NCBI RefSeq assembly: GCF_014062315.1
Contig: NZ_JACGLT010000004.1
Location: 310,001 to 374,000, forward strand
Reading direction: 5' to 3'
Origin: Gelidibacter maritimus
GTDB lineage: Bacteria; Bacteroidota; Bacteroidia; Flavobacteriales; Flavobacteriaceae
DNA: 64,000 nucleotides
The notes under the pieces are model-generated. The model was given only the letters and a program-made list of their open reading frames with translations. It was not told where the DNA came from and did not search any database. Positions 1 to 64,000 of the stretch are shown one piece after another (positions within the stretch are counted from its first letter, which is position 1; each line of letters opens with the position of its first letter). Made by a program: the position numbers and the translations under genes.

Positions 1-1274
1 CCAATGAGCTTTCTAAAAACAAGAAGTTAACTCAAGAAATAGAGAACAAGGTTAAGGATTATGATTTCCGACTTGAATTTTTAGAAAAAAAGAAAGAGGA
101 GGTTGATAAAGCTCATAAGAGTCAAATCAGACAATTGGAGGTTATTTCTGCCTTATCTGCAGAGGAAGCCAAATCCCAGCTCATAGAATCTCTGAGAAAT
201 GAAGCCAAGTCTGATGCTATGGCTTATATTCAAGAAACTGTTGAAGAAGCAAAACTAACAGCACAGCAAGAGGCTAAGAAAATTATCATAAATACCATTC
301 AGCGTATTGGCACTGAAGAAGCCATTGATAACTGTGTCTCCGTATTTAACATTGAATCTGATGATGTTAAAGGACGTATCATTGGGCGTGAAGGACGAAA
401 CATTCGTGCCATCGAAGCCGCAACAGGCGTTGAAATAATTGTTGACGATACACCAGAAGCTATCATTTTATCCTGTTTTGACTCTGTAAGACGTGAAGTA
501 GCACGTTTGTCACTTCATAAATTGGTAACTGACGGAAGGATCCATCCGGCTAAAATTGAAGAAGTCGTTCAAAAGACACAGAAACAAATAGAACAGGAAA
601 TCATTGAAGTTGGTAAACGTACCATCATCGATTTAGGAATTCATGGTTTGCATCCCGAATTGATTAAGTTGGTAGGACGTATGAAGTACCGTTCTTCATA
701 CGGACAGAACCTACTACAACATTCGCGTGAGGTTGCAAAACTTTGTGGTGTCATGGCGGCCGAATTAGGATTAAATCCGAAAATCGCAAAACGTGCCGGA
801 TTGCTCCATGATATTGGAAAAGTGCCTGACTCTGAAGCTGATATAGAAACACCACACGCTATTTTAGGGATGCAATGGGCTGAGAAATACGGTGAAAAAC
901 CAGAAGTTTGCAATGCTATTGGTGCGCATCACGATGAAATAGAAATGACCACATTATTGGCACCTATCATCCAGGTTTGTGACGCCATCTCTGGCGCAAG
1001 ACCAGGTGCTAGACGCCAGGTCTTGGATTCTTATATCCAGCGTCTGAAAGATCTGGAAGATGTGGCCTTTGGTTTTAATGGTGTTAATAAAGCCTACGCT
1101 ATTCAAGCAGGACGAGAATTAAGGGTGATGGTTGAGAGCGAACGTGTTTCTGATGAGCAGGCCGCTAACCTGTCTTTTGAAATTTCACAAAAAATCCAAA
1201 CAGATATGACCTATCCTGGACAAGTAAAAGTAACGGTCATACGTGAAACGAGAGCTGTGAATATAGCAAAATAA
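1..1274 (+). CDS. rny: Ribonuclease Y, 5'-truncated by window edge
   Basis: Membrane-anchored endoribonuclease that initiates mRNA decay. The reading frame is open from base 3 with no stop, so the N-terminal membrane anchor and part of the coiled coil lie outside the window; the TTG at 135 is internal, not the start. What is visible is a charged coiled-coil stretch rich in E, K and Q, then a KH RNA-binding domain with the [10 protein letters not shown] loop (GxxG type), then an HD phosphohydrolase domain with LLHDIGK and a later AHHDE motif that bind the catalytic metals. The C-terminus ends a few residues after a beta-rich tail ending in VNIAK, as is usual for the family. It is followed by a bidirectional hairpin shared with the convergent kinase gene. 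The family call is secure. Confidence 0.97.
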
Positions 1275-1305
1275 TTAATTTTCGAAAATCATATAATGTT
1301 ATAAA

Positions 1306-1333
1306 AAGAGCTTAGCTACCTTGCTAAGCTCTT
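1306..1333. terminator. Bidirectional terminator between rny and the kinase gene
   Basis: A perfect 11-bp stem (AAGAGCTTAGC / GCTAAGCTCTT) with a 6-base loop, flanked by A-rich and T-rich runs on either side. It can end transcripts from both sides. The right arm contains the last codons and stop of the minus-strand kinase gene, so the kinase coding end and the terminator overlap. Confidence 0.85.
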
Positions 1334-2466
1334 CTGTTTTTAGCATGAATCGTAAAAGTCGTGCCTACGTCTACTTCGCTATCTACTGTTATTTTACCTC
1401 CAAAACTTTCTATTTGATTCTTTATTAAATAGAGACCCACACCTTCAGAATCATTATTTTGATGAAAGGTTTTATACAATCCAAAAATTTGATTTCCGAA
1501 TTTATTTAAATCAATGCCTCGCCCATTATCTGAAATAATGAGCTTAAACTCATGAATATCGTAACTACAGTCTATTGAAATTACGGGGTCTCTATCCGGA
1601 TGCTTATATTTTATCGCATTTGACAGAAGGTTTTGAATAATACTTTCAAAATAGGAGCTGTTATAATACAGAAATAATTTTGGATTGATGTTGTTGTGTA
1701 TTGTTGCGTTGTTTTCTTTTATGACAAAGTCAAGAAGAGCTAAGGTGTTGTTGATTTCCTTTGCAATGTATATTTTTTTCACTTCTTGGCTTTTGTTGTT
1801 TTGCACGTGTACCACTTGGTTCAAATTAACGATTGTTTTTGTTAAACCATAGGACAAAGTCCTTAAGTGCTGCATGATCTCTGCCTTTTCTTTATAGGAG
1901 TCCGTCTCGTCATAAAAATCAAGCAAACTTTCAAAATTTGCGGTGTGTTGCTTGAGATTATGGGTTACAATGTGTGCAAAGTTCTTAAGCCTATTATTGT
2001 GTTCAGTGGCAACACTCAAGGCATCATTTACAGCCTCCTCGTGTTGTTTTTGTGCGGTTATGTCAGTGTGGGTGCCAATGATTTTTTTAGGCATTTGGTC
2101 AGGATCCCACTCGACTATCTTGCCTCTATCACGTATCCATTTGTAAGAACCGTCTTCACACCTCACCCGATGTTCATTCTCATACATGGGTTTTAGACCT
2201 TTGAGATGATCTTGAAAGTCTTTTAAGTAATCTTTCTTATCATCGGGATGGACTCTATCATTCCACGCATTGACATTTTTTCCAAAATCCGGATCTGACA
2301 CACCTAAGATTTTTTTTGAACCTTCAGAAAAGTAAACTTGTTCCAAAACAGCATCATATTCCCACATACCAATACCTGAATACTCTAAAGCAATCTGCCA
2401 TTTGAGGTCGTCAACCATGGTTGAATTTAAATTGAGTTTTGGTATTCCTGATCTCAGTGGTGTCAT
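1324..2466 (-). CDS. Soluble PAS-domain sensor histidine kinase
   Basis: Predicted cytoplasmic signalling kinase of 380 residues. Residues about 25-140 form a PAS_3-type sensor domain ending in the typical GTHTDITAQK exit. A dimerisation helix follows with H169 in VTHNLKQH as likely phospho-acceptor. The HATPase_c domain shows an N box (NLLSNAIKYK, about 279-288), G1 box (DNGRGID, 313-319) and G2 box (GVGLYLIK, 342-349). No transmembrane segment or signal peptide is visible, so it probably senses an internal cue. There is no response-regulator gene next to it, making it an orphan kinase here. The H box is THNLK in place of the more usual SHDLR. Downstream it meets the rny terminator; upstream is a long gene-free stretch. 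Its signal and partner cannot be told from sequence. Confidence 0.9.
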   Translation of the reverse strand: MTPLRSGIPKLNLNSTMVDDLKWQIALEYSGIGMWEYDAVLEQVYFSEGSKKILGVSDPDFGKNVNAWNDRVHPDDKKDYLKDFQDHLKGLKPMYENEHRVRCEDGSYKWIRDRGKIVEWDPDQMPKKIIGTHTDITAQKQHEEAVNDALSVATEHNNRLKNFAHIVTHNLKQHTANFESLLDFYDETDSYKEKAEIMQHLRTLSYGLTKTIVNLNQVVHVQNNKSQEVKKIYIAKEINNTLALLDFVIKENNATIHNNINPKLFLYYNSSYFESIIQNLLSNAIKYKHPDRDPVISIDCSYDIHEFKLIISDNGRGIDLNKFGNQIFGLYKTFHQNNDSEGVGLYLIKNQIESFGGKITVDSEVDVGTTFTIHAKNRRA

Positions 2467-3044
2467 ATCTTTAGATTTAGTTTAAAACGTGCCATAGTGT
2501 TAACCAACTATTGGACAGGGGAACTAGTTGACGATTTAAATGCTATTTTTAAAACTGTAATCAGGGGAAATCATTCTAAATTTAAGGATTTTTTTATGAA
2601 TTTTAAAAAAAAGTTATCCATACATACGTTTTTTCTTGTTGTGTCCGAGCACATTAAGTTTAAAACCAATTAAAGCGTGTTGTTTTAGATGAGCGATGTC
2701 AGCGGATATTCTCTTTTGGTAATTGATCAAAACTTACGAGGCCTATTTAATACGAACTTGTGGGAAAGCTTGTTGCTAACAAAAAAAAGTTGTTTTTCAG
2801 ATTGAAACAAAATTTGAATTGTAGTGAACTAGAGATAAAATTACATCTTTTATAGAGTTTTTAATAGTGAAAATCAGTAAAAGGATAGACACTATCAGTT
2901 TGGGATCAGTCGAAAACCTATTAAATGCAATTATAGGGTTTTGATTAGATTGCCTGACTTATGCTATCTAAGGGACGCAAGAATCATAAATTTACTGCTG
3001 ACTTCAATAGAATTATATAAACGCCAGATCGGAAATAAAGTAGC
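2467..3044. other. Intergenic region, no supported gene
   Basis: About 580 AT-rich bases between the divergent kinase start and the end of xerD. I see no tRNA, no clear terminator and no convincing open frame; the best is a 38-codon frame starting at 2689 with no recognisable product. The part next to 2467 should hold the kinase promoter, but no good TAnnTTTG box stands out. Confidence 0.6.
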
Positions 3045-3959
3045 TTAGCCTCTTGGATGAAATTTATTGAGCACATCTTTTAAATGCGACCTATCTATGT
3101 GCATATAGATTTCTGTAGTAGTGATACTTTCGTGTCCAAGCATCATTTGAATAGCACGTAAATCGGCACCATTTTCCAATAGATGAGTTGCAAAAGAATG
3201 TCTAAAAGTATGGGGGGAAATTGTTTTATTAAGATTTATTTTTTCGGCCAGTCGCTTAATCGTTGTAAAAATCATAGCCCTTGTCAACTGTTTTCCTTGG
3301 TGATTTAAAAAGAGCGTGTCTTTAAATTCCTTTTGAATATTTATTTTTGAGCGCACATGGTCCTTATAGATCGTAATATAGTTTTGCGTAGAAGTGCCAA
3401 TTGGAACAAAACGTTGCTTATCGCCTTTACCGGTTACTTTAATAAATCCCTCATCAAAGAAAAGATCTGAGATTTTAAGACCAGTCAGTTCACTTACTCG
3501 CAAGCCACAACTATAAAGTGTCTCTAAAATGGTACGGTCTCGTTCACCAATTCTTACACTGTTGTACTCTCTAGTAAGATCAATAGCTCCAATAAGATTA
3601 TTAATATCATCTAAACTAAGTGTGTCAGGCAATTTACGACCAATTTTGGGCGATTCTATATGGTCTAAAGGATTGATTTTCAAATAATCTTCAAACACTA
3701 AATAACTAAAAAAACTGCGCAAACCTGAAATAATTCTAGCCTGAGACCTCGCATTAACATTTTTGGAAATCTCATATATAAATTGTTGTATGGTACTATA
3801 ATCAATTTCAATGGGTGAAATATTTAGGTCATGACGCTCTAAAAAGCCAATAAGTTTCTTAATGTCATAGGCGTAATTGGTAATGGAATTTTGAGACATA
3901 CCACGTTCAATTTTTAAATACAACTGATAGTCATTTAAGGCATCATACCACTTCATCAC
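3045..3959 (-). CDS. xerD: Site-specific tyrosine recombinase XerD
   Basis: Tyrosine recombinase (304 residues) that, with XerC, resolves chromosome dimers at dif. Residues about 5-90 form the SAM-like N-terminal core-binding domain; the rest is the catalytic domain. All catalytic residues are visible: R154 in CGLRVSEL, K178 in GKGDK, H250 and R253 in HTFRH, H276 in LGHES, and nucleophile Y285 in TTEIYMH. Length and full catalytic set fit a housekeeping XerC/D rather than a decayed integrase, and there is no att site or phage gene nearby. It is transcribed away from aroQ. In related genomes xerD and aroQ are, to my knowledge, often close neighbours; here a set of beta-barrel genes lies between them. 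XerC versus XerD is not certain from motifs alone. Confidence 0.93.
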   Translation of the reverse strand: MMKWYDALNDYQLYLKIERGMSQNSITNYAYDIKKLIGFLERHDLNISPIEIDYSTIQQFIYEISKNVNARSQARIISGLRSFFSYLVFEDYLKINPLDHIESPKIGRKLPDTLSLDDINNLIGAIDLTREYNSVRIGERDRTILETLYSCGLRVSELTGLKISDLFFDEGFIKVTGKGDKQRFVPIGTSTQNYITIYKDHVRSKINIQKEFKDTLFLNHQGKQLTRAMIFTTIKRLAEKINLNKTISPHTFRHSFATHLLENGADLRAIQMMLGHESITTTEIYMHIDRSHLKDVLNKFHPRG

Positions 3960-4515
3960 TAATTCTTAATAGAGTTTAACAAAACAGCAATACATTTAGA
4001 TTGCACCATACAATATTACCATTTTCATATAGAAACAGGACAAATCAAAGGATGAAATTGATCAGTGTCCACAATTTCTGTTCAACAATAACTTTGGACC
4101 GGTGATGTTTTTTTACCATTTCAAACTTATAATTTGAGGCCCTTAAAGACTTCTTTGATAAAAACCTGTTTGAAGACATTTTGAATATAGCCTGTAGGTT
4201 GGATAACAAGTCAAATTGGGTAGCACGGTAATAATACGATGGACCACTTCAAAATGACCAAGATTTGGAAGTAGATTAAAAGCGATAATTTTCAACTTTT
4301 CAGGACGACTAGTTTCAGAAAACATCACTTATCAACAAATTATAAATATATTAAAGTGCTTTACTTGCCAAATTGTTAATAAAACCAAGTGTAATATGTT
4401 GAAATTGAGTGTTTTCTGATTATTGTTGATAACAGTTGTTTGCAACTTAAGATTTATTTTTTTATCCGATTAAAAATCTTTAGGTTATGTATTCAAATCT
4501 AAAAATATTAAAATA
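3960..4515. other. Intergenic region upstream of the beta-barrel array
   Basis: About 555 bases between divergent xerD and the first beta-barrel gene. It must carry both promoters, but no clean TAnnTTTG box is obvious. On the minus strand at 4143-4328 there is a 61-codon open frame that, with a one-base shift, would continue into a second protein-like stretch (TGYIQNVFKQVFIKEVF). This could be the remains of a small gene; I do not annotate it as coding. Confidence 0.5.
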
Positions 4516-5085
4516 ATGAAAAAACTTATGTTAATGACTGCTTTGGCAGTCTTTGGATTGTTTAATGCTAATGCACAAGAGTTTACTTTTGGTGCTAAAG
4601 CCGGGGTTAACTTTGCCAATTTCGGTGGAGATGATGCCGATGATCTTGATGGCAGGACGGCTTTTCACGTGGGCGGTGTAGCCAATTTTGGAATTTCTGA
4701 ACTGTTTTCTGTTCAACCAGAACTCTTGTACTCAGCTCAGGGAGTAGAGCAGACTTTTGAAGGTGTTACAGGTAAAGTACAAGTAGATTACCTCAATTTG
4801 CCAGTTTTGGCCAAATTTATGGTTGCTGACGGTTTAAGTATTGAAGCGGGACCACAAGTTGGTTTCCTGTTATCTGCCAAGGCCAAAGGTGGTGAAGAGA
4901 CGCGAGATATAACAGATGAACTTAAAGGAACCGATTTTAGTGGTGTTATCGGCTTAGGTTATCAGATGGAATCTGGATTGAATTTCGGAGCGCGCTATAA
5001 TTTAGGGTTCAGCAATATTGCAGAAATTAACGAGGTTGACTTAAAAAATAATGTTATCCAAGTTTCAGTTGGGTTTATGTTTTAA
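4516..5085 (+). CDS. Outer-membrane beta-barrel protein (OMP array copy 1)
   Basis: Small porin-like outer-membrane protein of 189 residues. A signal peptide (MKKLMLMTALAVFGL, cleaved after NANA) leads into amphipathic beta strands with the family signatures GAKAGVN, a central VQPELLYS strand, LNLPVLAKF, EAGPQVGFL, and a C-terminal strand ending VSVGFMF (aromatic last residue as required for BamA insertion). It belongs to the PorT/OMP_b-brl_2 type common in Bacteroidota. It is the first of four neighbours of the same family; its leader is almost identical to that of copy 3 at 6050. It is a single-gene unit, followed by its own terminator. Ligand or substrate is unknown. Confidence 0.9.
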   Translation: MKKLMLMTALAVFGLFNANAQEFTFGAKAGVNFANFGGDDADDLDGRTAFHVGGVANFGISELFSVQPELLYSAQGVEQTFEGVTGKVQVDYLNLPVLAKFMVADGLSIEAGPQVGFLLSAKAKGGEETRDITDELKGTDFSGVIGLGYQMESGLNFGARYNLGFSNIAEINEVDLKNNVIQVSVGFMF

Positions 5086-5111
5086 AAATCAACAGCTTAC
5101 ATTATAATTAG

Positions 5112-5142
5112 AAAAAACCGGAGCTTAGTCTTCGGTTTTTTT
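5112..5142 (+). terminator. Terminator after OMP copy 1
   Basis: Stem AAAAAACCGGAG / CTTCGGTTTTTT (one G-T pair) with loop CTTAGT, then T residues. The loop and stem nearly match the terminator at 6585, so the gene and its terminator seem to have been copied together. Confidence 0.88.
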
Positions 5143-5234
5143 GTGCTCTAAAGTCAGAAATATAAAGAAAAGTTAAAAACATTCAATTCCCGTTAAACCC
5201 TGTTAATCTTTAAAAATGTAAGGGGATGCCTACC

Positions 5235-5242
5235 TACCTTTG
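5235..5242 (+). promoter_or_regulatory. Promoter -7 box (TACCTTTG) of OMP copy 2
   Basis: Exact match to the Bacteroidota TAnnTTTG consensus, 25 bases before the start codon at 5268. The upstream TTTG element is weak (only TCTTTAA is near the right place). Confidence 0.65.
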
Positions 5243-5267
5243 TGAATCAATTTAAAAACAAAAAGAC

Positions 5268-5876
5268 ATGAAAAATTTATTTTTAGTTACGATGATTGGC
5301 CTTTTTAGTGCCACATCCATTTATGCACAGTCCGATAATAATACCATTCAATTTGGTGTCAAGGGAGGGGTTAATCTCGCGACGATTACCGGAGATGATG
5401 TTGGTGATCTCGATTCAAGAACCAGTTTTCATTTGGGATTATTCACGGAAATTCCGTTAAGCGAACGTTTTTCGTTCCAACCAGAAGTATTGTATTCAAG
5501 TCAAGGCTTTGCTATAAATAATCAAGCAGACTATAAATTGGACTATATCCAAGTGCCATTAATGGCTAAAGTTTATATCGTTAAAGGTTTGTATGCAGAA
5601 GCAGGACCACAGTTTGGTTTTAAGGCGAAAGAGAAAGTGGACTACGAATCAGGTGCTACCGGAGGAGAAATAGAGTTTGATCCTGACGATTCTGTAGTGA
5701 AAAATTTTGATACTAATCTTGCTTTAGGAGCTGGTTACAAATTCGACAATGGAGTGTCACTTTCTGCAAGATATAATCTTGGTTTGTCCAATATGATTAA
5801 GGACGATGCACCTTTTATATCAGATAGAGATGTTAAAAACGCTGTTTGGCAATTTGGAGTTGGTTTCTCATTCTAG
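5268..5876 (+). CDS. Outer-membrane beta-barrel protein (OMP array copy 2)
   Basis: A 202-residue paralogue of the gene at 4516. Signal peptide MKNLFLVTMIGLFSATSIYA is followed by FGVKGGVNLATITGDDVGDLDSR, which parallels the GDDADDLDGR loop of copy 1. Family strands FQPEVLYSSQG, IQVPLMAKV, EAGPQFGFK and ALGAGYKF are present and the chain ends in VGFSF. It has an acidic surface loop (EIEFDPDDSV) that copy 1 lacks. It has its own promoter box and terminator, so it is likely expressed separately. Function beyond outer-membrane location is unknown. Confidence 0.9.
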   Translation: MKNLFLVTMIGLFSATSIYAQSDNNTIQFGVKGGVNLATITGDDVGDLDSRTSFHLGLFTEIPLSERFSFQPEVLYSSQGFAINNQADYKLDYIQVPLMAKVYIVKGLYAEAGPQFGFKAKEKVDYESGATGGEIEFDPDDSVVKNFDTNLALGAGYKFDNGVSLSARYNLGLSNMIKDDAPFISDRDVKNAVWQFGVGFSF

Positions 5877-5905
5877 GAACAACTCAAACACTGTCAACAA
5901 TATAG

Positions 5906-5934
5906 AAACCGAAGTGTAAAACTTCGGTTTTTTT
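5906..5934 (+). terminator. Terminator after OMP copy 2
   Basis: Perfect 10-bp stem AAACCGAAGT / ACTTCGGTTT, loop GTAAA, T-run. It shares the ACCGAAG/CTTCGGT core of the other array terminators but has a different loop. Confidence 0.88.
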
Positions 5935-6049
5935 ATACCTAAATATTAGCTAAATACATAAGGAAATAGCAAGATTTTTATTTTTTTCATTTGTAAAATC
6001 CACCTATCATTGTAGTCTCAAATTTATTAAAAACTTAAAATTTTAAAAA

Positions 6050-6562
6050 ATGAAAAAACTTATGTTTATGGCTGCGTTTGCAGTTTTTGGATTGGCTAAT
6101 GTCAATGCGCAATCCCAATTTGGAGTTATGGCAGGGTATACCAATATTTCGGAAAAAGCTTCTTACGATGGCGTATCCGCATCACAAGCAGAATCTGGGT
6201 TCTTTGTTGGGGTGGTCGGAGATTTTACGGTTTCTGAAAAGTTCCATATCCAACCTGAAGTACTTTATGCAAATGCCTCTGAAGCAAATTTTTTGTACAT
6301 TCCAGTATTGGCTAAATACATGGTGTCTGAAGAATTTGGAGTTTTAGCAGGTCCTCAAGCTAATTTAATTTTAGAAGACATGCCAAATGGTGTAAATTCA
6401 TTGGGTGTAGACCTCACATTTGGTGGAAATTATAAAATTACACAAAACTTCTTTGTAGAAGCAAGATATGGATTTGAATTGACTAACAGGGTCAGTGATG
6501 GTTCTCTTGGTGTAAAAGGTAGATTCAATACATTGCATGTAGGATTGGGGTATCTGTTTTAA
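6050..6562 (+). CDS. Outer-membrane beta-barrel protein (OMP array copy 3)
   Basis: A 170-residue family member with signal peptide MKKLMFMAAFAVFGLANVNA, nearly the same as that of copy 1, and mature strands FGVMAGYTN, IQPEVLYAN, LYIPVLAKYM, VLAGPQANL and a terminal VGLGYLF. It is shorter than copies 1 and 2 because the loop between the second and third strands is trimmed. It has its own terminator at 6585. The close match of leader and terminator with copy 1 suggests that these two are the most recent pair, although the mature parts have diverged. Same family call, unknown ligand. Confidence 0.9.
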   Translation: MKKLMFMAAFAVFGLANVNAQSQFGVMAGYTNISEKASYDGVSASQAESGFFVGVVGDFTVSEKFHIQPEVLYANASEANFLYIPVLAKYMVSEEFGVLAGPQANLILEDMPNGVNSLGVDLTFGGNYKITQNFFVEARYGFELTNRVSDGSLGVKGRFNTLHVGLGYLF

Positions 6563-6584
6563 TCACAAAATAAATTTTTGAACG

Positions 6585-6613
6585 AAAACCGAAGCTTAGT
6601 CTTCGGTTTTTTT
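6585..6613 (+). terminator. Terminator after OMP copy 3
   Basis: Perfect 10-bp stem AAAACCGAAG / CTTCGGTTTT with loop CTTAGT and T-run, the same loop as at 5112. It lies 28 bases before aroQ, so aroQ needs its own promoter or read-through. Confidence 0.88.
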
Positions 6614-6641
6614 ATGTCCTTATTTTTAATACTTTTATCCT

Positions 6642-7070
6642 ATGAAAAAATTGATCATCATCAATGGCCCAAATTTAAACTTATTGGGCACAAGAGAGCC
6701 AGATGTATATGGCAGTCTGACTTTAGTGGATTTCTTAGAAACCATTAAAAACAAATACACCAATATTGAAATCGACCATTTCCAATCGAATATAGAAGGA
6801 GAGCTGATTTCAAAAATACAGGAGGTAGGATTTGACTTTGATGGTATTATCTTGAATGCAGCCGCTTATACACATACCTCGGTAGGTATTGGAGATGCTG
6901 TAAGGGCCATTGCTACACCGGTAGTTGAAGTTCATATTTCAAACACTTTTGCCCGTGAAGATTTTAGGCACCAATCGTTTATTGCGCCACATACCAAAGG
7001 TGTAATTGTCGGGTTCGGATTGCAGAGCTACGAACTGGCCATTCAGAGTTTTATAAATGATGGACTATGA
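6642..7070 (+). CDS. aroQ: 3-dehydroquinate dehydratase, type II
   Basis: Shikimate-pathway enzyme converting 3-dehydroquinate to 3-dehydroshikimate, 142 residues as usual for type II. The N-terminal IINGPNLNLLGTREPDVYG carries the flexible-lid arginine and the catalytic tyrosine (Y23). NAAAYTHTS holds the substrate-binding asparagine and histidine, VEVHISN the catalytic histidine, and REDFRHQS the closing arginine region. The next gene, a beta-barrel, starts at the ATGA overlapping this stop, so the two are translationally coupled even though their functions look unrelated. Confidence 0.97.
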   Translation: MKKLIIINGPNLNLLGTREPDVYGSLTLVDFLETIKNKYTNIEIDHFQSNIEGELISKIQEVGFDFDGIILNAAAYTHTSVGIGDAVRAIATPVVEVHISNTFAREDFRHQSFIAPHTKGVIVGFGLQSYELAIQSFINDGL

Positions 7071-7555
7071 GTTTTAAACAGCGTATTTTAAGTCTGATTT
7101 TTATTGGTTACGCCTTAGTTGTCAATGCGCAAGATCTTGAAAATAGATTTGGTGTTAAAGGCGGCTTGAACAAAACGTTTTTTACTGTAGACCAAAAGGA
7201 TTTAGGCCTTTATTCTACATCTGAAACGGGATATTATGGTGGTATCTTCGCGGAATTTCCAATTGATCATTTTTTGACCATTCAACCTGAGGTGCTCTAT
7301 ATTTCAGTTGGCGATTTCAATTTCCTGAATGTTCCTCTATATGCGAAATATGAAGTGGCCGATAAATTGCACTTAATGGCCGGGCCCAGCGTGAATTATT
7401 TTTTCGATTTTTTTACAAATAAGATGAAAATTGGTGCCGATATTAGTTCAAGCTATGATATTACACAATCGTTGGATGCCCATGTCAAATTTGCTTTAGG
7501 GATAGACGAATTAGCTCCAAATGGACTTTTTTTTGGAATCGGACTTAAGCTCTGA
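7067..7555 (+). CDS. Outer-membrane beta-barrel protein (OMP array copy 4)
   Basis: A 162-residue small beta-barrel with signal peptide (ends VVNAQ) and the strands FGVKGGLN, TIQPEVLYIS, LNVPLYAKYEV, LMAGPSVNYFF and a final FFGIGLKL. It starts on the ATG that overlaps the aroQ stop codon (ATGA), so its translation probably depends on aroQ. It is the most diverged of the local paralogues and has no separate promoter or clear terminator of its own. The nearest hairpin, at 7957, more likely serves lpdA from the other side. Confidence 0.88.
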   Translation: MSFKQRILSLIFIGYALVVNAQDLENRFGVKGGLNKTFFTVDQKDLGLYSTSETGYYGGIFAEFPIDHFLTIQPEVLYISVGDFNFLNVPLYAKYEVADKLHLMAGPSVNYFFDFFTNKMKIGADISSSYDITQSLDAHVKFALGIDELAPNGLFFGIGLKL

Positions 7556-7629
7556 TGAATGAACTAAACAACAACTTCTACTAATAACATCAAAAACAAT
7601 TCCCAATTCAGCCTGCTTTTCTATAAGGA

Positions 7630-7887
7630 TTAAGGTCCTATGTATGGATTAATTGTCAATACATCGAATGCTAAAAACTGATGGCCAATAAGAGCATCAA
7701 CATCAAAACGATAGGCGTTTTCTTTTAGGCCTAATCTGTTGCCTTTATTCGGTTCTGTGTAGATACCTAAAACTATAGGTATAACTGGAAAGGCTTTAGG
7801 AGCTATTTCAAAAATAAAATAACAACCTTGTACTGATGGGCCATAAATAGTGATGCCCGATTCTGATCTGTAGCCTACACCAGGACC
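7630..7887 (-). pseudogene. Decayed gene remnant, 85 open codons without a start
   Basis: Reading the minus strand from 7887 to the TAA at 7630-7632 gives 85 sense codons with normal protein composition: it begins GPGVGYRSESGITIYGPSV, has EIAPKAFPVIPIVLGIYTEP in the middle, and ends VLTINPYIGP. A TGA (7888-7890) sits directly upstream and there is no usable start, so this is best read as the 3' part of a gene whose front is lost or frameshifted. I do not recognise the family; the alternating pattern and final aromatic strand are compatible with a beta-rich secreted or outer-membrane protein. The rest of 7556-8052 shows only the lpdA terminator. Confidence 0.5.
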
Positions 7888-7956
7888 TCATGTTTAACAC
7901 AGACATCGTGACTTTACTAACACCTCAATCTCTCTATATATATTTATAATTGGCAC

Positions 7957-7992
7957 AAAAAAAACGATTCCCTGTAATGGAATCGTTTTTTT
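7957..7992 (-). terminator. Terminator of lpdA
   Basis: Stem AAAAAAACGATTCC / GGAATCGTTTTTTT with loop CTGTAAT. The A-run on the plus strand gives a U-run for the minus-strand lpdA transcript, and the T-run could also stop plus-strand reading. Confidence 0.85.
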
Positions 7993-8052
7993 AAATGCTT
8001 ATTCTGATTTGTGTACTTCACTCTTCAATCTTCCGAGCTTCGTGCTTCCAAA

Positions 8053-9429
8053 TTATAAGTGAATCACTTCACCATAGGCCGCAGCAACAGCTTCCATAAC
8101 TGCTTCACTCATCGTAGGATGTGGATGCACAGCTTTTAATACCTCATGACCGGTGGTCTCCAATTTTCGTCCTAAAACAGCTTCAGCAATCATATCGGTT
8201 ACACCAGCGCCAATCATATGGCAGCCCAACCATTCGCCATATTTGGCGTCAAAAATCACTTTTACAAAACCTTCTGTAGCTCCAGAAGCACTTGCTTTAC
8301 CTGAGGCCGAGAATGGGAATTTACCAACTTTAATATCGTAACCTTTCTCTTTGGCTTGTTTTTCGGTTAGTCCAACACTCGAGATTTCAGGAGTTGCATA
8401 TGTACACCCAGGAATGTTGCCGTAATCTAAAGGCTCTACATTCTGACCTGCAATTTTTTCGACACATAAAATGCCCTCTGCAGAAGCAACATGCGCCAAA
8501 GCTTGGCCTTCAACCACATCGCCAATAGCATAATATCCTGGAATATTGGTTTGGTAGTAATTGTTGACCAAAATCTTATCTCTGCCAACAGCAATACCTA
8601 CATCTTCCAAGCCTATGTTTTCAATATTGGATTTGATTCCAACGGCAGAAAGAAGAATATCTGCTTCAAGCGCTTCTTCACCTTTTGCGGTTTTAACAGT
8701 GGCCACAACACCCTTTCCAGACGTGTCCACTTTGGTCACTTCAGAAGATGTCATAATTTTAATACCACTTTTCTTGAATGATTTCTCCAGTTGTTTTGAA
8801 ACTTCTTCATCTTCAACAGGAACAACATTTGGTAAAAATTCAACAATAGTTACGTCTGTTCCCATTGCATTGTAGAAATAGGCAAACTCTACGCCAATAG
8901 CCCCTGAACCTACTACAATCATTTTTTTAGGTTGTTCTTTTAAGACCATAGCTTCTCTGTAACCAATTACTTTTTTGCCATCTTGCTTTAAGCTTGGCAA
9001 TTCTCTTGATCGGGCTCCAGTAGCAATGATGATATGGTCGGCACTATATTCCTTTCCGTCAACATCAACTTTCTTTCCCGGTTTAAGTTTCCCAAAACCT
9101 TCAATGACATCAATTTTATTTTTCTTTAGCAAAAACTGAACACCTTTGCTCATGCCGCCTGCAACATCACGACTGCGTTTTACAACAGCAGTAAAGTCCT
9201 TATCGGCATCCTTTACAGAAAGACCATATTTATCGGCATGCTTTAAATATTCGAAAACTTCAGCCGATTTTAACAAGGCCTTAGTCGGGATACAACCCCA
9301 ATTTAAACAAACGCCACCGAGACTTTCTTTTTCAACTATTGCAGTTTTGAAACCTAATTGTGATGCTCTAATAGCAGTTACGTAGCCACCAGGACCACTT
9401 CCAAGAACAATGATATCGTATTTACTCAT
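8053..9429 (-). CDS. lpdA: Dihydrolipoyl dehydrogenase (E3)
   Basis: Flavoprotein that reoxidises dihydrolipoamide in the pyruvate, 2-oxoglutarate or branched-chain dehydrogenase complexes, or the glycine cleavage system. The FAD-binding GSGPGG motif is at about residues 10-15. The redox pair C41/C46 lies in GGVCLNWGCIPTK. A second Rossmann motif GSGAIG binds NAD. The second FAD site is YAIGDVV. The C-terminal interface holds H437 and E442 in HPHPTMSEA, the catalytic His-Glu pair. At 458 residues it is the standard length. It is monocistronic, with its own promoter and terminator, and no E1/E2 gene is adjacent, so the target complex is unspecified. Confidence 0.97.
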   Translation of the reverse strand: MSKYDIIVLGSGPGGYVTAIRASQLGFKTAIVEKESLGGVCLNWGCIPTKALLKSAEVFEYLKHADKYGLSVKDADKDFTAVVKRSRDVAGGMSKGVQFLLKKNKIDVIEGFGKLKPGKKVDVDGKEYSADHIIIATGARSRELPSLKQDGKKVIGYREAMVLKEQPKKMIVVGSGAIGVEFAYFYNAMGTDVTIVEFLPNVVPVEDEEVSKQLEKSFKKSGIKIMTSSEVTKVDTSGKGVVATVKTAKGEEALEADILLSAVGIKSNIENIGLEDVGIAVGRDKILVNNYYQTNIPGYYAIGDVVEGQALAHVASAEGILCVEKIAGQNVEPLDYGNIPGCTYATPEISSVGLTEKQAKEKGYDIKVGKFPFSASGKASASGATEGFVKVIFDAKYGEWLGCHMIGAGVTDMIAEAVLGRKLETTGHEVLKAVHPHPTMSEAVMEAVAAAYGEVIHL

Positions 9430-9458
9430 GAGATTATTTTAATCGTGATTAGAAGCTA

Positions 9459-9491
9459 CGAAGTTACAAAAAGTAAATTTCAAATTGCAAA
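9459..9491 (-). promoter_or_regulatory. Promoter of lpdA
   Basis: Reading on the minus strand: TTTG (9491-9488), a 21-base spacer, then TAACTTCG (9466-9459), one base from the TAnnTTTG consensus. It is placed about 30 bases before the lpdA start codon. Confidence 0.6.
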
Positions 9492-9785
9492 TTACCAATT
9501 CCAAATATGGTAATAGTTATTAAGAATTGTTTGTAAAGGGTGCATGTTACTGTATCCGTAAGTTCAATGGATCATTGTTAAATCGCCAAAGCGAGTAATA
9601 AATTCAAATTTCTATCCTATAAAACAACCCTGCTTTTGGAAATTACATACCACTTAAATTTTACTGAAAATTATTACATTTTATCAGTAAAACGTCGTCT
9701 GCTTTTGTATTTATAATCTTCCAATCAGCAACTGCTAAAGGTTATTGGCAACTCGCGAGAATATAGAATATATCAAACTGGACCT
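9492..9785. other. Intergenic region, nothing recognised
   Basis: AT-rich stretch between the lpdA promoter and the end of msrB. No open frame, hairpin terminator or RNA gene is apparent. Confidence 0.5.
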
Positions 9786-10277
9786 TTACTTTTTGGCTGG
9801 AACAAACTCCAAGGCAACGCCGTTGATGCAATGGCGTTTTCCTGTCGTTCTTTTGGGGCCATCATCAAAAACATGGCCTAAATGTCCGCCACAATTGGCG
9901 CAATGCTCTTCGTTACGCATAAAACCTAATTTTTTATCGGTTGAAAAAGCGACATTGCCTTCAATAACCCGATCAAAACTTGGCCATCCAGTTCCCGAAT
10001 CAAATTTGTGCTCACTTTTATATAATGGGGTTTTGCACGCCGCACAAACATAGGTGCCAACCTCATGATTATCATTTAGCGGACTGGAGAATGCCCGTTC
10101 AGTGCCCGCTTGTCTGAGAACATAATATTGTTCAGCGGTAAGTTGCGCCTTCCATTCGGCATCAGTTTTTGTAACTTTAAAGTCGTTGGTTGTCGAAGAA
10201 GCATTGGCTTTCTTTTGAGCAGAGCTGTTGCAACTAAAAACAAGGCTTAATATAAGTATTAATGGTAATGTTTTCAT
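9786..10277 (-). CDS. msrB: Peptide-methionine (R)-S-oxide reductase, lipoprotein form
   Basis: Repairs oxidised methionine (R-sulfoxide) in proteins. The N-terminus is a lipoprotein signal peptide with lipobox LVFSC (C16), so this MsrB is exported and lipid-anchored, unlike cytoplasmic versions. The SelR domain spans about residues 35-160, with zinc-binding pairs C78/C81 (CAAC) and C126/C129 (CANC), and the catalytic cysteine C150 in RHCINGVAL. The GTGWPSF motif is intact. No msrA is adjacent. Location suggests repair of envelope proteins; its electron donor is not visible here. Confidence 0.95.
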   Translation of the reverse strand: MKTLPLILILSLVFSCNSSAQKKANASSTTNDFKVTKTDAEWKAQLTAEQYYVLRQAGTERAFSSPLNDNHEVGTYVCAACKTPLYKSEHKFDSGTGWPSFDRVIEGNVAFSTDKKLGFMRNEEHCANCGGHLGHVFDDGPKRTTGKRHCINGVALEFVPAKK

Positions 10278-10450
10278 AAGGATCTATTTGTGGGTTTAAA
10301 ATTAAGTCGAAAGGTAATCGGTTTCCTTTCTCGATGCTGCGTTAAGATAATCATAAGGATTTAAATACGGATTTCTTGTTACTTTGTCTACGTAATTTTA
10401 GTATTTTAGGTTTTTAATTTGAAATAGTATAACCTTTTGAAGCTTTAAAT

Positions 10451-12667
10451 ATGGCAAATGTAACGCCTTGTAGTCGTTTTACCGATTTTGATATCAACTT
10501 GTTCTTAGCTGGAAAGCATTACAGGCTTTATGAAAAATTTGGCTCACACATCATGGAAGTTGATGGTGTTAAAGGCACTTATTTTGCAGTTTGGGCACCG
10601 AGTGCTAAAAAAGTTTCTGTTGTTGGCGATTTCAATAATTGGAATGAAAATTCACATGTACTTAATGTAAGATGGGATAAAAGTGGCGTTTGGGAAGGTT
10701 TTATCCCTAAAGTAGGTCAGGGGAATCTTTATAAATATAAAATCACCAGCCATCATAACAATATAAAAACGGAAAAAGCCGATCCTTATGCGCGTCGTGC
10801 AGAACATCCGCCACAAACGGCATCCATTATATGGGAAGACGACTATAAATGGAAAGATGACGATTGGATGTCCAAACGTAAAAAAAATAATGCCTTAGAA
10901 GCGCCATTTTCTGTTTACGAAGTGCACTTGAGTTCGTGGAAACGCCATGAGACTGAAGATCGATTTATGTCTTATGTAGAGTTGGCCAATGATCTTGTGG
11001 CTTACGTTAAAAAAATGAAATTTACCCATGTAGAGCTGATGCCTATAATGGAATTTCCTTATGACCCGAGTTGGGGCTATCAAATAACAGGTTATTTTGC
11101 GCCAACGTCGCGTTTTGGTTATCCTGAGGAATTTAAATTTTTGGTAGATACACTTCACAAAAATAATATTGGTGTGCTATTGGATTGGGTACCATCACAT
11201 TTTCCTGAAGATGCACACGGCCTCGGATACTTTGACGGTTCTTGTTTGTACGAACACCCAGATAGACGGAAAGGCTATCACCACGATTGGAAAAGTTTGA
11301 TCTTTAACTACGGACGCAACGAAGTCAAATCGTTTTTGATCAGTAATGCACTTTTTTGGCTGGATCAATATCATGCGGACGGGCTGCGTGTAGATGCCGT
11401 AGCGTCCATGTTATATTTGGATTATTCAAGAAATGACGGTGAGTGGGAACCAAACATGTACGGTGGAAGAGAAAATTTAGAAGCAGTGGCGTTTATTAAA
11501 GAAATGAACGAGGCCGTCTATTCCAATTACCCGGATGTGCAGAACATTGCCGAAGAATCTACCGCATTCCCAATGGTATCCCGACCTACATTTTCTGGTG
11601 GACTCGGGTTTGGTATGAAATGGATGATGGGTTGGATGCATGATTCGCTCGAGTATTTTGGTAAACCTCCTATCTATCGTCAATACCATCAAAATGATTT
11701 GACCTTTTCAATGACCTATGCGTTTTCTGAAAATTTTATGTTGCCTTTAAGCCACGATGAAGTTGTTTACGGCAAACGCTCTATTTTAGGACGTATGCCT
11801 GGTGATGAATGGCAGCGTTTTGCCAACTTGAGATTGTTGTACAGCTATATGTTCACCCATCCCGGTGGGAAATTGCTTTTTATGGGTTGTGAATTTGGAC
11901 AAGCCAACGAATGGAATTTCAGATCAAGTTTGGAGTGGCACTTGTTGGATTCAAAATTTCATCAAGGAATTCAAAACCTGATTATCGATTTAAATAGTTT
12001 GTACCAATCGGAACCAGCCATGTATGAAAAGCAATTTTCTGATGAAGGCTTTGAATGGATTGCTTATGACGACCATAAAAACTCGGTTTTGATTTATATA
12101 CGGAAAGGTAATGACTCTAAAAATGATGTTATCGTAGCCTGTAATATGACACCAACACCCATGGTCAGATACGGCATTGGAGTGCCTAAAAAAGGTAAGC
12201 TCCAAGAGGTTTTTAATAGCGATGATTTAAGTTATAATGGCACAGGCGATTTTAAGAATAAAGTCATTACGACTAAAAAATCTGAAATGCACAATCGGGA
12301 TCATTCGGCAGAAATCATCATTCCGCCGTTGGGAATGGTTGCCTTTAAATATCTCAAACCAACAAAGACTACCAAAAAGTCATCAGATAAATCGATAGTA
12401 AAAGAAAAGAAAACACCAGTTAGAAAAGGTGCTAAAAAAGTAGCCAAGGTAAAACCTAGGCCGAAAGATTTGGTAAAAAAAATCGATACAAAAAGCTCTG
12501 ATACGGTGAAAAGTAACGTAAAAAAGACGAATAAGCTGGAAAAAGAAATCAAAACCAAATCTTCTAAGGCACCAGCTAAAACATCGGTCAAAAAGAAAGC
12601 GACCAAAACCACTTCAAAAAGGTCAGGACCCACCTTAAATCCCAATAAAGCAGACAAAAAGAAATAA
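10451..12667 (+). CDS. glgB: 1,4-alpha-glucan branching enzyme with lysine-rich tail
   Basis: Forms alpha-1,6 branches in glycogen. A CBM48 domain (about residues 40-130, with VVGDFNNWN) precedes a GH13 barrel. Nucleophile D315 lies in DGLRVDAVAS, the acid/base glutamate at about 368 in AEEST, and the third acidic residue in PLSHDEVVYGK; the C-terminal beta domain ends near residue 635. Then comes an unusual extension of about 100 residues in which roughly one residue in three is lysine, mixed with T, S, A, P and V, like the tail of histone H1. It is in frame with no stop and is not part of the enzyme fold. A GH31 glucosidase gene follows 117 bases later, suggesting a glycogen or maltodextrin group. 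The synthesis genes glgA and glgC are not in the window. Confidence 0.95.
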   Translation: MANVTPCSRFTDFDINLFLAGKHYRLYEKFGSHIMEVDGVKGTYFAVWAPSAKKVSVVGDFNNWNENSHVLNVRWDKSGVWEGFIPKVGQGNLYKYKITSHHNNIKTEKADPYARRAEHPPQTASIIWEDDYKWKDDDWMSKRKKNNALEAPFSVYEVHLSSWKRHETEDRFMSYVELANDLVAYVKKMKFTHVELMPIMEFPYDPSWGYQITGYFAPTSRFGYPEEFKFLVDTLHKNNIGVLLDWVPSHFPEDAHGLGYFDGSCLYEHPDRRKGYHHDWKSLIFNYGRNEVKSFLISNALFWLDQYHADGLRVDAVASMLYLDYSRNDGEWEPNMYGGRENLEAVAFIKEMNEAVYSNYPDVQNIAEESTAFPMVSRPTFSGGLGFGMKWMMGWMHDSLEYFGKPPIYRQYHQNDLTFSMTYAFSENFMLPLSHDEVVYGKRSILGRMPGDEWQRFANLRLLYSYMFTHPGGKLLFMGCEFGQANEWNFRSSLEWHLLDSKFHQGIQNLIIDLNSLYQSEPAMYEKQFSDEGFEWIAYDDHKNSVLIYIRKGNDSKNDVIVACNMTPTPMVRYGIGVPKKGKLQEVFNSDDLSYNGTGDFKNKVITTKKSEMHNRDHSAEIIIPPLGMVAFKYLKPTKTTKKSSDKSIVKEKKTPVRKGAKKVAKVKPRPKDLVKKIDTKSSDTVKSNVKKTNKLEKEIKTKSSKAPAKTSVKKKATKTTSKRSGPTLNPNKADKKK

Positions 12668-12784
12668 TTGTCAGGTAAATTTATTAAATAACCAACTCGC
12701 AATCGTTATAGTTAACAAGTACTATTAACTTAAATTTTATATTCGAAAATTTATGTGTTTTTTTGTGAGTTTTAATACCATATT

Positions 12785-15190
12785 ATGATTATAAATACTG
12801 ATTTAGAACAAAAGGGAAATTTATTCCCATCAAAAATAATAGACTATAGGAAAGACGTTGATACGCTTTACTTTACTACAGATAATGATGTGGTTCTTGA
12901 AATGACGATAGTAAGAGACAGCGTTCTTCGTTTTAGATATACCACAACGGGTACTTTTGAAAATGACTTTTCTTATGCCATTACTAAACATGCCAGTAAA
13001 GGTTATAATTTATTACAGATTGAAGAAGAGGCAGAATCTTATAAGGTTACCACTTCAAAACTGGTTTGTCATGTCAAGAAAGAGAATTTACAAGTCTTGA
13101 TTTTTGACGCCAAAGATCATAAGCTTATCAATGAAGACGAATTGGGTTTCCATTGGGAAGAGAGTTATGAGTATGGTGGAAATATTGTCAAAATGAGTAA
13201 AGTGTCTCACGATGGCGAGAGTTATTACGGATTGGGAGACAAACCTGTTGAGCTTAATTTAAAAGGCAAACGTTTTGAAAACTGGGTAACGGATAGTTAT
13301 GCCTTCGGAAAAGGTACGGATCCTATTTATAAAGCCATTCCGTTTTTCACTGGATTGAAGGATAAAAAAGCCTACGGAATTTTCTTTGACAATACCTTTA
13401 AAACTTATTTTGATTTTTCTCAAGAACGACGAAATGTTACGAGTTTTTGGGCCCAAGGAGGTGAAATGAACTATTACTTTATCTACGGTCCTCAAATGGA
13501 AGATGTAGTAGCCAATTATACCGACCTAACCGGAAAGCCGCACCAATTGCCACCCTTATGGGCTTTGGGTTTCCATCAGTGTAAATGGAGTTATTACCCA
13601 GAATCGACGGTAAAAGAAGTGGCTTCAAAATTTAGGGAATTGAATATTCCGTGTGACGCCATTTATTTGGATATCGATTATATGGATGGGTTTAGATGTT
13701 TTACATGGGATAAAAATCATTTTCCAGACCCTAAACGGATGGTCAAGGAATTGGCGGATGATGGCTTCAAAACGGTAGTCATTATTGACCCGGGAATTAA
13801 AGTGGATAAAGAATACTCTGTATTTAAGGAGGCATTAGAAAATGATTACTTCTGTAAACGTGCTGATGGGCCGTATATGAAAGGAAAAGTTTGGCCAGGA
13901 GAATGTTATTTCCCAGATTTCACTAACGAAAAAGTACGCGAATGGTGGTCAGATTTATTTAGGGATTTGGTTGAAAATATTGGTGTAAGAGGCGTATGGA
14001 ATGATATGAACGAACCTGCGGTTATGGAGGTTCCAAATAAAACGTTCCCAAATGATGTCAGACACGAATATGATGGCAACCGATGTAGCCATAGAAAAGC
14101 ACATAATGTCTACGGCATGCAAATGGCAAGAGCAACCTACCACGGCGTGAAGAAATTTGCCTATCCAAAACGACCATTTGTGATTACGCGCGCGGCATAC
14201 TCAGGAACACAACGCTATTGTTCAACTTGGACTGGCGACAACGTAGCTACATGGGAGCATTTATGGATTGCCAATATCCAGGCCCAACGTATGGCCATGT
14301 CTGGATTCTCCTTTGCCGGTAGTGATATTGGCGGATTTGCTGAACAGCCAAGTGGTGAGTTATTCACCAGATGGATTCAACTCGGAATTTTCCATCCGTT
14401 TTTCAGAGTCCATTCTTCAGGAGATCATGGAAATCAAGAACCGTGGGCCTTTGATGAGGATGTTACCGATATTGTCCGTAAATGGATTGAATTACGTTAT
14501 GAGTTATTGCCATATCTATACACATCTTTTTGGAAACATGTAGAGGAAGGTAGTCCAATGCTAAAGTCGTTAGTATTATTTGATCAAGATGATGAGCACA
14601 CACATTACAGGTCTGATGAGTTTATCTTTGGCGAACATATTTTGGTATGCCCAATTTTAGAGCCGAATGCTCGTGGTAGACGCATGTTTATTCCACGAGG
14701 GGACTGGTTTAACTTTTGGACTGATCAAATTGTTTCAGGTGGAAAGGAAATGTGGGTAGATGCTGATATTGAAACCATTCCAGTTTTCGTAAAGGCTGGC
14801 GCAATAATTCCGAAATATCCTGTGCAGCAATATGTTGGTGAACTTGAAATTGATGAAGTGACGCTTGATGTTTATTTCAAAAACGGAAAAGAATCCTCAA
14901 CATTATTTGACGACGCCCATGATGGCTATGATTATAAAAAGGGACGCTATAGCTTGAGAACTTTTAAGTTAACAGGAAAATCTGATGAGCTTATTATACA
15001 ACAGCATAAAGAAGGAAAGTACGATGCAGGCTATGAGAGGTTTAATATAAAACTACATGGACTTCCTTTTACGATTACTAAAGTACAGATTGATAATGAA
15101 GAGATACCGCTGAGTGAGCTTAAATTAAATGGAAGTAACTCAATGACAATCGATAAAGGTTTCTCCGAATTGCATATTTTCGGGAAGTAG
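12785..15190 (+). CDS. Glycoside hydrolase family 31 alpha-glucosidase
   Basis: Large (801-residue) hydrolase releasing alpha-linked glucose. The N-terminal beta-sandwich is followed by a (beta/alpha)8 barrel from about residue 255, with the family signatures FHQCKWSYYP, LDIDYMDGF, nucleophile D407 in VWNDMNEP and acid/base D485 in WTGDNVATW, then C-terminal beta domains. There is no signal peptide, so it should act in the cytoplasm, consistent with trimming of glycogen or imported maltodextrins alongside the upstream branching enzyme. GH31 also contains alpha-xylosidases and other activities; the motif set fits alpha-glucosidase best, but the exact linkage is inferred. Confidence 0.93.
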   Translation: MIINTDLEQKGNLFPSKIIDYRKDVDTLYFTTDNDVVLEMTIVRDSVLRFRYTTTGTFENDFSYAITKHASKGYNLLQIEEEAESYKVTTSKLVCHVKKENLQVLIFDAKDHKLINEDELGFHWEESYEYGGNIVKMSKVSHDGESYYGLGDKPVELNLKGKRFENWVTDSYAFGKGTDPIYKAIPFFTGLKDKKAYGIFFDNTFKTYFDFSQERRNVTSFWAQGGEMNYYFIYGPQMEDVVANYTDLTGKPHQLPPLWALGFHQCKWSYYPESTVKEVASKFRELNIPCDAIYLDIDYMDGFRCFTWDKNHFPDPKRMVKELADDGFKTVVIIDPGIKVDKEYSVFKEALENDYFCKRADGPYMKGKVWPGECYFPDFTNEKVREWWSDLFRDLVENIGVRGVWNDMNEPAVMEVPNKTFPNDVRHEYDGNRCSHRKAHNVYGMQMARATYHGVKKFAYPKRPFVITRAAYSGTQRYCSTWTGDNVATWEHLWIANIQAQRMAMSGFSFAGSDIGGFAEQPSGELFTRWIQLGIFHPFFRVHSSGDHGNQEPWAFDEDVTDIVRKWIELRYELLPYLYTSFWKHVEEGSPMLKSLVLFDQDDEHTHYRSDEFIFGEHILVCPILEPNARGRRMFIPRGDWFNFWTDQIVSGGKEMWVDADIETIPVFVKAGAIIPKYPVQQYVGELEIDEVTLDVYFKNGKESSTLFDDAHDGYDYKKGRYSLRTFKLTGKSDELIIQQHKEGKYDAGYERFNIKLHGLPFTITKVQIDNEEIPLSELKLNGSNSMTIDKGFSELHIFGK

Positions 15191-15296
15191 AACCTTTAAT
15201 GTTTTCACTTAGACAAAAACTATTTCTTTTTGAGTTAATCAATAAGGGAATGGTTTTTGTATTTTTATAGCAAATAACTCATAACATATCGTAAAG

Positions 15297-16115
15297 ATGA
15301 AATATAAGAATTCGATAGTAGCTATAGGTGCATTGACACTTTTTTTATCTTGTGCTACAAATCCATTTACTGGAAATAAGACCTTAGCTCTTGTACCCAA
15401 CTCACAACTCTTTCCTACTGCTTTTGCTCAGTATGATGAGTTTTTGACGGAGAATAAGGTGATCAGAAATACCAAAGACGCTGATATGGTAAAACGTGTT
15501 GGTCAGAAAATAGCCGTAGCCGCTGAGCGATGGTTAGATGCCAATGGGTATCAAGGTTATTTAAAAGATTACCAATGGGAGTATACCTTAGTTGACGATA
15601 AAACAGTGAACGCATGGTGTATGCCTGGAGGTAAGATTGTGGTTTACTCAGGTATTTTACCGGTTGCTGGTGATGAAGCTGGATTAGCCGCGATTATGGG
15701 ACATGAGGTTGCCCACGCACTTGCCAATCATGGGCAGCAACGTATGAGCGCTGGGATGTTGCAACAATTGGGCGCGGTGGCCGGTAATGTTGTCATCAAA
15801 GATCAGGAGACCTTAAACCTTTTTAATCAAGCTTACGGTGTAGGATCGCAAGTGGGGGTAATGCTTCCCTTTAGCCGAAGCCACGAATCGCAGGCAGATG
15901 AAATTGGTCTTTATTTAATGGCCATTGCAGGTTATGAACCGATGGAAGCCGCGAATTTATGGCGACGCATGAGTGCTCAAAGTGGAGGAGGAGCACCGCC
16001 TGAATTTTTAAGCACACACCCTGCCAATGAGACGCGTATTAAAAACATAGAAGCTCATGCAGATAAAGCCAGATCAGAAGCTCGAAAGTTTGGGGTCACC
16101 ACATTTAAAACCTAA
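15297..16115 (+). CDS. M48-family metalloprotease, lipoprotein
   Basis: Zinc protease of the periplasmic M48C (BepA/LoiP-like) kind. Lipobox TLFLSC puts the lipid anchor at C19. The catalytic motif is HEVAH (H136, E137, H140), with the third zinc ligand E197 in SRSHESQADEIG, the standard ExxAD signature. The terminal STHPANETRI motif is also typical. At 272 residues it has no TPR tail, so it is a single-domain enzyme. By family knowledge such proteins degrade misfolded outer-membrane proteins. It stands alone with its own downstream terminator. Confidence 0.93.
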   Translation: MKYKNSIVAIGALTLFLSCATNPFTGNKTLALVPNSQLFPTAFAQYDEFLTENKVIRNTKDADMVKRVGQKIAVAAERWLDANGYQGYLKDYQWEYTLVDDKTVNAWCMPGGKIVVYSGILPVAGDEAGLAAIMGHEVAHALANHGQQRMSAGMLQQLGAVAGNVVIKDQETLNLFNQAYGVGSQVGVMLPFSRSHESQADEIGLYLMAIAGYEPMEAANLWRRMSAQSGGGAPPEFLSTHPANETRIKNIEAHADKARSEARKFGVTTFKT

Positions 16116-16148
16116 TCCGGTCTTGTTTTAAAATAAATATCTAATTTT

Positions 16149-16190
16149 AAAAGCTGTTCATACCAATAATTGGAGCGAACAGCTTTTTTT
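16149..16190 (+). terminator. Terminator after the M48 protease gene
   Basis: Stem AAAAGCTGTTC / GAACAGCTTTT with a 17-base loop and T-run, 33 bases beyond the stop codon. Confidence 0.8.
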
Positions 16191-16198
16191 GTGAAACT

Positions 16199-16260
16199 CC
16201 TGTCTCCGGGCAGGCAGGCAAAACTCAAAAGCAAAGCGCATTGGGTTTGCTGGTTGCCTT
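16199..16260. repeat. Degenerate dispersed repeat, copy A
   Basis: A short block (TCCTGTCTCCGGGCAGGC followed by AAAACTCAAAAGCAAAGCG) in noncoding DNA that can be aligned by eye with the block at 54357-54405. It is richer in G and C than the surrounding spacer. It looks like a worn copy of a family-specific intergenic repeat; similarity is partial. Confidence 0.35.
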
Positions 16261-16403
16261 AGTAGCTATCATGATTATGACTGCAGTTTGCTTCGGAATT
16301 AAAATTCATTTTCTTAAGCTTCAGAATACCTGGTATTTTTCTTTTATAATTGCAGAAAGAACAATTTAAAAACAACAATAAACAAACACCTAATTAACCA
16401 CAA

Positions 16404-17780
16404 ATGGAGCAATATCAAAAAGGAAGCAAGAAACTACTGAATGCATGGGCATTTTATGATTGGGCCAATTCAGTATATACGCTGACCATTGCGTCATCCA
16501 TTTTTCCAATATTTTATTCAGCACTTTTTATTTCAGAGGTCAAAAAAGTAAGCGCCTTTGGATTTGAATTTAAAAGTACCGCGCTTATCACATTTGTTAC
16601 TGCATTCACCTTCTTGATTGTTGCAGTGATATCTCCTATTTTATCTGGTATTGCAGACTATGTTGGCAACAAGAAAAGTTTTATGAAGTTTTTCTGTTAT
16701 GTGGGCGGACTGGGTTGCATCGGATTATACTGGTTCAGCTTAGACCGAATTCATTTAAGTTTGCTGTTTTATTTTATGGGTTTGATAGGCTATTGGGGGA
16801 GTTTGGTGTTTTACAATTCTTATCTTCCTGATATCGCTTTTCCCGAACAACAAGATAAAATCAGCGCCAAAGGATTTTCATTGGGATATGTTGGAAGTGT
16901 ACTGTTGCTGATCATTAATTTGGCCATGGTAATGAAACCTGAGTTTTTCGGATTTGACATTTCCATAGCTCCCGATATTTTGGCAACAGGAACAGCAACA
17001 GACATTGAAGGCGCTAGAGAATCAGCCAAAAACGCGGCATCTATTGAAGCCATGCGAGTTGCTTTTATTACGGTAGGTTTATGGTGGATTCTGTTTAGTC
17101 AATACACATTCTATATTTTACCAAAAGGTGTATCAAATGGACATAAAGTCACCAAATCGATAGTGTTTAATGGTTTTAAAGAACTAAGAAACGTATGGAG
17201 AGCTTTGACCAATAATTTAAGATTGAAACGTTATCTCGGCGCTTTTTTTGTATTCAGTATGGCGGTACAGACCATTATGTTGGTAGCTGTTTATTTTGGT
17301 GAAGAAGAAATTGCTTGGGATGATAGCGATGGAAAAACAATGGGACTGATCATCAGTATTTTAATTATCCAATTGGTAGCTGTAGTCGGTGCGATTTTAA
17401 CCTCGCGAGCATCCGCTAAGTTCGGAAATATCAACACCTTAATTGCGGTTAATTTTATTTGGATGGCCTTATGTTTTTACGCCTATTTTATGGTCACGCC
17501 TTTGGATTTTTATATTGCGGCAGGCTTTGTAGGCTTTGTTATGGGAGGGATACAATCTCTGGCCCGATCAACTTATTCCAAATTTTTACCGGAAACTAAG
17601 GATACCACTTCATATTTTAGCTTCTATGATGTGGCTGAAAAAATAGGAATCGTTATCGGAATGGTTATTTTTGCCTCCATTGATCAAATAACCGGAAGTA
17701 TGCGCAATGCGATTTTATTCCTTTTTATATTCTTTCTGATTGGAATAGTATTGCTTTTCAGAGTGCCAAGACGGGAATAA
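16404..17780 (+). CDS. Major facilitator transporter, UMF1/Atg22 type
   Basis: Integral inner-membrane protein of 458 residues with about 12 hydrophobic segments. The N-terminus LLNAWAFYDWANSVYTLTI is the hallmark of the UMF1 family (related to yeast vacuolar Atg22, an amino-acid exporter). A GIADYVGNKKSFM loop takes the place of the usual MFS loop 2-3 motif, and the segment GFVMGGIQSLARSTYSKFLP in the second half is also conserved. Substrate is unknown in bacteria; export of amino acids or similar small solutes is an inference from Atg22. It is not in an operon. Confidence 0.9.
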   Translation: MEQYQKGSKKLLNAWAFYDWANSVYTLTIASSIFPIFYSALFISEVKKVSAFGFEFKSTALITFVTAFTFLIVAVISPILSGIADYVGNKKSFMKFFCYVGGLGCIGLYWFSLDRIHLSLLFYFMGLIGYWGSLVFYNSYLPDIAFPEQQDKISAKGFSLGYVGSVLLLIINLAMVMKPEFFGFDISIAPDILATGTATDIEGARESAKNAASIEAMRVAFITVGLWWILFSQYTFYILPKGVSNGHKVTKSIVFNGFKELRNVWRALTNNLRLKRYLGAFFVFSMAVQTIMLVAVYFGEEEIAWDDSDGKTMGLIISILIIQLVAVVGAILTSRASAKFGNINTLIAVNFIWMALCFYAYFMVTPLDFYIAAGFVGFVMGGIQSLARSTYSKFLPETKDTTSYFSFYDVAEKIGIVIGMVIFASIDQITGSMRNAILFLFIFFLIGIVLLFRVPRRE

Positions 17781-17904
17781 CGTTTGCTCTAAAATTTATA
17801 AGATTGATTTTAAGGTTGGTGTCAAAAAGTGACTCCCGATGGCGCAATTCTGATGCCGGTTAAGCGTTACTAACACAGGGATAACTATTGGGGCAAATCA
17901 CATG

Positions 17905-18624
17905 TTAGTTCCAATTATTAATACTCCCTGAGCCCGCGACTTTCGAATCTTCAGTTTTTGGATTGCCTGTATATTGAATATCACCAGAATCCGATACCCG
18001 TGCCTTTAAATGCCCAGTGCATGCTACTTTAGCATCTCCTGAACCGGTTACTGAAACATCGACGTCATAGGCGCTTAGATTTGAACCCTTATAATCTCCT
18101 GAGCCAGTAACACTTGCCTTTAAGCTGTTTGTTTTCCCTTTCAAGGTCAAATCGCCCGAACCGGTAACACTAGCATCTATAGTTGTTGCTTCGATTTCTA
18201 AGGTCACGTCGCCGGAACCTGTTATTGAAGTTTGAAAGTTTGATGCTAAAATTATATTTTCATTCCAAACATCGCCAGAACCACTTAATGACACTGCGTT
18301 AATAGCCTCAAACGGAACAGTTACTTTGATGGTTTTGCTCCTTGAGGTCTGTAAATTAACCTTATTTTTAGTTCTGATACTTAAGATGCCATTTTTTACT
18401 TCAGTAACTATATATTGCAATAGATTTTCCTCGCCTTCAATTTGAATTGTGCCTTCCGCACCCGAAATTAGGACATAGTCAAAAGGCCCCGCAAACTTTA
18501 CGACGTCATAATCGGATGTTGTTCGGGTAACGGTCATAATCTTCCCATTACCTTTAATTTTCTTTTGGGCCTGAATTGTGGTTGCAATGAGAACTGCTGT
18601 GAGTAATAGAATTAACTTTTTCAT
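17905..18624 (-). CDS. Secreted DUF2807 protein with SGSGD repeats
   Basis: Predicted exported protein of 239 residues. The signal peptide ends at IQAQ. The mature part is a DUF2807 (putative auto-transporter adhesin head GIN) domain, a right-handed beta-helix built from short repeats: SLSGSGDVW, SITGSGDVT, SVTGSGDLT, SVTGSGDYK, SVTGSGDAK, then the looser RVSDSGDIQ and KVAGSGSIN. It is the last gene of a four-gene minus-strand group headed by an ECF sigma factor. By position it is probably a target of that sigma factor. Its molecular role is unknown; anchoring or envelope sensing are both possible. Confidence 0.88.
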   Translation of the reverse strand: MKKLILLLTAVLIATTIQAQKKIKGNGKIMTVTRTTSDYDVVKFAGPFDYVLISGAEGTIQIEGEENLLQYIVTEVKNGILSIRTKNKVNLQTSRSKTIKVTVPFEAINAVSLSGSGDVWNENIILASNFQTSITGSGDVTLEIEATTIDASVTGSGDLTLKGKTNSLKASVTGSGDYKGSNLSAYDVDVSVTGSGDAKVACTGHLKARVSDSGDIQYTGNPKTEDSKVAGSGSINNWN

Positions 18625-18666
18625 GAAGTTTGGTATTCTTGTTTCTGAATAACGCAGAAAACATAA

Positions 18667-19749
18667 TTAATTTTTCTTGAAGGTGACACTCCCGTAGTCA
18701 GAAGTTATTTTAATATGATTATTGGCATTGGCATCACCATGATAGCCTTGGTAATATTTATCGTTGGAATCCACTTTCTTTTTGATAAACTGAAAATCGT
18801 CCGCCCCTCTAAGCGAAGCATAATCCAGTTTAATATCAAACTTAAATTGATAGTTGGAGTCGTATCCAATGGTGACTCCTGTATAATCTGAATCAATGGT
18901 AACATGGCCCGCATTGGCCGTCATTTTATCAATCTTTATGGATCCATAGTCGGCAACTATTTGAATGTTCTTGTAAATTTCGCCAAATCGTGCGGTCAAA
19001 TAATCGCCGTTACCCTTCACATTATTAGCCTTTTCAACAGTTACTGAACCATAATCGCAGGTATAATTGACGTTTTCAGCAATTTCAACTACCGATTTGG
19101 TGTAATCGGCATTGATATCGAGGTTTTTAGTTTTTGCCACCGTAAACGAGCTATAATCTGCATTTATTTTTCCACTTTTGATGTATTCAAAATAGCTGTT
19201 ATTGGTGTAGTCAAAGGTTATGGAATTATTATCGGCCATTAATTCCTTAGTCGTTATTTTTCCGTAGTCGCAGTTTATTTTTGCGTGGCCATCCAATCGA
19301 TCTAAATTAATACTGCCATAATCATTATTTAAATCAACACTGTTGCTCATAGGTAATTTTACCAAATAATTGATTTCCATAGTAACAGTGTTGTTTCTTC
19401 CCCAGCTCCACCAGCTGCTCGATTTATTCTTGTCAAATATGGTTTTTGCAGAGACCATGGTTGAGGAAGCCTGAAAATCAACATTTATATTATCTAATTT
19501 TTCCTGAACTTTGTCCAAATTATTGCCATTGGTCTTGATGTTGACTTCAATGCTAACTGTTTTTCCTGAATGGGTTATAATATTGATATTTCCATAGCTG
19601 TTGCTGATTTTTAGCAGGGCATCGCTATTTACAACATATTCTTTCTTTATGGTTTTTTCTTTGGTGTGCTTGCCCTTCCATCCATTTCCATAAAAAGTCA
19701 AATGAGACAGGAAAAGGAAGATTACGAAAAAATGTGATTTAGTTTTCAT
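18667..19749 (-). CDS. Secreted beta-helix repeat protein (DUF4097-like)
   Basis: Exported protein of 360 residues with an N-terminal signal peptide (hydrophobic FFVIFLFLSHLTF). The mature chain consists of recurring short beta strands with DYGS/DYTS-type turns (NNDYGSINL, NCDYGKIT, NADYSSFTV, TCDYGSVTV, VADYGSIKI, TSDYGSVTF), as in DUF4097/DUF4098 beta-helices. It lies between the anti-sigma-like gene (10 bases away) and the DUF2807 gene (42 bases away), so the three are probably one transcript. The repeat unit differs from that of the DUF2807 neighbour, so the two are analogous rather than recent copies. Function unknown. Confidence 0.82.
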   Translation of the reverse strand: MKTKSHFFVIFLFLSHLTFYGNGWKGKHTKEKTIKKEYVVNSDALLKISNSYGNINIITHSGKTVSIEVNIKTNGNNLDKVQEKLDNINVDFQASSTMVSAKTIFDKNKSSSWWSWGRNNTVTMEINYLVKLPMSNSVDLNNDYGSINLDRLDGHAKINCDYGKITTKELMADNNSITFDYTNNSYFEYIKSGKINADYSSFTVAKTKNLDINADYTKSVVEIAENVNYTCDYGSVTVEKANNVKGNGDYLTARFGEIYKNIQIVADYGSIKIDKMTANAGHVTIDSDYTGVTIGYDSNYQFKFDIKLDYASLRGADDFQFIKKKVDSNDKYYQGYHGDANANNHIKITSDYGSVTFKKN

Positions 19750-19759
19750 AGCTGCTGAA

Positions 19760-20317
19760 TTATATAGTCATTTTATTTTGTTCTGATTTCTTAAGTTCCC
19801 TGAGATTCTCGATAGATGTTAAAACGTTCTCCAAAATGTCAATTCGGCTTTGAAAATTACTGATCATGGCATAAATTACGCGTTGATCATTGCCACTCTC
19901 CTTAAGGTCAACTTTTAATCGCTCATAATTCTTTTCTAACAATTCCAGCTGTTTTAGGGCGTCTGAAATCAGGATTTCATTGTCCGGATTTCGTTGTGCT
20001 TTTATTTTGTTCAATTCAGCCGTGATGGCCGTGGTGAAAAAGTGCTGGGTTTGAGACAGTTCTGCTGATACGCTCGCCAAATCGTTAACATCTGTTCTAT
20101 TTTGTAAAAAGATAAACAGTCCAAAACATATCAGTAGTGATGCGGCAATCGAAAGGAGTAAGGTGTTAGATTTTCGTTTAGGCGCATGAACAATTGGATT
20201 TGTATTTATTGAGTTTAACTTGTTGAAAAATCGTTTTTGATGCCCTAATTCTGGAGTTTCTAGGTCGAAATCGCCATCTAAATTCCGGAATAATTCTTCT
20301 AATTTATCTGTTTTCAT
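19760..20317 (-). CDS. Anti-sigma-factor-like single-pass membrane protein
   Basis: Protein of 185 residues with a cytoplasmic N-terminus of about 50 residues, one transmembrane helix (about 52-71, LLLSIAASLLICFGLFIFL), and an outer part predicted as long charged helices (coiled coil, about 85-180). The gene starts 12 bases after the ECF sigma stop codon. That order and topology are what an anti-sigma factor would show, but no ZAS zinc motif (HxxxCxxC) or FecR domain is visible, so the call rests on context. The helical outer region could sense envelope stress or bind the downstream secreted proteins. Confidence 0.7.
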   Translation of the reverse strand: MKTDKLEELFRNLDGDFDLETPELGHQKRFFNKLNSINTNPIVHAPKRKSNTLLLSIAASLLICFGLFIFLQNRTDVNDLASVSAELSQTQHFFTTAITAELNKIKAQRNPDNEILISDALKQLELLEKNYERLKVDLKESGNDQRVIYAMISNFQSRIDILENVLTSIENLRELKKSEQNKMTI

Positions 20318-20329
20318 AGTTTTATTTCT

Positions 20330-20890
20330 TTAAAACCCTTCCACTGGCTTTAATTTCTGTTTCAGACTCTCTTTGGCTCTGGAGATCATCGTTCTGCAAT
20401 TGGCATAACTGATGTTCATAATTTCACTTATTTCTTCATAATCATAACCTTCAATTAAAGATAAGTTCAGGATAATTTGATAATTGTCCTTTAAGCTTTT
20501 CATGCATTTGATAACTTCAGTAGCTCTGAGGTGCGTCCATTCATTGTCGTTTGGCTCATTTTGATCATCTTCAATTTTATACATGACGTCTTCTAAAGAA
20601 ACTGTGTTGCTTTTTTGTGCTTTGTGATAGTCATAAATACTGTTGTTGATGACAATCCGTTTCAACCAAGATCCAAACATTGAAGACTCTTTAAGGGTCT
20701 CAAGCTTTCTAAAAGCAGTTAAAAAAGATTCTTGCATAATGTCTTCGGCCTTAAAACTGTCCTTTACAATTCTAAAACTCGTGTTGTACATGGCCTTATA
20801 ATATCTATTGTAAACCTCCATTTGCGCATGTTGGTTCCCAGATTTACATTGTTCAAGCAAATCTTCGATATGAGAATTGGTTGGTGTCAA
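20330..20890 (-). CDS. ECF-type RNA polymerase sigma factor
   Basis: Sigma-70 family regulator of the extracytoplasmic-function class. Region 2 holds YKAMYNTSFRIVKD and AEDIMQESFLTAFRK; region 4 is an HTH with EGYDYEEISEIMNISYANCR. I place the start at the TTG at 20890 (MTPTNSHIEDLLEQCK), giving 186 residues, the usual ECF length. The frame stays open to another TTG at 21007, but those extra 39 residues do not look like sigma sequence and cross the likely promoter. The first internal ATG would remove part of region 2. It heads the group of anti-sigma-like and two secreted repeat proteins. On the same strand upstream lie two similar boxes, TGTAACAAAG and TATAACAAAG, that might belong to an autoregulated promoter. 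Confidence 0.9.
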   Translation of the reverse strand: MTPTNSHIEDLLEQCKSGNQHAQMEVYNRYYKAMYNTSFRIVKDSFKAEDIMQESFLTAFRKLETLKESSMFGSWLKRIVINNSIYDYHKAQKSNTVSLEDVMYKIEDDQNEPNDNEWTHLRATEVIKCMKSLKDNYQIILNLSLIEGYDYEEISEIMNISYANCRTMISRAKESLKQKLKPVEGF

Positions 20891-21071
20891 AAAAAGTATG
20901 GCTTTGTTATAAGGATGAAGGTAATTAAACTTTGTTACAGTTTTTTGAAAATATTTTGTGACGGAAAGCCGATACGCGTTGAGCGATGCCCGTTTGCAAA
21001 TAGTCAAAATATAAACGCCATAGATGAAACCGACTATGGCATAACTATTGAAACCTTATCAGTTCAATCAT

Positions 21072-21163
21072 GACACATGCTGCGCTAATGCATTGATTGA
21101 CAGCGTGTGTCTTGAGTTTATTACTAACAAAATAAATTTAGTTATGTCACTATTCTGACATAA
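21072..21163. promoter_or_regulatory. Two inverted repeats upstream of lon
   Basis: GACACATGCTG (21072-21082) pairs with CAGCGTGTGTC (21101-21111), one mismatch, 18-base gap. A second, perfect pair TTATGTCA / TGACATAA (21142-21149 and 21156-21163, 6-base gap) ends 16 bases before the lon start codon. Both carry TGTCA/TGACA-type half sites, which suggests a protein-binding operator. Confidence 0.5.
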
Positions 21164-21179
21164 TGACCTTAAACATAAT

Positions 21180-23630
21180 ATGAAAGAATCTAAATTTTTA
21201 AGTCTTGACAGTTTGTCATTTCAGGAGTTTGACGAAAATTCTGAGTTAATTCCGCTAATGACACCAGAAGACGAAGAACAAATTAATAATGAAGAACTGC
21301 CCGCGACTTTACCGATTTTGCCATTGCGGAATACGGTATTATTTCCAGGGGTGGTCATTCCAATTACCGCTGGGAGAGATAAATCTATTAGGCTAATCAA
21401 TGACTCCAACAATGGAAGTAAAGTTATTGGCGTGGTTTCTCAAAAGGATGGTAGTATTGAAGATCCTGAAGCTAAAGATATTTTTAAAATTGGTACGGTT
21501 GCCCGCATCCTTAGGGTTCTTAAAATGCCAGATGGAAATACGACGATTATCATTCAAGGAAAAAAGCGATTTGAAGTTAATCAGATCATCACCGAGGAAC
21601 CTTATATCACTGCAACCGTTAAGGATGTTGCAGAGGCAAAGCCAGCTCAGGACAATGAGGAGTTTTCTGCCATTATCGATTCCATTAAGGATCTCGCACT
21701 TCAAATTATAAAAGAGAGTCCAAACATTCCTTCAGAGGCGAGTTTTGCCATAAAGAATATTGAAAGTAATTCGTTTTTGGTGAATTTTGTGTCGTCCAAT
21801 ATGAATCTCTCTATTGAAGAGAAGCAAAAACTGCTTGAAATTAACGATCTGAAGGAACGTGCTTTAGCGACTTTAAAATTCATGAACGTTGAATTTCAAA
21901 AATTGGAACTCAAAAATGACATCCAATCGAAGGTGCAGAGTGATATGAACCAACAGCAACGTGAATATTTTCTGCATCAACAAATGAAGACCATTCAAGA
22001 AGAATTAGGTGGTGTGTCTTATGATGAGGAGATTGAGGAAATGAAGGCACAAGCAAAATCCAAAAAATGGGATGAGAAAGTTGCTGCACATTTTCAAAAG
22101 GAATTGATGAAACTGCAACGTATGAATCCACAAGTTGCAGAATATTCCATTCAAAGGAATTACTTAGAGTTGTTTTTGGAGTTGCCTTGGAATGAGTTCA
22201 GTAAAGATAAGTTTGATTTAAAACGCGCCAAGCGTATATTGGATCGTGACCATTATGGAATGGATGATGTTAAGCGGCGAATTATTGAATATTTAGCAGT
22301 TTTGAAGCTGCGTAATGACATGAAATCGCCTATTCTATGTTTATACGGACCTCCGGGGGTTGGAAAAACTTCTTTGGGTAGATCAGTTGCCGAAGCTTTG
22401 GGTCGCGAATATGTGCGAGTGTCTTTAGGTGGATTGCGTGATGAAGCAGAAATCCGCGGACACAGAAAAACCTATATTGGAGCTATGCCAGGCCGAATTC
22501 TTCAAAGTTTGAAAAAGGCCGGAACGTCTAATCCAGTATTCGTTTTGGATGAAATAGATAAACTTTCCAGCAGTCATCAAGGTGATCCGTCTTCAGCTAT
22601 GTTGGAGGTTTTGGATCCCGAACAAAATAGTGAGTTCCATGACAACTTCTTAGAGATGGGCTTTGACCTTTCCAAAGTGATGTTTATTGCAACAGCAAAT
22701 AGTTTAAGTACTATTCAGCCGGCATTGTTGGACCGTATGGAGATTATTGATGTGACGGGTTATACCATTGAAGAAAAAGTGGAAATTGCCAAACGTCATC
22801 TTTTGCCAAAGCAAATTGAAGAACATGGGCTAACCAATGAGCATTTGAAAATTGCCAAACCACAATTGGAAAAAATTGTTGAGGGTTATACACGGGAGTC
22901 CGGTGTAAGAGGTCTTGAAAAACAATTGGCAAAAATGGTTCGCTTTGCGGCAAAGAATATTGCCATGGAAGAAACCTACAATATAAAAGTAACTAATGAA
23001 GATATCTTGGAGGTTTTGGGTACTCCAAAAATGCAGCGTGACAAATCCGAAGGCAATGATGTTGCTGGAGTGGTTACAGGTTTAGCCTGGACAAAGGTGG
23101 GAGGTGATATTTTATTCATTGAATCCATTCTCTCCAAAGGCAAAGGAACGCTGACCATTACAGGTAATTTAGGAACGGTCATGAAAGAGTCTTCTACCAT
23201 TGCCATGGAGTTTATAAAGTCTAATGCTGAGGAATTTGGCATTGATCCGGAAGTTTTTGGAAAATATAATGTCCATATTCACGTTCCAGAAGGTGCAACT
23301 CCAAAAGACGGACCAAGTGCAGGGGTAACGATGCTGACATCCTTAGTGTCATTGTTTACCCAACGAAAGGTTAAAAATGGTCTGGCTATGACAGGTGAAA
23401 TTACATTAAGAGGTAAAGTGTTGCCTGTGGGTGGCATCAAAGAAAAAATTCTTGCCGCTAAGCGTGCACGTATCAAAGAGATTTTACTTTGTGAGGACAA
23501 TAGACGTGACATTGAAGAAATAAAACCGGAGTATTTGAAAGGACTAACCTTTCATTATGTCAAGGATATGCGAGATGTATTAAAAGTAGCTCTCACGGAC
23601 GAAAAGGTTAAGAACGCAAAAACCTTATAA
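21180..23630 (+). CDS. lon: ATP-dependent protease La (LonA)
   Basis: Hexameric cytoplasmic protease that removes damaged and regulatory proteins. The 816 residues show the N-terminal substrate-binding LON domain ([13 protein letters not shown] at about 44), a helical middle, an AAA+ module with Walker A GPPGVGKT (390-397) and Walker [11 protein letters not shown], and a protease domain with nucleophile S713 in KDGPSAGV and catalytic lysine at about 756 in GGIKEK. No transmembrane insertion exists, so it is the bacterial LonA type. It has its own terminator, and palindromic sites in front suggest stress control. The next gene, porQ, has a separate promoter. Confidence 0.98.
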
Positions 23631-23654
23631 TAGATACAGAGTATTGACAGAATA

Positions 23655-23681
23655 AACGGCAACCATGTGTTGCCGTTTTTT
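23655..23681 (+). terminator. Terminator after lon
   Basis: Perfect 9-bp stem AACGGCAAC / GTTGCCGTT, loop CATGT, T-run. Confidence 0.9.
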
Positions 23682-23842
23682 GATGTTCAACAATTGGTTT
23701 TGAATCTCTGATCCCTGTTTCAATTCTCAATACCAATGCTCTTTTATAACTCATTAAGATTCCTGACCCTACAAGTTGGATAGAACGGATACCTTCGGTT
23801 TAAAAATAAATCAAACTTATCAGCGTTTTAAGTAAGAAATAC

Positions 23843-23850
23843 TACTTTTG
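23843..23850 (+). promoter_or_regulatory. Promoter -7 box (TACTTTTG) of porQ
   Basis: Exact TAnnTTTG match ending only 7 bases before the porQ ATG at 23858, so transcription would begin at or within a base or two of the start codon. Confidence 0.65.
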
Positions 23851-23857
23851 TCGTTCT

Positions 23858-24877
23858 ATGGTTAAGCGGATAACTGTTATATTTTTATTTATTTCGAACA
23901 TCACAGTTTTCGCACAACTTGGTGGTGAATCCACCTATCAATTCTTGAACTTGGTATCATCACCCCGGCAGGCTGCATTAGGAGGGAAAGTCAATACAAA
24001 TTTTGATTATGATGTGACGAGCGGATTGTACAATCCTGCTACAATAAATCCTGAAATGGACAATCAGTTAGCATTAAATTATTCCAGTTATTTGGGAGGT
24101 ATCAGTTATGGTACAGGGGCTTATGCTTATACTTGGGACAGGCATGTGCAGACGTTTCATGTGGGCATGACCTATATTAATTACGGTAAATTTGATGGCT
24201 ATGATCAAAATGGCGTCTCTACCGGAACTTTTACAGGTAGCGAGGCAGCACTATCATTTGGGTATGGGTTTAGAATTCCCTTTTCTGATTTTTATGTTGG
24301 TGCCAGCGGGAAATTAATCACTTCAAAATTGGAGCAATACAATTCAATTGGAGGCGCTATTGATGCGGGAATAATCTATATTAATGAAAACCTTGATTTT
24401 CATGCCGCCTTATCCGTTAGAAATTTTGGAACGCAGTTTACAACCTATGCCGATCTGCACGAAAAATTACCTTTGGAGGTTAATCTAGGGTTGTCACAAA
24501 CGCTGCAGCATGTTCCATTAAGATGGCATCTCACTTTTGAAAATTTACAAAAATGGCCTATTGGCGTTTCAAATCCTGCAAGGGCAACCACCGATTTAGA
24601 TGGTAACCAAACGCAAGAAAAAGTAGGTTTTTTAAATGAAGTGATGCGACATACCATCGTTGGTGCAGAGCTTTTTCCTGAAGGAGGTTTCAATCTCCGA
24701 TTTGGATATAATTTCAGGCGTGCGGAAGAACTTCGTATAGTCGATCAGCGTAATTTTTCGGGGCTTTCATTTGGGGTTGGCATTAAAATGAACAAAATGC
24801 GATTTAGTTATACACACGCTAGATATACTGGAGCATCAAACACAAGTTTTTTTGGACTACAAATAGATTTAAGATAA
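23858..24877 (+). CDS. porQ: Type IX secretion system protein PorQ
   Basis: Outer-membrane beta-barrel accessory protein of the T9SS, which with PorU, PorV and PorZ forms the attachment complex that processes cargo on the cell surface. The 339 residues begin with a signal peptide (cleaved after TVFAQ), then the PorQ/PorV-like start QFLNLVSSPRQAALGG and NPATINPEMDNQLALNYS, followed by alternating strands and a final FGLQIDLR. The start is fixed by the signal peptide and by a promoter box just ahead. It is followed closely (33 bases) by cmk. The lon-porQ-cmk order is, as I recall, common in this family. Confidence 0.92.
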   Translation: MVKRITVIFLFISNITVFAQLGGESTYQFLNLVSSPRQAALGGKVNTNFDYDVTSGLYNPATINPEMDNQLALNYSSYLGGISYGTGAYAYTWDRHVQTFHVGMTYINYGKFDGYDQNGVSTGTFTGSEAALSFGYGFRIPFSDFYVGASGKLITSKLEQYNSIGGAIDAGIIYINENLDFHAALSVRNFGTQFTTYADLHEKLPLEVNLGLSQTLQHVPLRWHLTFENLQKWPIGVSNPARATTDLDGNQTQEKVGFLNEVMRHTIVGAELFPEGGFNLRFGYNFRRAEELRIVDQRNFSGLSFGVGIKMNKMRFSYTHARYTGASNTSFFGLQIDLR

Positions 24878-24910
24878 ACTAAAAAACATCCGTTTCAGCG
24901 GGAAACAAAT

Positions 24911-25603
24911 ATGAAGAAAATTACTATTGCCATTGACGGATTTTCATCAACAGGAAAAAGTACAGTTGCCAAACAATTGGCCAAAGCTTTAGGCTATGTG
25001 TATGTGGATTCCGGAGCCATGTACAGGGCTGTAACACTATATGCCATGCAAAAAAAGATTATTGCCAAAGATCAATTTGAGATTGAAAAATTGATTTCGG
25101 AATTGGATAGCTTGACTATTGGTTTTAAATATAATGACAACTTAGGTTTTGCTGAAATGTTTTTGAATGGTGTCAATGTGGAACATGACATACGTACTTT
25201 AGAAGTGTCACAATGGGTAAGTCAAGTGGCTGAAATTTCAGAAGTGCGCAGAATGTTGGTGTTACAACAGCAGAAAATGGGGAAGGAGAAAGGAGTGGTT
25301 ATGGATGGTCGTGATATTGGGACCGTTGTTTTTCCTGATGCCGAATTAAAGTTTTTTATGACCGCTTCCGCCGAAACAAGAGCCAAAAGACGCTATAAGG
25401 AACTGCTTGAACGTAACGAAAGTGTTAGTTATGAAGATGTCTTAAAAAATGTGGAATCACGAGACTTAATTGATTCTACAAGGGAGGACTCGCCGCTAAT
25501 GAAAGCTGAAGATGCCATAGAAATTGACAACTCCAACTTATCCTTAGAGGCGCAGTTTAAGAAGCTATATGCTTTAGCGCAACAAGCGATTCAAAACCAA
25601 TAA
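24911..25603 (+). CDS. cmk: Cytidylate kinase
   Basis: Phosphorylates CMP and dCMP using ATP, 230 residues. The P-loop is GFSSTGKST (10-18). The CMP-binding region includes DSGAMYRAVT and the signature DGRDIGTVVFPDA. The arginine-rich lid appears as SAETRAKRRYKE, and the later SRDLIDSTREDSPL loop is typical. It lies 33 bases behind porQ and is probably co-transcribed with it. A convergent hairpin terminator ends the unit. Confidence 0.97.
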   Translation: MKKITIAIDGFSSTGKSTVAKQLAKALGYVYVDSGAMYRAVTLYAMQKKIIAKDQFEIEKLISELDSLTIGFKYNDNLGFAEMFLNGVNVEHDIRTLEVSQWVSQVAEISEVRRMLVLQQQKMGKEKGVVMDGRDIGTVVFPDAELKFFMTASAETRAKRRYKELLERNESVSYEDVLKNVESRDLIDSTREDSPLMKAEDAIEIDNSNLSLEAQFKKLYALAQQAIQNQ

Positions 25604-25743
25604 TTCATAGTTCATTCCGCGCTCACAATTGGAGAGGCGCAAGTGAAATATTTGGGGTAAGTAAATTATGACCGCAAAGATCAGTGAAGTTCTGCAAAAA
25701 TAAGCGTATTCAGTATTTTACAGAATGAAAACATCGCCATAAA

Positions 25744-25766
25744 AAAACGGCCCCTAAGGCCGTTTT
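25744..25766. terminator. Bidirectional terminator between cmk and the BON-LysM gene
   Basis: Stem AAAACGGCC / GGCCGTTTT with loop CCTAA, A-run before and T-run after, so it can serve both convergent genes. Confidence 0.85.
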
Positions 25767-25790
25767 AATTGATTTTGAATGGATTAAAAG

Positions 25791-26168
25791 TTACAGATTA
25801 GGTATGATAAGTTCCTGATTTGGATGGATTAAATCAGGATTCTTCAATATATCAGAATTTGCTGCAAAGATCTTTTGGTATTTGGAAGGATCACCATAGT
25901 ATTGCTTCGCTATTTTGCCAAGAGTTTCACCTGACTTTACAGTATGCCTTGCAAAAACGGAAGTGTCGGCTACTTTAATATCTGCTTTAATGTCTGAAGG
26001 ATTTTCACCACCAATAGCTTTTATTTTATCCCAAAGAAGATTTTTTTCGTACTGATTCTTCGCAGTTCCTTTGATTTTTAGGACGCCATTTTCTTCAGAA
26101 ACATCGCCATTTTCTATGTTTAATTCTTGTCCTAAGTCTAAAACACTTTGATACTTAGATTTTACCAT
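25791..26168 (-). CDS. BON-LysM protein, similar to potassium-binding Kbp (YgaU)
   Basis: Small protein of 125 residues without a signal peptide. Residues 1-68 form a BON-like domain (NGVLKIKGTAKNQYEK), and residues 74-125 are a LysM domain (HTVKSGETLGKIAKQYYGD, ending LIHPNQELIIPNL). This order and size match E. coli Kbp, a cytoplasmic K+-sensing protein, better than cell-wall LysM proteins, which have signal peptides. Kbp function is inferred by this architecture only. It stands alone, convergent with cmk and divergent from rpsA. Confidence 0.85.
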   Translation of the reverse strand: MVKSKYQSVLDLGQELNIENGDVSEENGVLKIKGTAKNQYEKNLLWDKIKAIGGENPSDIKADIKVADTSVFARHTVKSGETLGKIAKQYYGDPSKYQKIFAANSDILKNPDLIHPNQELIIPNL

Positions 26169-26299
26169 GATAATTATTTTTAAAATTAATGTAACTGTAA
26201 ATATATCGAATTAATACCCAAATCAATAACCCGATAAGTATTAATGTTTAACGGATTCAATCTTGAATGCTTATATCTTGTTTCAAGTTCTCCGAATAA

Positions 26300-26331
26300 T
26301 TTGTAAATAAGATAATTATATTGTATTTTTG
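26300..26331 (+). promoter_or_regulatory. Promoter of rpsA
   Basis: TTTG (26300-26303), exactly 20 bases, then TATTTTTG (26324-26331): a complete match to the Bacteroidota housekeeping promoter. Transcription should start near 26337, giving a leader of about 118 bases. Confidence 0.85.
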
Positions 26332-26430
26332 CACTCCTTTTAGCGATACCCGTGGAAGATAAAAGGAATATCACAAAAAAACAAATAACACTTCTGTGTG
26401 TTGATCGCGTAAAACTTCCCAGAGCACTCA

Positions 26431-26449
26431 GAATACAAATTTAGTATTC
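26431..26449 (+). promoter_or_regulatory. Hairpin at the rpsA translation start
   Basis: Inverted repeat GAATAC / GTATTC with a 7-base A/T loop (AAATTTA) ends 5 bases before the rpsA ATG. In a mRNA without Shine-Dalgarno this is where the ribosome must bind, so it is a candidate autoregulatory element. Confidence 0.5.
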
Positions 26450-26454
26450 AGCAC

Positions 26455-28317
26455 ATGTCTGAAAAAGAAACAAATCAAGCGGAGGTAGAAACTACCGAAG
26501 CAACAGAAACAGCAGTAGAAACTCAAACTACTGAAAAAACAGCTTCACACGTATCAGAAGCACAAGCAAACCCTGAAAAATTCTTAGAAGAATTCAATTG
26601 GCACAATTACGAAGAAGGTATTGAGCAAGTAGATGACAAGAAACTTGAGGAGTTTGAAAAGTTAGTATCAGAAAATTTTGTGGACACCCTTGATGATGAG
26701 GTTGTTGAAGGTGAAGTGATCCACATTACTGATCGTGATGCTATTATTGATATCAACGCAAAATCTGAAGGTGTAATTTCTCTTAATGAGTTCCGTTACA
26801 ATCCAAATTTAAAAGTTGGTGACAAAGTTGAAGTATTAATTGATGTACGTGAAGATGCTAACGGACAGTTGGTATTGTCACATCGTAAGGCTAGAGTTAT
26901 CAAGGCTTGGGATCGTGTCAACAATGCACATGATACTGGCGAAATCGTAAACGGTTTTGTGAAATGTCGTACTAAAGGTGGTATGATCGTTGACGTATTT
27001 GGTATTGAAGCGTTCTTGCCAGGTTCTCAAATTGATGTGAAACCTATTAGAGACTACGATCAGTACGTTAATAAAACAATGGAGTTTAAAGTTGTGAAAA
27101 TCAACCACGAATTCAAAAACATTGTTGTTTCTCATAAAGCGCTTATTGAAGCGGATATTGAAGAGCAGAAGAAAGAAATCATCAGCCAATTGGAAAAAGG
27201 ACAAGTCTTGGAGGGTGTTGTTAAAAACATTACTTCTTACGGTGTCTTTATTGATCTTGGTGGTGTAGACGGATTGGTTCACATTACTGACCTTTCTTGG
27301 TCACGAATCAACCATCCAAACGAAATTGTTGAATTGGATCAAAAACTAAACGTTGTTATCCTTGATTTTGACGAAGACAAATCAAGAATTCAATTAGGTC
27401 TAAAACAATTGAGCAAACATCCTTGGGAAGCCTTGGGCGACACTATTAAAGTGGGCGACAAAGTGAAAGGAAAAGTAGTTGTCATTGCTGATTACGGTGC
27501 ATTTATTGAAGTAGAAGAAGGTGTGGAAGGCTTAGTTCACGTAAGTGAAATGTCTTGGTCAACGCATTTACGTTCGGCTCAAGATTTCGTAAAGGTTGGA
27601 GATGAGATTGAAGCGGTTATTTTAACTCTTGATAGAGAAGACCGTAAAATGTCATTAGGTATCAAGCAATTGACTCCAGACCCATGGACTGATATTACTA
27701 CTAAATACCCAGTAGGCTCTAAGCACACAGGTATTGTACGTAACTTTACCAACTTTGGTGTGTTTGTAGAATTGGAAGAAGGTATTGACGGATTGATTTA
27801 TATCTCTGATCTATCTTGGACTAAGAAAATCAAGCATCCAAGTGAGTTCTGTAACGTAGGAGACAACTTAGATGTTGTGGTATTGGAATTGGATGTTGAA
27901 GGACGTAAATTAAGTTTAGGTCACAAACAAACTACTGACAATCCTTGGGACAAATACGAAACTGAATTCGCATTAGGCACCACACACAAAGCAGAAATTT
28001 CTGAAATCGTAGATAAAGGTGCAACAGTTGAATTTAACGAAGATATCGTTGCATTCGTACCTTCACGTCATTTAGAAATGGAAGATGGTAAGAAATTGAA
28101 AAAAGGTGACACCGCTGAATTTAAAATTATTGAGTTCAATAAAGAATTCAAACGTGTTGTTGCTTCTCATACAGCTATCTTTAAAGAAGAGGAAATTGCT
28201 AACGTAAAAGCTGCTGTTGCTAAAGCAGAAGCTTCTGCAGCAGAAGCAAAGCCAACACTTGGTGATGCCAATGATGCTTTACAAGCTCTTAAAGACAAAA
28301 TGGACGGGAAAAAATAA
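26455..28317 (+). CDS. rpsA: 30S ribosomal protein S1
   Basis: RNA-binding ribosomal protein that brings mRNAs to the 30S subunit, important where Shine-Dalgarno pairing is not used, as in this phylum. The 620 residues start with an acidic, T/E-rich low-complexity extension (about 1-60) and then six S1 (OB-fold) repeats. These can be followed by their openings: GEVIHITDRDAIID, GEIVNGFVKCRTKGG, GQVLEGVVKNITSYG, GDKVKGKVVVIADYG, GSKHTGIVRNFTNFG, and a diverged last one with ISEIVDKGATVEF. The tail is A/E/K-rich. A strong promoter, a long leader with a hairpin at the start codon, and a terminator frame a single-gene unit. Confidence 0.97.
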   Translation: MSEKETNQAEVETTEATETAVETQTTEKTASHVSEAQANPEKFLEEFNWHNYEEGIEQVDDKKLEEFEKLVSENFVDTLDDEVVEGEVIHITDRDAIIDINAKSEGVISLNEFRYNPNLKVGDKVEVLIDVREDANGQLVLSHRKARVIKAWDRVNNAHDTGEIVNGFVKCRTKGGMIVDVFGIEAFLPGSQIDVKPIRDYDQYVNKTMEFKVVKINHEFKNIVVSHKALIEADIEEQKKEIISQLEKGQVLEGVVKNITSYGVFIDLGGVDGLVHITDLSWSRINHPNEIVELDQKLNVVILDFDEDKSRIQLGLKQLSKHPWEALGDTIKVGDKVKGKVVVIADYGAFIEVEEGVEGLVHVSEMSWSTHLRSAQDFVKVGDEIEAVILTLDREDRKMSLGIKQLTPDPWTDITTKYPVGSKHTGIVRNFTNFGVFVELEEGIDGLIYISDLSWTKKIKHPSEFCNVGDNLDVVVLELDVEGRKLSLGHKQTTDNPWDKYETEFALGTTHKAEISEIVDKGATVEFNEDIVAFVPSRHLEMEDGKKLKKGDTAEFKIIEFNKEFKRVVASHTAIFKEEEIANVKAAVAKAEASAAEAKPTLGDANDALQALKDKMDGKK

Positions 28318-28323
28318 GAACTA

Positions 28324-28343
28324 ATTCCTGCGAAGACAGGAAT
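28324..28343. repeat. Short palindromic intergenic repeat
   Basis: ATTCCTG CGAAGA CAGGAAT: a perfect 7-bp inverted repeat right after the rpsA stop. The form (TTCCTGCGAAG.CAGGAA) is, as I recall, a widespread small intergenic repeat in flavobacteria and other bacteria. It has no T-run and is separate from the true terminator 30 bases on. Confidence 0.5.
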
Positions 28344-28374
28344 CAATTCATACATTTTTTTAGTTCTATCAATC

Positions 28375-28406
28375 AAAAAGCCTTCAATGTAAATTGGAGG
28401 CTTTTT
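28375..28406 (+). terminator. Terminator of rpsA
   Basis: Long stem AAAAGCCTTCAAT / ATTGGAGGCTTTT (one G-T pair), short loop GTAA, T-run. Confidence 0.85.
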
Positions 28407-28928
28407 CTATTATAAATATCTTCCAAATTAAATAAAACAATAAGCACTCAGGTTTTATCCGTCTTGCTAAAAATCCTAAATATTATTTTTAGTGGATTTA
28501 AATTCTTCGAAGATAAATCAAGATAAAGAACAGGTTTTCATTCACACTGTCATGTCTTGTGCTAAAGTTTGTGGGACGACTAACATTCTTGGTTGATTTT
28601 GATTGAAACCACCTAATTAGGAGTGAACAACTTGGTTTACGTCTATATGTGTAATTGCTTCATTATTAATATAATAACTTGCAATTTTGAAGAGGTTGTT
28701 TAGGACCCAATGCACAAGCCCAAAAGGTGTATGTTGATGTTTTTGTAGTTGAAAGAGTAATTCTCATCGATTTTTTTATGTAGGAATATTTTGATTTTTT
28801 TTGCTGAAATTCTAATCTTTGCTTGCACTAAGATTTGGATTTCAAATTATGGTTCTAAACACCAGCGAGAACTGCAAATCAATTAATTCAAAAAATTAAA
28901 TTATTTGTAAACCTTTAATTATTACTCT
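28407..28928. other. Intergenic region, no supported gene
   Basis: About 520 AT-rich bases before the T9SS cargo gene. One short frame after 28690 contains NAQAQKVYVDVFVVERV, which resembles the cleavage region of a secreted protein, but it is only about 30 codons long and lacks a start; I regard it as chance or a remnant. No tRNA or hairpin is evident. Confidence 0.5.
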
Positions 28929-29684
28929 ATGAGAAAAATTACTTTTATTTTTACAATGGCAGCTATGTTTGCCATATCTTCATCTTACTCACAAGATGGA
29001 AATACCATTAATGACCCTATTGATTTAGATGGGTCAACCACTACTCCGGATTTGTTGAATTTAGGGCCGGCAACCAACTCTGGTCTTGAACCTTTATGTA
29101 GCACGGCACCTGATATATTTTTTAAACACACTATTTCAACAGGAGATAATAAGTTCGTTTTTGAAATCAGGACCACGGCGGTTGCAGTAAGCGCTACTTC
29201 CTCCTTTCAGTTGTTGAAAGCAACAAATGGCGATCTTAATACTTTACAAGAATCATATTGTGCTAATTATACCGTAGAGAGTGGCGTAGGTGGAATTTCT
29301 CAGGGTATTATAGAAAACGTAACTCAAGGAGATGTTTACTACTTGAGAGTGTTTAAGCCTACAGGTTTAACAGACGCTCAGTTAAGAGCCTTAGCTGAGG
29401 CTTCAACCATTTCTATGGTGTCATCTTATGACAGTACACTCTCAATTGAAAGTCCTGATCATAATTCGTTTAAGATTATTGTTAAACCCAATTCTATAAC
29501 ATTTTACAATAATACAGATTACAGAAATTTTAGTATAAATGCCATTGATGGAAAACAAGTCATGTCGAAAAACAACAATGAAACCTTAAAATCTATTGAT
29601 ATATCAAGTTTAGATAGAGGCGTCTATATATTGACTGTTGAAAATAACGGCGCATTCCAAGCACGTAAGTTTGTCAAGAATTAG
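28929..29684 (+). CDS. Secreted protein with T9SS type A C-terminal sorting domain
   Basis: Predicted T9SS cargo of 251 residues. A signal peptide (MRKITFIFTMAAMFAIS, cleaved near SYSQ) is followed by about 145 residues with no recognised domain but two cysteines near the start and one later. The last 80 residues form a type A sorting domain: strands ITFYNNTDYRNFSINAID, GKQVMS, IDISSLDRGVYILTVE, ending ARKFVKN. By family knowledge this domain directs export through the T9SS and is cleaved on the surface. It is a single-gene unit with its own terminator. The biological role of the N-terminal part is unknown. Confidence 0.87.
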   Translation: MRKITFIFTMAAMFAISSSYSQDGNTINDPIDLDGSTTTPDLLNLGPATNSGLEPLCSTAPDIFFKHTISTGDNKFVFEIRTTAVAVSATSSFQLLKATNGDLNTLQESYCANYTVESGVGGISQGIIENVTQGDVYYLRVFKPTGLTDAQLRALAEASTISMVSSYDSTLSIESPDHNSFKIIVKPNSITFYNNTDYRNFSINAIDGKQVMSKNNNETLKSIDISSLDRGVYILTVENNGAFQARKFVKN

Positions 29685-29700
29685 TGTTGTATTTGCTAAT

Positions 29701-29740
29701 AGAAAAGGAGCTTTTTCGAAAAAGCTTCTTTCTGTTTTTT
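29701..29740 (+). terminator. Terminator after the T9SS cargo gene
   Basis: Hairpin AGAAAAGGAGCTTTTT / AAAAAGCTTCTTTCT with one bulged base, followed by GTTTTTT. Confidence 0.75.
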
Positions 29741-29774
29741 ATAAACTCTAGAGGCATCAATTCAAATTTTGCAT

Positions 29775-29800
29775 TATCTTTGTTAACCAAACCTGTTTGG
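29775..29800 (+). promoter_or_regulatory. pyrR promoter box and adjoining palindrome
   Basis: TATCTTTG (29775-29782) matches TAnnTTTG. Immediately downstream, at the expected transcription start, lies the palindrome CCAAAC CT GTTTGG (29787-29800), 7 bases before the pyrR ATG. It could be an operator or a PyrR-binding leader hairpin. Confidence 0.6.
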
Positions 29801-29807
29801 ATAGTTT

Positions 29808-30347
29808 ATGAGTCAGAAACTGCTACTTAATGCCAAAGAAATTAACATCATTCTTCATCGATTGGCTTGTCAGCTCATTGAAAAACACAATGACTTTTCC
29901 GATACAGTACTTATTGGCATACAGCCAAGAGGCAAGTTTTTGGCCAATAGGTTAGCTCAGCTTTTAAAGAGTGATTATCATATAGAACACGTAAAATTAG
30001 GTCTTTTGGACATCACTTTTTTTAGGGATGATTTCCGTCGTGGTGAAAAACCATTGGAAGCTAACACCACAGAAATCAATTTCCTTGTGGAGGATAAAAA
30101 TATTGTCTTTATTGACGATGTCCTTTATACGGGACGAAGTATTCGTGCGGCCTTAACCGCTATCCAATCTTTTGGCAGACCAAATGAAATTGAGTTATTG
30201 ACTTTAATTGACCGACGATTTAGCCGTCATTTACCCATTCAGCCTGATTACAGAGGGAGACAAGTAGATGCCATTAATGAGGAAAAGGTAAAAGTAAATT
30301 GGGTTGAACATGGTGGCGAGGATGCTGTATATCTTGTTAATAGTTAA
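29808..30347 (+). CDS. pyrR: Pyrimidine operon regulator / uracil phosphoribosyltransferase PyrR
   Basis: PRTase-fold protein of 179 residues. The PRPP-binding signature is IVFIDDVLYTGRS (about 99-111), and GIQPRGKFLANRL near the N-terminus and the RRFSRHLPIQPDYRGR region match PyrR. In Gram-positive bacteria PyrR binds pyr mRNA leaders and has uracil phosphoribosyltransferase activity; in Bacteroidota its regulatory role is less clear. It is the first gene of a run with a small unknown and pyrB, fitting pyrimidine control, and a palindrome sits in its own leader. Confidence 0.95.
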   Translation: MSQKLLLNAKEINIILHRLACQLIEKHNDFSDTVLIGIQPRGKFLANRLAQLLKSDYHIEHVKLGLLDITFFRDDFRRGEKPLEANTTEINFLVEDKNIVFIDDVLYTGRSIRAALTAIQSFGRPNEIELLTLIDRRFSRHLPIQPDYRGRQVDAINEEKVKVNWVEHGGEDAVYLVNS

Positions 30348-30349
30348 TT

Positions 30350-30700
30350 ATGACTAGCGAAGAATTATTTATGCTTGATAAGAAAATCTCAGAAAACAGA
30401 GATGAAGTTATTGTTTCTTTTGGGGCCTTTGATGGCTTAGATGAAATCCATCGCGTAGATGCCATGATGTTTGAGAATATCCCCGAAGAAATTGGCAGTT
30501 ATGATGGCCATGAAGTCAATATGGACGATACTGATGGTCGGCTTTTTGCCTACGGAAGGAATGCCGAGGAATTATTTAAGTTGATGCAACCTATGCTGCT
30601 ACAATTTGATTTTTTAAATAAAGCAGTGATCTATCTAAGGTTCAATAAAGAGGACGGCACTTATAGTGAGCTCGAGTTTAATCTTAGCCAAATTGAGTAA
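30350..30700 (+). CDS. Small acidic protein of unknown function between pyrR and pyrB
   Basis: Protein of 116 residues, strongly acidic, with no signal peptide or membrane segment. It begins 2 bases after the pyrR stop, so it is almost certainly co-expressed with it. I do not recognise a domain. Visible features are DEVIVSFGAFDGLDEIHRVD and a C-terminal strand-rich KAVIYLRFNKEDGTYSEL. Good codon use and tight spacing support it as real. A role linked to pyrimidine metabolism is only an inference from position. Confidence 0.8.
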   Translation: MTSEELFMLDKKISENRDEVIVSFGAFDGLDEIHRVDAMMFENIPEEIGSYDGHEVNMDDTDGRLFAYGRNAEELFKLMQPMLLQFDFLNKAVIYLRFNKEDGTYSELEFNLSQIE

Positions 30701-30816
30701 AAGGTGTAGTTATAATCTAAAATCTCAAGCTCTAAACTTTAAATCTTGAATTCTAAGAGTGGATATGGTAGTCAATAGGAATAAATAATAAATAATAAGA
30801 ATAAATAAAACCGACG

Positions 30817-31746
30817 ATGAGCGAATTAAGTGTCAATCACTTATTGGGAATTAAGGATCTGAATTCACAGGATATTCAACTTATTTTTGAAACAGCCGAT
30901 CACTTTAAGGAGGTCATCAATAGGCCCATCAAAAAAGTACCTTCTCTAAGGGATATAACCATTGCCAACTTATTTTTTGAGAACTCAACCCGTACCAAAC
31001 TGTCTTTTGAATTGGCTGAAAAGCGTCTCTCTGCGGATGTTATTAATTTTTCGGCATCACAATCGTCCGTAAAGAAAGGGGAAACTTTAATTGATACTGT
31101 CAACAATATTTTGTCCATGAAAGTGGATATGGTGGTTATGCGACACCCAAATCCAGGTGCCAGTGTGTTCTTGTCCCAGCATGTTAATGCAAGTATCATC
31201 AATGCTGGAGATGGCGCACATGAACATCCTACTCAAGCCTTATTGGATAGTTATTCCATTAGGGAACGTTTCGATACCGTTAAAGGTAAAAATGTGGTTA
31301 TTGTGGGTGATATATTACATAGCCGTGTGGCACTTTCAAATATATTCGCCCTCCAGTTACAAGGAGCAAATGTTATGGTTTGCGGACCAAGAACATTGCT
31401 TCCAAAATATATTGATAAACTTGGCGTAAAAGTAGAAACAAATTTGAAAAAAGCGCTTCAATGGTGTGACGTTGCAAATATGCTCCGTGTACAGAATGAG
31501 CGTATGGATATGACCTATTTTCCATCGACAAGGGAATATACTCAACAATACGGGGTTAATAGTGCCTTACTTAATTCTCTGGATAAAGAGATTGTTATTA
31601 TGCATCCAGGGCCAATTAATCGTGGCGTAGAAATTACTAGTGATGTAGCAGATTCAAAACAGGCCATTATATTAGATCAAGTTCAAAATGGCGTGGCCAT
31701 TAGGATGGCTGTTATTTATTTATTAGCTTCAAAAATTAAACATTAA
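30817..31746 (+). CDS. pyrB: Aspartate carbamoyltransferase, catalytic chain
   Basis: Condenses carbamoyl phosphate with aspartate in the committed step of pyrimidine synthesis; 309 residues as usual. The carbamoyl-phosphate site is FENSTRTKLSFELAEKRL; HPNPGA and the HEHPTQALLDSY motif bind the substrate; the aspartate-binding region includes RVQNER and MHPGPINRGVE. No pyrI regulatory chain is nearby. It lies 116 bases after the small unknown gene, across a run of AATAAATAA-type simple sequence, and 10 bases before the next small gene. Confidence 0.97.
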   Translation: MSELSVNHLLGIKDLNSQDIQLIFETADHFKEVINRPIKKVPSLRDITIANLFFENSTRTKLSFELAEKRLSADVINFSASQSSVKKGETLIDTVNNILSMKVDMVVMRHPNPGASVFLSQHVNASIINAGDGAHEHPTQALLDSYSIRERFDTVKGKNVVIVGDILHSRVALSNIFALQLQGANVMVCGPRTLLPKYIDKLGVKVETNLKKALQWCDVANMLRVQNERMDMTYFPSTREYTQQYGVNSALLNSLDKEIVIMHPGPINRGVEITSDVADSKQAIILDQVQNGVAIRMAVIYLLASKIKH

Positions 31747-31756
31747 ATCGACTTAT

Positions 31757-32089
31757 ATGATTTTTGATAAAGAAAACAATATTACACTTATAACCCAAGA
31801 GAAAAGTACCATCATAGAACTGGTTAAAAAACTTGAGGCAACCTATCCCAAATTTAAGAATGATAATGTCATCATTAATTTATCTGTCTTAAACAAGATT
31901 GGTTTACAGGACATTATTGAGTTTTTAGAGTTGTCCAATAGACACCGTCGAGCCAAACATTCTTTCGTTATTGTTACTGAACAAGCAAATTTGGATGACA
32001 AGCCTGACGAAATAATGGTTGTACCTACACTTAAAGAAGCCTATGATGTGATTGAAATGGAGGAAATGGAGCGTGATTTGGGAATTTAA
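31757..32089 (+). CDS. Small conserved-looking protein upstream of rnz, STAS-like
   Basis: Protein of 110 residues, cytoplasmic. It has alternating strands and helices (NNITLITQEKSTIIELVKKL, NVIINLSVLNKIGLQDIIEF, KHSFVIVTE) that resemble a STAS or MlaB-type fold, ending in a very acidic helix (EMEEMERDLGI). Such genes beside rnz are often labelled ribonuclease Z in databases, but it contains no metal-binding HxHxDH motif and cannot be that enzyme itself. It starts 10 bases after pyrB, so it is probably translated from the same mRNA. Function unknown. Confidence 0.78.
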   Translation: MIFDKENNITLITQEKSTIIELVKKLEATYPKFKNDNVIINLSVLNKIGLQDIIEFLELSNRHRRAKHSFVIVTEQANLDDKPDEIMVVPTLKEAYDVIEMEEMERDLGI

Positions 32090-32197
32090 GATTAAGTTTA
32101 TAAGTTGAGGAGTCTGAAGTTGAGATGTACTTAGTTTAAAGATCCTTAAAAACTGCTATTGGCCATCTAGTTAACTCCTAAACTTAAAACTTATACT

Positions 32198-33106
32198 ATG
32201 AAATTAACTATTCTTGGTTGCTTCAGTGCGACCCCGCGTAGGGATACTAATCCGACTGCTCAGGTTTTAGAGATTAAAAATCATCATTTTTTAATTGATT
32301 GTGGTGAAGGGACTCAGGTGGAATTACGTCGGAATAAAATCAAGTTCGCTCGTATCAAGCACATCTTTATTTCGCATTTGCATGGCGATCACTTTTTTGG
32401 GCTGGTCGGGTTGATTTCCACATTCCGATTGTTGACTAGGGAAACTGAATTGCATATACATTGTCCGAAAGGATTAAAGGAGGTCATAACTTTACAGATG
32501 AAATTAGCTGATTCATGGACCAACTATCCGCTTTATTTTCATGAATTGACTTCCAATAAATCAGAGCTTATTTTTGAGGATGATAGAGTAGAGGTGTGGA
32601 CCATTCCATTAGACCATCGTATTTATACCAACGGATTTTTATTTAAGGAGAAGGTGGGAGAACGTCATTTGCATATGCCTTCCGTTATTGAGGCTAATAT
32701 TGATATGGCTTATTATAGCAAATTGAAACAAGGCTATGATGTAATTAATAATGACGGCGTACTCATTGATCATAAAAAGGTAACCTTGCCTCCAAACCCG
32801 CCTAAAAGTTATGCTTTTTGTAGTGATACGGCCTATAAAGAAGATATCGTACCAATAATTGAAGGCGTAGATGTGTTATATCACGAGTCTACATTTCTGG
32901 AAAAGCATGCTCATTTGGCGCCAAAAACGAAGCACTCTACGGCCAAGCAAGCTGCTCTAATTGCAAAGAAAGCGAATGTAAAAACGCTTATTCTAGGGCA
33001 TTATTCTACACGTTATGAAGATTTGAACGCATTTAAATTGGAAGCTCAGACTATTTTTAAATCGGTTGAATTAGCAAAAGATGGCAAGCGGTTTAGTTTT
33101 GACTAA
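32198..33106 (+). CDS. rnz: Ribonuclease Z
   Basis: Metallo-beta-lactamase-fold endonuclease that trims 3' ends of tRNA precursors; 302 residues, the short bacterial form. The zinc motif is SHLHGDH (H60, H62, D64, H65). Other ligand regions are CSDTAY and ILGHYSTRY, and YHESTF is the typical helper motif. The PxKxN exosite of the family is represented by the HTxP-like loop near LHMPSV. Its last 14 bases overlap the convergent gene that follows. Confidence 0.95.
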   Translation: MKLTILGCFSATPRRDTNPTAQVLEIKNHHFLIDCGEGTQVELRRNKIKFARIKHIFISHLHGDHFFGLVGLISTFRLLTRETELHIHCPKGLKEVITLQMKLADSWTNYPLYFHELTSNKSELIFEDDRVEVWTIPLDHRIYTNGFLFKEKVGERHLHMPSVIEANIDMAYYSKLKQGYDVINNDGVLIDHKKVTLPPNPPKSYAFCSDTAYKEDIVPIIEGVDVLYHESTFLEKHAHLAPKTKHSTAKQAALIAKKANVKTLILGHYSTRYEDLNAFKLEAQTIFKSVELAKDGKRFSFD

Positions 33107-33512
33107 ACTCTTTAAGATGTTTAACCCAGCTCAAGGCTTCACTTAAGTTATCACACCGTTTCAGGCTGATGTTAGCAAATTGCTTTTCAATGGAAGCGTT
33201 GATATATCCAAAATCATTATAAGCCACCGTGGCAGTGGCAATAATGAAATCAAACTCTTCATGAAATCTGTACCATAATTGTGGTTCAATAGAATAAGGA
33301 TTGACCCTATTTGAGATATAGGCAATTTCTATACCTTCACCATAATAATCCAACATGGCACCTATAACTTCCAAGATTTTCTCCCAATCAAAATGCACAC
33401 CTTCCTGAAGTTCAGAGATGACAAAATTCTTGCAAAAATAATAATTACCAAATGAGAATTCTATCTTAGTGTGGGGCAGTAGGTCAAAATATTTACTTTC
33501 TTCAAATCGCAT
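33093..33512 (-). CDS. Hypothetical protein convergent with rnz
   Basis: Cytoplasmic protein of 139 residues with no recognised motif. It looks alpha/beta with several aromatic residues (EFSFGNYYFCKNF, QLWYRFHEEFDF, VAYNDFGYINASIEKQF). It could be SpoIIAA/STAS-like by pattern, but that is a guess. The stop regions of this gene and rnz overlap by 14 bases and there is no hairpin between them, so each mRNA should carry antisense to the other. Confidence 0.75.
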   Translation of the reverse strand: MRFEESKYFDLLPHTKIEFSFGNYYFCKNFVISELQEGVHFDWEKILEVIGAMLDYYGEGIEIAYISNRVNPYSIEPQLWYRFHEEFDFIIATATVAYNDFGYINASIEKQFANISLKRCDNLSEALSWVKHLKEFSQN

Positions 33513-33594
33513 TTCAGTGAAATAATAGTTAAATTTATAAGAATTTGATGAGTAAAAAAATATATTGAGCCTTTTAACTTTTAATAATTATATA

Positions 33595-34242
33595 ATGGAT
33601 GCAGACTTAGGGAGTTATAGAAAATCGTATGAAAAGCAAGCTTTAACAGAAGTTAATTTAAGTGATAATCCTATGGAAGTTTTCCAAAAATGGTTTTATG
33701 AAGTGGATTCTAATTTTGATGAGTCAGAGACTAATGCCATGACTATATCGACCATTGGACTTGATGGATTTCCTAAAAGTAGGGTAGTGCTTCTAAAAAA
33801 ATATACCCATGAAGGTTTTATTTTCTACACCAACTATCAAAGTGAAAAATCCAAAGCCATTATCGCTAATCCAAATGTATGCCTTTCATTTTTTTGGCCA
33901 AAAGCTGAACGTCAAATAATCATTAAGGGACGTGCAGAGAAAGTGTCCCCTAACATGAGTGACGGTTATTTTGAATCCAGACCACGCGGTAGCCAATTAG
34001 GTGCCTTAGTGTCTCATCAAAGTGAAGTTGTAAAGAATAGGGAAGTGCTCGAGAATGAACTGCAACAACTTGAAGCAGAGTTTGAGGGTAAGGAAATTCC
34101 AAGACCGGACCATTGGGGAGGCTTTATTGTCAAGCCAGTCTCCATTGAATTCTGGCAAGGTCGTCCAAATAGATTACACGACAGAATACGATTTACACTG
34201 AACAAAGAATTTGATTGGGTTATAGAACGACTGGCACCCTGA
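33595..34242 (+). CDS. pdxH: Pyridoxine/pyridoxamine 5'-phosphate oxidase
   Basis: FMN enzyme making pyridoxal 5'-phosphate. The ATG at 33595 (MDADLGSYRKSYEKQ) gives 215 residues, the family length; the frame is open back to a TTG at 33565, but those residues do not belong to the family. FMN contacts are in KSRVVLLKKY and FYTNYQSEKSKAI; the RPRGSQLGALVSHQS segment and the C-terminal FWQGRPNRLHDRIRF and WVIERLAP are diagnostic. It has no operon partner. Confidence 0.96.
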   Translation: MDADLGSYRKSYEKQALTEVNLSDNPMEVFQKWFYEVDSNFDESETNAMTISTIGLDGFPKSRVVLLKKYTHEGFIFYTNYQSEKSKAIIANPNVCLSFFWPKAERQIIIKGRAEKVSPNMSDGYFESRPRGSQLGALVSHQSEVVKNREVLENELQQLEAEFEGKEIPRPDHWGGFIVKPVSIEFWQGRPNRLHDRIRFTLNKEFDWVIERLAP

Positions 34243-34722
34243 TATAATGACGTCTTTATTGTAACCGAGATGAGATTCTGAAAGTATAAGTATTTTAATT
34301 CCATTCATTTCATTCCCATTTTTGGATTCTATTATCTCGACTTTTGTCTCGATTGATAAGATCGTTGCCGTCCTCTCATTTCTCTTGGGGGTGTTTGCCA
34401 GTTCTGATTGATTTGAACTCGAGATTCCTGGTTGTTTTTCAAGCTTCAGTAGTGGAAACGCTACGTGTCAGTTTTAATCAAAACCAGCATACAAGAATTT
34501 AAGGCATGAAGTAAATTCCAAAACTTATTGTTTTAAATTTACCGATGAAACGCATAAATTCATCGATGTAAAGATGGTATTTTTTTCAGAAACATGCATT
34601 TCATCGATGATTTACATATAAAACCGATTAAGTGAGTGTTTTTCATCGATTTTAACATTTCATTAACAGTTTTTTCGTATTACTCTCCTAAATTAGCAGA
34701 ACCAAATCGAATTAACCTACTT
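34243..34722. other. Intergenic region holding the TTCATCGAT array
   Basis: About 480 bases between pdxH and the CAP-domain lipoprotein gene. The first 300 show nothing I recognise. The last part (34541-34650) contains the spaced repeats listed separately. The frame of the lipoprotein is open back to a GTG at 34636, which lies among these sites and is not the start. Confidence 0.6.
34541..34650. promoter_or_regulatory. Regularly spaced TTCATCGAT motifs (putative operator array)
   Basis: TTCATCGAT occurs at 34559, 34600 and 34642, that is 41 and 42 bases apart, with a reversed variant (ACCGATGAA) at 34541. The spacing is close to four helical turns, so the copies face the same side of the DNA. 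They lie 70-180 bases before the lipoprotein ATG at 34723. Confidence 0.55.
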
Positions 34723-35217
34723 ATGAAATTTACTACCTACCTGCCAATGATGGCTTTACTGGCCATGTTTACCTTCTCTTGTTCATCAGATGAATTTCAA
34801 GAAGACAAGATTGATCATGTGCAATTAAAAAATGCTCCAGCACCCAAAGTCATTGAATTGGAAATTTTGGAGTTGATCAATAATTATCGGATCGGATTGG
34901 ATTTAGCACCATTGAACAACTTAAGCATAATTAAGTCGGTTGCATTTACACATACCGATTATATGGTTTCTGTAAATCAAGTTAATCATGACAATTTCTT
35001 CCAACGTAAATTGAGTTTGGTAGAGAATGCCGCTGCAACTAAAGTAACGGAAAATGTGGCGTATGCCTATAGTTCTGCTGAATCTGTAGTTAATGCGTGG
35101 TTAAAAAGTCCTGGTCATAAAGCAAATATTGAAGGAGATTTCACCGATTTTGATATTTCTGCAGAGAAGAATTCTGAAGGCAAGTGGTATTTTACAAATA
35201 TATTTATCAAACGTTAG
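34723..35217 (+). CDS. CAP/SCP-domain lipoprotein
   Basis: Lipid-anchored protein of 164 residues. I start it at the ATG at 34723 because this gives a proper lipoprotein signal peptide with lipobox FTFSC. The CAP (PR-1/SCP) domain spans about residues 40-164: EILELINNYR, FTHTDYM, NHDNFFQR, ENVAYAY, VNAWLKSPGHKANI and a final WYFTNIFIKR. The histidines and glutamate that form the CAP cavity (H in NHDN, E in ENVAY, H in PGHK) are present. Bacterial CAP proteins are of uncertain function. It is monocistronic with its own terminator and an array of possible operator sites. Confidence 0.9.
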   Translation: MKFTTYLPMMALLAMFTFSCSSDEFQEDKIDHVQLKNAPAPKVIELEILELINNYRIGLDLAPLNNLSIIKSVAFTHTDYMVSVNQVNHDNFFQRKLSLVENAAATKVTENVAYAYSSAESVVNAWLKSPGHKANIEGDFTDFDISAEKNSEGKWYFTNIFIKR

Positions 35218-35259
35218 TCTATTAATTGAGTTTTTAAGAATGTTAGTTATTGTGAAAGG

Positions 35260-35284
35260 ACCGCTCTATATGAGCGGTTTTTTT
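35260..35284 (+). terminator. Terminator after the CAP lipoprotein gene
   Basis: Perfect 7-bp stem ACCGCTC / GAGCGGT, loop TATAT, then seven T residues. Confidence 0.9.
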
Positions 35285-35798
35285 GTTGAAAATAAGGGTA
35301 AGCTGTAATAATACCTTCTAATTTTATTGCTCTATGTTGATCCCCATTATAAAGGTAAGTACTTAATCACTAATATGGAATATGATGCATAGCGATTTTG
35401 ATTTGATTTGATTGGCTGGGCTGCATGACCTTCGGCTGTCAACCTTGCCAATTAGCTTTGTAAAGTGGCATGCCTACTTTAATAAAAGTTCTAACAGTCT
35501 CCATGAGGCAAGAAAATGGCATTGTCAATCGTCCATTATCAACAGTATCTAACAACAAAACACTCAAATGTCGCGTTAATTTGAAGCTTTTTCTGGCTGC
35601 GCGTCCGCAGTTATAATTCCTGAACAACTAAAATTATTTTGAATATTAAATAGTCCGCTTTAGAATGTTTTAATACACCCTTTATTTCATAAATGCATAG
35701 AGGATAAGCGTCGGTCCATTCAAGCAGTAAATGTTTATATGCTTTGGTAAGGGTGTATTAATATTGGCACACAATGTCCGACTCTGACAAATCAACAT
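35285..35798. other. Intergenic region with a 90-base inverted-repeat element
   Basis: About 510 bases without a supported gene. A minus-strand frame of 62 codons at 35439-35627 has odd composition and no recognisable product. Near the right end lies the inverted-repeat element listed separately. Confidence 0.5.
35671..35760. repeat. Inverted-repeat-bounded element, about 90 bases
   Basis: TAATACACCCTT (35671-35682) is repeated exactly in inverse orientation as AAGGGTGTATTA (35749-35760), enclosing 66 bases. It has the form of a MITE-like element or a long hairpin. There is no T-run and no clear target duplication. Confidence 0.5.
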
Positions 35799-35828
35799 AA
35801 AAAAAGCAGACTCAAGGTCTGCCTTTTT
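35799..35828 (-). terminator. Terminator of the adhesin operon
   Basis: Stem GCAGAC / GTCTGC with loop TCAAG, flanked by A5 and T5 runs, 18 bases past the stop of the PorE-like gene on the minus strand. Confidence 0.85.
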
Positions 35829-35846
35829 AAAAAATCTTAGAAGCTA

Positions 35847-37763
35847 TTATTTTTCTAATATATAGAAATATGATCTTCTGTTTAACTGGTGCTCTTCGGC
35901 GCTACATTTAACCCCGTTAGAACATCTGTTGAGCAATTGTGTTTCGCCAAAGCCGATAGCGCTCTCAATGCGTTCTGGTGCAATACCACGAGATAAAATA
36001 TAATCTCTTGTGGATTTGGCTCTTCTATCCGATAATTTCATATTATATCGGTCACTTCCTCTACTATCTGTATGAGACTCAATTTTGATGACCATGTTTG
36101 GATGTTCTCTCATCACATCAACAATATGCTCCAGTTCATATTCAGCATCTGTTCTGATATTCCACTTGTCAAAGTCGAAGAAGATAGGATTGATTACAAT
36201 TTGGTTGTCATCAATTAATGGGGTCAAGTAGAGATCGGCATTATTGACTTTACCATCTTCCAAGCTTGTAGTCACATCTTTTCGACCATCTTTATAATCT
36301 TTTTTGCTGCCAAGAACAGTATAGGTCTTGTCACAATCAGCATCTAACTTAAAAGCACCAGTTTCGGAAGTCATGACCGTAGCAATAATTTTACCAGTTG
36401 AGTTGATCAGTTTGACTTCAACATTTGGAAGAACTTCATTAGTCTTTATATTTCTGGCAATACCCTCAATTATCTGTTTACAAGTTGCGGTACTAAAGCC
36501 GTAAATATCATCTCCTCCTTTTCCACCTGGTCGGTTGGAAGAAAAATACCCTGTTTTATAGTCATCATTCATAAAGAATGCGAAATCGTCATACCCACTA
36601 TTATAAGGAGCTCCAAGGTTTTCAGGTTCAGCATTATCTTTCTTTAGAATATCCGATTTATAAATATCTAATAATCCTAAGTTTAAATACCCATCAGAAG
36701 AAAAGAAAAGTGTGTTATCTTTATTAACAAAAGGGAACATCTCACGACCTTCGGTATTTACTTTTGGTCCTAAATTTCTTGGTTCGCTATATTCACCATC
36801 TTCCAAAATATTAACAACGTAAATATCCGTTTGTCCAAAACCACCGTCACGATCCGATACGAAATATAATTTTGTATTATCTGGACTTAAGGCTGGATGA
36901 CCATTGGAGTAATAATCATTATTAAAAGGCAATTCAACAATATTCTTCCAAACACCATCTTCTAATGTGGCTTTGTATAATTTTAAGTGTGACGTTCCTT
37001 TCCTGTCATATCCCAATCTATTTCTTTTGTTAACGTTGTCTCTTGTAAAATACATGGTTTGACCGTCATTGGTAATAGCCACAGAAGCTTGGTGATAAGG
37101 GCTGTTAATTTTAGAGGAGTTAATAAAATCCGCACTCGAGTATTCTTTATTGCCGTCTTCACCTTCTGAAATTGTTACATAATAAATATCCAAAAAGGGT
37201 TCGGCATTCCAACCGTATCTTTTGCTTACATCCGTATTTCTTGCAGAGGCAAAGTAGAGCTTATCACCGGCTACATAGGCACCAAAATCAGAGAACTCTG
37301 TGTTGAATGGCAAGTTTTGTGTTTTTACAATAACATCTTCTGTAGATGCTAAATCCTGATAAAGATCGAGGTTGTTGGCATCAAAGTCTTTTACCCGGCT
37401 ATCATTACCTTGTATGTCCTTAAATTTGACCAACCATTTGTCAGCTTCCTCGTAATTTTTAATACTTCTTAAACTTTGAATGTACTTAAAAATATACTCA
37501 GGATTGACCTTGTCATATTTATTAACTGCCTTGCCATACCAAAGCGCTGCTTCTTTTGATCTGGAGTTGTTATAATAACAATCGCCAAGGCGGGTTAATA
37601 CGTGTTCACTGCTATCACCTTTCTTTACCGCTTCTTCATAAAGTTCAGTTGCTTTAACATAGGCAAAGTTTTTGAAAAACTTATCTGCCAATTTTCTTTG
37701 AGCAACCATGAACGTGCTGCTAAGCGCAAAAAAGAGTATAAATAATTTTGTTTTCATAGTCAT
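35847..37763 (-). CDS. PorE-like OmpA-family protein (TPR, PD40 propeller, CRD, OmpA)
   Basis: Exported protein of 638 residues whose domain order matches T9SS protein PorE: signal peptide (to VAQ), TPR repeats (about 25-130), a PD40/WD40-like beta-propeller (about 140-430, with SPDNTKLYFVSDRDGG and FFSSDGYLNLG strands), a carboxypeptidase-regulatory-like domain (about 435-515), and an OmpA peptidoglycan-binding domain (about 525-638, with IESHTDSRGSDRYN and LSDRRAKSTRDYIL). It is the last gene of the adhesin operon, 5 bases after the PorP/SprF gene. The likely job is to tie the outer-membrane PorP partner to peptidoglycan. Several paralogues usually exist per genome, so I do not give it the name porE. 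Confidence 0.9.
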   Translation of the reverse strand: MTMKTKLFILFFALSSTFMVAQRKLADKFFKNFAYVKATELYEEAVKKGDSSEHVLTRLGDCYYNNSRSKEAALWYGKAVNKYDKVNPEYIFKYIQSLRSIKNYEEADKWLVKFKDIQGNDSRVKDFDANNLDLYQDLASTEDVIVKTQNLPFNTEFSDFGAYVAGDKLYFASARNTDVSKRYGWNAEPFLDIYYVTISEGEDGNKEYSSADFINSSKINSPYHQASVAITNDGQTMYFTRDNVNKRNRLGYDRKGTSHLKLYKATLEDGVWKNIVELPFNNDYYSNGHPALSPDNTKLYFVSDRDGGFGQTDIYVVNILEDGEYSEPRNLGPKVNTEGREMFPFVNKDNTLFFSSDGYLNLGLLDIYKSDILKKDNAEPENLGAPYNSGYDDFAFFMNDDYKTGYFSSNRPGGKGGDDIYGFSTATCKQIIEGIARNIKTNEVLPNVEVKLINSTGKIIATVMTSETGAFKLDADCDKTYTVLGSKKDYKDGRKDVTTSLEDGKVNNADLYLTPLIDDNQIVINPIFFDFDKWNIRTDAEYELEHIVDVMREHPNMVIKIESHTDSRGSDRYNMKLSDRRAKSTRDYILSRGIAPERIESAIGFGETQLLNRCSNGVKCSAEEHQLNRRSYFYILEK

Positions 37764-37768
37764 AGGTT

Positions 37769-38686
37769 TTAGAAGTATCGAGGCGATTTAATACGTTTAC
37801 TTTTAAAGATTTCAAACATTAGCAAGATTTCATGCGTTCCACTAGTGTAAGGTCTTAAGTCAGAAAAGGGATATTCATAGGCGTATCCAATACGTAATTG
37901 TTTAGACACTTGAAAGTCTGCAATACCTCCTAATGCAGAGGTGTTTTCGTTCATTCTATACGATCCACCAATCCAGAACACATCGTTGAATAGGAAATTT
38001 GCAGTGAGATCTAAAGATAGTGGTGCACCGTTGGTTGCTTTCAATAAAAAAGCTGGTTTAAATTTGGTGGTTTCACTCAGGTCAAATACGTAACCCCCCG
38101 TGAAATAATAACTTAGTCGTTCTAAGGCTTCATATTCCTGCTCTCCAGTATAGTCTGTATTCAAGAGTCTTGGCGCAGAAAGTCCTAAGTACCATCTTTC
38201 AGAGTGCCAATATGCACCGGCACCAATATTGGGTTTCCATCGATTTTCATAACCATAGATGACTGGGTCATCAAATTCGGCAGCTCTGAAATCTGAATCT
38301 AAACTAAATCCTGTAAAGCCAGCTTTCAGTCCAAATGCCAATTTTGTATTTTGACCTGTTTGAATAGTATATGAAAAATCGGCATAGAGGTATTGGAAGT
38401 TTTGATATCCCAATTCATCATTTATAAATGATAGACCCAATCCGATCTTTTCATTGCGGAGTGGTGTGTGGATGGATAGCGTTTGCGTAGTTGGCGCTCC
38501 TTCGAGTCCGACCCATTGGCTTCTGTGCAATCCGACAATACTCAATGTTTCTCTACTGCCCGCATAAGCCGGATTAATAGAAATGGTATTGTACATATAC
38601 TGCGTAAACTGTGGTAATTGCTGTGCAACGCCCACCCAGCTTGTGAACAGTATGAAAACGATAATATTAAACTTTACAAATTTCAT
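37769..38686 (-). CDS. PorP/SprF family outer-membrane protein
   Basis: Beta-barrel of 305 residues from the PorP/SprF family, which in Flavobacterium johnsoniae is needed for surface display of the SprB adhesin. The signal peptide ends at GVAQQ; the family start PQFTQYMYNTISINPAYAGSR is intact, and GLHRSQWVGLEGAPTTQTLS follows. The rest is alternating strands (LAFGLKAGFTGF, LYADFSYTIQ, RIGYAYEYPF). It lies 10 bases behind the giant adhesin gene, the classical arrangement for type B T9SS cargo with its dedicated partner. Confidence 0.95.
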   Translation of the reverse strand: MKFVKFNIIVFILFTSWVGVAQQLPQFTQYMYNTISINPAYAGSRETLSIVGLHRSQWVGLEGAPTTQTLSIHTPLRNEKIGLGLSFINDELGYQNFQYLYADFSYTIQTGQNTKLAFGLKAGFTGFSLDSDFRAAEFDDPVIYGYENRWKPNIGAGAYWHSERWYLGLSAPRLLNTDYTGEQEYEALERLSYYFTGGYVFDLSETTKFKPAFLLKATNGAPLSLDLTANFLFNDVFWIGGSYRMNENTSALGGIADFQVSKQLRIGYAYEYPFSDLRPYTSGTHEILLMFEIFKSKRIKSPRYF

Positions 38687-38696
38687 AGGTTAAAAT

Positions 38697-41600
38697 TTAT
38701 TTGGTTGCAACGTAGATTGGGCCTGCGAAAGGTTTTAATCCACTATTTTTTAGATTAACGACATAGTAATAAGTTCCGGTTGGTACATAGTTAGAACTAC
38801 CGATAGACGCTTTGGATGATGTCCCGTTCCAATCATTTTGATAATCATTGGACTCATAGACCATGGCACCCCAACGGTTGAATATTTGAACTTCTACTGT
38901 AAAGTTACAGCCTTCTACACCTGTGATGGCAAAGAAATCATTCTTACCGTCGGCGTAGGTTGTTACTGCTTTTGAAATGATAACATCATCAGCACCACAT
39001 GGCAGTACCACACAATCGTCATTCAATGTAATATCAACAAGCGTTTCTGTTGGACAATACTCATCATCTGTAGCGTACATAAAAGTGTATGTGCCTAACT
39101 CCAATCCATACGGATTGAATATGCTACCATCTAAGCTTGCTGTACCTGTAACTACACTCCAGGTACCATTTGTATCATAAGAGCCACTCAACAAATCAAA
39201 AAGATTAAAGTTCAAGTCATCGCCGTTACATAGCTCAGTCCCGGTGGCCACAATGATGTTAACTGTGTTATCAACATTAATGGTTTGTGTGTAAACGGCC
39301 TCATTGTTGCAGAGGTCTGAAACTGTCCAAGTTCTTGTTATAACATATTGTAAGCTATCTTCAGAAGCAGTTGATGTTTCGTTAAAATTAACCTGAATGT
39401 CATCCGAACAAGCATCTTCAAACACCAATTCTGGAACTGGAGGAATGTTATCACACGTAATGGATATTTCCGACTCGTATTCGTTCACCAAATTTGGCGC
39501 TGTGATATCCTTGACGTGGATTGTCTGTGATGCGTTTGAAACATTGCCACAGGCATCCGTAGCCGTCCAAGTTCTTGTAATAGAATAATCACCTTCACAA
39601 GTTCCAGGAGTGCTCACATCTTCAAAGGTTAATGTTACCTCAGTACTACAAGCATCTGTTGCAGTAGCTTGAGCAAATTCAGGTGTAACTGAGCAGTCAA
39701 CCGTCGTTTCGGCAGGTAACTCGGCAAATACTGGAGCTGTTATATCCTTAACGTTGATGGTTTGTGATGCCGTAGAAGCATTTCCACAAGTATCAGTAGC
39801 TGTCCAAGTTCTCGTAATAGAATATTCACCTTCGCAAGTGCCCGGTGTGGTCACATCGTTGAAGGTTAGAGTTACATCTGAACCACAAGCGTCTGATGCA
39901 ACAGCTTGAGAAAACTCAGGTGTTACTGAGCAGTCAATCGTAGTTTCAGCTGGCAATGCAGCAATAACCGGAGCGGTAATATCCTGAACGTTGATAGTTT
40001 GTGATGCAGTAGAAGCATTTCCACAAGCATCGGTAGCGGTCCAAGTTCTGGTAATAGAGTAAGCTCCTTCACAAGTACCAGCAGTAGTAACATCTTCAAA
40101 AGTGAAGGTTATGTCGTCACCACTACATGCGTCTGAGGCAGTAGCTTGAGCAAACTCAACCGCAACTGAACAATCAATTGTAGTCTCAGCTGGTAAAGTA
40201 TCAATAACTGGAGCTATGGTATCAGCAATAGTGAAAATAGCCGTAGTGCTTGATTCGTTTCCACAACTATCGGTAGCCGTAAATGTTACGGTTGCCGAGC
40301 CTGTTGCACCACAATCGTCAGAAAGACCATTAAAATCATTTGACCAAGTCACTATAGAGCAATTATCAGATGCAGTAGCACCCGCATTTCCATTTAACCA
40401 GTTTTCAAGATCTGTCATATTGCCTTGACCATCACATTCCACCGTTAAATTTGTGGCAGGTGTTATTACTGGCGCAACTACATCTTGTATCGCATAAGTT
40501 GCAGTAGTTGATGTGGAGTTACCACAGCCGTCAGAAACGGTAAAGATGACTTCAATTGGCGCAGAACAATCTGACGTTGCGCCATTATAGTTATTTGACC
40601 AAGTCAAATTAGTTGAGCACGAATCAGAAGCAGTGGCACCACCATTTGAGTTTAACCAAGCTTCAATATTGTTACTGTTTCCGGTGCCATCGCATTCAAC
40701 AATAATATCTGTGGCCGGGTTCTCAATAACTGGTGCGGTATTGTCAACCACAAAAATAGTTTGGGTATCCGTAGTCGTGTTTCCACACTCATCTGTTACA
40801 GTCCAAGTTCTTGAAATAGAATACTCACCATCACAAGCTCCAGGAGCAACAACATCATCAAATGTTACTTGTACTGAACCACACATATCTTCACCAGTTG
40901 CGTATCCTGTAGCCGATGGATCAGTAGGTTCAGAACATTCAACAACTATATCTTCTGGAAGTGTTATTGTTGGAGCGGTGGTGTCAACAATTGAAATTGT
41001 TTGGACTTCAGAAACTGAATTACCACATTCATCTGTAGCGGTCCAAGTTCTTGATATTACTTGCGTAAGACCACACCCTTCCACGACATTATCTTCAAAA
41101 GTAACCACTGTCGTTCCACAGGTATCCGTTGCTGTAGCTTCACCAATCAATCTTGAAAGACCACTACACTCTAAAGTTACGTCAGCCGGTATTGTTAACA
41201 CAGGCGGTGTGGTATCAACCACATTAATGGTTTGTGTATCTGATGTGGTGTTGCCACAATCATCTGTAGCCGTCCAAGTTCTGGTTATAACTTGGGTATT
41301 GCCACAGCCTTCTTCAAATGAATCTGTATATGTAATAGTTGCAGCGCCACAAGCATCTGTTGCGGTTGCATCTCCAGTGGCTGAAGGATCGGTAGATTCA
41401 GAGCATTCCACCGTAGCATCTACCGGCACGGAAAGAATAGGAGCAACAGTATCAACCATATTGATAGTTTGTGATGCAGTTGCGCTATTTCCACAGGCGT
41501 CCGTTGCGGTCCATGTTCTTGTGATGGCAAACTCACCTTCACAAGTGCCAGGAGTTGTAATATCCTCAAAAGTTAAAGTAAGGTCAGAATCACAAGCATC

Positions 41601-44600
41601 TGTAGCAACAGCTTGAGCAAACTCAGGTGTTACTGAACATTCAATTGTAGAATCCGCAGGCAGTGCTGCAAAAACTGGTGCAATTGTGTCTTGAACGCTG
41701 ATGGTTTGTACGGCAGTAGCAACATTTCCACAAGTGTCCGTTGCGGTCCATGTTCTATTAATAGCATACTCACCTTCACAAGCGCCAGGCGTAATGACAT
41801 CACTGAAAGTGATCTCAACATTTCCGCAAGAATCAGATACAATTGCAGTTCCGGTAGCAGAAGGATCAGTCAAGTCACCACATTCAACAATTTCATCTTG
41901 AGGTATCACAAGTGTTGGAGGGACATCATTTTCTATGGTAATAATCTGGGTGCTTGATGCTGTTTGGTCACAAGCGTCAGTAACAGAAAATGTTCTGGTT
42001 ACGATGATTGGACATTCACCTGTAGAACTATCAATATAAGTGACATTAGTGATACTGTCACCACTAAAAGTTCCACCTTCAGTTAAAAACTCAGCAGTAC
42101 CTATTGTTACCAAAGATTCACTGTAAGCTAATGAAGTCAAATCACCATTGGTAATGTCGTCAGTAGTACATCCACTAACGGTAATTGCTTCAGGTGCAGT
42201 AATTTCAATAGCATCTGTGTTTTCTGTAATAATTATAAAGGAGGCAGTTGCGGTACAATCCGTATCCGCGTCTGTAACGATTACAGTATAAGTACCGTCG
42301 GCTAGATTGGTCAAGGCTTCGGTATCCGTGTCAGGATCTTGTAACCCGTTGTATTCCCAATCAAAAGTATAATTTCCTGAGCCACCGCTGATGCTGATAT
42401 CAATACTACCGCTATTGCTGTTAGCACATGTGTTATTTGTTTGCTCTTCAAGAGTAATGGTCGGACCTTCATAAACCGTAACGGTAATTGGTGTTCGCGT
42501 CGTATTCACACAATCGGCCGAAGTTCCTTCTGCTACATAATAGGTAAACTCTCCAGCCACACTTGTATCTGGAACCAATGTGCTTTGTCCTACCGTAGTT
42601 GGATTGTTGTCGGCATAATAGAACAAGGTATAATTAGGATCTGAAGCTTGAGCCGTTAAAGGATCTGCGGTTTCATCCAAACAGTAATCTACATCAGAAA
42701 CAGATGGTGATGATGTTATATCTGTAACTTCAATCGTAAAAATATAACTACAAGTTGCGCTTCCAGGAGGTACTGCATAATATGTTACTTTACCTATAGT
42801 AGCTGGAAATGGATTTGAAGCATCATACTGAATGGAGCCATCTGTAACAGGGTAGGAGTCATAAAATAATGAACCTTGAGGGAATTGTGCTTGAATTTCT
42901 GAAACAGGAATACCGTTGGAATCAAAATTACAGTATAAAAATTCTCTTTCAATAGACACGCCTGTACAGTTATCAATGATATACTGTTCGGAATTAATAT
43001 CTACTTGAATTGGATCCGTGTTTGGTTCTCCTTCACAAACCCCATCTTCCTGATATCCTTGTATCAAAGGTAAGGAATATTCAACGTTAGATGTGTCACC
43101 GGTACCGGCAATATAGCCACCTAAAATTACAATTTTAGGAGCACAGTCATTATTGATTAAAATGGAGCAGTCTTCAGTTGTTTTAAGTCTAAAGCGAATA
43201 TCAGCCAGTAATTTTGTTAAATCCGTATCTAAAGGTAAATACGCAATATCCCAAACAATGGAACCCGTTGCACCCTCACTAGGATCAAAATATGGCGCGG
43301 TAGCATTAAACAAATTGTCATATTCATTAAACGTGATACTACCTGGAACAAATTCAGACGTAAACGGAATTGGAAGTACCAATTTTGCGTCTTTAATAGC
43401 TTCTGTACCTTTATTTCTGATTTCCAAGCCATACTCTATTTCATCTCCAGGAAGAGCAACATAAGGTGCGTTTACCGTGTTTCCTGCAATGTTTTGTATA
43501 GATAACAATCCTTCCGATTCAGGAATATAAGCATCTACCGAGAAAGTAATATTGAATATAATATAGGTGTCTTGAGTTGTACCATATTCAAATCGTGTAG
43601 AGGTCTGATTGTTGTCAATAATGGCGTTGTTGCTATTATCTAAGTCAAACATACTAATGTCCAATCCTGTGTTATTTAGTAGTGAGGGATTTCTCGTGCC
43701 CCCAGTTTGTATGGAGGAATTAAAAAAGTTAGTAATACTGTTTCCGTTATGACTTAGAGGCTCAAAAGCATTATCACTCTGTCTTTGAATCATGAAGTAA
43801 TCGCCAGAAATATTGCGATCTCCTTCACCGGCCATAACCCCCAACTTCAAATTGACTGGACCATTTTGTGCAGAATTAAATCCTGAAACATCCAAGGTGT
43901 GGTTAACTGTAGTGCTACCTTCTACATAGGCATGACCGTCAAAAACGGTGATGTCTTTCCATTTCATTTGTGAATTCTCGTAAACTACAACCATTCCCCA
44001 ACCACCGTAATAACCGGTAGAACCTCCTTCTCCTTCAACAAGAGCTATATCTGCTACATGATAAAGACCATCTTTTCCATTGTTTCTTACATAATCAGTA
44101 ACGTCAACATAAGCTGAATACATATCACCATCGATTCCTGAAGGATAATAAATATCGTCCGCATTTGCAGTTAACTGTGTGTAAGACGTTGCATTAGGGC
44201 CTTTAATGGAAATTTTTCTTTTATCGAAAGTTTTAGAAACCTGAACAACTTCTGGAATTGTTTCGTTAAATGTAACATCAACATAAGCTCTATTTGAACC
44301 AAGTAATCGTAAACGGTTAAGGTTTAAGGTGTAGTCAGAATTTGAAAAAACAGTATAAGGTACATCCAAATAGGCATTAAAATTACTCAAGCTGCTCGTT
44401 GGGACATCGGTTTGAGCACCACCATTTACTGATACTTTTAGATATCTATTGGCGGCGCTAAAGCTCGTGTTATAAAAGAACTCAACAGTGTCGCCACTTC
44501 CAGAAGAGGTAAACCTAAATGTGGTAACCGAACCGGAGACACTTCTTGTTAAGAAATAATTTGTATTTGGAATGGCATCGCCATCATATATGACCTCGCT

Positions 44601-45056
44601 AGAAGTAACTTGTTGTGTAATGCTATTGCCGGTACTGACATCCTTAGTAACCGAAAACGTGTTGTCGGCTCTTGATCTTCCGGTCCAATACAGTCCTGCG
44701 TAAACAATGTTGGAACAATCTGGGTTTGCTCCAAACTCATCTGAGAAAGTTAACGTTGCTGCGGACGAATTGAACGTGTTGGGATCATTGTCAATATCGA
44801 CATATTTCATAGCGGAACTGTTGTTCCCGTTATTGTCATAGTTAACCAAAGTCAAATTGGTATTTCCCAACATAGTAAAGTCACCCTTTATATTATAAAT
44901 GGTTTTGTCGGGCGTAAATACTGAAGACCTTGGAGTGAAGTCTACCCTGACCTGAGCATAGGTATGAAGTGAGGTAGACAAGGCGACAACCATAACCAAT
45001 ACGAGCTGTAGTATTGATTTTAGGTTATTTGTTTTTGCTGAGTATAATTTTTTCAT
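38697..45056 (-). CDS. Giant T9SS adhesin with HYR repeats and gliding-type C-terminal domain
   Basis: Cell-surface protein of 2119 residues. In order: a signal peptide (to HTYAQ, about 1-35); an N-terminal region of about 480 residues with calcium-type loops; a DUF11-like domain (about 515-610, ALPGDEIEYGLEIRNKG); a SprB-type repeat (about 865-945, SGGSGNYTFDWEYNG); about eleven HYR/Ig-like repeats of roughly 80 residues (about 1040-1925), each with a TWTATDACGN-like core and a DTTAP-like end; then the gliding-motility-associated type B C-terminal domain (about 2020-2119, FNRWGAMVYES and GTYYYVV). Paired cysteines recur in each repeat. It is followed by its PorP/SprF partner and an OmpA anchor. 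A role in attachment or gliding is inferred; the ligand is unknown. Confidence 0.93.
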   Translation of the reverse strand: MKKLYSAKTNNLKSILQLVLVMVVALSTSLHTYAQVRVDFTPRSSVFTPDKTIYNIKGDFTMLGNTNLTLVNYDNNGNNSSAMKYVDIDNDPNTFNSSAATLTFSDEFGANPDCSNIVYAGLYWTGRSRADNTFSVTKDVSTGNSITQQVTSSEVIYDGDAIPNTNYFLTRSVSGSVTTFRFTSSGSGDTVEFFYNTSFSAANRYLKVSVNGGAQTDVPTSSLSNFNAYLDVPYTVFSNSDYTLNLNRLRLLGSNRAYVDVTFNETIPEVVQVSKTFDKRKISIKGPNATSYTQLTANADDIYYPSGIDGDMYSAYVDVTDYVRNNGKDGLYHVADIALVEGEGGSTGYYGGWGMVVVYENSQMKWKDITVFDGHAYVEGSTTVNHTLDVSGFNSAQNGPVNLKLGVMAGEGDRNISGDYFMIQRQSDNAFEPLSHNGNSITNFFNSSIQTGGTRNPSLLNNTGLDISMFDLDNSNNAIIDNNQTSTRFEYGTTQDTYIIFNITFSVDAYIPESEGLLSIQNIAGNTVNAPYVALPGDEIEYGLEIRNKGTEAIKDAKLVLPIPFTSEFVPGSITFNEYDNLFNATAPYFDPSEGATGSIVWDIAYLPLDTDLTKLLADIRFRLKTTEDCSILINNDCAPKIVILGGYIAGTGDTSNVEYSLPLIQGYQEDGVCEGEPNTDPIQVDINSEQYIIDNCTGVSIEREFLYCNFDSNGIPVSEIQAQFPQGSLFYDSYPVTDGSIQYDASNPFPATIGKVTYYAVPPGSATCSYIFTIEVTDITSSPSVSDVDYCLDETADPLTAQASDPNYTLFYYADNNPTTVGQSTLVPDTSVAGEFTYYVAEGTSADCVNTTRTPITVTVYEGPTITLEEQTNNTCANSNSGSIDISISGGSGNYTFDWEYNGLQDPDTDTEALTNLADGTYTVIVTDADTDCTATASFIIITENTDAIEITAPEAITVSGCTTDDITNGDLTSLAYSESLVTIGTAEFLTEGGTFSGDSITNVTYIDSSTGECPIIVTRTFSVTDACDQTASSTQIITIENDVPPTLVIPQDEIVECGDLTDPSATGTAIVSDSCGNVEITFSDVITPGACEGEYAINRTWTATDTCGNVATAVQTISVQDTIAPVFAALPADSTIECSVTPEFAQAVATDACDSDLTLTFEDITTPGTCEGEFAITRTWTATDACGNSATASQTINMVDTVAPILSVPVDATVECSESTDPSATGDATATDACGAATITYTDSFEEGCGNTQVITRTWTATDDCGNTTSDTQTINVVDTTPPVLTIPADVTLECSGLSRLIGEATATDTCGTTVVTFEDNVVEGCGLTQVISRTWTATDECGNSVSEVQTISIVDTTAPTITLPEDIVVECSEPTDPSATGYATGEDMCGSVQVTFDDVVAPGACDGEYSISRTWTVTDECGNTTTDTQTIFVVDNTAPVIENPATDIIVECDGTGNSNNIEAWLNSNGGATASDSCSTNLTWSNNYNGATSDCSAPIEVIFTVSDGCGNSTSTTATYAIQDVVAPVITPATNLTVECDGQGNMTDLENWLNGNAGATASDNCSIVTWSNDFNGLSDDCGATGSATVTFTATDSCGNESSTTAIFTIADTIAPVIDTLPAETTIDCSVAVEFAQATASDACSGDDITFTFEDVTTAGTCEGAYSITRTWTATDACGNASTASQTINVQDITAPVIAALPAETTIDCSVTPEFSQAVASDACGSDVTLTFNDVTTPGTCEGEYSITRTWTATDTCGNASTASQTINVKDITAPVFAELPAETTVDCSVTPEFAQATATDACSTEVTLTFEDVSTPGTCEGDYSITRTWTATDACGNVSNASQTIHVKDITAPNLVNEYESEISITCDNIPPVPELVFEDACSDDIQVNFNETSTASEDSLQYVITRTWTVSDLCNNEAVYTQTINVDNTVNIIVATGTELCNGDDLNFNLFDLLSGSYDTNGTWSVVTGTASLDGSIFNPYGLELGTYTFMYATDDEYCPTETLVDITLNDDCVVLPCGADDVIISKAVTTYADGKNDFFAITGVEGCNFTVEVQIFNRWGAMVYESNDYQNDWNGTSSKASIGSSNYVPTGTYYYVVNLKNSGLKPFAGPIYVATK
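39285..41935 (-). repeat. Tandem HYR-encoding DNA repeats inside the adhesin gene
   Basis: About eleven units of roughly 240 bases. Units encoding the stretches that begin PAETTIDCS and end QTINVxDITAP (about 39490-40210) are so alike that they should recombine or be misassembled. Two central units (about 40210-40740) are of a different subtype with a NWLNGNAG/AWLNSNGG insertion. Confidence 0.85.
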
Positions 45057-45086
45057 AGTGATAACTTTTAAAGAAGTCAGTAGGTA

Positions 45087-45611
45087 TTATGAACGTTTAT
45101 AAGAACTGTAAAAGAATATGATCTCGGGATCAGCATTCTTAAGGAATGACCTAATCTGGTTTTCGGAAATAGGAAATTCACATTTTAAATAAATATATTT
45201 CAAATGGCTAAACCCTCTTATGGCAGCCACGTCAAAAGTGTTTCTCAAATCGTTTTCAGAAGTCAAGTTTATGGTGATGAGTTCAATTTTATTATAAAGC
45301 GCGTTTCTTTTTGAAACAAAATTGAACGATTGGGTATCCAGGAATTTTAAGACTACTGGAGCGCCAACGCCTTCAACATTTAAAATTCCATTGTTTTTTA
45401 CAAAAACGGTAGAATTTAAATTGTACAGCAAATCATATGGAAATTCGGAGGTATCATTAGAACTTCTTTTGTGAATGCTAGCACCCTGAGTAACTGTCAG
45501 ATCACGATCAGACAAATTGTGAATGACATTTTCCTGTGAAAAAACAGTACCAGAGAAAAGTCCAATAAGTATTATCATACTTAAAAACTTTGTGTTAAAT
45601 TTGGAGTTCAT
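45087..45611 (-). CDS. Secreted protein of unknown function, first gene of adhesin operon
   Basis: Predicted exported protein of 174 residues with a clear signal peptide (FLSMIILIGLFSGTVFSQ). The mature part has no recognised domain; a KNNGILNVEGVGAPVVLKFLD stretch and a helix/strand alternation near ISENQIRSFLKNADPEIIFF resemble a degenerate leucine-rich-like pattern. No T9SS sorting domain is present. It ends 30 bases before the giant adhesin gene, so it is the first cistron of the four-gene unit. A role as a periplasmic helper for the adhesin is a guess based only on position. Confidence 0.8.
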   Translation of the reverse strand: MNSKFNTKFLSMIILIGLFSGTVFSQENVIHNLSDRDLTVTQGASIHKRSSNDTSEFPYDLLYNLNSTVFVKNNGILNVEGVGAPVVLKFLDTQSFNFVSKRNALYNKIELITINLTSENDLRNTFDVAAIRGFSHLKYIYLKCEFPISENQIRSFLKNADPEIIFFYSSYKRS

Positions 45612-45646
45612 AGTCCTAAATAGTTTAATTTATCTAATTGTTTTAT

Positions 45647-45677
45647 GACCATGGTCGCCTTTTTTACTGGCTGCCAG
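45647..45677. promoter_or_regulatory. Two adjacent GC-rich palindromes before the adhesin operon
   Basis: GACCATGGTC (45647-45656) and CTGGC T GCCAG (45667-45677), 10 bases apart, lie 36 bases upstream of the first operon gene in otherwise AT-rich DNA. They may be operator half-sites or leader hairpins. Confidence 0.4.
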
Positions 45678-45952
45678 GTAATATGTTTTTATTTTAAGCT
45701 ACCCCTTGATATAAATGGATATGCCGAAAATGAATGTGCTTAAATATGTTGAGGGAAGAAGCATTGCATAACAATGCAGGAATGGATTCATTAACATGTC
45801 TGTGATTTGGGGTCATTTACATTAATTATTAGAACAAAGCAACAGATAAGAATTAGTTAAAACAAAAATAAATGTTGAAGAGACGAAAATAATCGATAAC
45901 AAGGACATACGCAACACTTTATCGATAAAAGATGCACTTAATCGAACAAAAT

Positions 45953-46438
45953 ATGAAGACAATTGTACTGATAAGACATGCAAAATCCTCTTGGGACCAC
46001 GATGTCAGTGACTTAAACAGGCCTTTAAGCAAGCGAGGTTTTACTGATGCTAATCTGGTTTCGAAAGCGTTTAAATCTTATGGTTTTAGCCCTGATGCTA
46101 TTTATTCCAGTCCAGCAAATAGAGCCATTACGACCTGTAGTATATTCATGGAAAACTTGAATTTTTCGAAAGATTTGTTAACCATAGACCATAAAATCTA
46201 CGATTTTGGAGGTAATCAGGTTCGACGTTTTTTAAAATCGTTAAACGAAGGTTTGCAGAAAGTCGTGATATTTGGCCATAATCATGCGTTTACCTCGCTG
46301 GTTAATAGTTTTGGCGATTTAGACATTGATAATTTACCAACATCTGGTTTGGTCATGATTGACTTTAACGTGAATCATTGGCAAGATATAGGACAAGGAG
46401 AGACCAAATTGTACTTAAAACCAAAAGATTTTAAATAA
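45953..46438 (+). CDS. sixA: SixA-type phosphohistidine phosphatase
   Basis: Histidine-phosphatase-superfamily protein; 161 residues if started at the ATG at 45953 (MKTIVLIRHAKSSWDHD). An earlier in-frame ATG at 45932 adds seven unlikely residues. The catalytic RHG-type motif is LIRHAKSSW (R8, H9), followed by NRPLSKRG, YSSPANRAITT and the second histidine in VIFGHNHAFT. In E. coli SixA removes phosphate from histidines of phosphotransfer proteins. It lies 150 bases before ppk1 on the same strand, pointing to a phosphate-related group. Function in this phylum is not established. Confidence 0.92.
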   Translation: MKTIVLIRHAKSSWDHDVSDLNRPLSKRGFTDANLVSKAFKSYGFSPDAIYSSPANRAITTCSIFMENLNFSKDLLTIDHKIYDFGGNQVRRFLKSLNEGLQKVVIFGHNHAFTSLVNSFGDLDIDNLPTSGLVMIDFNVNHWQDIGQGETKLYLKPKDFK

Positions 46439-46589
46439 ATGATCTTACTTTTGAGACAAAGTCAGTTCCGTTTCTATAGATTTCGGATCGATTTCTGAAA
46501 AAACTAATCGCTATATCTTATATAGTGACTTTCGTTTTAAGTTTTAAATAGAATATATTTGTGATAGATTAAAACCAGTCCGCACTTTA

Positions 46590-48650
46590 ATGGTAAAAGA
46601 TATAAATTCCAATACATACATCAATAGAGAGTTGAGCTGGTTACAGTTTAACGAACGGGTTCTGCAGGAAGCAGAAGATGAAACTGTTCCGCTTATTGAG
46701 CGTCTTCGGTTTTTGGGCATTTTTTCAAACAATTTAGATGAGTTCTTTAAAGTGAGATATGCCACTGTAAAACGAATCGATGAAGCAGGAAAAACTGGTA
46801 AAAGTGAGCTTGGAGGTATTTCAGCAGGCGAGTTGTTGGAAATTATCACACAAATTGTAATCAAGCAACAAAGTGATAGCCTTGAAATTTTAGCAACCAT
46901 CCACAAACGGTTGGAAGATCAAAACATTCATATTGTCAATGAAACACAAATTGACGATTCTCAGCACCGTTTTATAAAAAAATATTTTCTTCAGCATGTG
47001 AGCCCTGCCTTGGTTATCATCATTTTGAGCGATCTGGTGAAACTGCCCACATTAAAAGACAGTGCAGCGTATCTTGCCGTTAAAATGGTGTTTAGCAACA
47101 AAAAAAAGCAATTTGCTCTTATTGAGATTCCTAAAACATTAGATCGGTTTGTTGTTTTACCAAAAAAGGGACGTGATAATTACATCATTATGATAGATGA
47201 TTTATTACGCTATTGTCTGAATGATATTTTTAATATTTTTAAATATGAATCGGTTTCGGCCCACATGATTAAAATAACTCGCGATGGCGAATTGGATTTT
47301 GAAAGTGACCTGAGTAAGAGTTTTATAGAAAAGATTTCTGATAGTGTCAAGCATCGACAATTAGGAGAGCCGGTTAGATTTGTGTATGATAAAACCATTG
47401 ATGAGGAGACTTTGAAACTGCTTATGAACATAATGGGTATTGACTCTAAAGACAGTATTATTCCTGGTGGGCGTTACCATAATAGGCGTGATTATATGGA
47501 TTTTCCGAGTTTGGGAAGAACCGATTTATTATATGAGAAAATAACCCCATTGCCAATTAAAGGATTGAGTTTAGAGACGAGTATCTTTAATAATATTGCA
47601 AAAAAGGATTATTTGCTGCATACACCGTATCAGACCTTTACTTATGTTGTGAAGTTTTTAAGAGAAGCCGCCTTGGATCCTAAAGTAAAGAACATAAAAA
47701 TTACCATTTATCGTTTGGCGCAAATATCGCATGTGGCAAGTTCGTTGATCAATGCTGCAAAAAACGGTAAAAAAGTTACCGTAGCCATAGAGCTCCAGGC
47801 GCGTTTTGATGAACAGGCCAATATTGATTATGCTGAACAAATGCAGACGGATGGTATCAATCTCCTGTTTGGTGTTAAAGGACTTAAGGTCCATAGTAAA
47901 ATGTGTGTCATTGAGCGAGAAGAAAATAATAAAATCAAACGATACGGGTTTTTAAGTACGGGTAATTTCAATGAATCTACAGCTAAACTTTATACGGATT
48001 ACACTTTATTTACCTCCGACCAACGAATTTTAAAAGACGTGGTCAAAGTTTTTGATTTTTTTGAAATCAATTATAAAATTTTTAGATATAAACATATTAT
48101 CGTATCTCCACATTATACCAAAACAAAATTGTTTAAGCTGATTGATGCTGAAATTGAAAACGTCAAAAACGGCAAACCAGCTTATATGAAATTGAAGCTC
48201 AATAGTCTTTCAAGTTACATGATGGTTGATAAGCTTTACGAAGCCAGTAGAGCGGGAGTAAAAATCCAAATGATTGTAAGGGGCATTTGTTGTTTGGTTC
48301 CTGGCATCAAGGGAATGAGTGAAAATATAGAAGTGATCAGCATCATTGATAAGTTTTTGGAGCATACAAGGTTATTGGTATTTTGTAACAACGATGACCC
48401 CAAGATCTTTATTTCTTCGGCAGATTGGATGTCAAGAAATATTGAAAATAGGGTGGAAGTCACCTGTCCTATTTATGATCAAGACATTAAAAATGAGCTA
48501 TTGGATGTTTTTGAAATTGCCTGGAACGACAATGTTAAGGCGCGCCTATTGTGTGGCACGCATGAAAACAAATATAGACATAACCACTTACCCAAAGTAA
48601 GATCGCAATTTGAGATCTATAACTACTACGTCAATAAACTACAAGATTAA
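46590..48650 (+). CDS. ppk1: Polyphosphate kinase 1
   Basis: Makes inorganic polyphosphate from ATP; 686 residues. The N-terminal domain starts INRELSWLQFNERVLQEA and NNLDEFFKVRYATVKR. The phospholipase-D-like catalytic half contains the autophosphorylated histidine H435 in LKVHSKMCVIER and the second conserved stretch LEHTRLLVFCNNDDPKIFISSADW (shown here by its ends LEHTRLL and SSADW), with the NRVEV end typical of the family. The next gene, ppx, starts 3 bases after its stop, so synthesis and breakdown enzymes are co-expressed. Confidence 0.97.
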   Translation: MVKDINSNTYINRELSWLQFNERVLQEAEDETVPLIERLRFLGIFSNNLDEFFKVRYATVKRIDEAGKTGKSELGGISAGELLEIITQIVIKQQSDSLEILATIHKRLEDQNIHIVNETQIDDSQHRFIKKYFLQHVSPALVIIILSDLVKLPTLKDSAAYLAVKMVFSNKKKQFALIEIPKTLDRFVVLPKKGRDNYIIMIDDLLRYCLNDIFNIFKYESVSAHMIKITRDGELDFESDLSKSFIEKISDSVKHRQLGEPVRFVYDKTIDEETLKLLMNIMGIDSKDSIIPGGRYHNRRDYMDFPSLGRTDLLYEKITPLPIKGLSLETSIFNNIAKKDYLLHTPYQTFTYVVKFLREAALDPKVKNIKITIYRLAQISHVASSLINAAKNGKKVTVAIELQARFDEQANIDYAEQMQTDGINLLFGVKGLKVHSKMCVIEREENNKIKRYGFLSTGNFNESTAKLYTDYTLFTSDQRILKDVVKVFDFFEINYKIFRYKHIIVSPHYTKTKLFKLIDAEIENVKNGKPAYMKLKLNSLSSYMMVDKLYEASRAGVKIQMIVRGICCLVPGIKGMSENIEVISIIDKFLEHTRLLVFCNNDDPKIFISSADWMSRNIENRVEVTCPIYDQDIKNELLDVFEIAWNDNVKARLLCGTHENKYRHNHLPKVRSQFEIYNYYVNKLQD

Positions 48651-48653
48651 ACT

Positions 48654-49562
48654 ATGCTGAACATTAAAAAATATGCGGCTATTGATATTGGTTCCAATGC
48701 GGTACGCTTGCTTATTTCAAACATAATTGAACAAAAAGGTAAACCAACTCTATTTAGAAAGAGCTCCTTGGTACGTGTACCAATACGTTTAGGAGCAGAC
48801 GTTTTTTTAAATCAAAAAATTTCTAAAGAAAATGAATTGCGTATGGTAGATACCATGAACGCTTTTAAATTACTCATGAGATCGCATAGGGTAGTTGCCT
48901 ATAAAGCTTGCGCCACCTCTGCAATGCGTGAAGCTGAAAACGGAAGTGACATTGTGAAATTGATTAAAAAACAAACCAAAATAAAGATTGATGTTATTGA
49001 TGGTGAAGAGGAAGCATCCATTATTGCCGCTACAGATTTAAACCAATTTATAGACCGGACAAAAACTTATCTGTATGTGGATGTCGGTGGTGGTAGCACT
49101 GAGTTTTCTGTGATTCATAAAGGGGAAACAGCAGCTTCAAAATCATTTAAAATTGGAACAGTAAGATTATTGAATGATATCGTTCAAAAAGAGGTCTGGT
49201 TGGAATTGGAGGCGTGGATCAAAGAAAGTACTAAAGATTATGAGAAAATTGAACTGTTGGGTTCCGGTGGAAACATTAATAAAATTTTCAAAATTTCAGG
49301 AAGGGCTGCAGGTAAGCCATTAACTTATTTCTATTTAACCTCTTACTACAACATGCTCCAAACCTATAGTTATGAAGAACGTATTACAGAGTTGGACCTT
49401 AATCAAGATAGAGCCGATGTAATTATTCCTGCTACACGAATTTACCTTTCAGCCATGAAATGGAGTAATGCCAAGTATATTTACGTACCGAAAATTGGGC
49501 TTTCTGACGGGATTGTAAAAAGTGTTTATTTTGGAACGGTCTCAAGTGTAAACTTGGTATAG
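48654..49562 (+). CDS. ppx: Exopolyphosphatase, short Ppx/GppA form
   Basis: ASKHA-fold phosphatase that removes terminal phosphates from polyphosphate (or pppGpp in GppA). The phosphate-binding loops are IDIGSNAVRLLI near the N-terminus and YVDVGGGSTEFSV in the middle, with ATSAMREA and LLGSGGNINKI also typical. At 302 residues it ends after the two ASKHA domains and lacks the C-terminal HD-like domains of E. coli Ppx. Tight coupling to ppk1 supports the polyphosphate role over the guanosine one. Confidence 0.94.
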   Translation: MLNIKKYAAIDIGSNAVRLLISNIIEQKGKPTLFRKSSLVRVPIRLGADVFLNQKISKENELRMVDTMNAFKLLMRSHRVVAYKACATSAMREAENGSDIVKLIKKQTKIKIDVIDGEEEASIIAATDLNQFIDRTKTYLYVDVGGGSTEFSVIHKGETAASKSFKIGTVRLLNDIVQKEVWLELEAWIKESTKDYEKIELLGSGGNINKIFKISGRAAGKPLTYFYLTSYYNMLQTYSYEERITELDLNQDRADVIIPATRIYLSAMKWSNAKYIYVPKIGLSDGIVKSVYFGTVSSVNLV

Positions 49563-49655
49563 ATTAGCCGTTTATCTTCTTTTTATTGTTACATATCTAA
49601 TATTTCATTAGAATAATAATATTCAATATATATTCACAGCCTCAAATCATGAATT

Positions 49656-50183
49656 ATGAAAAAACTATTTACACTATTGCTTATCGCAAGTATGACGACT
49701 TTGTCATTTTCTCAAGACATCAGTTATGGGGTTCACTTTGCCACCAATGTCTCTAATATGGATTATGAAGTGGATGGGATCAGGACCAATCCACATCGAA
49801 ACGGATTTGTTTTTGGTGCCTTTGTTGATTTTGGATTGACCGAAACGCTTGCTGTTATGACTGAGCTACAGTATTCGCCAGAAGGTGCTAATTTACAGCA
49901 TTATAAAACTGATTACCTCAACCTTCCGGTGATATTGAACTACAATATTTTTGGAGGATTCAAGGTTGGTGTTGGCCCTCAAGTGGGGCTTAAAATCCAT
50001 AAGCACCGTGACGGATTTAAGAACCTTGTATTCTCAGGTGTAGGTCTTGCTGAATATATGATTACTGAGGAGTTTGGAATTGATTTCCGTTATTTGTACG
50101 GAATTTCAAACGTGTTTGATGATGAGCTTAACATTAAAGCAACTCAAGGTGTGATGCAGTTTGGCTTCACCTACAGACTTTAA
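49656..50183 (+). CDS. Outer-membrane beta-barrel protein (fifth family member)
   Basis: A 175-residue small porin-like protein with signal peptide MKKLFTLLLIASMTTLSFSQ, then YGVHFATNVSNMDYEVDG, AVMTELQYSPEG, YLNLPVILNYNI, KVGVGPQVGLK and a last strand MQFGFTYRL. It belongs to the same family as the four genes near 4.5-7.6 kb, but it stands alone behind ppx (93 bases) and is clearly older in sequence. Function unknown. Confidence 0.88.
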   Translation: MKKLFTLLLIASMTTLSFSQDISYGVHFATNVSNMDYEVDGIRTNPHRNGFVFGAFVDFGLTETLAVMTELQYSPEGANLQHYKTDYLNLPVILNYNIFGGFKVGVGPQVGLKIHKHRDGFKNLVFSGVGLAEYMITEEFGIDFRYLYGISNVFDDELNIKATQGVMQFGFTYRL

Positions 50184-50455
50184 AATTGCTCAAAACATAA
50201 ATAGCTAAATCACACATGGACTAAAGTGCTATAGGTTTCTAAAACAGATTGAAAGTCTCTTACACCTGCCTGACGCCAATCAGGTTCGTGAAATTTATGC
50301 TAATAAATTAAGCCTCTTTTTTCAGGGAGCTAATGAATCTATGAAAACCTATCGGCCGGCAGGTTCGTGATCCCGATAGTTAGCGGGAGGGGTCAAAATT
50401 TTTAGAAGCTAAAGCGAGACGCACTAAAGTACATAGTTTTAACTTATTCTGAGAC
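50184..50455. repeat. Intergenic region with dispersed-repeat fragments
   Basis: No gene. It holds the pieces CACCTGCCTGACGCCAATCA, GGCCGGCAGGTTCGTGAT, TCCCGATAGTTAGCGGGA and AGAAGCTAAAGCGAGACGC, which are GC-rich against the background and echo the blocks at 16199 and 54357. They look like worn copies of one or more flavobacterial intergenic repeats. Confidence 0.4.
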
Positions 50456-50459
50456 CAAA

Positions 50460-50483
50460 AAAGCTCCATCATTGTGGAGCTTT
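50460..50483 (-). terminator. Terminator of miaE
   Basis: Perfect 9-bp stem AAAGCTCCA / TGGAGCTTT, loop TCATTG; the A-run on the left gives a U-run for the minus-strand transcript. Confidence 0.85.
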
Positions 50484-50529
50484 ATGCATTCTAAGCCTAT
50501 TTAAGACTTAAAATTTGATGTATAAGAGA

Positions 50530-51111
50530 TTACCCGTGAATTGTTTCGCTCTTACTTAAATTTTTCATGATTTCTGCTTCATAATCCAACAGATCATTCC
50601 ATTTTTTATCCACTTCCTTTCGGTCGCCATATTGTCTGGCAAAACCTAAAAACATAGTGTAATGATTGGCCTCGCTAACCATCAATTTTCGGTAGAATTC
50701 TGCCAGCTCCTTATCCTCCAATTCCTCAGAGAGCAATCGGAAGCGTTCACAGCTTCTCGCTTCAATTAGAGCCGCATAGAGTAGCCTATGGACTAATTGC
50801 GTAGTCCTGCTACCACCTTTCGGGAAGAACTTGAGTAATTGCACTACATAATCGTCTTTTCGATCTCTACCCAGGGTCCAACCGTTTTCTAGTATTTTGT
50901 CGTGCACCATTTTAAAATGGCTGATTTCCTCTTTAACCAAAGCTACCATTTCCTGTACTAACTCCGTATATTCAGGGAAACTTACAATGAGTGATATGGC
51001 CGTACTGGTCGCTTTTTGTTCGCAATAGGCATGATCTGTTAAGATGTCTTCTATGTTTTTTTCAACAATATTGACCCAACGTGGATCTGTAGGTAATTTT
51101 AATCCGAGCAT
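50530..51111 (-). CDS. miaE: tRNA-(ms2io6A)-hydroxylase
   Basis: Diiron enzyme that hydroxylates the prenyl group of ms2i6A37 in tRNA; 193 residues. Ferritin-like helices carry the metal ligands: EISHFKMVH, LIEARSCERF and VSEANHYTMF contain the ExxH-type pairs. The N-terminal DHAYCEQKATSTAI is also a family mark. Its mRNA leader contains AAAGGAGG, an ideal Shine-Dalgarno sequence, but about 25 bases too far from the ATG and inside a hairpin (51124-51142), so it probably does not act as one. It is a single-gene unit. Confidence 0.93.
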   Translation of the reverse strand: MLGLKLPTDPRWVNIVEKNIEDILTDHAYCEQKATSTAISLIVSFPEYTELVQEMVALVKEEISHFKMVHDKILENGWTLGRDRKDDYVVQLLKFFPKGGSRTTQLVHRLLYAALIEARSCERFRLLSEELEDKELAEFYRKLMVSEANHYTMFLGFARQYGDRKEVDKKWNDLLDYEAEIMKNLSKSETIHG

Positions 51112-51257
51112 AATTTTTAATTTAAAAGGTTAACCTCCTTTTATTATATATCTAAATAACAATTTGATTTCCTAATTTCTGCCGCTAACATAACGATAAT
51201 TTTCACGACATCCTTTTCTTTCTTCCCTGCTATTTATGTCGAACAGAAAATTTATCT

Positions 51258-51818
51258 CTACCCACGTTCTTCAATCAATTTAAATGACTTTTGACCATAA
51301 CCGTCAATGGAGATTCTATACATTTTAAATGCCATATTTCTTGGGTTGATAAAAGACATTTCCAGTTTGATATCATCAACTGTAGAAAGTTCTTGATTTA
51401 GCCAGACATGTTGCAAGGTGGCATTGTTCCAGAATTGATCAGTTGAATTGCCTTTAAATTGCATTGCAGAAATGTGCGTTCTGAAAATGTCTTTAGATGC
51501 TTTGGAAATAACAACCTCTGATTCAAAAACACGATGATAATTAACTTCCCCTAGGTTGGAGTTCGTAGAACTAAGGATTAAAATTTGATTATCACTTAAA
51601 GAGTAGTTTTTAATGTGGACATTCGTTGTATTTGCAATAAGTGTGTCGGTCACTATTTCCACATGAGCTTCAGGATGATATTTGACCGTTTCTAAAACTC
51701 TATGCTTTTGATTGAATTCTGAAATAGATTGTTCCAATGCTTCTTTTTTGGTTTGTCGTTTATCACAGTTGAAGCATAGGACTGAAATTAGGATTAGTAT
51801 GATAAAGGAATTTTTCAT
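51258..51818 (-). CDS. Lipoprotein of unknown function downstream of dnaX
   Basis: Predicted lipoprotein of 186 residues with lipobox LCFNC (C18). The mature part has no domain I recognise; it appears beta-rich (HVEIVTDTLIANTTNVHIKNY, VESEVVIS-like strands) with a conserved-looking end MAFKMYRISIDGYGQKSF. It starts 21 bases after the dnaX stop on the same strand and so may be read from the dnaX transcript. Cell-envelope location is secure; function is unknown. Confidence 0.78.
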   Translation of the reverse strand: MKNSFIILILISVLCFNCDKRQTKKEALEQSISEFNQKHRVLETVKYHPEAHVEIVTDTLIANTTNVHIKNYSLSDNQILILSSTNSNLGEVNYHRVFESEVVISKASKDIFRTHISAMQFKGNSTDQFWNNATLQHVWLNQELSTVDDIKLEMSFINPRNMAFKMYRISIDGYGQKSFKLIEERG

Positions 51819-51839
51819 ATTAAAAACGTAACTTTGCGC

Positions 51840-53570
51840 CTATACATCAAGTCCAAAGGTTTTTCTCAAAAGTTCAAGATTTGGATTTTTCTCTTTCAGT
51901 TTCTCATACTTCTCAAGTGGAGTAAAGGCATATTTTTTAGCGACTTCCTCATTGACATCAACATATAAGGTGAGATCAAAGTTCCGAACAGCCTTTCTGA
52001 GATGTTCCATCAACGGAAACTGTGCACGCTCCAATTCTATCTTGAGGGATTCATTGGGAAATTCAACATGTATTTTTGTGCCATCTAATCTTGGTTTGCT
52101 CATTTCCAGAATGGACACCATGATTTTTTCTCCTTTCTGATTTAAAGCTGCTATATAATCCGTCCATGCTTCATGGAAAGCTTCAGGGGTAAAATCCTCT
52201 TTTGGTAAATCGTTAGGATCAATGACCACCTCCATTTGTTTGATGAGATGCTCTTTTTTGGCCTTAATACTTTTTAATGAAAGTCCCGAAGTACGTTTTG
52301 GATCAGGTTTCAAATCAATTTTCGGAATCACCTGTTGGGCCGCTGGATTTGATTTCTTCGTAGTGCCTGTTTCCGTATCGGTTGGTGAAGGTTCGGCAGC
52401 CTTGTTTCTGGCTGGAGATTCATGTTTTGGAAGCGTTACAGGAATAGGAGTAATGCCTTTCGATTTGAAATAAGAAGCTGGAATTATGTAGTGACTGCTA
52501 TTTTTTTTTTCTCCATCAAAAGTGATAGAGGCAAGCTGCATTAACGTGAGTTCAACGAGAAGACGCTGATTTTTACTGCTTTTAAATTTGAGATCACAGT
52601 CATTGGCAAGCTCGATACCTTTCATCAAGAATTCATAGGAGGCTTTCCTACATTGTTCCATGTATTTTATCTTAGTGTCTTCGCCAACTTCAAGGAGTTC
52701 TACGGTCTGTTCATTCTTACAGACCATTAAATCCCTAAAATGCGACGCTAAGCCTGCAATATAATGATGTCCGTCAAAACCTTTGGCTAAGGTATCATTA
52801 AATAAAATAAGTAGCTCGGGAATTTTATTTTCTAAAATTAGGTCGGTACTGGTAAAGTAGGTTTCGTAATCAAGAACATTTAAGTTCTCGGTTACGGCCT
52901 GCCTTGTCAGGTTTTTACCAGAAAAACTGACCACCCGATCGAATATTGAAAGCGCATCCCGCATAGCACCATCGGCTTTCTGGGCAATGATGTGGAGTGC
53001 GTCATCTTCAGCATCAATACCTTGTTCCTCGGCAATATATTTCAAATAGTCCTTTGCATCTTTAACCGTGATACGTTTAAAATCGAAGATTTGGCAACGC
53101 GATAAGATCGTTGGGATAATTTTATGCTTTTCAGTCGTCGCCAAAATGAAAACACAGTGTTTTGGCGGCTCTTCCAAGGTTTTTAAAAACGCATTAAAAG
53201 CGGCTTGAGATAACATGTGGACCTCATCAATAATATACACTTTATATTTTCCAACTTGTGGTGGAATTCTAACTTGGTCTGTTAAATTCCTGATATCGTC
53301 CACCGAGTTATTGGAGGCGGCATCAAGCTCAAAAATATTGAAGGCAAAATCTTCGTCTTCTTTCTCAGTGCCATCACTATTGATCATTTTAGCTAATATA
53401 CGTGCGCAGGTTGTTTTACCAACCCCACGTGGTCCTGTAAACAATAACGCTTGTGCTAAATGATGATTCTCAATGGCATTCATCAACGTATTGGTAATAG
53501 CCTGCTGGCCCACAACATCCTTAAAGGTCTGTGGTCTGTACTTACGCGCCGATACTACAAAATGTTCCAT
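51840..53570 (-). CDS. dnaX: DNA polymerase III subunit gamma/tau
   Basis: Clamp-loader ATPase, 576 residues. The start ARKYRPQTFKDVVGQ, Walker A GPRGVGKT (46-53), Walker B YIIDEVHML, sensor 1 LATTEK and the arginine-finger motif LSRCQ are all present; domains II-III run to about residue 355. Then follow a low-complexity P/K/S/T linker (about 370-420) and a tau-specific C-terminal region (about 440-576). Two oddities: the four-cysteine zinc module that normally follows Walker A is absent (MINSDGTEKEDEDFAFNIF stands there instead), and a run of ten A residues encodes E354-N357, where a -1 shift would stop translation at once, giving a gamma-sized product. Confidence 0.96.
   Translation of the reverse strand: MEHFVVSARKYRPQTFKDVVGQQAITNTLMNAIENHHLAQALLFTGPRGVGKTTCARILAKMINSDGTEKEDEDFAFNIFELDAASNNSVDDIRNLTDQVRIPPQVGKYKVYIIDEVHMLSQAAFNAFLKTLEEPPKHCVFILATTEKHKIIPTILSRCQIFDFKRITVKDAKDYLKYIAEEQGIDAEDDALHIIAQKADGAMRDALSIFDRVVSFSGKNLTRQAVTENLNVLDYETYFTSTDLILENKIPELLILFNDTLAKGFDGHHYIAGLASHFRDLMVCKNEQTVELLEVGEDTKIKYMEQCRKASYEFLMKGIELANDCDLKFKSSKNQRLLVELTLMQLASITFDGEKKNSSHYIIPASYFKSKGITPIPVTLPKHESPARNKAAEPSPTDTETGTTKKSNPAAQQVIPKIDLKPDPKRTSGLSLKSIKAKKEHLIKQMEVVIDPNDLPKEDFTPEAFHEAWTDYIAALNQKGEKIMVSILEMSKPRLDGTKIHVEFPNESLKIELERAQFPLMEHLRKAVRNFDLTLYVDVNEEVAKKYAFTPLEKYEKLKEKNPNLELLRKTFGLDV
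52501..52510 (-). other. A10 slippery run in dnaX, predicted gamma-producing shift site
   Basis: On the coding strand the sequence is GGA GAA AAA AAA AAT AGC: ten A residues. Slipping back one base, or transcribing one extra A, gives GGA GAA AAA AAA AAA TAG, a stop right after the run. The truncated protein would have 357 residues and end at the border of clamp-loader domain III, as gamma does in E. coli and Thermus thermophilus. Confidence 0.65.
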
Positions 53571-53621
53571 TGTTTATACTGAATTCAGTTGTGCGTTATC
53601 ATGATGCAAAACTTGAATTAA

Positions 53622-53629
53622 CAAAGTTA
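53622..53629 (-). promoter_or_regulatory. Promoter -7 box (TAACTTTG) of dnaX
   Basis: Exact TAnnTTTG match on the minus strand, about 50 bases before the dnaX ATG. The upstream TTTG element is not evident. Confidence 0.6.
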
Positions 53630-53755
53630 AAAATTCGGTTCTAATAAAGGAATGACATCCTATGATTTTAATATTAGTTATTAACAAAAGCGTTAGGAGT
53701 TGAGATTTATGATGTCTAAAAAAGTACTCTAAGCTGTTAACACCCAAAAATTTTG

Positions 53756-53800
53756 AGTAGTTAAGCAACTTTGGGCACCCTAAGTAGTTACAACTTTAGG
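53756..53800. repeat. Direct repeat between dnaX and rnpB
   Basis: AGTAGTTAAGCAACTTTGGG (53756-53775) and AGTAGTTACAACTTTAGG (53783-53800), 27 bases apart. They lie between the divergent dnaX and rnpB promoters and may bind a shared regulator. Confidence 0.45.
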
Positions 53801-53832
53801 TGTTTAAATGTTAAGCATTTAAAACTTTACAT

Positions 53833-53840
53833 TAACTTTG
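53833..53840 (+). promoter_or_regulatory. Promoter -7 box (TAACTTTG) of rnpB
   Basis: Exact TAnnTTTG match 5 bases before the inferred 5' end of the RNase P RNA, which is the expected distance. Confidence 0.75.
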
Positions 53841-53845
53841 CAATT

Positions 53846-54254
53846 AAGTAAATCGCCTTATCGCTAAATGTTCAACTTGATTGAACGTCTCATATTTTGA
53901 GTTGAAAGATTCATTTATGAGATCCCCGCTTTCGCGAGGATTTGGAGGAAAGTCCGAACACCGTAGTGCAACATAATGGTTAATGGCCATCGGTCGTGAG
54001 ATCAGGAAAAGTGCAACAGAAAGTATGTACAGGTTAAGCTGTAGTGAAACCAGGTAAACTCTATGTGGTGCAATGTCATGTATACCAACGTCCAGTCCCA
54101 ATCGGGATCGGGAAAGGGCGGCACGCTCGATTGTTGGAGGGTAGACAGCTAAAGTGTACTGGTAACAGTGCATTCAGATAAATGATAAGGTACTTTTCTT
54201 TTTGGAATTCATTTCAAACTGAAAATGGACAGAATTCGGCTTACAGATTTACTT
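53846..54254 (+). ncRNA. rnpB: RNase P RNA (class A)
   Basis: Catalytic RNA that cuts the 5' leader from tRNA precursors. The universal core is visible: GAGGAAAGTCCGAACACC near the 5' side, ACAGAAAGTATGTACAGG in the middle, and CAGAATTCGGCTTACAG near the 3' end. The ends are set by pairing of AAGTAAATC (53846-53854) with GATTTACTT (54246-54254), which forms helix P1. The length of about 409 bases fits class A. A GC-rich helix (CCCAATCGGGATCGGGA) sits in the variable P12 area. It has its own promoter box and a terminator hairpin. Confidence 0.95.
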
Positions 54255-54263
54255 ATTTAAAAC

Positions 54264-54298
54264 AGGCTCCTTGTGTATTCAAGGAGCTTTGTTTATTT
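54264..54298 (+). terminator. Terminator of rnpB
   Basis: Stem GCTCCTTG / CAAGGAGC with loop TGTATT followed by a T-rich tract (TTTGTTTATTT). Confidence 0.85.
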
Positions 54299-54356
54299 AG
54301 TGAAAGCCATTTTCTAAAAGTCAAAGACGCATTGGATTATGTTGGTTGAACTAATC

Positions 54357-54405
54357 CTGCTTTCGGGCGGGGAATCTATACTCAAACTTAAAAGCGGAGC
54401 GTTGT
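54357..54405. repeat. Degenerate dispersed repeat, copy B
   Basis: TCCTGCTTTCGGGCGGGG followed by ACTCAAACTTAAAAGCGGAGCG aligned in two halves with the block at 16199. It sits just beyond the end of rsmD. Confidence 0.35.
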
Positions 54406-54408
54406 TTT

Positions 54409-54951
54409 CTATTCAATTTTCTCAAAAAAACTGAACAAACTACTGCCGTATTTTTTGAAGTAACTAAAATATGGCAGGTGAGAAAGGTCCATCTGTTCGG
54501 CATGCTCTACTATCAAAAGACCTTCATCATCTAAAAGATCATTTTGAAATACCAATTCAGGTATTTTGGAAAACTCATCCAAACTGTAAGCGTAAGGTGG
54601 ATCTACAAAAATAACATCTGATTTAAGCTTTGTAGTCTCCAAGAATTTAAACACATCACTTTTGACTGTTCTAATGGGCATTTGAAATTCATCTGCTGTA
54701 TTGTTTATGAATTTGATACAGCCAAAATTTTCATCCACTGAGGTGATGTTCTCTGTGCCTCTAGAAGCAAACTCAAAGCTGATGCTTCCAGTTCCGGCAA
54801 ATAAGTCCAATACTGAAATCTCATCAAAATAATAGAGGTTATTCAAAATGTTGAAAATGGCCTCTTTTGCCATATCCGTCGTAGGACGTACCGGTAACTT
54901 TTTCGGTGGCATGATGCGTCTTCCTTTAAATTGACCTGAGATAATTCGCAT
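54409..54951 (-). CDS. rsmD: 16S rRNA (guanine-966-N2)-methyltransferase
   Basis: SAM-dependent methyltransferase for G966 of 16S rRNA; 180 residues. The N-terminus MRIISGQFKGRRIMPPKK and RPTTDMAKEAIFNIL is diagnostic, VLDLFAGTGSISFEFASRG is the SAM site and FVDPPYAYSLD the catalytic D/NPPY motif. Its start codon overlaps the stop of the DUF3822 gene (TAATG), so the two are coupled. It is last in a three-gene minus-strand operon. Confidence 0.96.
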   Translation of the reverse strand: MRIISGQFKGRRIMPPKKLPVRPTTDMAKEAIFNILNNLYYFDEISVLDLFAGTGSISFEFASRGTENITSVDENFGCIKFINNTADEFQMPIRTVKSDVFKFLETTKLKSDVIFVDPPYAYSLDEFSKIPELVFQNDLLDDEGLLIVEHAEQMDLSHLPYFSYFKKYGSSLFSFFEKIE

Positions 54952-55817
54952 TAGTTGAAACTATTTAAAATAAGTGTGTGCTCATGTTTTGATTGGATCT
55001 GATTAGCGTCCTCAAAGGTATAGGGTTTTGAAGGCTCATCAAATTCGACGTATCTGATGTAGGTATAAAGCAATTGGTACAATTCATCTCCTTTGGTGAT
55101 ACGGCCAGTCAGTTTGACAATAACAGTTTCCGTGTTCAACTTTAATTGTTCAATAGCGAAGAGTACAAAATAGATAAAATCTTCTTTTGTGAAATATTCA
55201 AAGGTATTGTATAATTGAAGTTTTCCTGCCTTTATCGCTACCATTTCGAAGTGATAGGGTGCTACGTTGATATATATATGGTCTTCGTTAGCATCTACTT
55301 TAATCTCTTTTAAAATTTGCTCTAAAAAGATGGAGGAAGCGTGTTTGTATTCAAATTCGCCATAGGTTTCAAATAAATAATTATTGATATTGATATAGGG
55401 AACAAATACATTAATGCTATCAATGGCCTCTATTTTATCGTATGATATAAAGTCGGTCTTAATAATTTTTGAACTAAATTTCAGATAATCTGCCGCATTT
55501 TGTTCTTCAAAAAATGCTGCAGGTACCAGATTAGAAAGTTCGTTCTGAAAAAGTACCAACACCGTATCGAAAGGTTGAGAAAGCAAAGGTTCATTAGTAA
55601 TGACTGCTTGCAATTCTTCCAGTACTGCCTCTGGCGTCAATTTGCTTTTAAATTCAATTCGCTTTAAAAATTCAACTTCAGAATCACGACTGTTAAAGAT
55701 ACAAAAAGAAAGTCCACTCAAACTAATTTGAATGGACAGCTTTCTAAGGTTATTTAATTCCAATGTACTAATCAGTTGAATAGTTTTTAGGCCAGTTTCC
55801 AATGGTTTTGACTTCAT
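54951..55817 (-). CDS. DUF3822 family protein
   Basis: Cytoplasmic protein of up to 288 residues of the DUF3822 family, found in Bacteroidota and often beside rsmD. The core opens with LRKLSIQISLSGLSFCIFNS and has an actin-like (ASKHA) pattern, with HIYINVAPYHFEMVAIK and VKLTGRITKGDELYQLL later. The ATG at 55817 would overlap the upstream gene by 50 bases. A TTG at 55763, 4 bases after that gene's stop, gives 270 residues and may be the true start. The stop overlaps the rsmD start. No enzymatic function is known; the operon suggests a link to ribosome assembly. Confidence 0.85.
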   Translation of the reverse strand: MKSKPLETGLKTIQLISTLELNNLRKLSIQISLSGLSFCIFNSRDSEVEFLKRIEFKSKLTPEAVLEELQAVITNEPLLSQPFDTVLVLFQNELSNLVPAAFFEEQNAADYLKFSSKIIKTDFISYDKIEAIDSINVFVPYININNYLFETYGEFEYKHASSIFLEQILKEIKVDANEDHIYINVAPYHFEMVAIKAGKLQLYNTFEYFTKEDFIYFVLFAIEQLKLNTETVIVKLTGRITKGDELYQLLYTYIRYVEFDEPSKPYTFEDANQIQSKHEHTLILNSFN

Positions 55818-56493
55818 CCATAGAACCTACCATAAGTTTTGGTCCGTTAACGCCATCTACAGAAACCACTTGTTTTTCCTTTGCAATTAGATTCTTGTCT
55901 TCGCCATCAAGAATGATAGCTTTGTCCACGCTAGCTTCAAACACAGGAATATTATCCAATAATCCGGCTTTCAAGTCGAACTTTGCACCAGGTTTTCCAA
56001 CCGGTACATTCATCATGGTCTTATATCTCGTATCTGCACCAAATAAAGAATCCTTTACCGATACAAAATCCAAAGTATCAATAATCACAATATCTCTTGT
56101 CATTGTCACACCACCAAATCGTCTGGTCATTTCCTCATCTACAATGGTTGAATCTCTACGTTGAGTAATTGTAAATTTAGCAGTATCAATAAATTTTACC
56201 AGATTATCAAAGTTATCCGTAAACTTCCCGTTAACTTGTTTGTACGCTAATTCTGCATCTCTAATGTCTTTTAGTTTTTCAATAACTACATGATAGCGTT
56301 TCTCCTTAAGTTCATTAAATTGAATCTCTCCATAAACAGACATGAAGGTAGAATAGCCGAGAAAAGCAATAATTCCCCAAAGTAAAATGTGTAGAATTGG
56401 CTTAAAGTTTTGTGGTACAAATTTGTCTATCAACCAAACGATTCCAATCGTGAGAAGGATAACAATTACAATAGCAAGAATTACTGTTAGCAT
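55768..56493 (-). CDS. Membrane-anchored protein of unknown function, first gene of rsmD operon
   Basis: Protein of 241 residues with two hydrophobic helices at the N-terminus (about 2-24 and 32-52) and a soluble remainder. A helical stretch IEKLKDIRDAELAYKQVNGKFT resembles the prepilin-like pattern of small pseudopilin-type proteins. The later half is beta-rich (DIVIIDTLDFVSVKDSLFG). I do not recognise a family name. It is the promoter-proximal gene of the operon with DUF3822 and rsmD and is divergent from the helicase gene. Confidence 0.8.
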   Translation of the reverse strand: MLTVILAIVIVILLTIGIVWLIDKFVPQNFKPILHILLWGIIAFLGYSTFMSVYGEIQFNELKEKRYHVVIEKLKDIRDAELAYKQVNGKFTDNFDNLVKFIDTAKFTITQRRDSTIVDEEMTRRFGGVTMTRDIVIIDTLDFVSVKDSLFGADTRYKTMMNVPVGKPGAKFDLKAGLLDNIPVFEASVDKAIILDGEDKNLIAKEKQVVSVDGVNGPKLMVGSMDEVKTIGNWPKNYSTD

Positions 56494-56696
56494 AGTTTGT
56501 GTGTTTATTTTTTATAATTGGTCTAACGCAAATCTACAATTTTTTTTAATTCACGAAAACCAAACCTAATAAAAATGATGTAATAAAAAAATGAATTTAA
56601 AATAAATTAGTTCTACTTGTTAAAAAGTATGTCATAAAGTTACAACAATTCTTTATATACCTTACCTTTCCGTTTTAGAAAATGACGCATTATAAC

Positions 56697-58133
56697 ATGA
56701 ACGCCTCCGAATTTTATAAACATTTAAAACAGAAATTTCCATTTGAACCTACGCCGAAGCAAAATATTGCTCTTGATCAACTGTCAGATTTTGTTTTTAA
56801 TACAGATTCCAATCAATTATATCTTTTAAAAGGATTTGCTGGAACTGGAAAAACAAGTATCATCGGGACCTTGGTTTCCAATTTATGGCACATAAAAAAA
56901 AGTGCCATTTTGATGGCACCAACAGGAAGAGCGGCCAAGGTTATTTCCAATTATTCAGGCAAGGAAGCCTTCACCATTCATAAAAAAATATATTTTCCAA
57001 AAAAAGATAAAGGTGGAGGTGTCAAATTTGTAATGCAGCCCAATAAGCATCGGAATACGATATTTATAGTTGACGAAGCTTCCATGATTCCTGATGCACC
57101 TTCAGATTCAAAATTTCACGAAAACGGATCGCTTTTGGATGATTTAATGCAATATGTATATTCTGGGCATCACTGCAAATTGTTGCTGATTGGTGATAAA
57201 GCCCAACTTCCACCAGTTAAATCGGATTTAAGCCCGGCCTTGGACAATGTGCAGCTCAACCTAAATTACAACAAAAACGTTATTGCCATTGAACTGGATG
57301 AAGTTGTGAGACAAGATCAGGATTCTGGAATTTTGATGAATGCAACCAATCTGCGTGAAACATTGGAAGGCGAATTTTACGAAGCCTTTAAATTTGATTT
57401 AGAGGGCTACTCGGATGTTGTAAGATTAATTGATGGTTATGAGATTATGGACGCTATCAATGATGGGTATTCAGATCAGGGGCATGAGGAGACAGCGATT
57501 ATTGTAAGAAGTAACAAGCGGGCAAATTTATATAATAAACAAGTTAGGGAGCGCATATTACATAACGAAAATGAACTTACTGTTGGGGACTTTCTAATGG
57601 TGGTCAAAAACAATTATTTTTGGGTCAAACCTACTTCAGAAGCTGGATTTATTGCGAATGGTGATATCATTCAAGTTCTGGAAATTTTCAGTTTGCAAGA
57701 TTTGTACGGATTCAGATTTGCCGAGGTCAAGGTGCAAATGGTTGATTATCCGAAAATGGCACCTTTTGAAACGGTACTCCTTTTAGATACCATTGAGTCG
57801 GAATCGCCGTCATTGCCCTATGAAGAATCCAACCGGCTCTACCAAGAGGTCCAAAAGGATTATGTTGATGAAACATCCAATTATAAAAAGTTTCTAAAAA
57901 TCAAGAATAACAAGCATTTCAATGCGTTGCAGGTCAAGTTTTCTTACGCAATTACCTGTCATAAATCGCAAGGAGGCCAATGGCATACGGTTTTTGTGGA
58001 GCAACCCTATCTACCCAACGGTATCGATAAAGACTATTTGAGATGGCTGTACACGGCAATTACCAGGGCAAAGGATAAATTATATTTAATTGGTTTCCCC
58101 GACGAGTTTTTTGTTTCCAATAGTGGGTTTTAA
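56697..58133 (+). CDS. ATP-dependent helicase of the RecD/Dda type
   Basis: Superfamily 1B DNA helicase of 478 residues (ATG at 56697; an ATG at 56682 adds five residues). Motif I is GFAGTGKTS (about 46-54), motif Ia MAPTGRAAKV, motif II IFIVDEASMI, motif III LLLIGDKAQLPPV, and C-terminal motifs V and VI are YAITCHKSQGGQW and LYTAITRAK. This is the compact Dda-like or RecD2-core size without RecBCD partners nearby. It probably acts on DNA during repair or replication. It is monocistronic and divergent from the rsmD operon. Confidence 0.9.
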   Translation: MNASEFYKHLKQKFPFEPTPKQNIALDQLSDFVFNTDSNQLYLLKGFAGTGKTSIIGTLVSNLWHIKKSAILMAPTGRAAKVISNYSGKEAFTIHKKIYFPKKDKGGGVKFVMQPNKHRNTIFIVDEASMIPDAPSDSKFHENGSLLDDLMQYVYSGHHCKLLLIGDKAQLPPVKSDLSPALDNVQLNLNYNKNVIAIELDEVVRQDQDSGILMNATNLRETLEGEFYEAFKFDLEGYSDVVRLIDGYEIMDAINDGYSDQGHEETAIIVRSNKRANLYNKQVRERILHNENELTVGDFLMVVKNNYFWVKPTSEAGFIANGDIIQVLEIFSLQDLYGFRFAEVKVQMVDYPKMAPFETVLLLDTIESESPSLPYEESNRLYQEVQKDYVDETSNYKKFLKIKNNKHFNALQVKFSYAITCHKSQGGQWHTVFVEQPYLPNGIDKDYLRWLYTAITRAKDKLYLIGFPDEFFVSNSGF

Positions 58134-58287
58134 CGTTCCAAGATTTATGAGATTTTAAAATAATCAATTATCCTGCACTTACCATTCAACTATTTCATCC
58201 TTTAATTACCAACATACACTTCAAAGTCGGCACTAAACTTTATAAAAAGATTAAACATTACAAACCATAAAATCATCTAAAAAGGGT

Positions 58288-58295
58288 TATTTTTG
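58288..58295 (+). promoter_or_regulatory. Promoter -7 box (TATTTTTG) of the kdsB operon
   Basis: Exact TAnnTTTG match 21 bases before the ATG at 58317. It overlaps a TTG at 58293 that would otherwise extend the frame, which rules that TTG out as start. Confidence 0.7.
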
Positions 58296-58316
58296 GGTAG
58301 AAACTTTAGACCAACC

Positions 58317-59045
58317 ATGAAGATAATTTCAATGATTCCGGCACGTTACAGTGCTACACGTTTTCCAGCCAAATTGATGAAAGATTTAGGGGGTAAGACC
58401 GTGATTCTTAGAACCTACGAAGCTACCGTTGACACCAATCTTTTTGATGATGTATTTGTGGTAACCGATAGCACCATCATTTATGACGAAATTGTAAACA
58501 ATGGCGGAAAAGCAATCATGAGCAAAAAAGAACACCAGTCTGGTAGCGATCGTATTGCAGAGGCAGTTGAAGATTTGGAGGTTGACATTGTGGTGAATGT
58601 GCAAGGTGATGAACCTTTTACCGAGAGAGAAAGTTTAGAGAAGGTATTGAATGCATTCAAAGATGACCATCAGAAAGAAATTGATCTGGCATCGTTAATG
58701 GTTGAAATTCATGACTGGGATGAAATCAGCAATCCAAATACCGTAAAAGTCATTGTAGATCAGAATAATTTTGCACTGTATTTTTCAAGAAGCCCAATTC
58801 CATATCCTAGAGACAAGGAAGCTGGGGCACGCTACTTTAAGCACAAAGGTATTTATGCCTTTAGAAAGGAGGCGCTTCTTGACTTTTATAAGCTGCCAAT
58901 GCAGTTTATTGAGGCCACAGAGAAGATAGAATGCATCCGTTATTTAGAATATGGCAAACGCATAAAAATGGTTGAGACCACTATTGAAGGTGTTGAAATA
59001 GATACGCCGGAAGATTTGGAACGCGCAAAACGTTTATGGAAATAG
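58317..59045 (+). CDS. kdsB: 3-deoxy-manno-octulosonate cytidylyltransferase
   Basis: Activates Kdo (or 8-amino-Kdo) with CTP for LPS inner-core synthesis; 242 residues from the ATG at 58317. The start [43 protein letters not shown] and [11 protein letters not shown] are all family signatures. It is the first gene of a run with a HAD hydrolase (10-base overlap), a KdnB-like oxidase and an acyltransferase. In Shewanella the matching KdsB prefers 8-amino-Kdo, and the presence of a kdnB-like gene here suggests the same. Confidence 0.96.
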
Positions 59046-59782
59046 ATTATACCAACATAAAAGTAATTGGTTTTGATGCCGATGATACGCTCTGGGTCAA
59101 CGAAACCTATTTTAGGGATGCTGAACTCGCATTTGCAAAGTTGATGGCGCCTTATGAAACAGCAAATAAAATTGATCAAGAGCTCTTTAAGAGGCAAATA
59201 GAAAACCTGCCCTTATATGGATACGGGATTAAAGGATTTATCCTGTCCATGGTTGAGATTGCTTTGGAGCTGTCCAACAATTCCGTGAGCAATCAAACTA
59301 TTGAAGCCATTCTTAATATTGGCAAAGATATGCTCAACAAACCTGTACATCTCTTGAATGGCGTTGAGGAAGTTTTGGCTACATTATCTTTGGATTACCG
59401 ATTGATAGTTGTGACTAAAGGCGATTTGTTGGATCAGGAAAGAAAATTGGAGAAGTCCGGGCTAATGGACTATTTTCATCATATTGAAGTGGTCAGTGAT
59501 AAGCAAGAAGCTAATTATTCCAAACTGTTGAACCATTTGGATGTAAAACCTTCTGAGTTTTTGATGATTGGTAATTCGTTAAAATCAGATGTATTGCCAC
59601 TGATAAATATTAAAGCACGTGCTATCCATATTCCATTTCATACCACTTGGGTCCATGAGCAAGTTGAGACCAATAAGCAGGACAATAAAAAATTTAAAAC
59701 GGTATCGAGTTTATTGGATATTCTTCCAATATTGAACTCGACCCGACAAACAAAAGTTAACAGCATAAAGAATGACTTATAA
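59036..59782 (+). CDS. HAD-superfamily hydrolase
   Basis: Predicted phosphatase of 248 residues. The catalytic DxD is D14/D16 in GFDADDTLW, motif II is VVTKGD, and motif IV is MIGNSLKSD. The cap is helical (type C1), as in YjjG-like enzymes. It overlaps kdsB by 10 bases and the oxidase gene by 11, so it is tightly coupled. A role in Kdo or 8-amino-Kdo metabolism (for example a phosphatase step) is inferred from position; it is not KdsC by sequence, which lacks a cap. Confidence 0.88.
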
Positions 59783-60854
59783 AAATTATCCAATGGTGTC
59801 CAGGGTTGTTTTTGGACGTGGTAGCTTCAATCAATTGAGTGATATTCTGTCACCAAAAAGATTAAACGTTAAGGCACCTTTTATTTATTTAGTAGATGAT
59901 GTTTTTAAAGGAAATGCTTGGCTGACCTCAAGAATTTCTTTGGCTTATGCCGATCAGGTGATTTTTATATCTGCTGATGAAGAGCCTAAGACTTCTCAAG
60001 TGGACCAATTGGTAGAGCAGATTATCCTGTCCCATAAAGATAGGCCTTCAGGCATTATTGGCATTGGTGGCGGAACCATATTGGATTTGGCTAAGGCAGT
60101 GGCCATTATGCTTACTAATCCTGGAGAATCTAAAGATTACCAGGGATGGGATTTGGTGAAAACCCCGGCTATTTATCATGTTGGTGTGCCCACAATATCC
60201 GGAACAGGAGCAGAGGTGTCAAGAACTACAGTGTTGACAGGACCAGAGAAAAAACTGGGTATCAATTCTGATTACACACCTTTTGACCAAGTAATTTTAG
60301 ATCCGGAATTAACAAAAGATGTACCTAAAGACCAATGGTTTTTTACAGGAATGGACTGTTATATCCATTGTGTTGAATCTTTAAAGGGCACTTATTTAAA
60401 TGCCTTTAGCCAGAGTTATGGCGAAAAAGCATATGATTTATGTAAAGAAATATTTATTGACGGCGATGGATCGAAAGAAGAGCTACAAGATAAATTGATG
60501 ATGGCCTCATGGCATGGCGGAATGAGTATTGCCTATTCTCAGGTAGGCGCAGCACACGCTATGAGCTATGGGCTTGGTTACCTTTTAGGAACAAAACATG
60601 GCATAGGTAATTGTATTGTTTTTGATCATTTAGAAGAGTTTTACCCTGAGGGCGTAGCATTATTTAAGGAAATGAAAGAAAAACACAACATTGAGATTCC
60701 ACAAGGAATTTGTTCACAACTCAGTGATGATGAGTTTGATATTATGATTGATGTCGCTTTAGGATTGGAGCCCCTTTGGGAAAATGCTATTGGTAAGAAC
60801 TGGAAAAAGACAATCACTAGAGAAAAACTGAAAGCTTTATATCAAAAAATGTAG
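59772..60854 (+). CDS. kdnB: Iron-dependent oxidase, KdnB-like (Kdo 8-oxidase)
   Basis: Type III alcohol dehydrogenase fold, 360 residues. The start MVSRVVFGRGSFNQL, nucleotide loop GIGGGTILDLAKA (97-109), PTISGTGAEVSRT and the metal ligands D195, H199 (MDCYIHCVES), H262 (AAHAMSYG) and H276 (KHGIGN) are clear. From memory this resembles KdnB of Shewanella oneidensis, which oxidises C8 of Kdo so that aminotransferase KdnA can make 8-amino-Kdo. Being in an operon with kdsB supports this strongly. The kdnA gene is not in the window, so the pathway is only partly seen. A general alcohol dehydrogenase remains the alternative. Confidence 0.83.
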   Translation: MTYKNYPMVSRVVFGRGSFNQLSDILSPKRLNVKAPFIYLVDDVFKGNAWLTSRISLAYADQVIFISADEEPKTSQVDQLVEQIILSHKDRPSGIIGIGGGTILDLAKAVAIMLTNPGESKDYQGWDLVKTPAIYHVGVPTISGTGAEVSRTTVLTGPEKKLGINSDYTPFDQVILDPELTKDVPKDQWFFTGMDCYIHCVESLKGTYLNAFSQSYGEKAYDLCKEIFIDGDGSKEELQDKLMMASWHGGMSIAYSQVGAAHAMSYGLGYLLGTKHGIGNCIVFDHLEEFYPEGVALFKEMKEKHNIEIPQGICSQLSDDEFDIMIDVALGLEPLWENAIGKNWKKTITREKLKALYQKM

Positions 60855-60855
60855 C

Positions 60856-61404
60856 ATGAGATGGTTATCAAAGTTTATTTATCATAAAATTTTAGGCTGG
60901 CGTTTAGTTGGAAATGTCACTATGTCAAAAGACACGATCAAGAAGGCGGTCATCATTGCAGCACCGCACACCAGTTGGCATGATTTTTATATAGCGCTTT
61001 TAATGCGAAGAGTGATTGGAATTAAATCAAATTTTGTAGCAAAAAAGGAACTATTCAAATGGCCCTTTAAATATTATTTTAAAGCGATTGGTGGTGCGCC
61101 TTTAGATAGACGCCCTGGACAAAACAAAGTAGAGGCTATTGCGAAACTGTTTGAGAGTCGGGATGAGTTTAGACTTGCATTGTCTCCAGAAGGCACTCGG
61201 ATGAAAGTGGAGCAGTGGAAAACAGGCTTTTATTATATCGCTAAAAAAGCGAATGTGCCTATTATCATGTTTACTTTTGATTTTGAAAACAAACAAAACA
61301 AGATTTCAGAGCCTTTTTATCCAACCGAAGATATAGAATCAGATTTTGAATTTATGCGCAACTTTTTTAAAGGTGTTAAGGGCAAAGTTTTATCCTATTC
61401 TTAA
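60856..61404 (+). CDS. 1-acyl-glycerol-3-phosphate acyltransferase-like protein
   Basis: PlsC-family membrane-associated acyltransferase of 182 residues. The catalytic HX4D box is HTSWHD (38-43) and the second motif is SPEGTR, with GGAPLDRR between them. It starts 1 base after the stop of the oxidase gene, so it belongs to the same transcript. Family members transfer fatty acids to glycerophosphate or to lipids; here the setting suggests lipid A or another envelope lipid, but the acceptor cannot be told. Confidence 0.88.
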   Translation: MRWLSKFIYHKILGWRLVGNVTMSKDTIKKAVIIAAPHTSWHDFYIALLMRRVIGIKSNFVAKKELFKWPFKYYFKAIGGAPLDRRPGQNKVEAIAKLFESRDEFRLALSPEGTRMKVEQWKTGFYYIAKKANVPIIMFTFDFENKQNKISEPFYPTEDIESDFEFMRNFFKGVKGKVLSYS

Positions 61405-61545
61405 GAATTTAGTTTTTTAAATTCAAAACTAAAAACAATTTAATTTGGCATGCATTTTGAATAGAAGATGTTGCAGTTGACTAGTGAAACATACAGTAAA
61501 CATTTTTTTGTCCCTAAAAAGAAACATTAGTTTATTTTGCGTCCC

Positions 61546-61577
61546 AAAAGCTATCTTTTAAAAAAAGGTAGCTTTTT
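61546..61577 (+). terminator. Terminator of the kdsB operon
   Basis: Stem AAAAGCTATCTTTT / AAAAGGTAGCTTTT (G-T pair), small A-rich loop, T-run. Confidence 0.75.
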
Positions 61578-61695
61578 AAATTTATCAATATAAAACCGTC
61601 TATATGAAATTTACGTATAGATTAATCAAGGATAGGGGTTTTAAATTATTAATGTCAACTTTCTTTTGATTGGAAAATCATTGATATGAGAAAGT

Positions 61696-61727
61696 AAAAG
61701 GCCAACATTTAATTGTTGGCTTTTTTA
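61696..61727. terminator. Terminator between convergent units (yebC side)
   Basis: Stem GCCAACA / TGTTGGC (61701-61707 and 61714-61720), loop TTTAAT, A-run left and T-run right, so it can work in both directions. Confidence 0.8.
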
Positions 61728-61755
61728 ATTTAAATGATCAAGTAGAATGTATGGG

Positions 61756-62478
61756 CTAGTCTTCAGAAGTTTCTTCCATGGTGTGGTAAACGTTCTGTAC
61801 ATCATCATCTTCTTCCAGTTTTTCTAAGAGTTTTTCGACATCTTCAGCTTCTTCGACGGTTAGTTTTTTGGTTACTTGAGGAATGCGTTCAAAACCCGAG
61901 GAAAGAATTTCAATCTCTCTTTTTTCCAATTCAGACTGAATAGCGCCAAAACTCTCAAAAGGGGCGTAGATTAAAATTCCATCATCGTCTAAAAAAACTT
62001 CTTCTGCACCAAAATCAATGAATTGCAATTCCAATTCTTCTACATCTAAACCTTCCGCAGGTATTCGGAAATTACAAGAATGATCAAACATAAATACTAC
62101 CGAACCAGATGTGCTCAAACTCCCATCACATTTATTAAAGTAACTCCGAACATTCGCAACTGTTCTCGTATTATTATCTGTTGCAGTCTCAACTAAAACG
62201 GCAATGCCATGCGGGGCATAACCTTCAAAAAGAACTTCTTTAAAATCTCCTAAGCTCTTATCGGATGCTCTTTTGATGGCGCGTTCTACATTGTCCTTAG
62301 GCATATTTACAGCCTTGGCGTTCTGTATAACGGCTCTCAATCGTGCGTTGGTGTCAGGGTCGGGCCCACCTTCCTTGACTGCCATTACAATGTCCTTGCC
62401 TATACGTGTAAAGGCCTTGCTCATTGCTGACCAGCGTTTCATTTTACGTGCTTTACGAAATTCAAAAGCTCTTCCCAT
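61756..62478 (-). CDS. yebC: YebC/PmpR family regulatory protein (TACO1 type)
   Basis: Conserved protein of 240 residues. The ATG at 62478 gives MGRAFEFRKARKMKRWSAMSKAFTRIGKDIV, the family start; the frame is open a further 25 codons upstream, but those residues are foreign to it. Other marks are PDPDTNARLRAVIQNAK, MPKDNVERAIKRA, ETATDNNTRTV and the acidic C-terminus. Family members were first called transcription regulators, and recent work points to easing ribosome stalling. It is monocistronic. Confidence 0.95.
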   Translation of the reverse strand: MGRAFEFRKARKMKRWSAMSKAFTRIGKDIVMAVKEGGPDPDTNARLRAVIQNAKAVNMPKDNVERAIKRASDKSLGDFKEVLFEGYAPHGIAVLVETATDNNTRTVANVRSYFNKCDGSLSTSGSVVFMFDHSCNFRIPAEGLDVEELELQFIDFGAEEVFLDDDGILIYAPFESFGAIQSELEKREIEILSSGFERIPQVTKKLTVEEAEDVEKLLEKLEEDDDVQNVYHTMEETSED

Positions 62479-62553
62479 GGTATAAGTTCTTTGTTTAAGG
62501 TTTAAAATTCTAAATCTACACTTAATAGTTATCGGTCGTTTCACTCTTATCAA

Positions 62554-63017
62554 CCCAAACTCCGAGCAAATTTAAAAAAATCATCTTATCATATCCTAAA
62601 TGATCATACAAATATATTGACGTATTCAATGCCATATATGTTCTATTAAATTTACTAAAATTACCAAAGCACCGTGAATGAATATAACTTTAGTCAGGGG
62701 TACACCAATTTACTCATTCAACCAAGCGCCAAGATGAAAGATAGCATCGCAAATTGATTAGATACAATGGCGACAGATTAAAATCTGTTGTATTTTAAAA
62801 ACCAACATTAATAACATGGTTTTAATCACAAGTATTAAGAGCCTAAAGCGCTAAAATTGTCAATGAGAGGGTTAGTTTTATACGATGAGTATTTCAGTAG
62901 ATTGTTATGGCATTTGCCCATTCATTTAAACAGCATTTTTTTATAATTTATATGGAGAAATGCAATGACTGTCATTAAAAACTGGTATTTCCACATTATT
63001 TGAAACAGGATCTAATT
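62554..63017. other. Intergenic region, nothing recognised
   Basis: About 460 AT-rich bases between the yebC promoter side and the pterin dehydratase gene. I see no open frame with protein character, no hairpin terminator and no RNA gene. Confidence 0.55.
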
Positions 63018-63308
63018 TTATTCCTGAACTTCCACGATGGCTTCAATGGCTTCCGCCAATTTGAAATCTTTTTCTGTAACGCCTTTCGCGCTATGAGTGG
63101 ACAACGAAATTGTCAATACATTATAGACATTCTTCCAATCTGGATGGTGGTTTTGTGCTTCGCATTCAAACGCAATTCGGCTCATGGCACTGAAACAATC
63201 CTTGAAATTGTCAAATTCAAACTCAGCATGCAATGCGTTGTCATAATATTCCCAATCAGGAAAATGCAATAATTTTTTTTCGATGGTATCTTCAGATAAC
63301 GGAGACAT
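63018..63308 (-). CDS. phhB: Pterin-4a-carbinolamine dehydratase
   Basis: Dehydrates 4a-hydroxytetrahydrobiopterin, recycling the cofactor of aromatic amino acid hydroxylases; 96 residues, full length. The core is AFECEAQNHHPDWKNVYN (the HHP motif holds the active-site histidines), then VLTISLSTHSAKGVTEKD with the conserved T-H and K-G-V-T-x-x-D. No phenylalanine hydroxylase gene is nearby. It lies 57 bases from the next gene on the same strand, so co-transcription with the epimerase-like gene is possible. Confidence 0.95.
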   Translation of the reverse strand: MSPLSEDTIEKKLLHFPDWEYYDNALHAEFEFDNFKDCFSAMSRIAFECEAQNHHPDWKNVYNVLTISLSTHSAKGVTEKDFKLAEAIEAIVEVQE

Positions 63309-63365
63309 AATTATGGTTTTTAAGTTTCTTAAAATTAAAAATTATAATTGACAATTTACTGAACT

Positions 63366-64000
63366 CTAAGGATTATAATTTATATAATTATCTAATTCTT
63401 CAAGAAGTTCTGTACTGCTCATGTGTAAATGTTTAGGAAGCTTATTGCTTTTTGGCATCACGGCCAGATACCGATCTTCGTTAGTGGTATATACTTGTTT
63501 AAAACGAACGCTTTTTGATGTAATCAATGCCACCATTTCCATAATAAAATCGTCGTGGTGAACCAAATCTGAACTCCCCAAGTGGAAGACGCCATGTTTA
63601 CTTCGATTAATCATATAGTGGACTTGTTGGGTCATTTTAAAATCGGTTGTGACATTCATTATCAAATTTGGAAATACTTCAATGGCCGTATCTTCTATTA
63701 TATGATTCTTAATTTCCTTGAGACGTGGGGATTGGGTGCCAAAAACCATTGGCAGCCTGATAATGACCACGTTCTTTTTGGGTAAACGAAGTAGCATGTT
63801 CTCAATTTTTATTTTGAAATGTCCGTAAATGCTGTCGCTCAGAGTTTTATCATCTTCATAACTTGGGTATTTGCTATAGGCGTCAAACACATTTGCCGAA
63901 GAAAAGAAAATTATTTTACAGTCGTGAGTTGCAACATATTCCGCTATATGTTGGTGTGCAATCACCTGAGCATGAAAATCGCCTCGTAAACAAGAAATAA
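63366..64000 (-). CDS. NAD-dependent sugar epimerase/reductase (RmlD-like), 5'-truncated by window edge
   Basis: Short-chain dehydrogenase of the extended epimerase/RmlD type, entering the window from the right. The frame is open from base 64000 (CLRGDFHAQVIAHQHIAEYV), so the GTG at 63965 is internal. The N-terminal nucleotide-binding motif lies outside. Visible marks are KIIFFSSANVFD (the catalytic serine strand), SIYGHFKIKIEN with the YxxxK pair (Y-G-H-F-K), and VVIIRLPMVFGTQSP. The C-terminus has a substrate-domain pattern (GVFHLGSSDLVHHDDFIMEM). Substrate is probably a nucleotide sugar, but it cannot be named. Confidence 0.82.
   Translation of the reverse strand, partial: ISCLRGDFHAQVIAHQHIAEYVATHDCKIIFFSSANVFDAYSKYPSYEDDKTLSDSIYGHFKIKIENMLLRLPKKNVVIIRLPMVFGTQSPRLKEIKNHIIEDTAIEVFPNLIMNVTTDFKMTQQVHYMINRSKHGVFHLGSSDLVHHDDFIMEMVALITSKSVRFKQVYTTNEDRYLAVMPKSNKLPKHLHMSSTELLEELDNYINYNP

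What the first reader, a model, noticed from the sequence alone, without database searches (positions are those of the whole stretch)
52501..52514. Predicted programmed frameshift or transcriptional slippage making a gamma form of DnaX
The coding strand of dnaX contains GGA GAA AAA AAA AAT AGC: ten A residues at codons 354-357. A -1 shift, or one extra A in the mRNA, gives GAA AAA AAA AAA TAG, so translation stops directly after the run. The product (357 residues) ends exactly where clamp-loader domain III ends and the P/K/S/T linker of tau begins. E. coli (ribosomal frameshift at A AAA AAG) and Thermus thermophilus (slippage on A9) make gamma this way. I know of no description for Flavobacteriia, though I could not search.
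Basis: partly seen in the sequence, partly recalled or inferred. Interest (0 to 1): 0.75.

Follow-up and report, generated by a model that had tools for sequence, protein, structure and literature searches.

The report
RNA-polymerase slippage site in replication gene
A run of ten A's in the gene for a DNA-copying protein, kept in most of the related bacteria examined and here sitting right after a small RNA hairpin, very probably makes the transcription machinery stutter so that one gene yields both a long and a short protein.

Summary
dnaX (51840..53570, -) carries A10 at 52501..52510; one extra A gives TAG right after the run (357-aa gamma), one A fewer gives TAA 14 nt on. It is not chance: 260 of 303 dnaX loci examined from the window's phylum have a run of 9-13 A (10 in 211) near the domain III/linker junction, in all three codon phases. 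In 209 loci frame 0 encodes tau; in 49 it encodes gamma and tau needs a frame change at the run (44 by +1 A, 5 by -1 A, one in the window's genus). The tree needs at least 18 tau/gamma switches. In Flavobacteriaceae, codons making stops in both other frames are favoured, and an 8-bp covarying hairpin abuts the run (114 of 149 loci with 7-8 pairs; synonymous null mean 30, maximum 46). The window has no A AAA AAG site or 3' stem-loop, though 23 of 44 gamma-first (+1A) genes do have an in-frame A AAA AAG. Best reading: programmed transcriptional slippage, probably helped by the hairpin here. Slippage in dnaX is known (Thermus; two-ORF dnaX predicted in 2013); I found no description of the hairpin, the spread or two-way switching. 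RNA and protein evidence is missing.

The parts
51840..53570 (-). dnaX, 576 codons in frame 0 (tau form), stop included
   Evidence: ORF; TIGR02397 383 bits, over the cut-off
52501..52510 (-). A10 run, the proposed slippage site, codons 354-357
   Evidence: kept in relatives
52511..52530 (-). 8-bp hairpin with 4-nt loop directly 5' of the run
   Evidence: -7.8 kcal/mol, z -4.9; synonymous-codon null; covariation
52498..52500 (-). TAG stop met after +1 A (or a -1 ribosomal shift), ends the 357-aa gamma form
   Evidence: +1A stop within 9 nt in 126 of 126 family loci
52484..52486 (-). TAA stop met after -1 A or +2 A
   Evidence: Ile codon ATA in 96 of 102 loci against 0.20 elsewhere
51843..52193 (-). 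C-terminal folded region present only in tau (about residues 460-576)
   Evidence: AlphaFold model

Best explanation
The A10 run is a programmed transcriptional slippage site. While copying the T10 template, RNA polymerase sometimes realigns the transcript and adds or loses A's, so the cell holds dnaX mRNAs with different A counts. Templated A10 (or a change of three) is read as tau; +1 A stops at TAG after residue 357, and -1 or +2 A stops at TAA a few codons on, giving gamma: the clamp-loader domains without the tau linker and C-terminal region. In Flavobacteriaceae a hairpin in the nascent RNA directly behind the roughly 9-10-bp RNA-DNA hybrid probably stimulates the realignment. Because slippage supplies both products, the frame stored in DNA can switch between tau and gamma in evolution. 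Shown here: the site, its conservation, the stops, the hairpin with covariation, and relatives in which frame 0 encodes gamma. Inferred: that slippage occurs and how often, that RNA polymerase rather than the ribosome slips, that the hairpin stimulates it, and that gamma is made and used.
For: Run of A9-A13 in 260 of 303 loci, run start at about residues 351-389 in all 260. All three codon phases outside the family set: 22, 41, 45 of 108. Lys AAA 149/149 at both codons (0.79 elsewhere), Glu GAA 146/146 (0.75). Stops in both other frames: within 20 nt in 122 of 126 family loci against 17.5% of 42,643 control positions. Frame 0 = gamma in 49 loci, in both directions (44 and 5), at least 18 tau/gamma changes on the tree; tau tail recognisable in the shifted frame in 41 of 49. 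Hairpin: 114 of 149 against a null mean of 29.6 and maximum of 46; covariation score 0.242 against at most 0.127 when slid. No 3' structure. Precedents: slippage on A9 in Thermus dnaX and hairpin-dependent slippage in a Roseiflexus IS (PMC5009743, passages).
Against: No RNA or protein data. An A run can also make ribosomes shift by -1; the 44:5 bias towards +1A fits that too. An in-frame A AAA AAG is present in 23 of 44 gamma-first (+1A) genes against 30 of 209 tau-first ones, which favours a ribosomal part in those genes. The hairpin is not general: outside the family 9 of 108 loci reach p<=0.05, 5.4 expected, and 35 of 149 family loci form 6 pairs or fewer. In the covariation count the number of pairs with any two-sided change (4) does not exceed shuffles (367 of 500 as high). 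43 of 303 loci have no run of A8 or more, so tau/gamma by this route is dispensable in some lineages.
Confidence: 0.8

Rival explanations
1. Ribosomal -1 frameshifting on the A run, as in E. coli dnaX, makes gamma (or tau in gamma-first genes); the mRNA is uniform.
For: The run allows -1 re-pairing; the +1A direction (44 of 49) equals a -1 shift; 23 of 44 gamma-first (+1A) loci, among them 14 of the 15 in the family set, have an in-frame A AAA AAG, against 30 of 209 tau-first loci.
Against: The window's run ends in AAT, not AAG. Five loci need the other direction. Stops in the second off-frame are also selected (ATA 0.94 against 0.20). No 3' stem-loop: family mean z -0.31, 10 of 126 below -2; the A AAA AAG loci mean z +0.17, 3 of 55 below -2; window z +0.85. 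The conserved hairpin is 5' and touches the run.
Confidence: 0.14
2. The run is a mutation or sequencing hot spot (phase variation or assembly error) with no programmed role.
For: A10 is prone to replication and sequencing slippage; lengths 9, 11, 12 and 13 also occur (49 of 260).
Against: A10 in 211 of 260. A clade of 15 rows (Flavobacterium, Myroides and unnamed kin) is gamma-first throughout, 14 by +1A and 1 by -1A. Tau tails stay recognisable in 41 of 49. In L017 and L156 the extra base lies before the run, which is still A10. I searched one genome per species, so variation within a species was not tested.
Confidence: 0.03
3. The conservation reflects only the protein (Glu-Lys-Lys and the ASITFDG stretch), and off-frame stops are incidental.
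For: K355 and K356 are invariant in 45 aligned tau proteins, and 79 of 149 family loci share the peptide ASITFDGE.
Against: Codon choice is far from background at the same residues; hairpin pairs exceed the synonymous null; the run persists outside the family in other phases and other peptides.
Confidence: 0.03

Closest known systems
Thermus thermophilus dnaX transcriptional slippage on A9 (Larsen 2000; seen through passages of PMC5009743, PMC1088944, PMC3711429; paper not held)
   Same: Same gene, pure A run in the coding strand, tau in frame 0, stops near the run in the other frames, gamma as the short product.
   Different: A10 rather than A9; a 5' hairpin touching the run in this family (whether Thermus has one was not tested); relatives switch to gamma in frame 0; slippage itself not measured here.
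Two-ORF dnaX with poly-A, predicted slippage (Antonov 2013, PMC3711429)
   Same: The 49 gamma-first relatives are of this kind; A10 is the common length there too (9 of 12 with poly-A).
   Different: The window gene is a single ORF; I find both directions, where that paper reports -1 only; hairpin not mentioned in the passages and section I saw; species overlap unknown.
Stem-loop-mediated transcriptional slippage, Roseiflexus IS630 (Penno 2015; seen through PMC5009743 passages; paper not held)
   Same: Nascent-RNA hairpin directly 5' of the slippage run.
   Different: Homopolymer A10 instead of U5C5; weaker stem; housekeeping gene rather than transposase; effect of the hairpin not tested.
E. 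coli dnaX -1 ribosomal frameshift at A AAA AAG
   Same: Same outcome: tau and gamma from one gene.
   Different: In the window no A AAA AAG and no 3' stem-loop; the conserved structure is 5' of the run.

Membership tests
Programmed transcriptional slippage in dnaX (Thermus type) | Run of nine or more A in the coding strand | tested here: met
   A10
Programmed transcriptional slippage in dnaX (Thermus type) | Stop codons close by in both other frames | tested here: met
   TAG at 0 nt, TAA at 14 nt
Programmed transcriptional slippage in dnaX (Thermus type) | Site conserved in relatives beyond protein constraint | tested here: met
Programmed transcriptional slippage in dnaX (Thermus type) | mRNA of mixed A count and two protein products | not testable with these tools
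   no RNA reads or proteomics
Stem-loop-mediated transcriptional slippage (Roseiflexus IS630 type) | Hairpin directly 5' of the slippage run | tested here: met
Stem-loop-mediated transcriptional slippage (Roseiflexus IS630 type) | Slippage depends on the hairpin | not testable with these tools
   needs mutants
Stem-loop-mediated transcriptional slippage (Roseiflexus IS630 type) | U5C5 slippage motif | tested here: not met
   A10 instead
E. coli-type dnaX -1 ribosomal frameshift | In-frame A AAA AAG | tested here: not met
   window run ends in AAT; present in 23 of 44 gamma-first (+1A) relatives
E. coli-type dnaX -1 ribosomal frameshift | Stem-loop 3' of the site | tested here: not met
   z +0.85 in the window; family mean z -0.31
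E. coli-type dnaX -1 ribosomal frameshift | Shine-Dalgarno-like stimulator at a distance 5' of the site | tested here: inconclusive
   GGAG is present but touches the run; the proper spacing is recalled, not looked up
Two-ORF dnaX (Antonov 2013) | Frame 0 ends at the run and tau needs a frame change | tested here: not met
   window frame 0 runs through as tau; met in 49 relatives, L017 of the same genus included

The most novel reading that the evidence does not exclude
In this phylum dnaX has no privileged reading frame: an A10 cassette, tuned in Flavobacteriaceae by a hairpin behind RNA polymerase, sets the tau:gamma ratio at transcription, so that frame-shifting indels beside the run are close to neutral and the gene has repeatedly switched between tau-first and gamma-first forms in both directions.
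Probability: 0.55. Interest if true: 0.75.

Novelty: new variant of a known kind. Interest (0 to 1): 0.62.

Why it matters
Whether gamma matters to bacteria was long argued even for E. coli (the 2016 review speaks of considerable controversy, passages). A site kept in most sampled members of a phylum, with repeated tau/gamma frame switches, is evolutionary evidence that both forms are wanted. It offers a housekeeping gene in which to study hairpin-helped RNA polymerase slippage, and it suggests that split dnaX genes in Flavobacterium, Chryseobacterium and relatives are probably not pseudogenes or assembly errors.

Tried and rejected
E. coli-type frameshifting was tested. It is not supported for the window (run ends in AAT, no 3' structure, second off-frame stop selected).

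The hairpin as a phylum-wide feature was tested and rejected: outside the family set 9 of 108 loci reach p<=0.05, 5.4 expected, median p 0.93. An earlier test with dinucleotide shuffles over 180 run-bearing loci gave 40 with 0 of 20 shuffles as good, while over all loci 1154 of 3600 shuffles and 595 of 2160 in-gene control windows were as good as the observed hairpin; that set mixes the family with loci lacking the hairpin, so the synonymous-codon test was preferred.

Terminator reading: on the coding strand the hairpin is followed by A's and on the other strand the T run comes before the hairpin, so neither strand reads as an intrinsic terminator (from the sequence). Taking genomes with two matches as split genes was dropped, because some of them (G009, G181) prove to be single-ORF. 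The 13 IMG/VR loci with DnaX relatives were not analysed.

Limits of the sample. The 303 loci are 145 located by tblastn after 5 duplicates were removed, 78 class and phylum regions and 80 family regions. Family regions came from the better-scoring listed rows, so divergent and split genes are under-sampled there; the phylum table was also a capped list. The run was sought as the longest A8+ stretch in about codons 325-455 (to 480 for family regions). At least L269 and L311 repeat L069 and L076 from the other collection and are still counted in the 303; both, and L089 and L090, are Flavobacteriaceae inside the 108. The synonymous null treats related loci as independent (79 of 149 share one peptide). 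One search printed 140 loci, 14 of them gamma-first; the 126 quoted leave these out. BLAST E-values are for a database of 49 tails, without composition correction.

Full report
OBSERVATION. The minus strand of 51840..53570 is dnaX: 576 codons, TIGR02397 at 383 bits; the best solved relatives are chains named DNA polymerase III subunit tau or gamma. The run A10 lies at 52510..52501, codons 354-357, in GGA GAA AAA AAA AAT AGC. One extra A puts TAG directly after the run (357-residue product); one A fewer puts TAA 14 nt after it. In an AlphaFold model from 45 aligned tau proteins the last helix of domain III is 335-347, pLDDT falls from 90 (341-350) to below 50 at 354-364, and a C-terminal folded region starts near 460. 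The window's close named relatives are Flavobacteriaceae (73-74% identity).

IS IT CHANCE? Exact A10 occurs 22 times in the 4.7-Mb genome, both strands; 7 are inside open frames of at least 280 codons on the A strand with a possible start before the run. Among the 152 distinct Flavobacteriaceae-like loci used, none lacks the run (A10 in 140), while the other 177,659 nt of these genes hold 3 runs of A9 or longer. At the site lysine is AAA in 149 of 149 at both codons (background 0.79) and Glu is GAA in 146 of 146 (0.75).

HOW FAR IT IS CONSERVED. A run of 9-13 A is present in 260: A10 211, A9 28, A11 16, A13 3, A12 2; it starts at about residues 354-358 in the family set and 351-389 elsewhere. 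43 loci have no run of A8 or more: the three Bacteroidaceae sampled, several GC-rich families, but also 8 loci below 40% GC. Outside the family set the run starts in codon phase 0, 1 and 2 in 22, 41 and 45 loci.

TWO GENE ARRANGEMENTS. In 209 loci frame 0 encodes tau; the +1A frame stops within 27 nt in all 209 and the -1A frame within 61 nt in 208. In 49 loci frame 0 stops just after the run (gamma) and the tau part lies in another frame: +1A in 44, -1A in 5; 2 loci are ambiguous. Of the 49 shifted tails, 41 match the window's tau C-terminal part at E<1e-3 (the other 8 are weak or unmatched, some cut short), and 25 of 49 have no ATG, GTG or TTG in the first 50 codons of that frame, so separate translation of the tail is unlikely there. 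On a quick tree of 145 N-terminal proteins, built without the site, tau-first and gamma-first need at least 18 changes; the tree has many weak forks and long branches, and starred branches alone force 6 gains or losses of tau-first and 5 of gamma(+1A). One switch is inside the window's genus: L017 has one base more just before the run, which is still A10. L156 likewise has an added base between hairpin and run.

STOPS ARE SELECTED. In 126 tau-first family loci (A10 or A13, phase 1) the +1A stop is within 9 nt in all, and both off-frame stops are within 20 nt in 122; over 42,643 control positions in the same genes the figures are 26.7% and 17.5%. The codons that make them are unusual: Ser AGC 0.74 against 0.09, Ile ATA 0.94 against 0.20. 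A stop in the second off-frame is not needed for a pure -1 ribosomal shift.

THE HAIRPIN. Directly 5' of the run the window RNA can form CUCUAUCA-CUUU-UGAUGGAG, -7.8 kcal/mol, z -4.9, 0 of 200 shuffles as good. Codons -7 to -1 are biased (GCC 0.84 against 0.28, TCT 0.77/0.25, ATC 0.88/0.17, ACT 0.88/0.26, GGA 0.89/0.32). Of 149 family loci 114 form 7 or 8 of the 8 pairs; redrawing synonymous codons gives a mean of 29.6 and a maximum of 46 in 500 draws. On 57 distinct sequences 70.0% of cells pair (56.5% at most when slid), 24 cells are changed on both sides against 13.1 in shuffles (0 of 500 as high), and the covariation score is 0.242 against at most 0.127 when slid; the count of pairs with any two-sided change, 4, is no higher than in shuffles. 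Some substitutions change the protein and keep the pair, such as ATC/GAT to GTC/GAC. Outside the family there is no general enrichment (9 of 108, 5.4 expected), and 35 of 149 family loci form six pairs or fewer.

MECHANISM. Transcriptional slippage explains the pure A run, all three phases, both directions, both stops and a 5' hairpin. [quoted passage not shown] A10 next to a hairpin has that geometry. Ribosomal frameshifting is the main rival. The 44:5 bias fits it too, and an in-frame A AAA AAG is found in 23 of 44 gamma-first (+1A) loci against 30 of 209 tau-first loci, so a ribosomal part in those genes is possible. Against it: no 3' stem-loop (family mean z -0.31, 10 of 126 below -2; A AAA AAG loci mean z +0.17, 3 of 55 below -2; window z +0.85) and no AAG in the window. 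The step from pattern to mechanism is inference.

WHAT IS KNOWN. Antonov 2013 (PMC3711429, passages and the dnaX section) reports 17 two-ORF dnaX genes from 12 genera, nine with A10 and three others with A9, A8 and A7 (Chloroherpeton, Chlorobium), all -1, and proposes slippage; the species with A10 are in a supplement I could not read and may include members of this group. Baranov 2005 (PMC1088944, passages) notes that truncating slippage is hard to judge by comparison. Blochmannia dnaX (PMC3017870, passages) has a different poly-A frameshift inside the tau part. My searches (open-licence PMC papers only) showed no description of the spread, the hairpin or two-way switching; beyond the passages named I saw listings only. 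Larsen 2000 and Penno 2015 were not held.

VERDICT. Real, conserved and very probably functional: a new variant of dnaX transcriptional slippage, found in most sampled members of a phylum, with a 5' hairpin in one family and repeated tau/gamma frame switching.

Noticed in passing
window 53898..54259 (+): Bacterial RNase P class A RNA (RF00010, 155.7 bits), about 330 nt from the dnaX start and divergent to it.
   Followed up: no
L143 (uncultured Bacteroidales MAG): dnaX frame 0 stops at about residue 366 although no run of A6 or more is near; error, true truncation or another recoding signal.
   Followed up: no
L337-L349 (IMG/VR contigs): 13 viral-collection contigs encode DnaX relatives; not examined.
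   Followed up: no
own genome, L353, L354, L356, L362, L368, L370: Six other exact A10 runs inside long open frames on the A strand with a possible start before the run; whether they are slippage sites was not tested.
   Followed up: no
L122 (record titled Chryseobacterium gleum MAG): Its DnaX groups with a Crocinitomicaceae and an uncultured Flavobacteriales sequence, away from the Chryseobacterium and Halpernia rows, so the bin may be misnamed.
   Followed up: no
L081, L083, L085, L121, L130, L155-L166 in part: Gamma-first genes often carry an in-frame A AAA AAG (23 of 44 with +1A, against 30 of 209 tau-first), as if ribosomal shifting helps where tau depends on the slip.
   Followed up: partly
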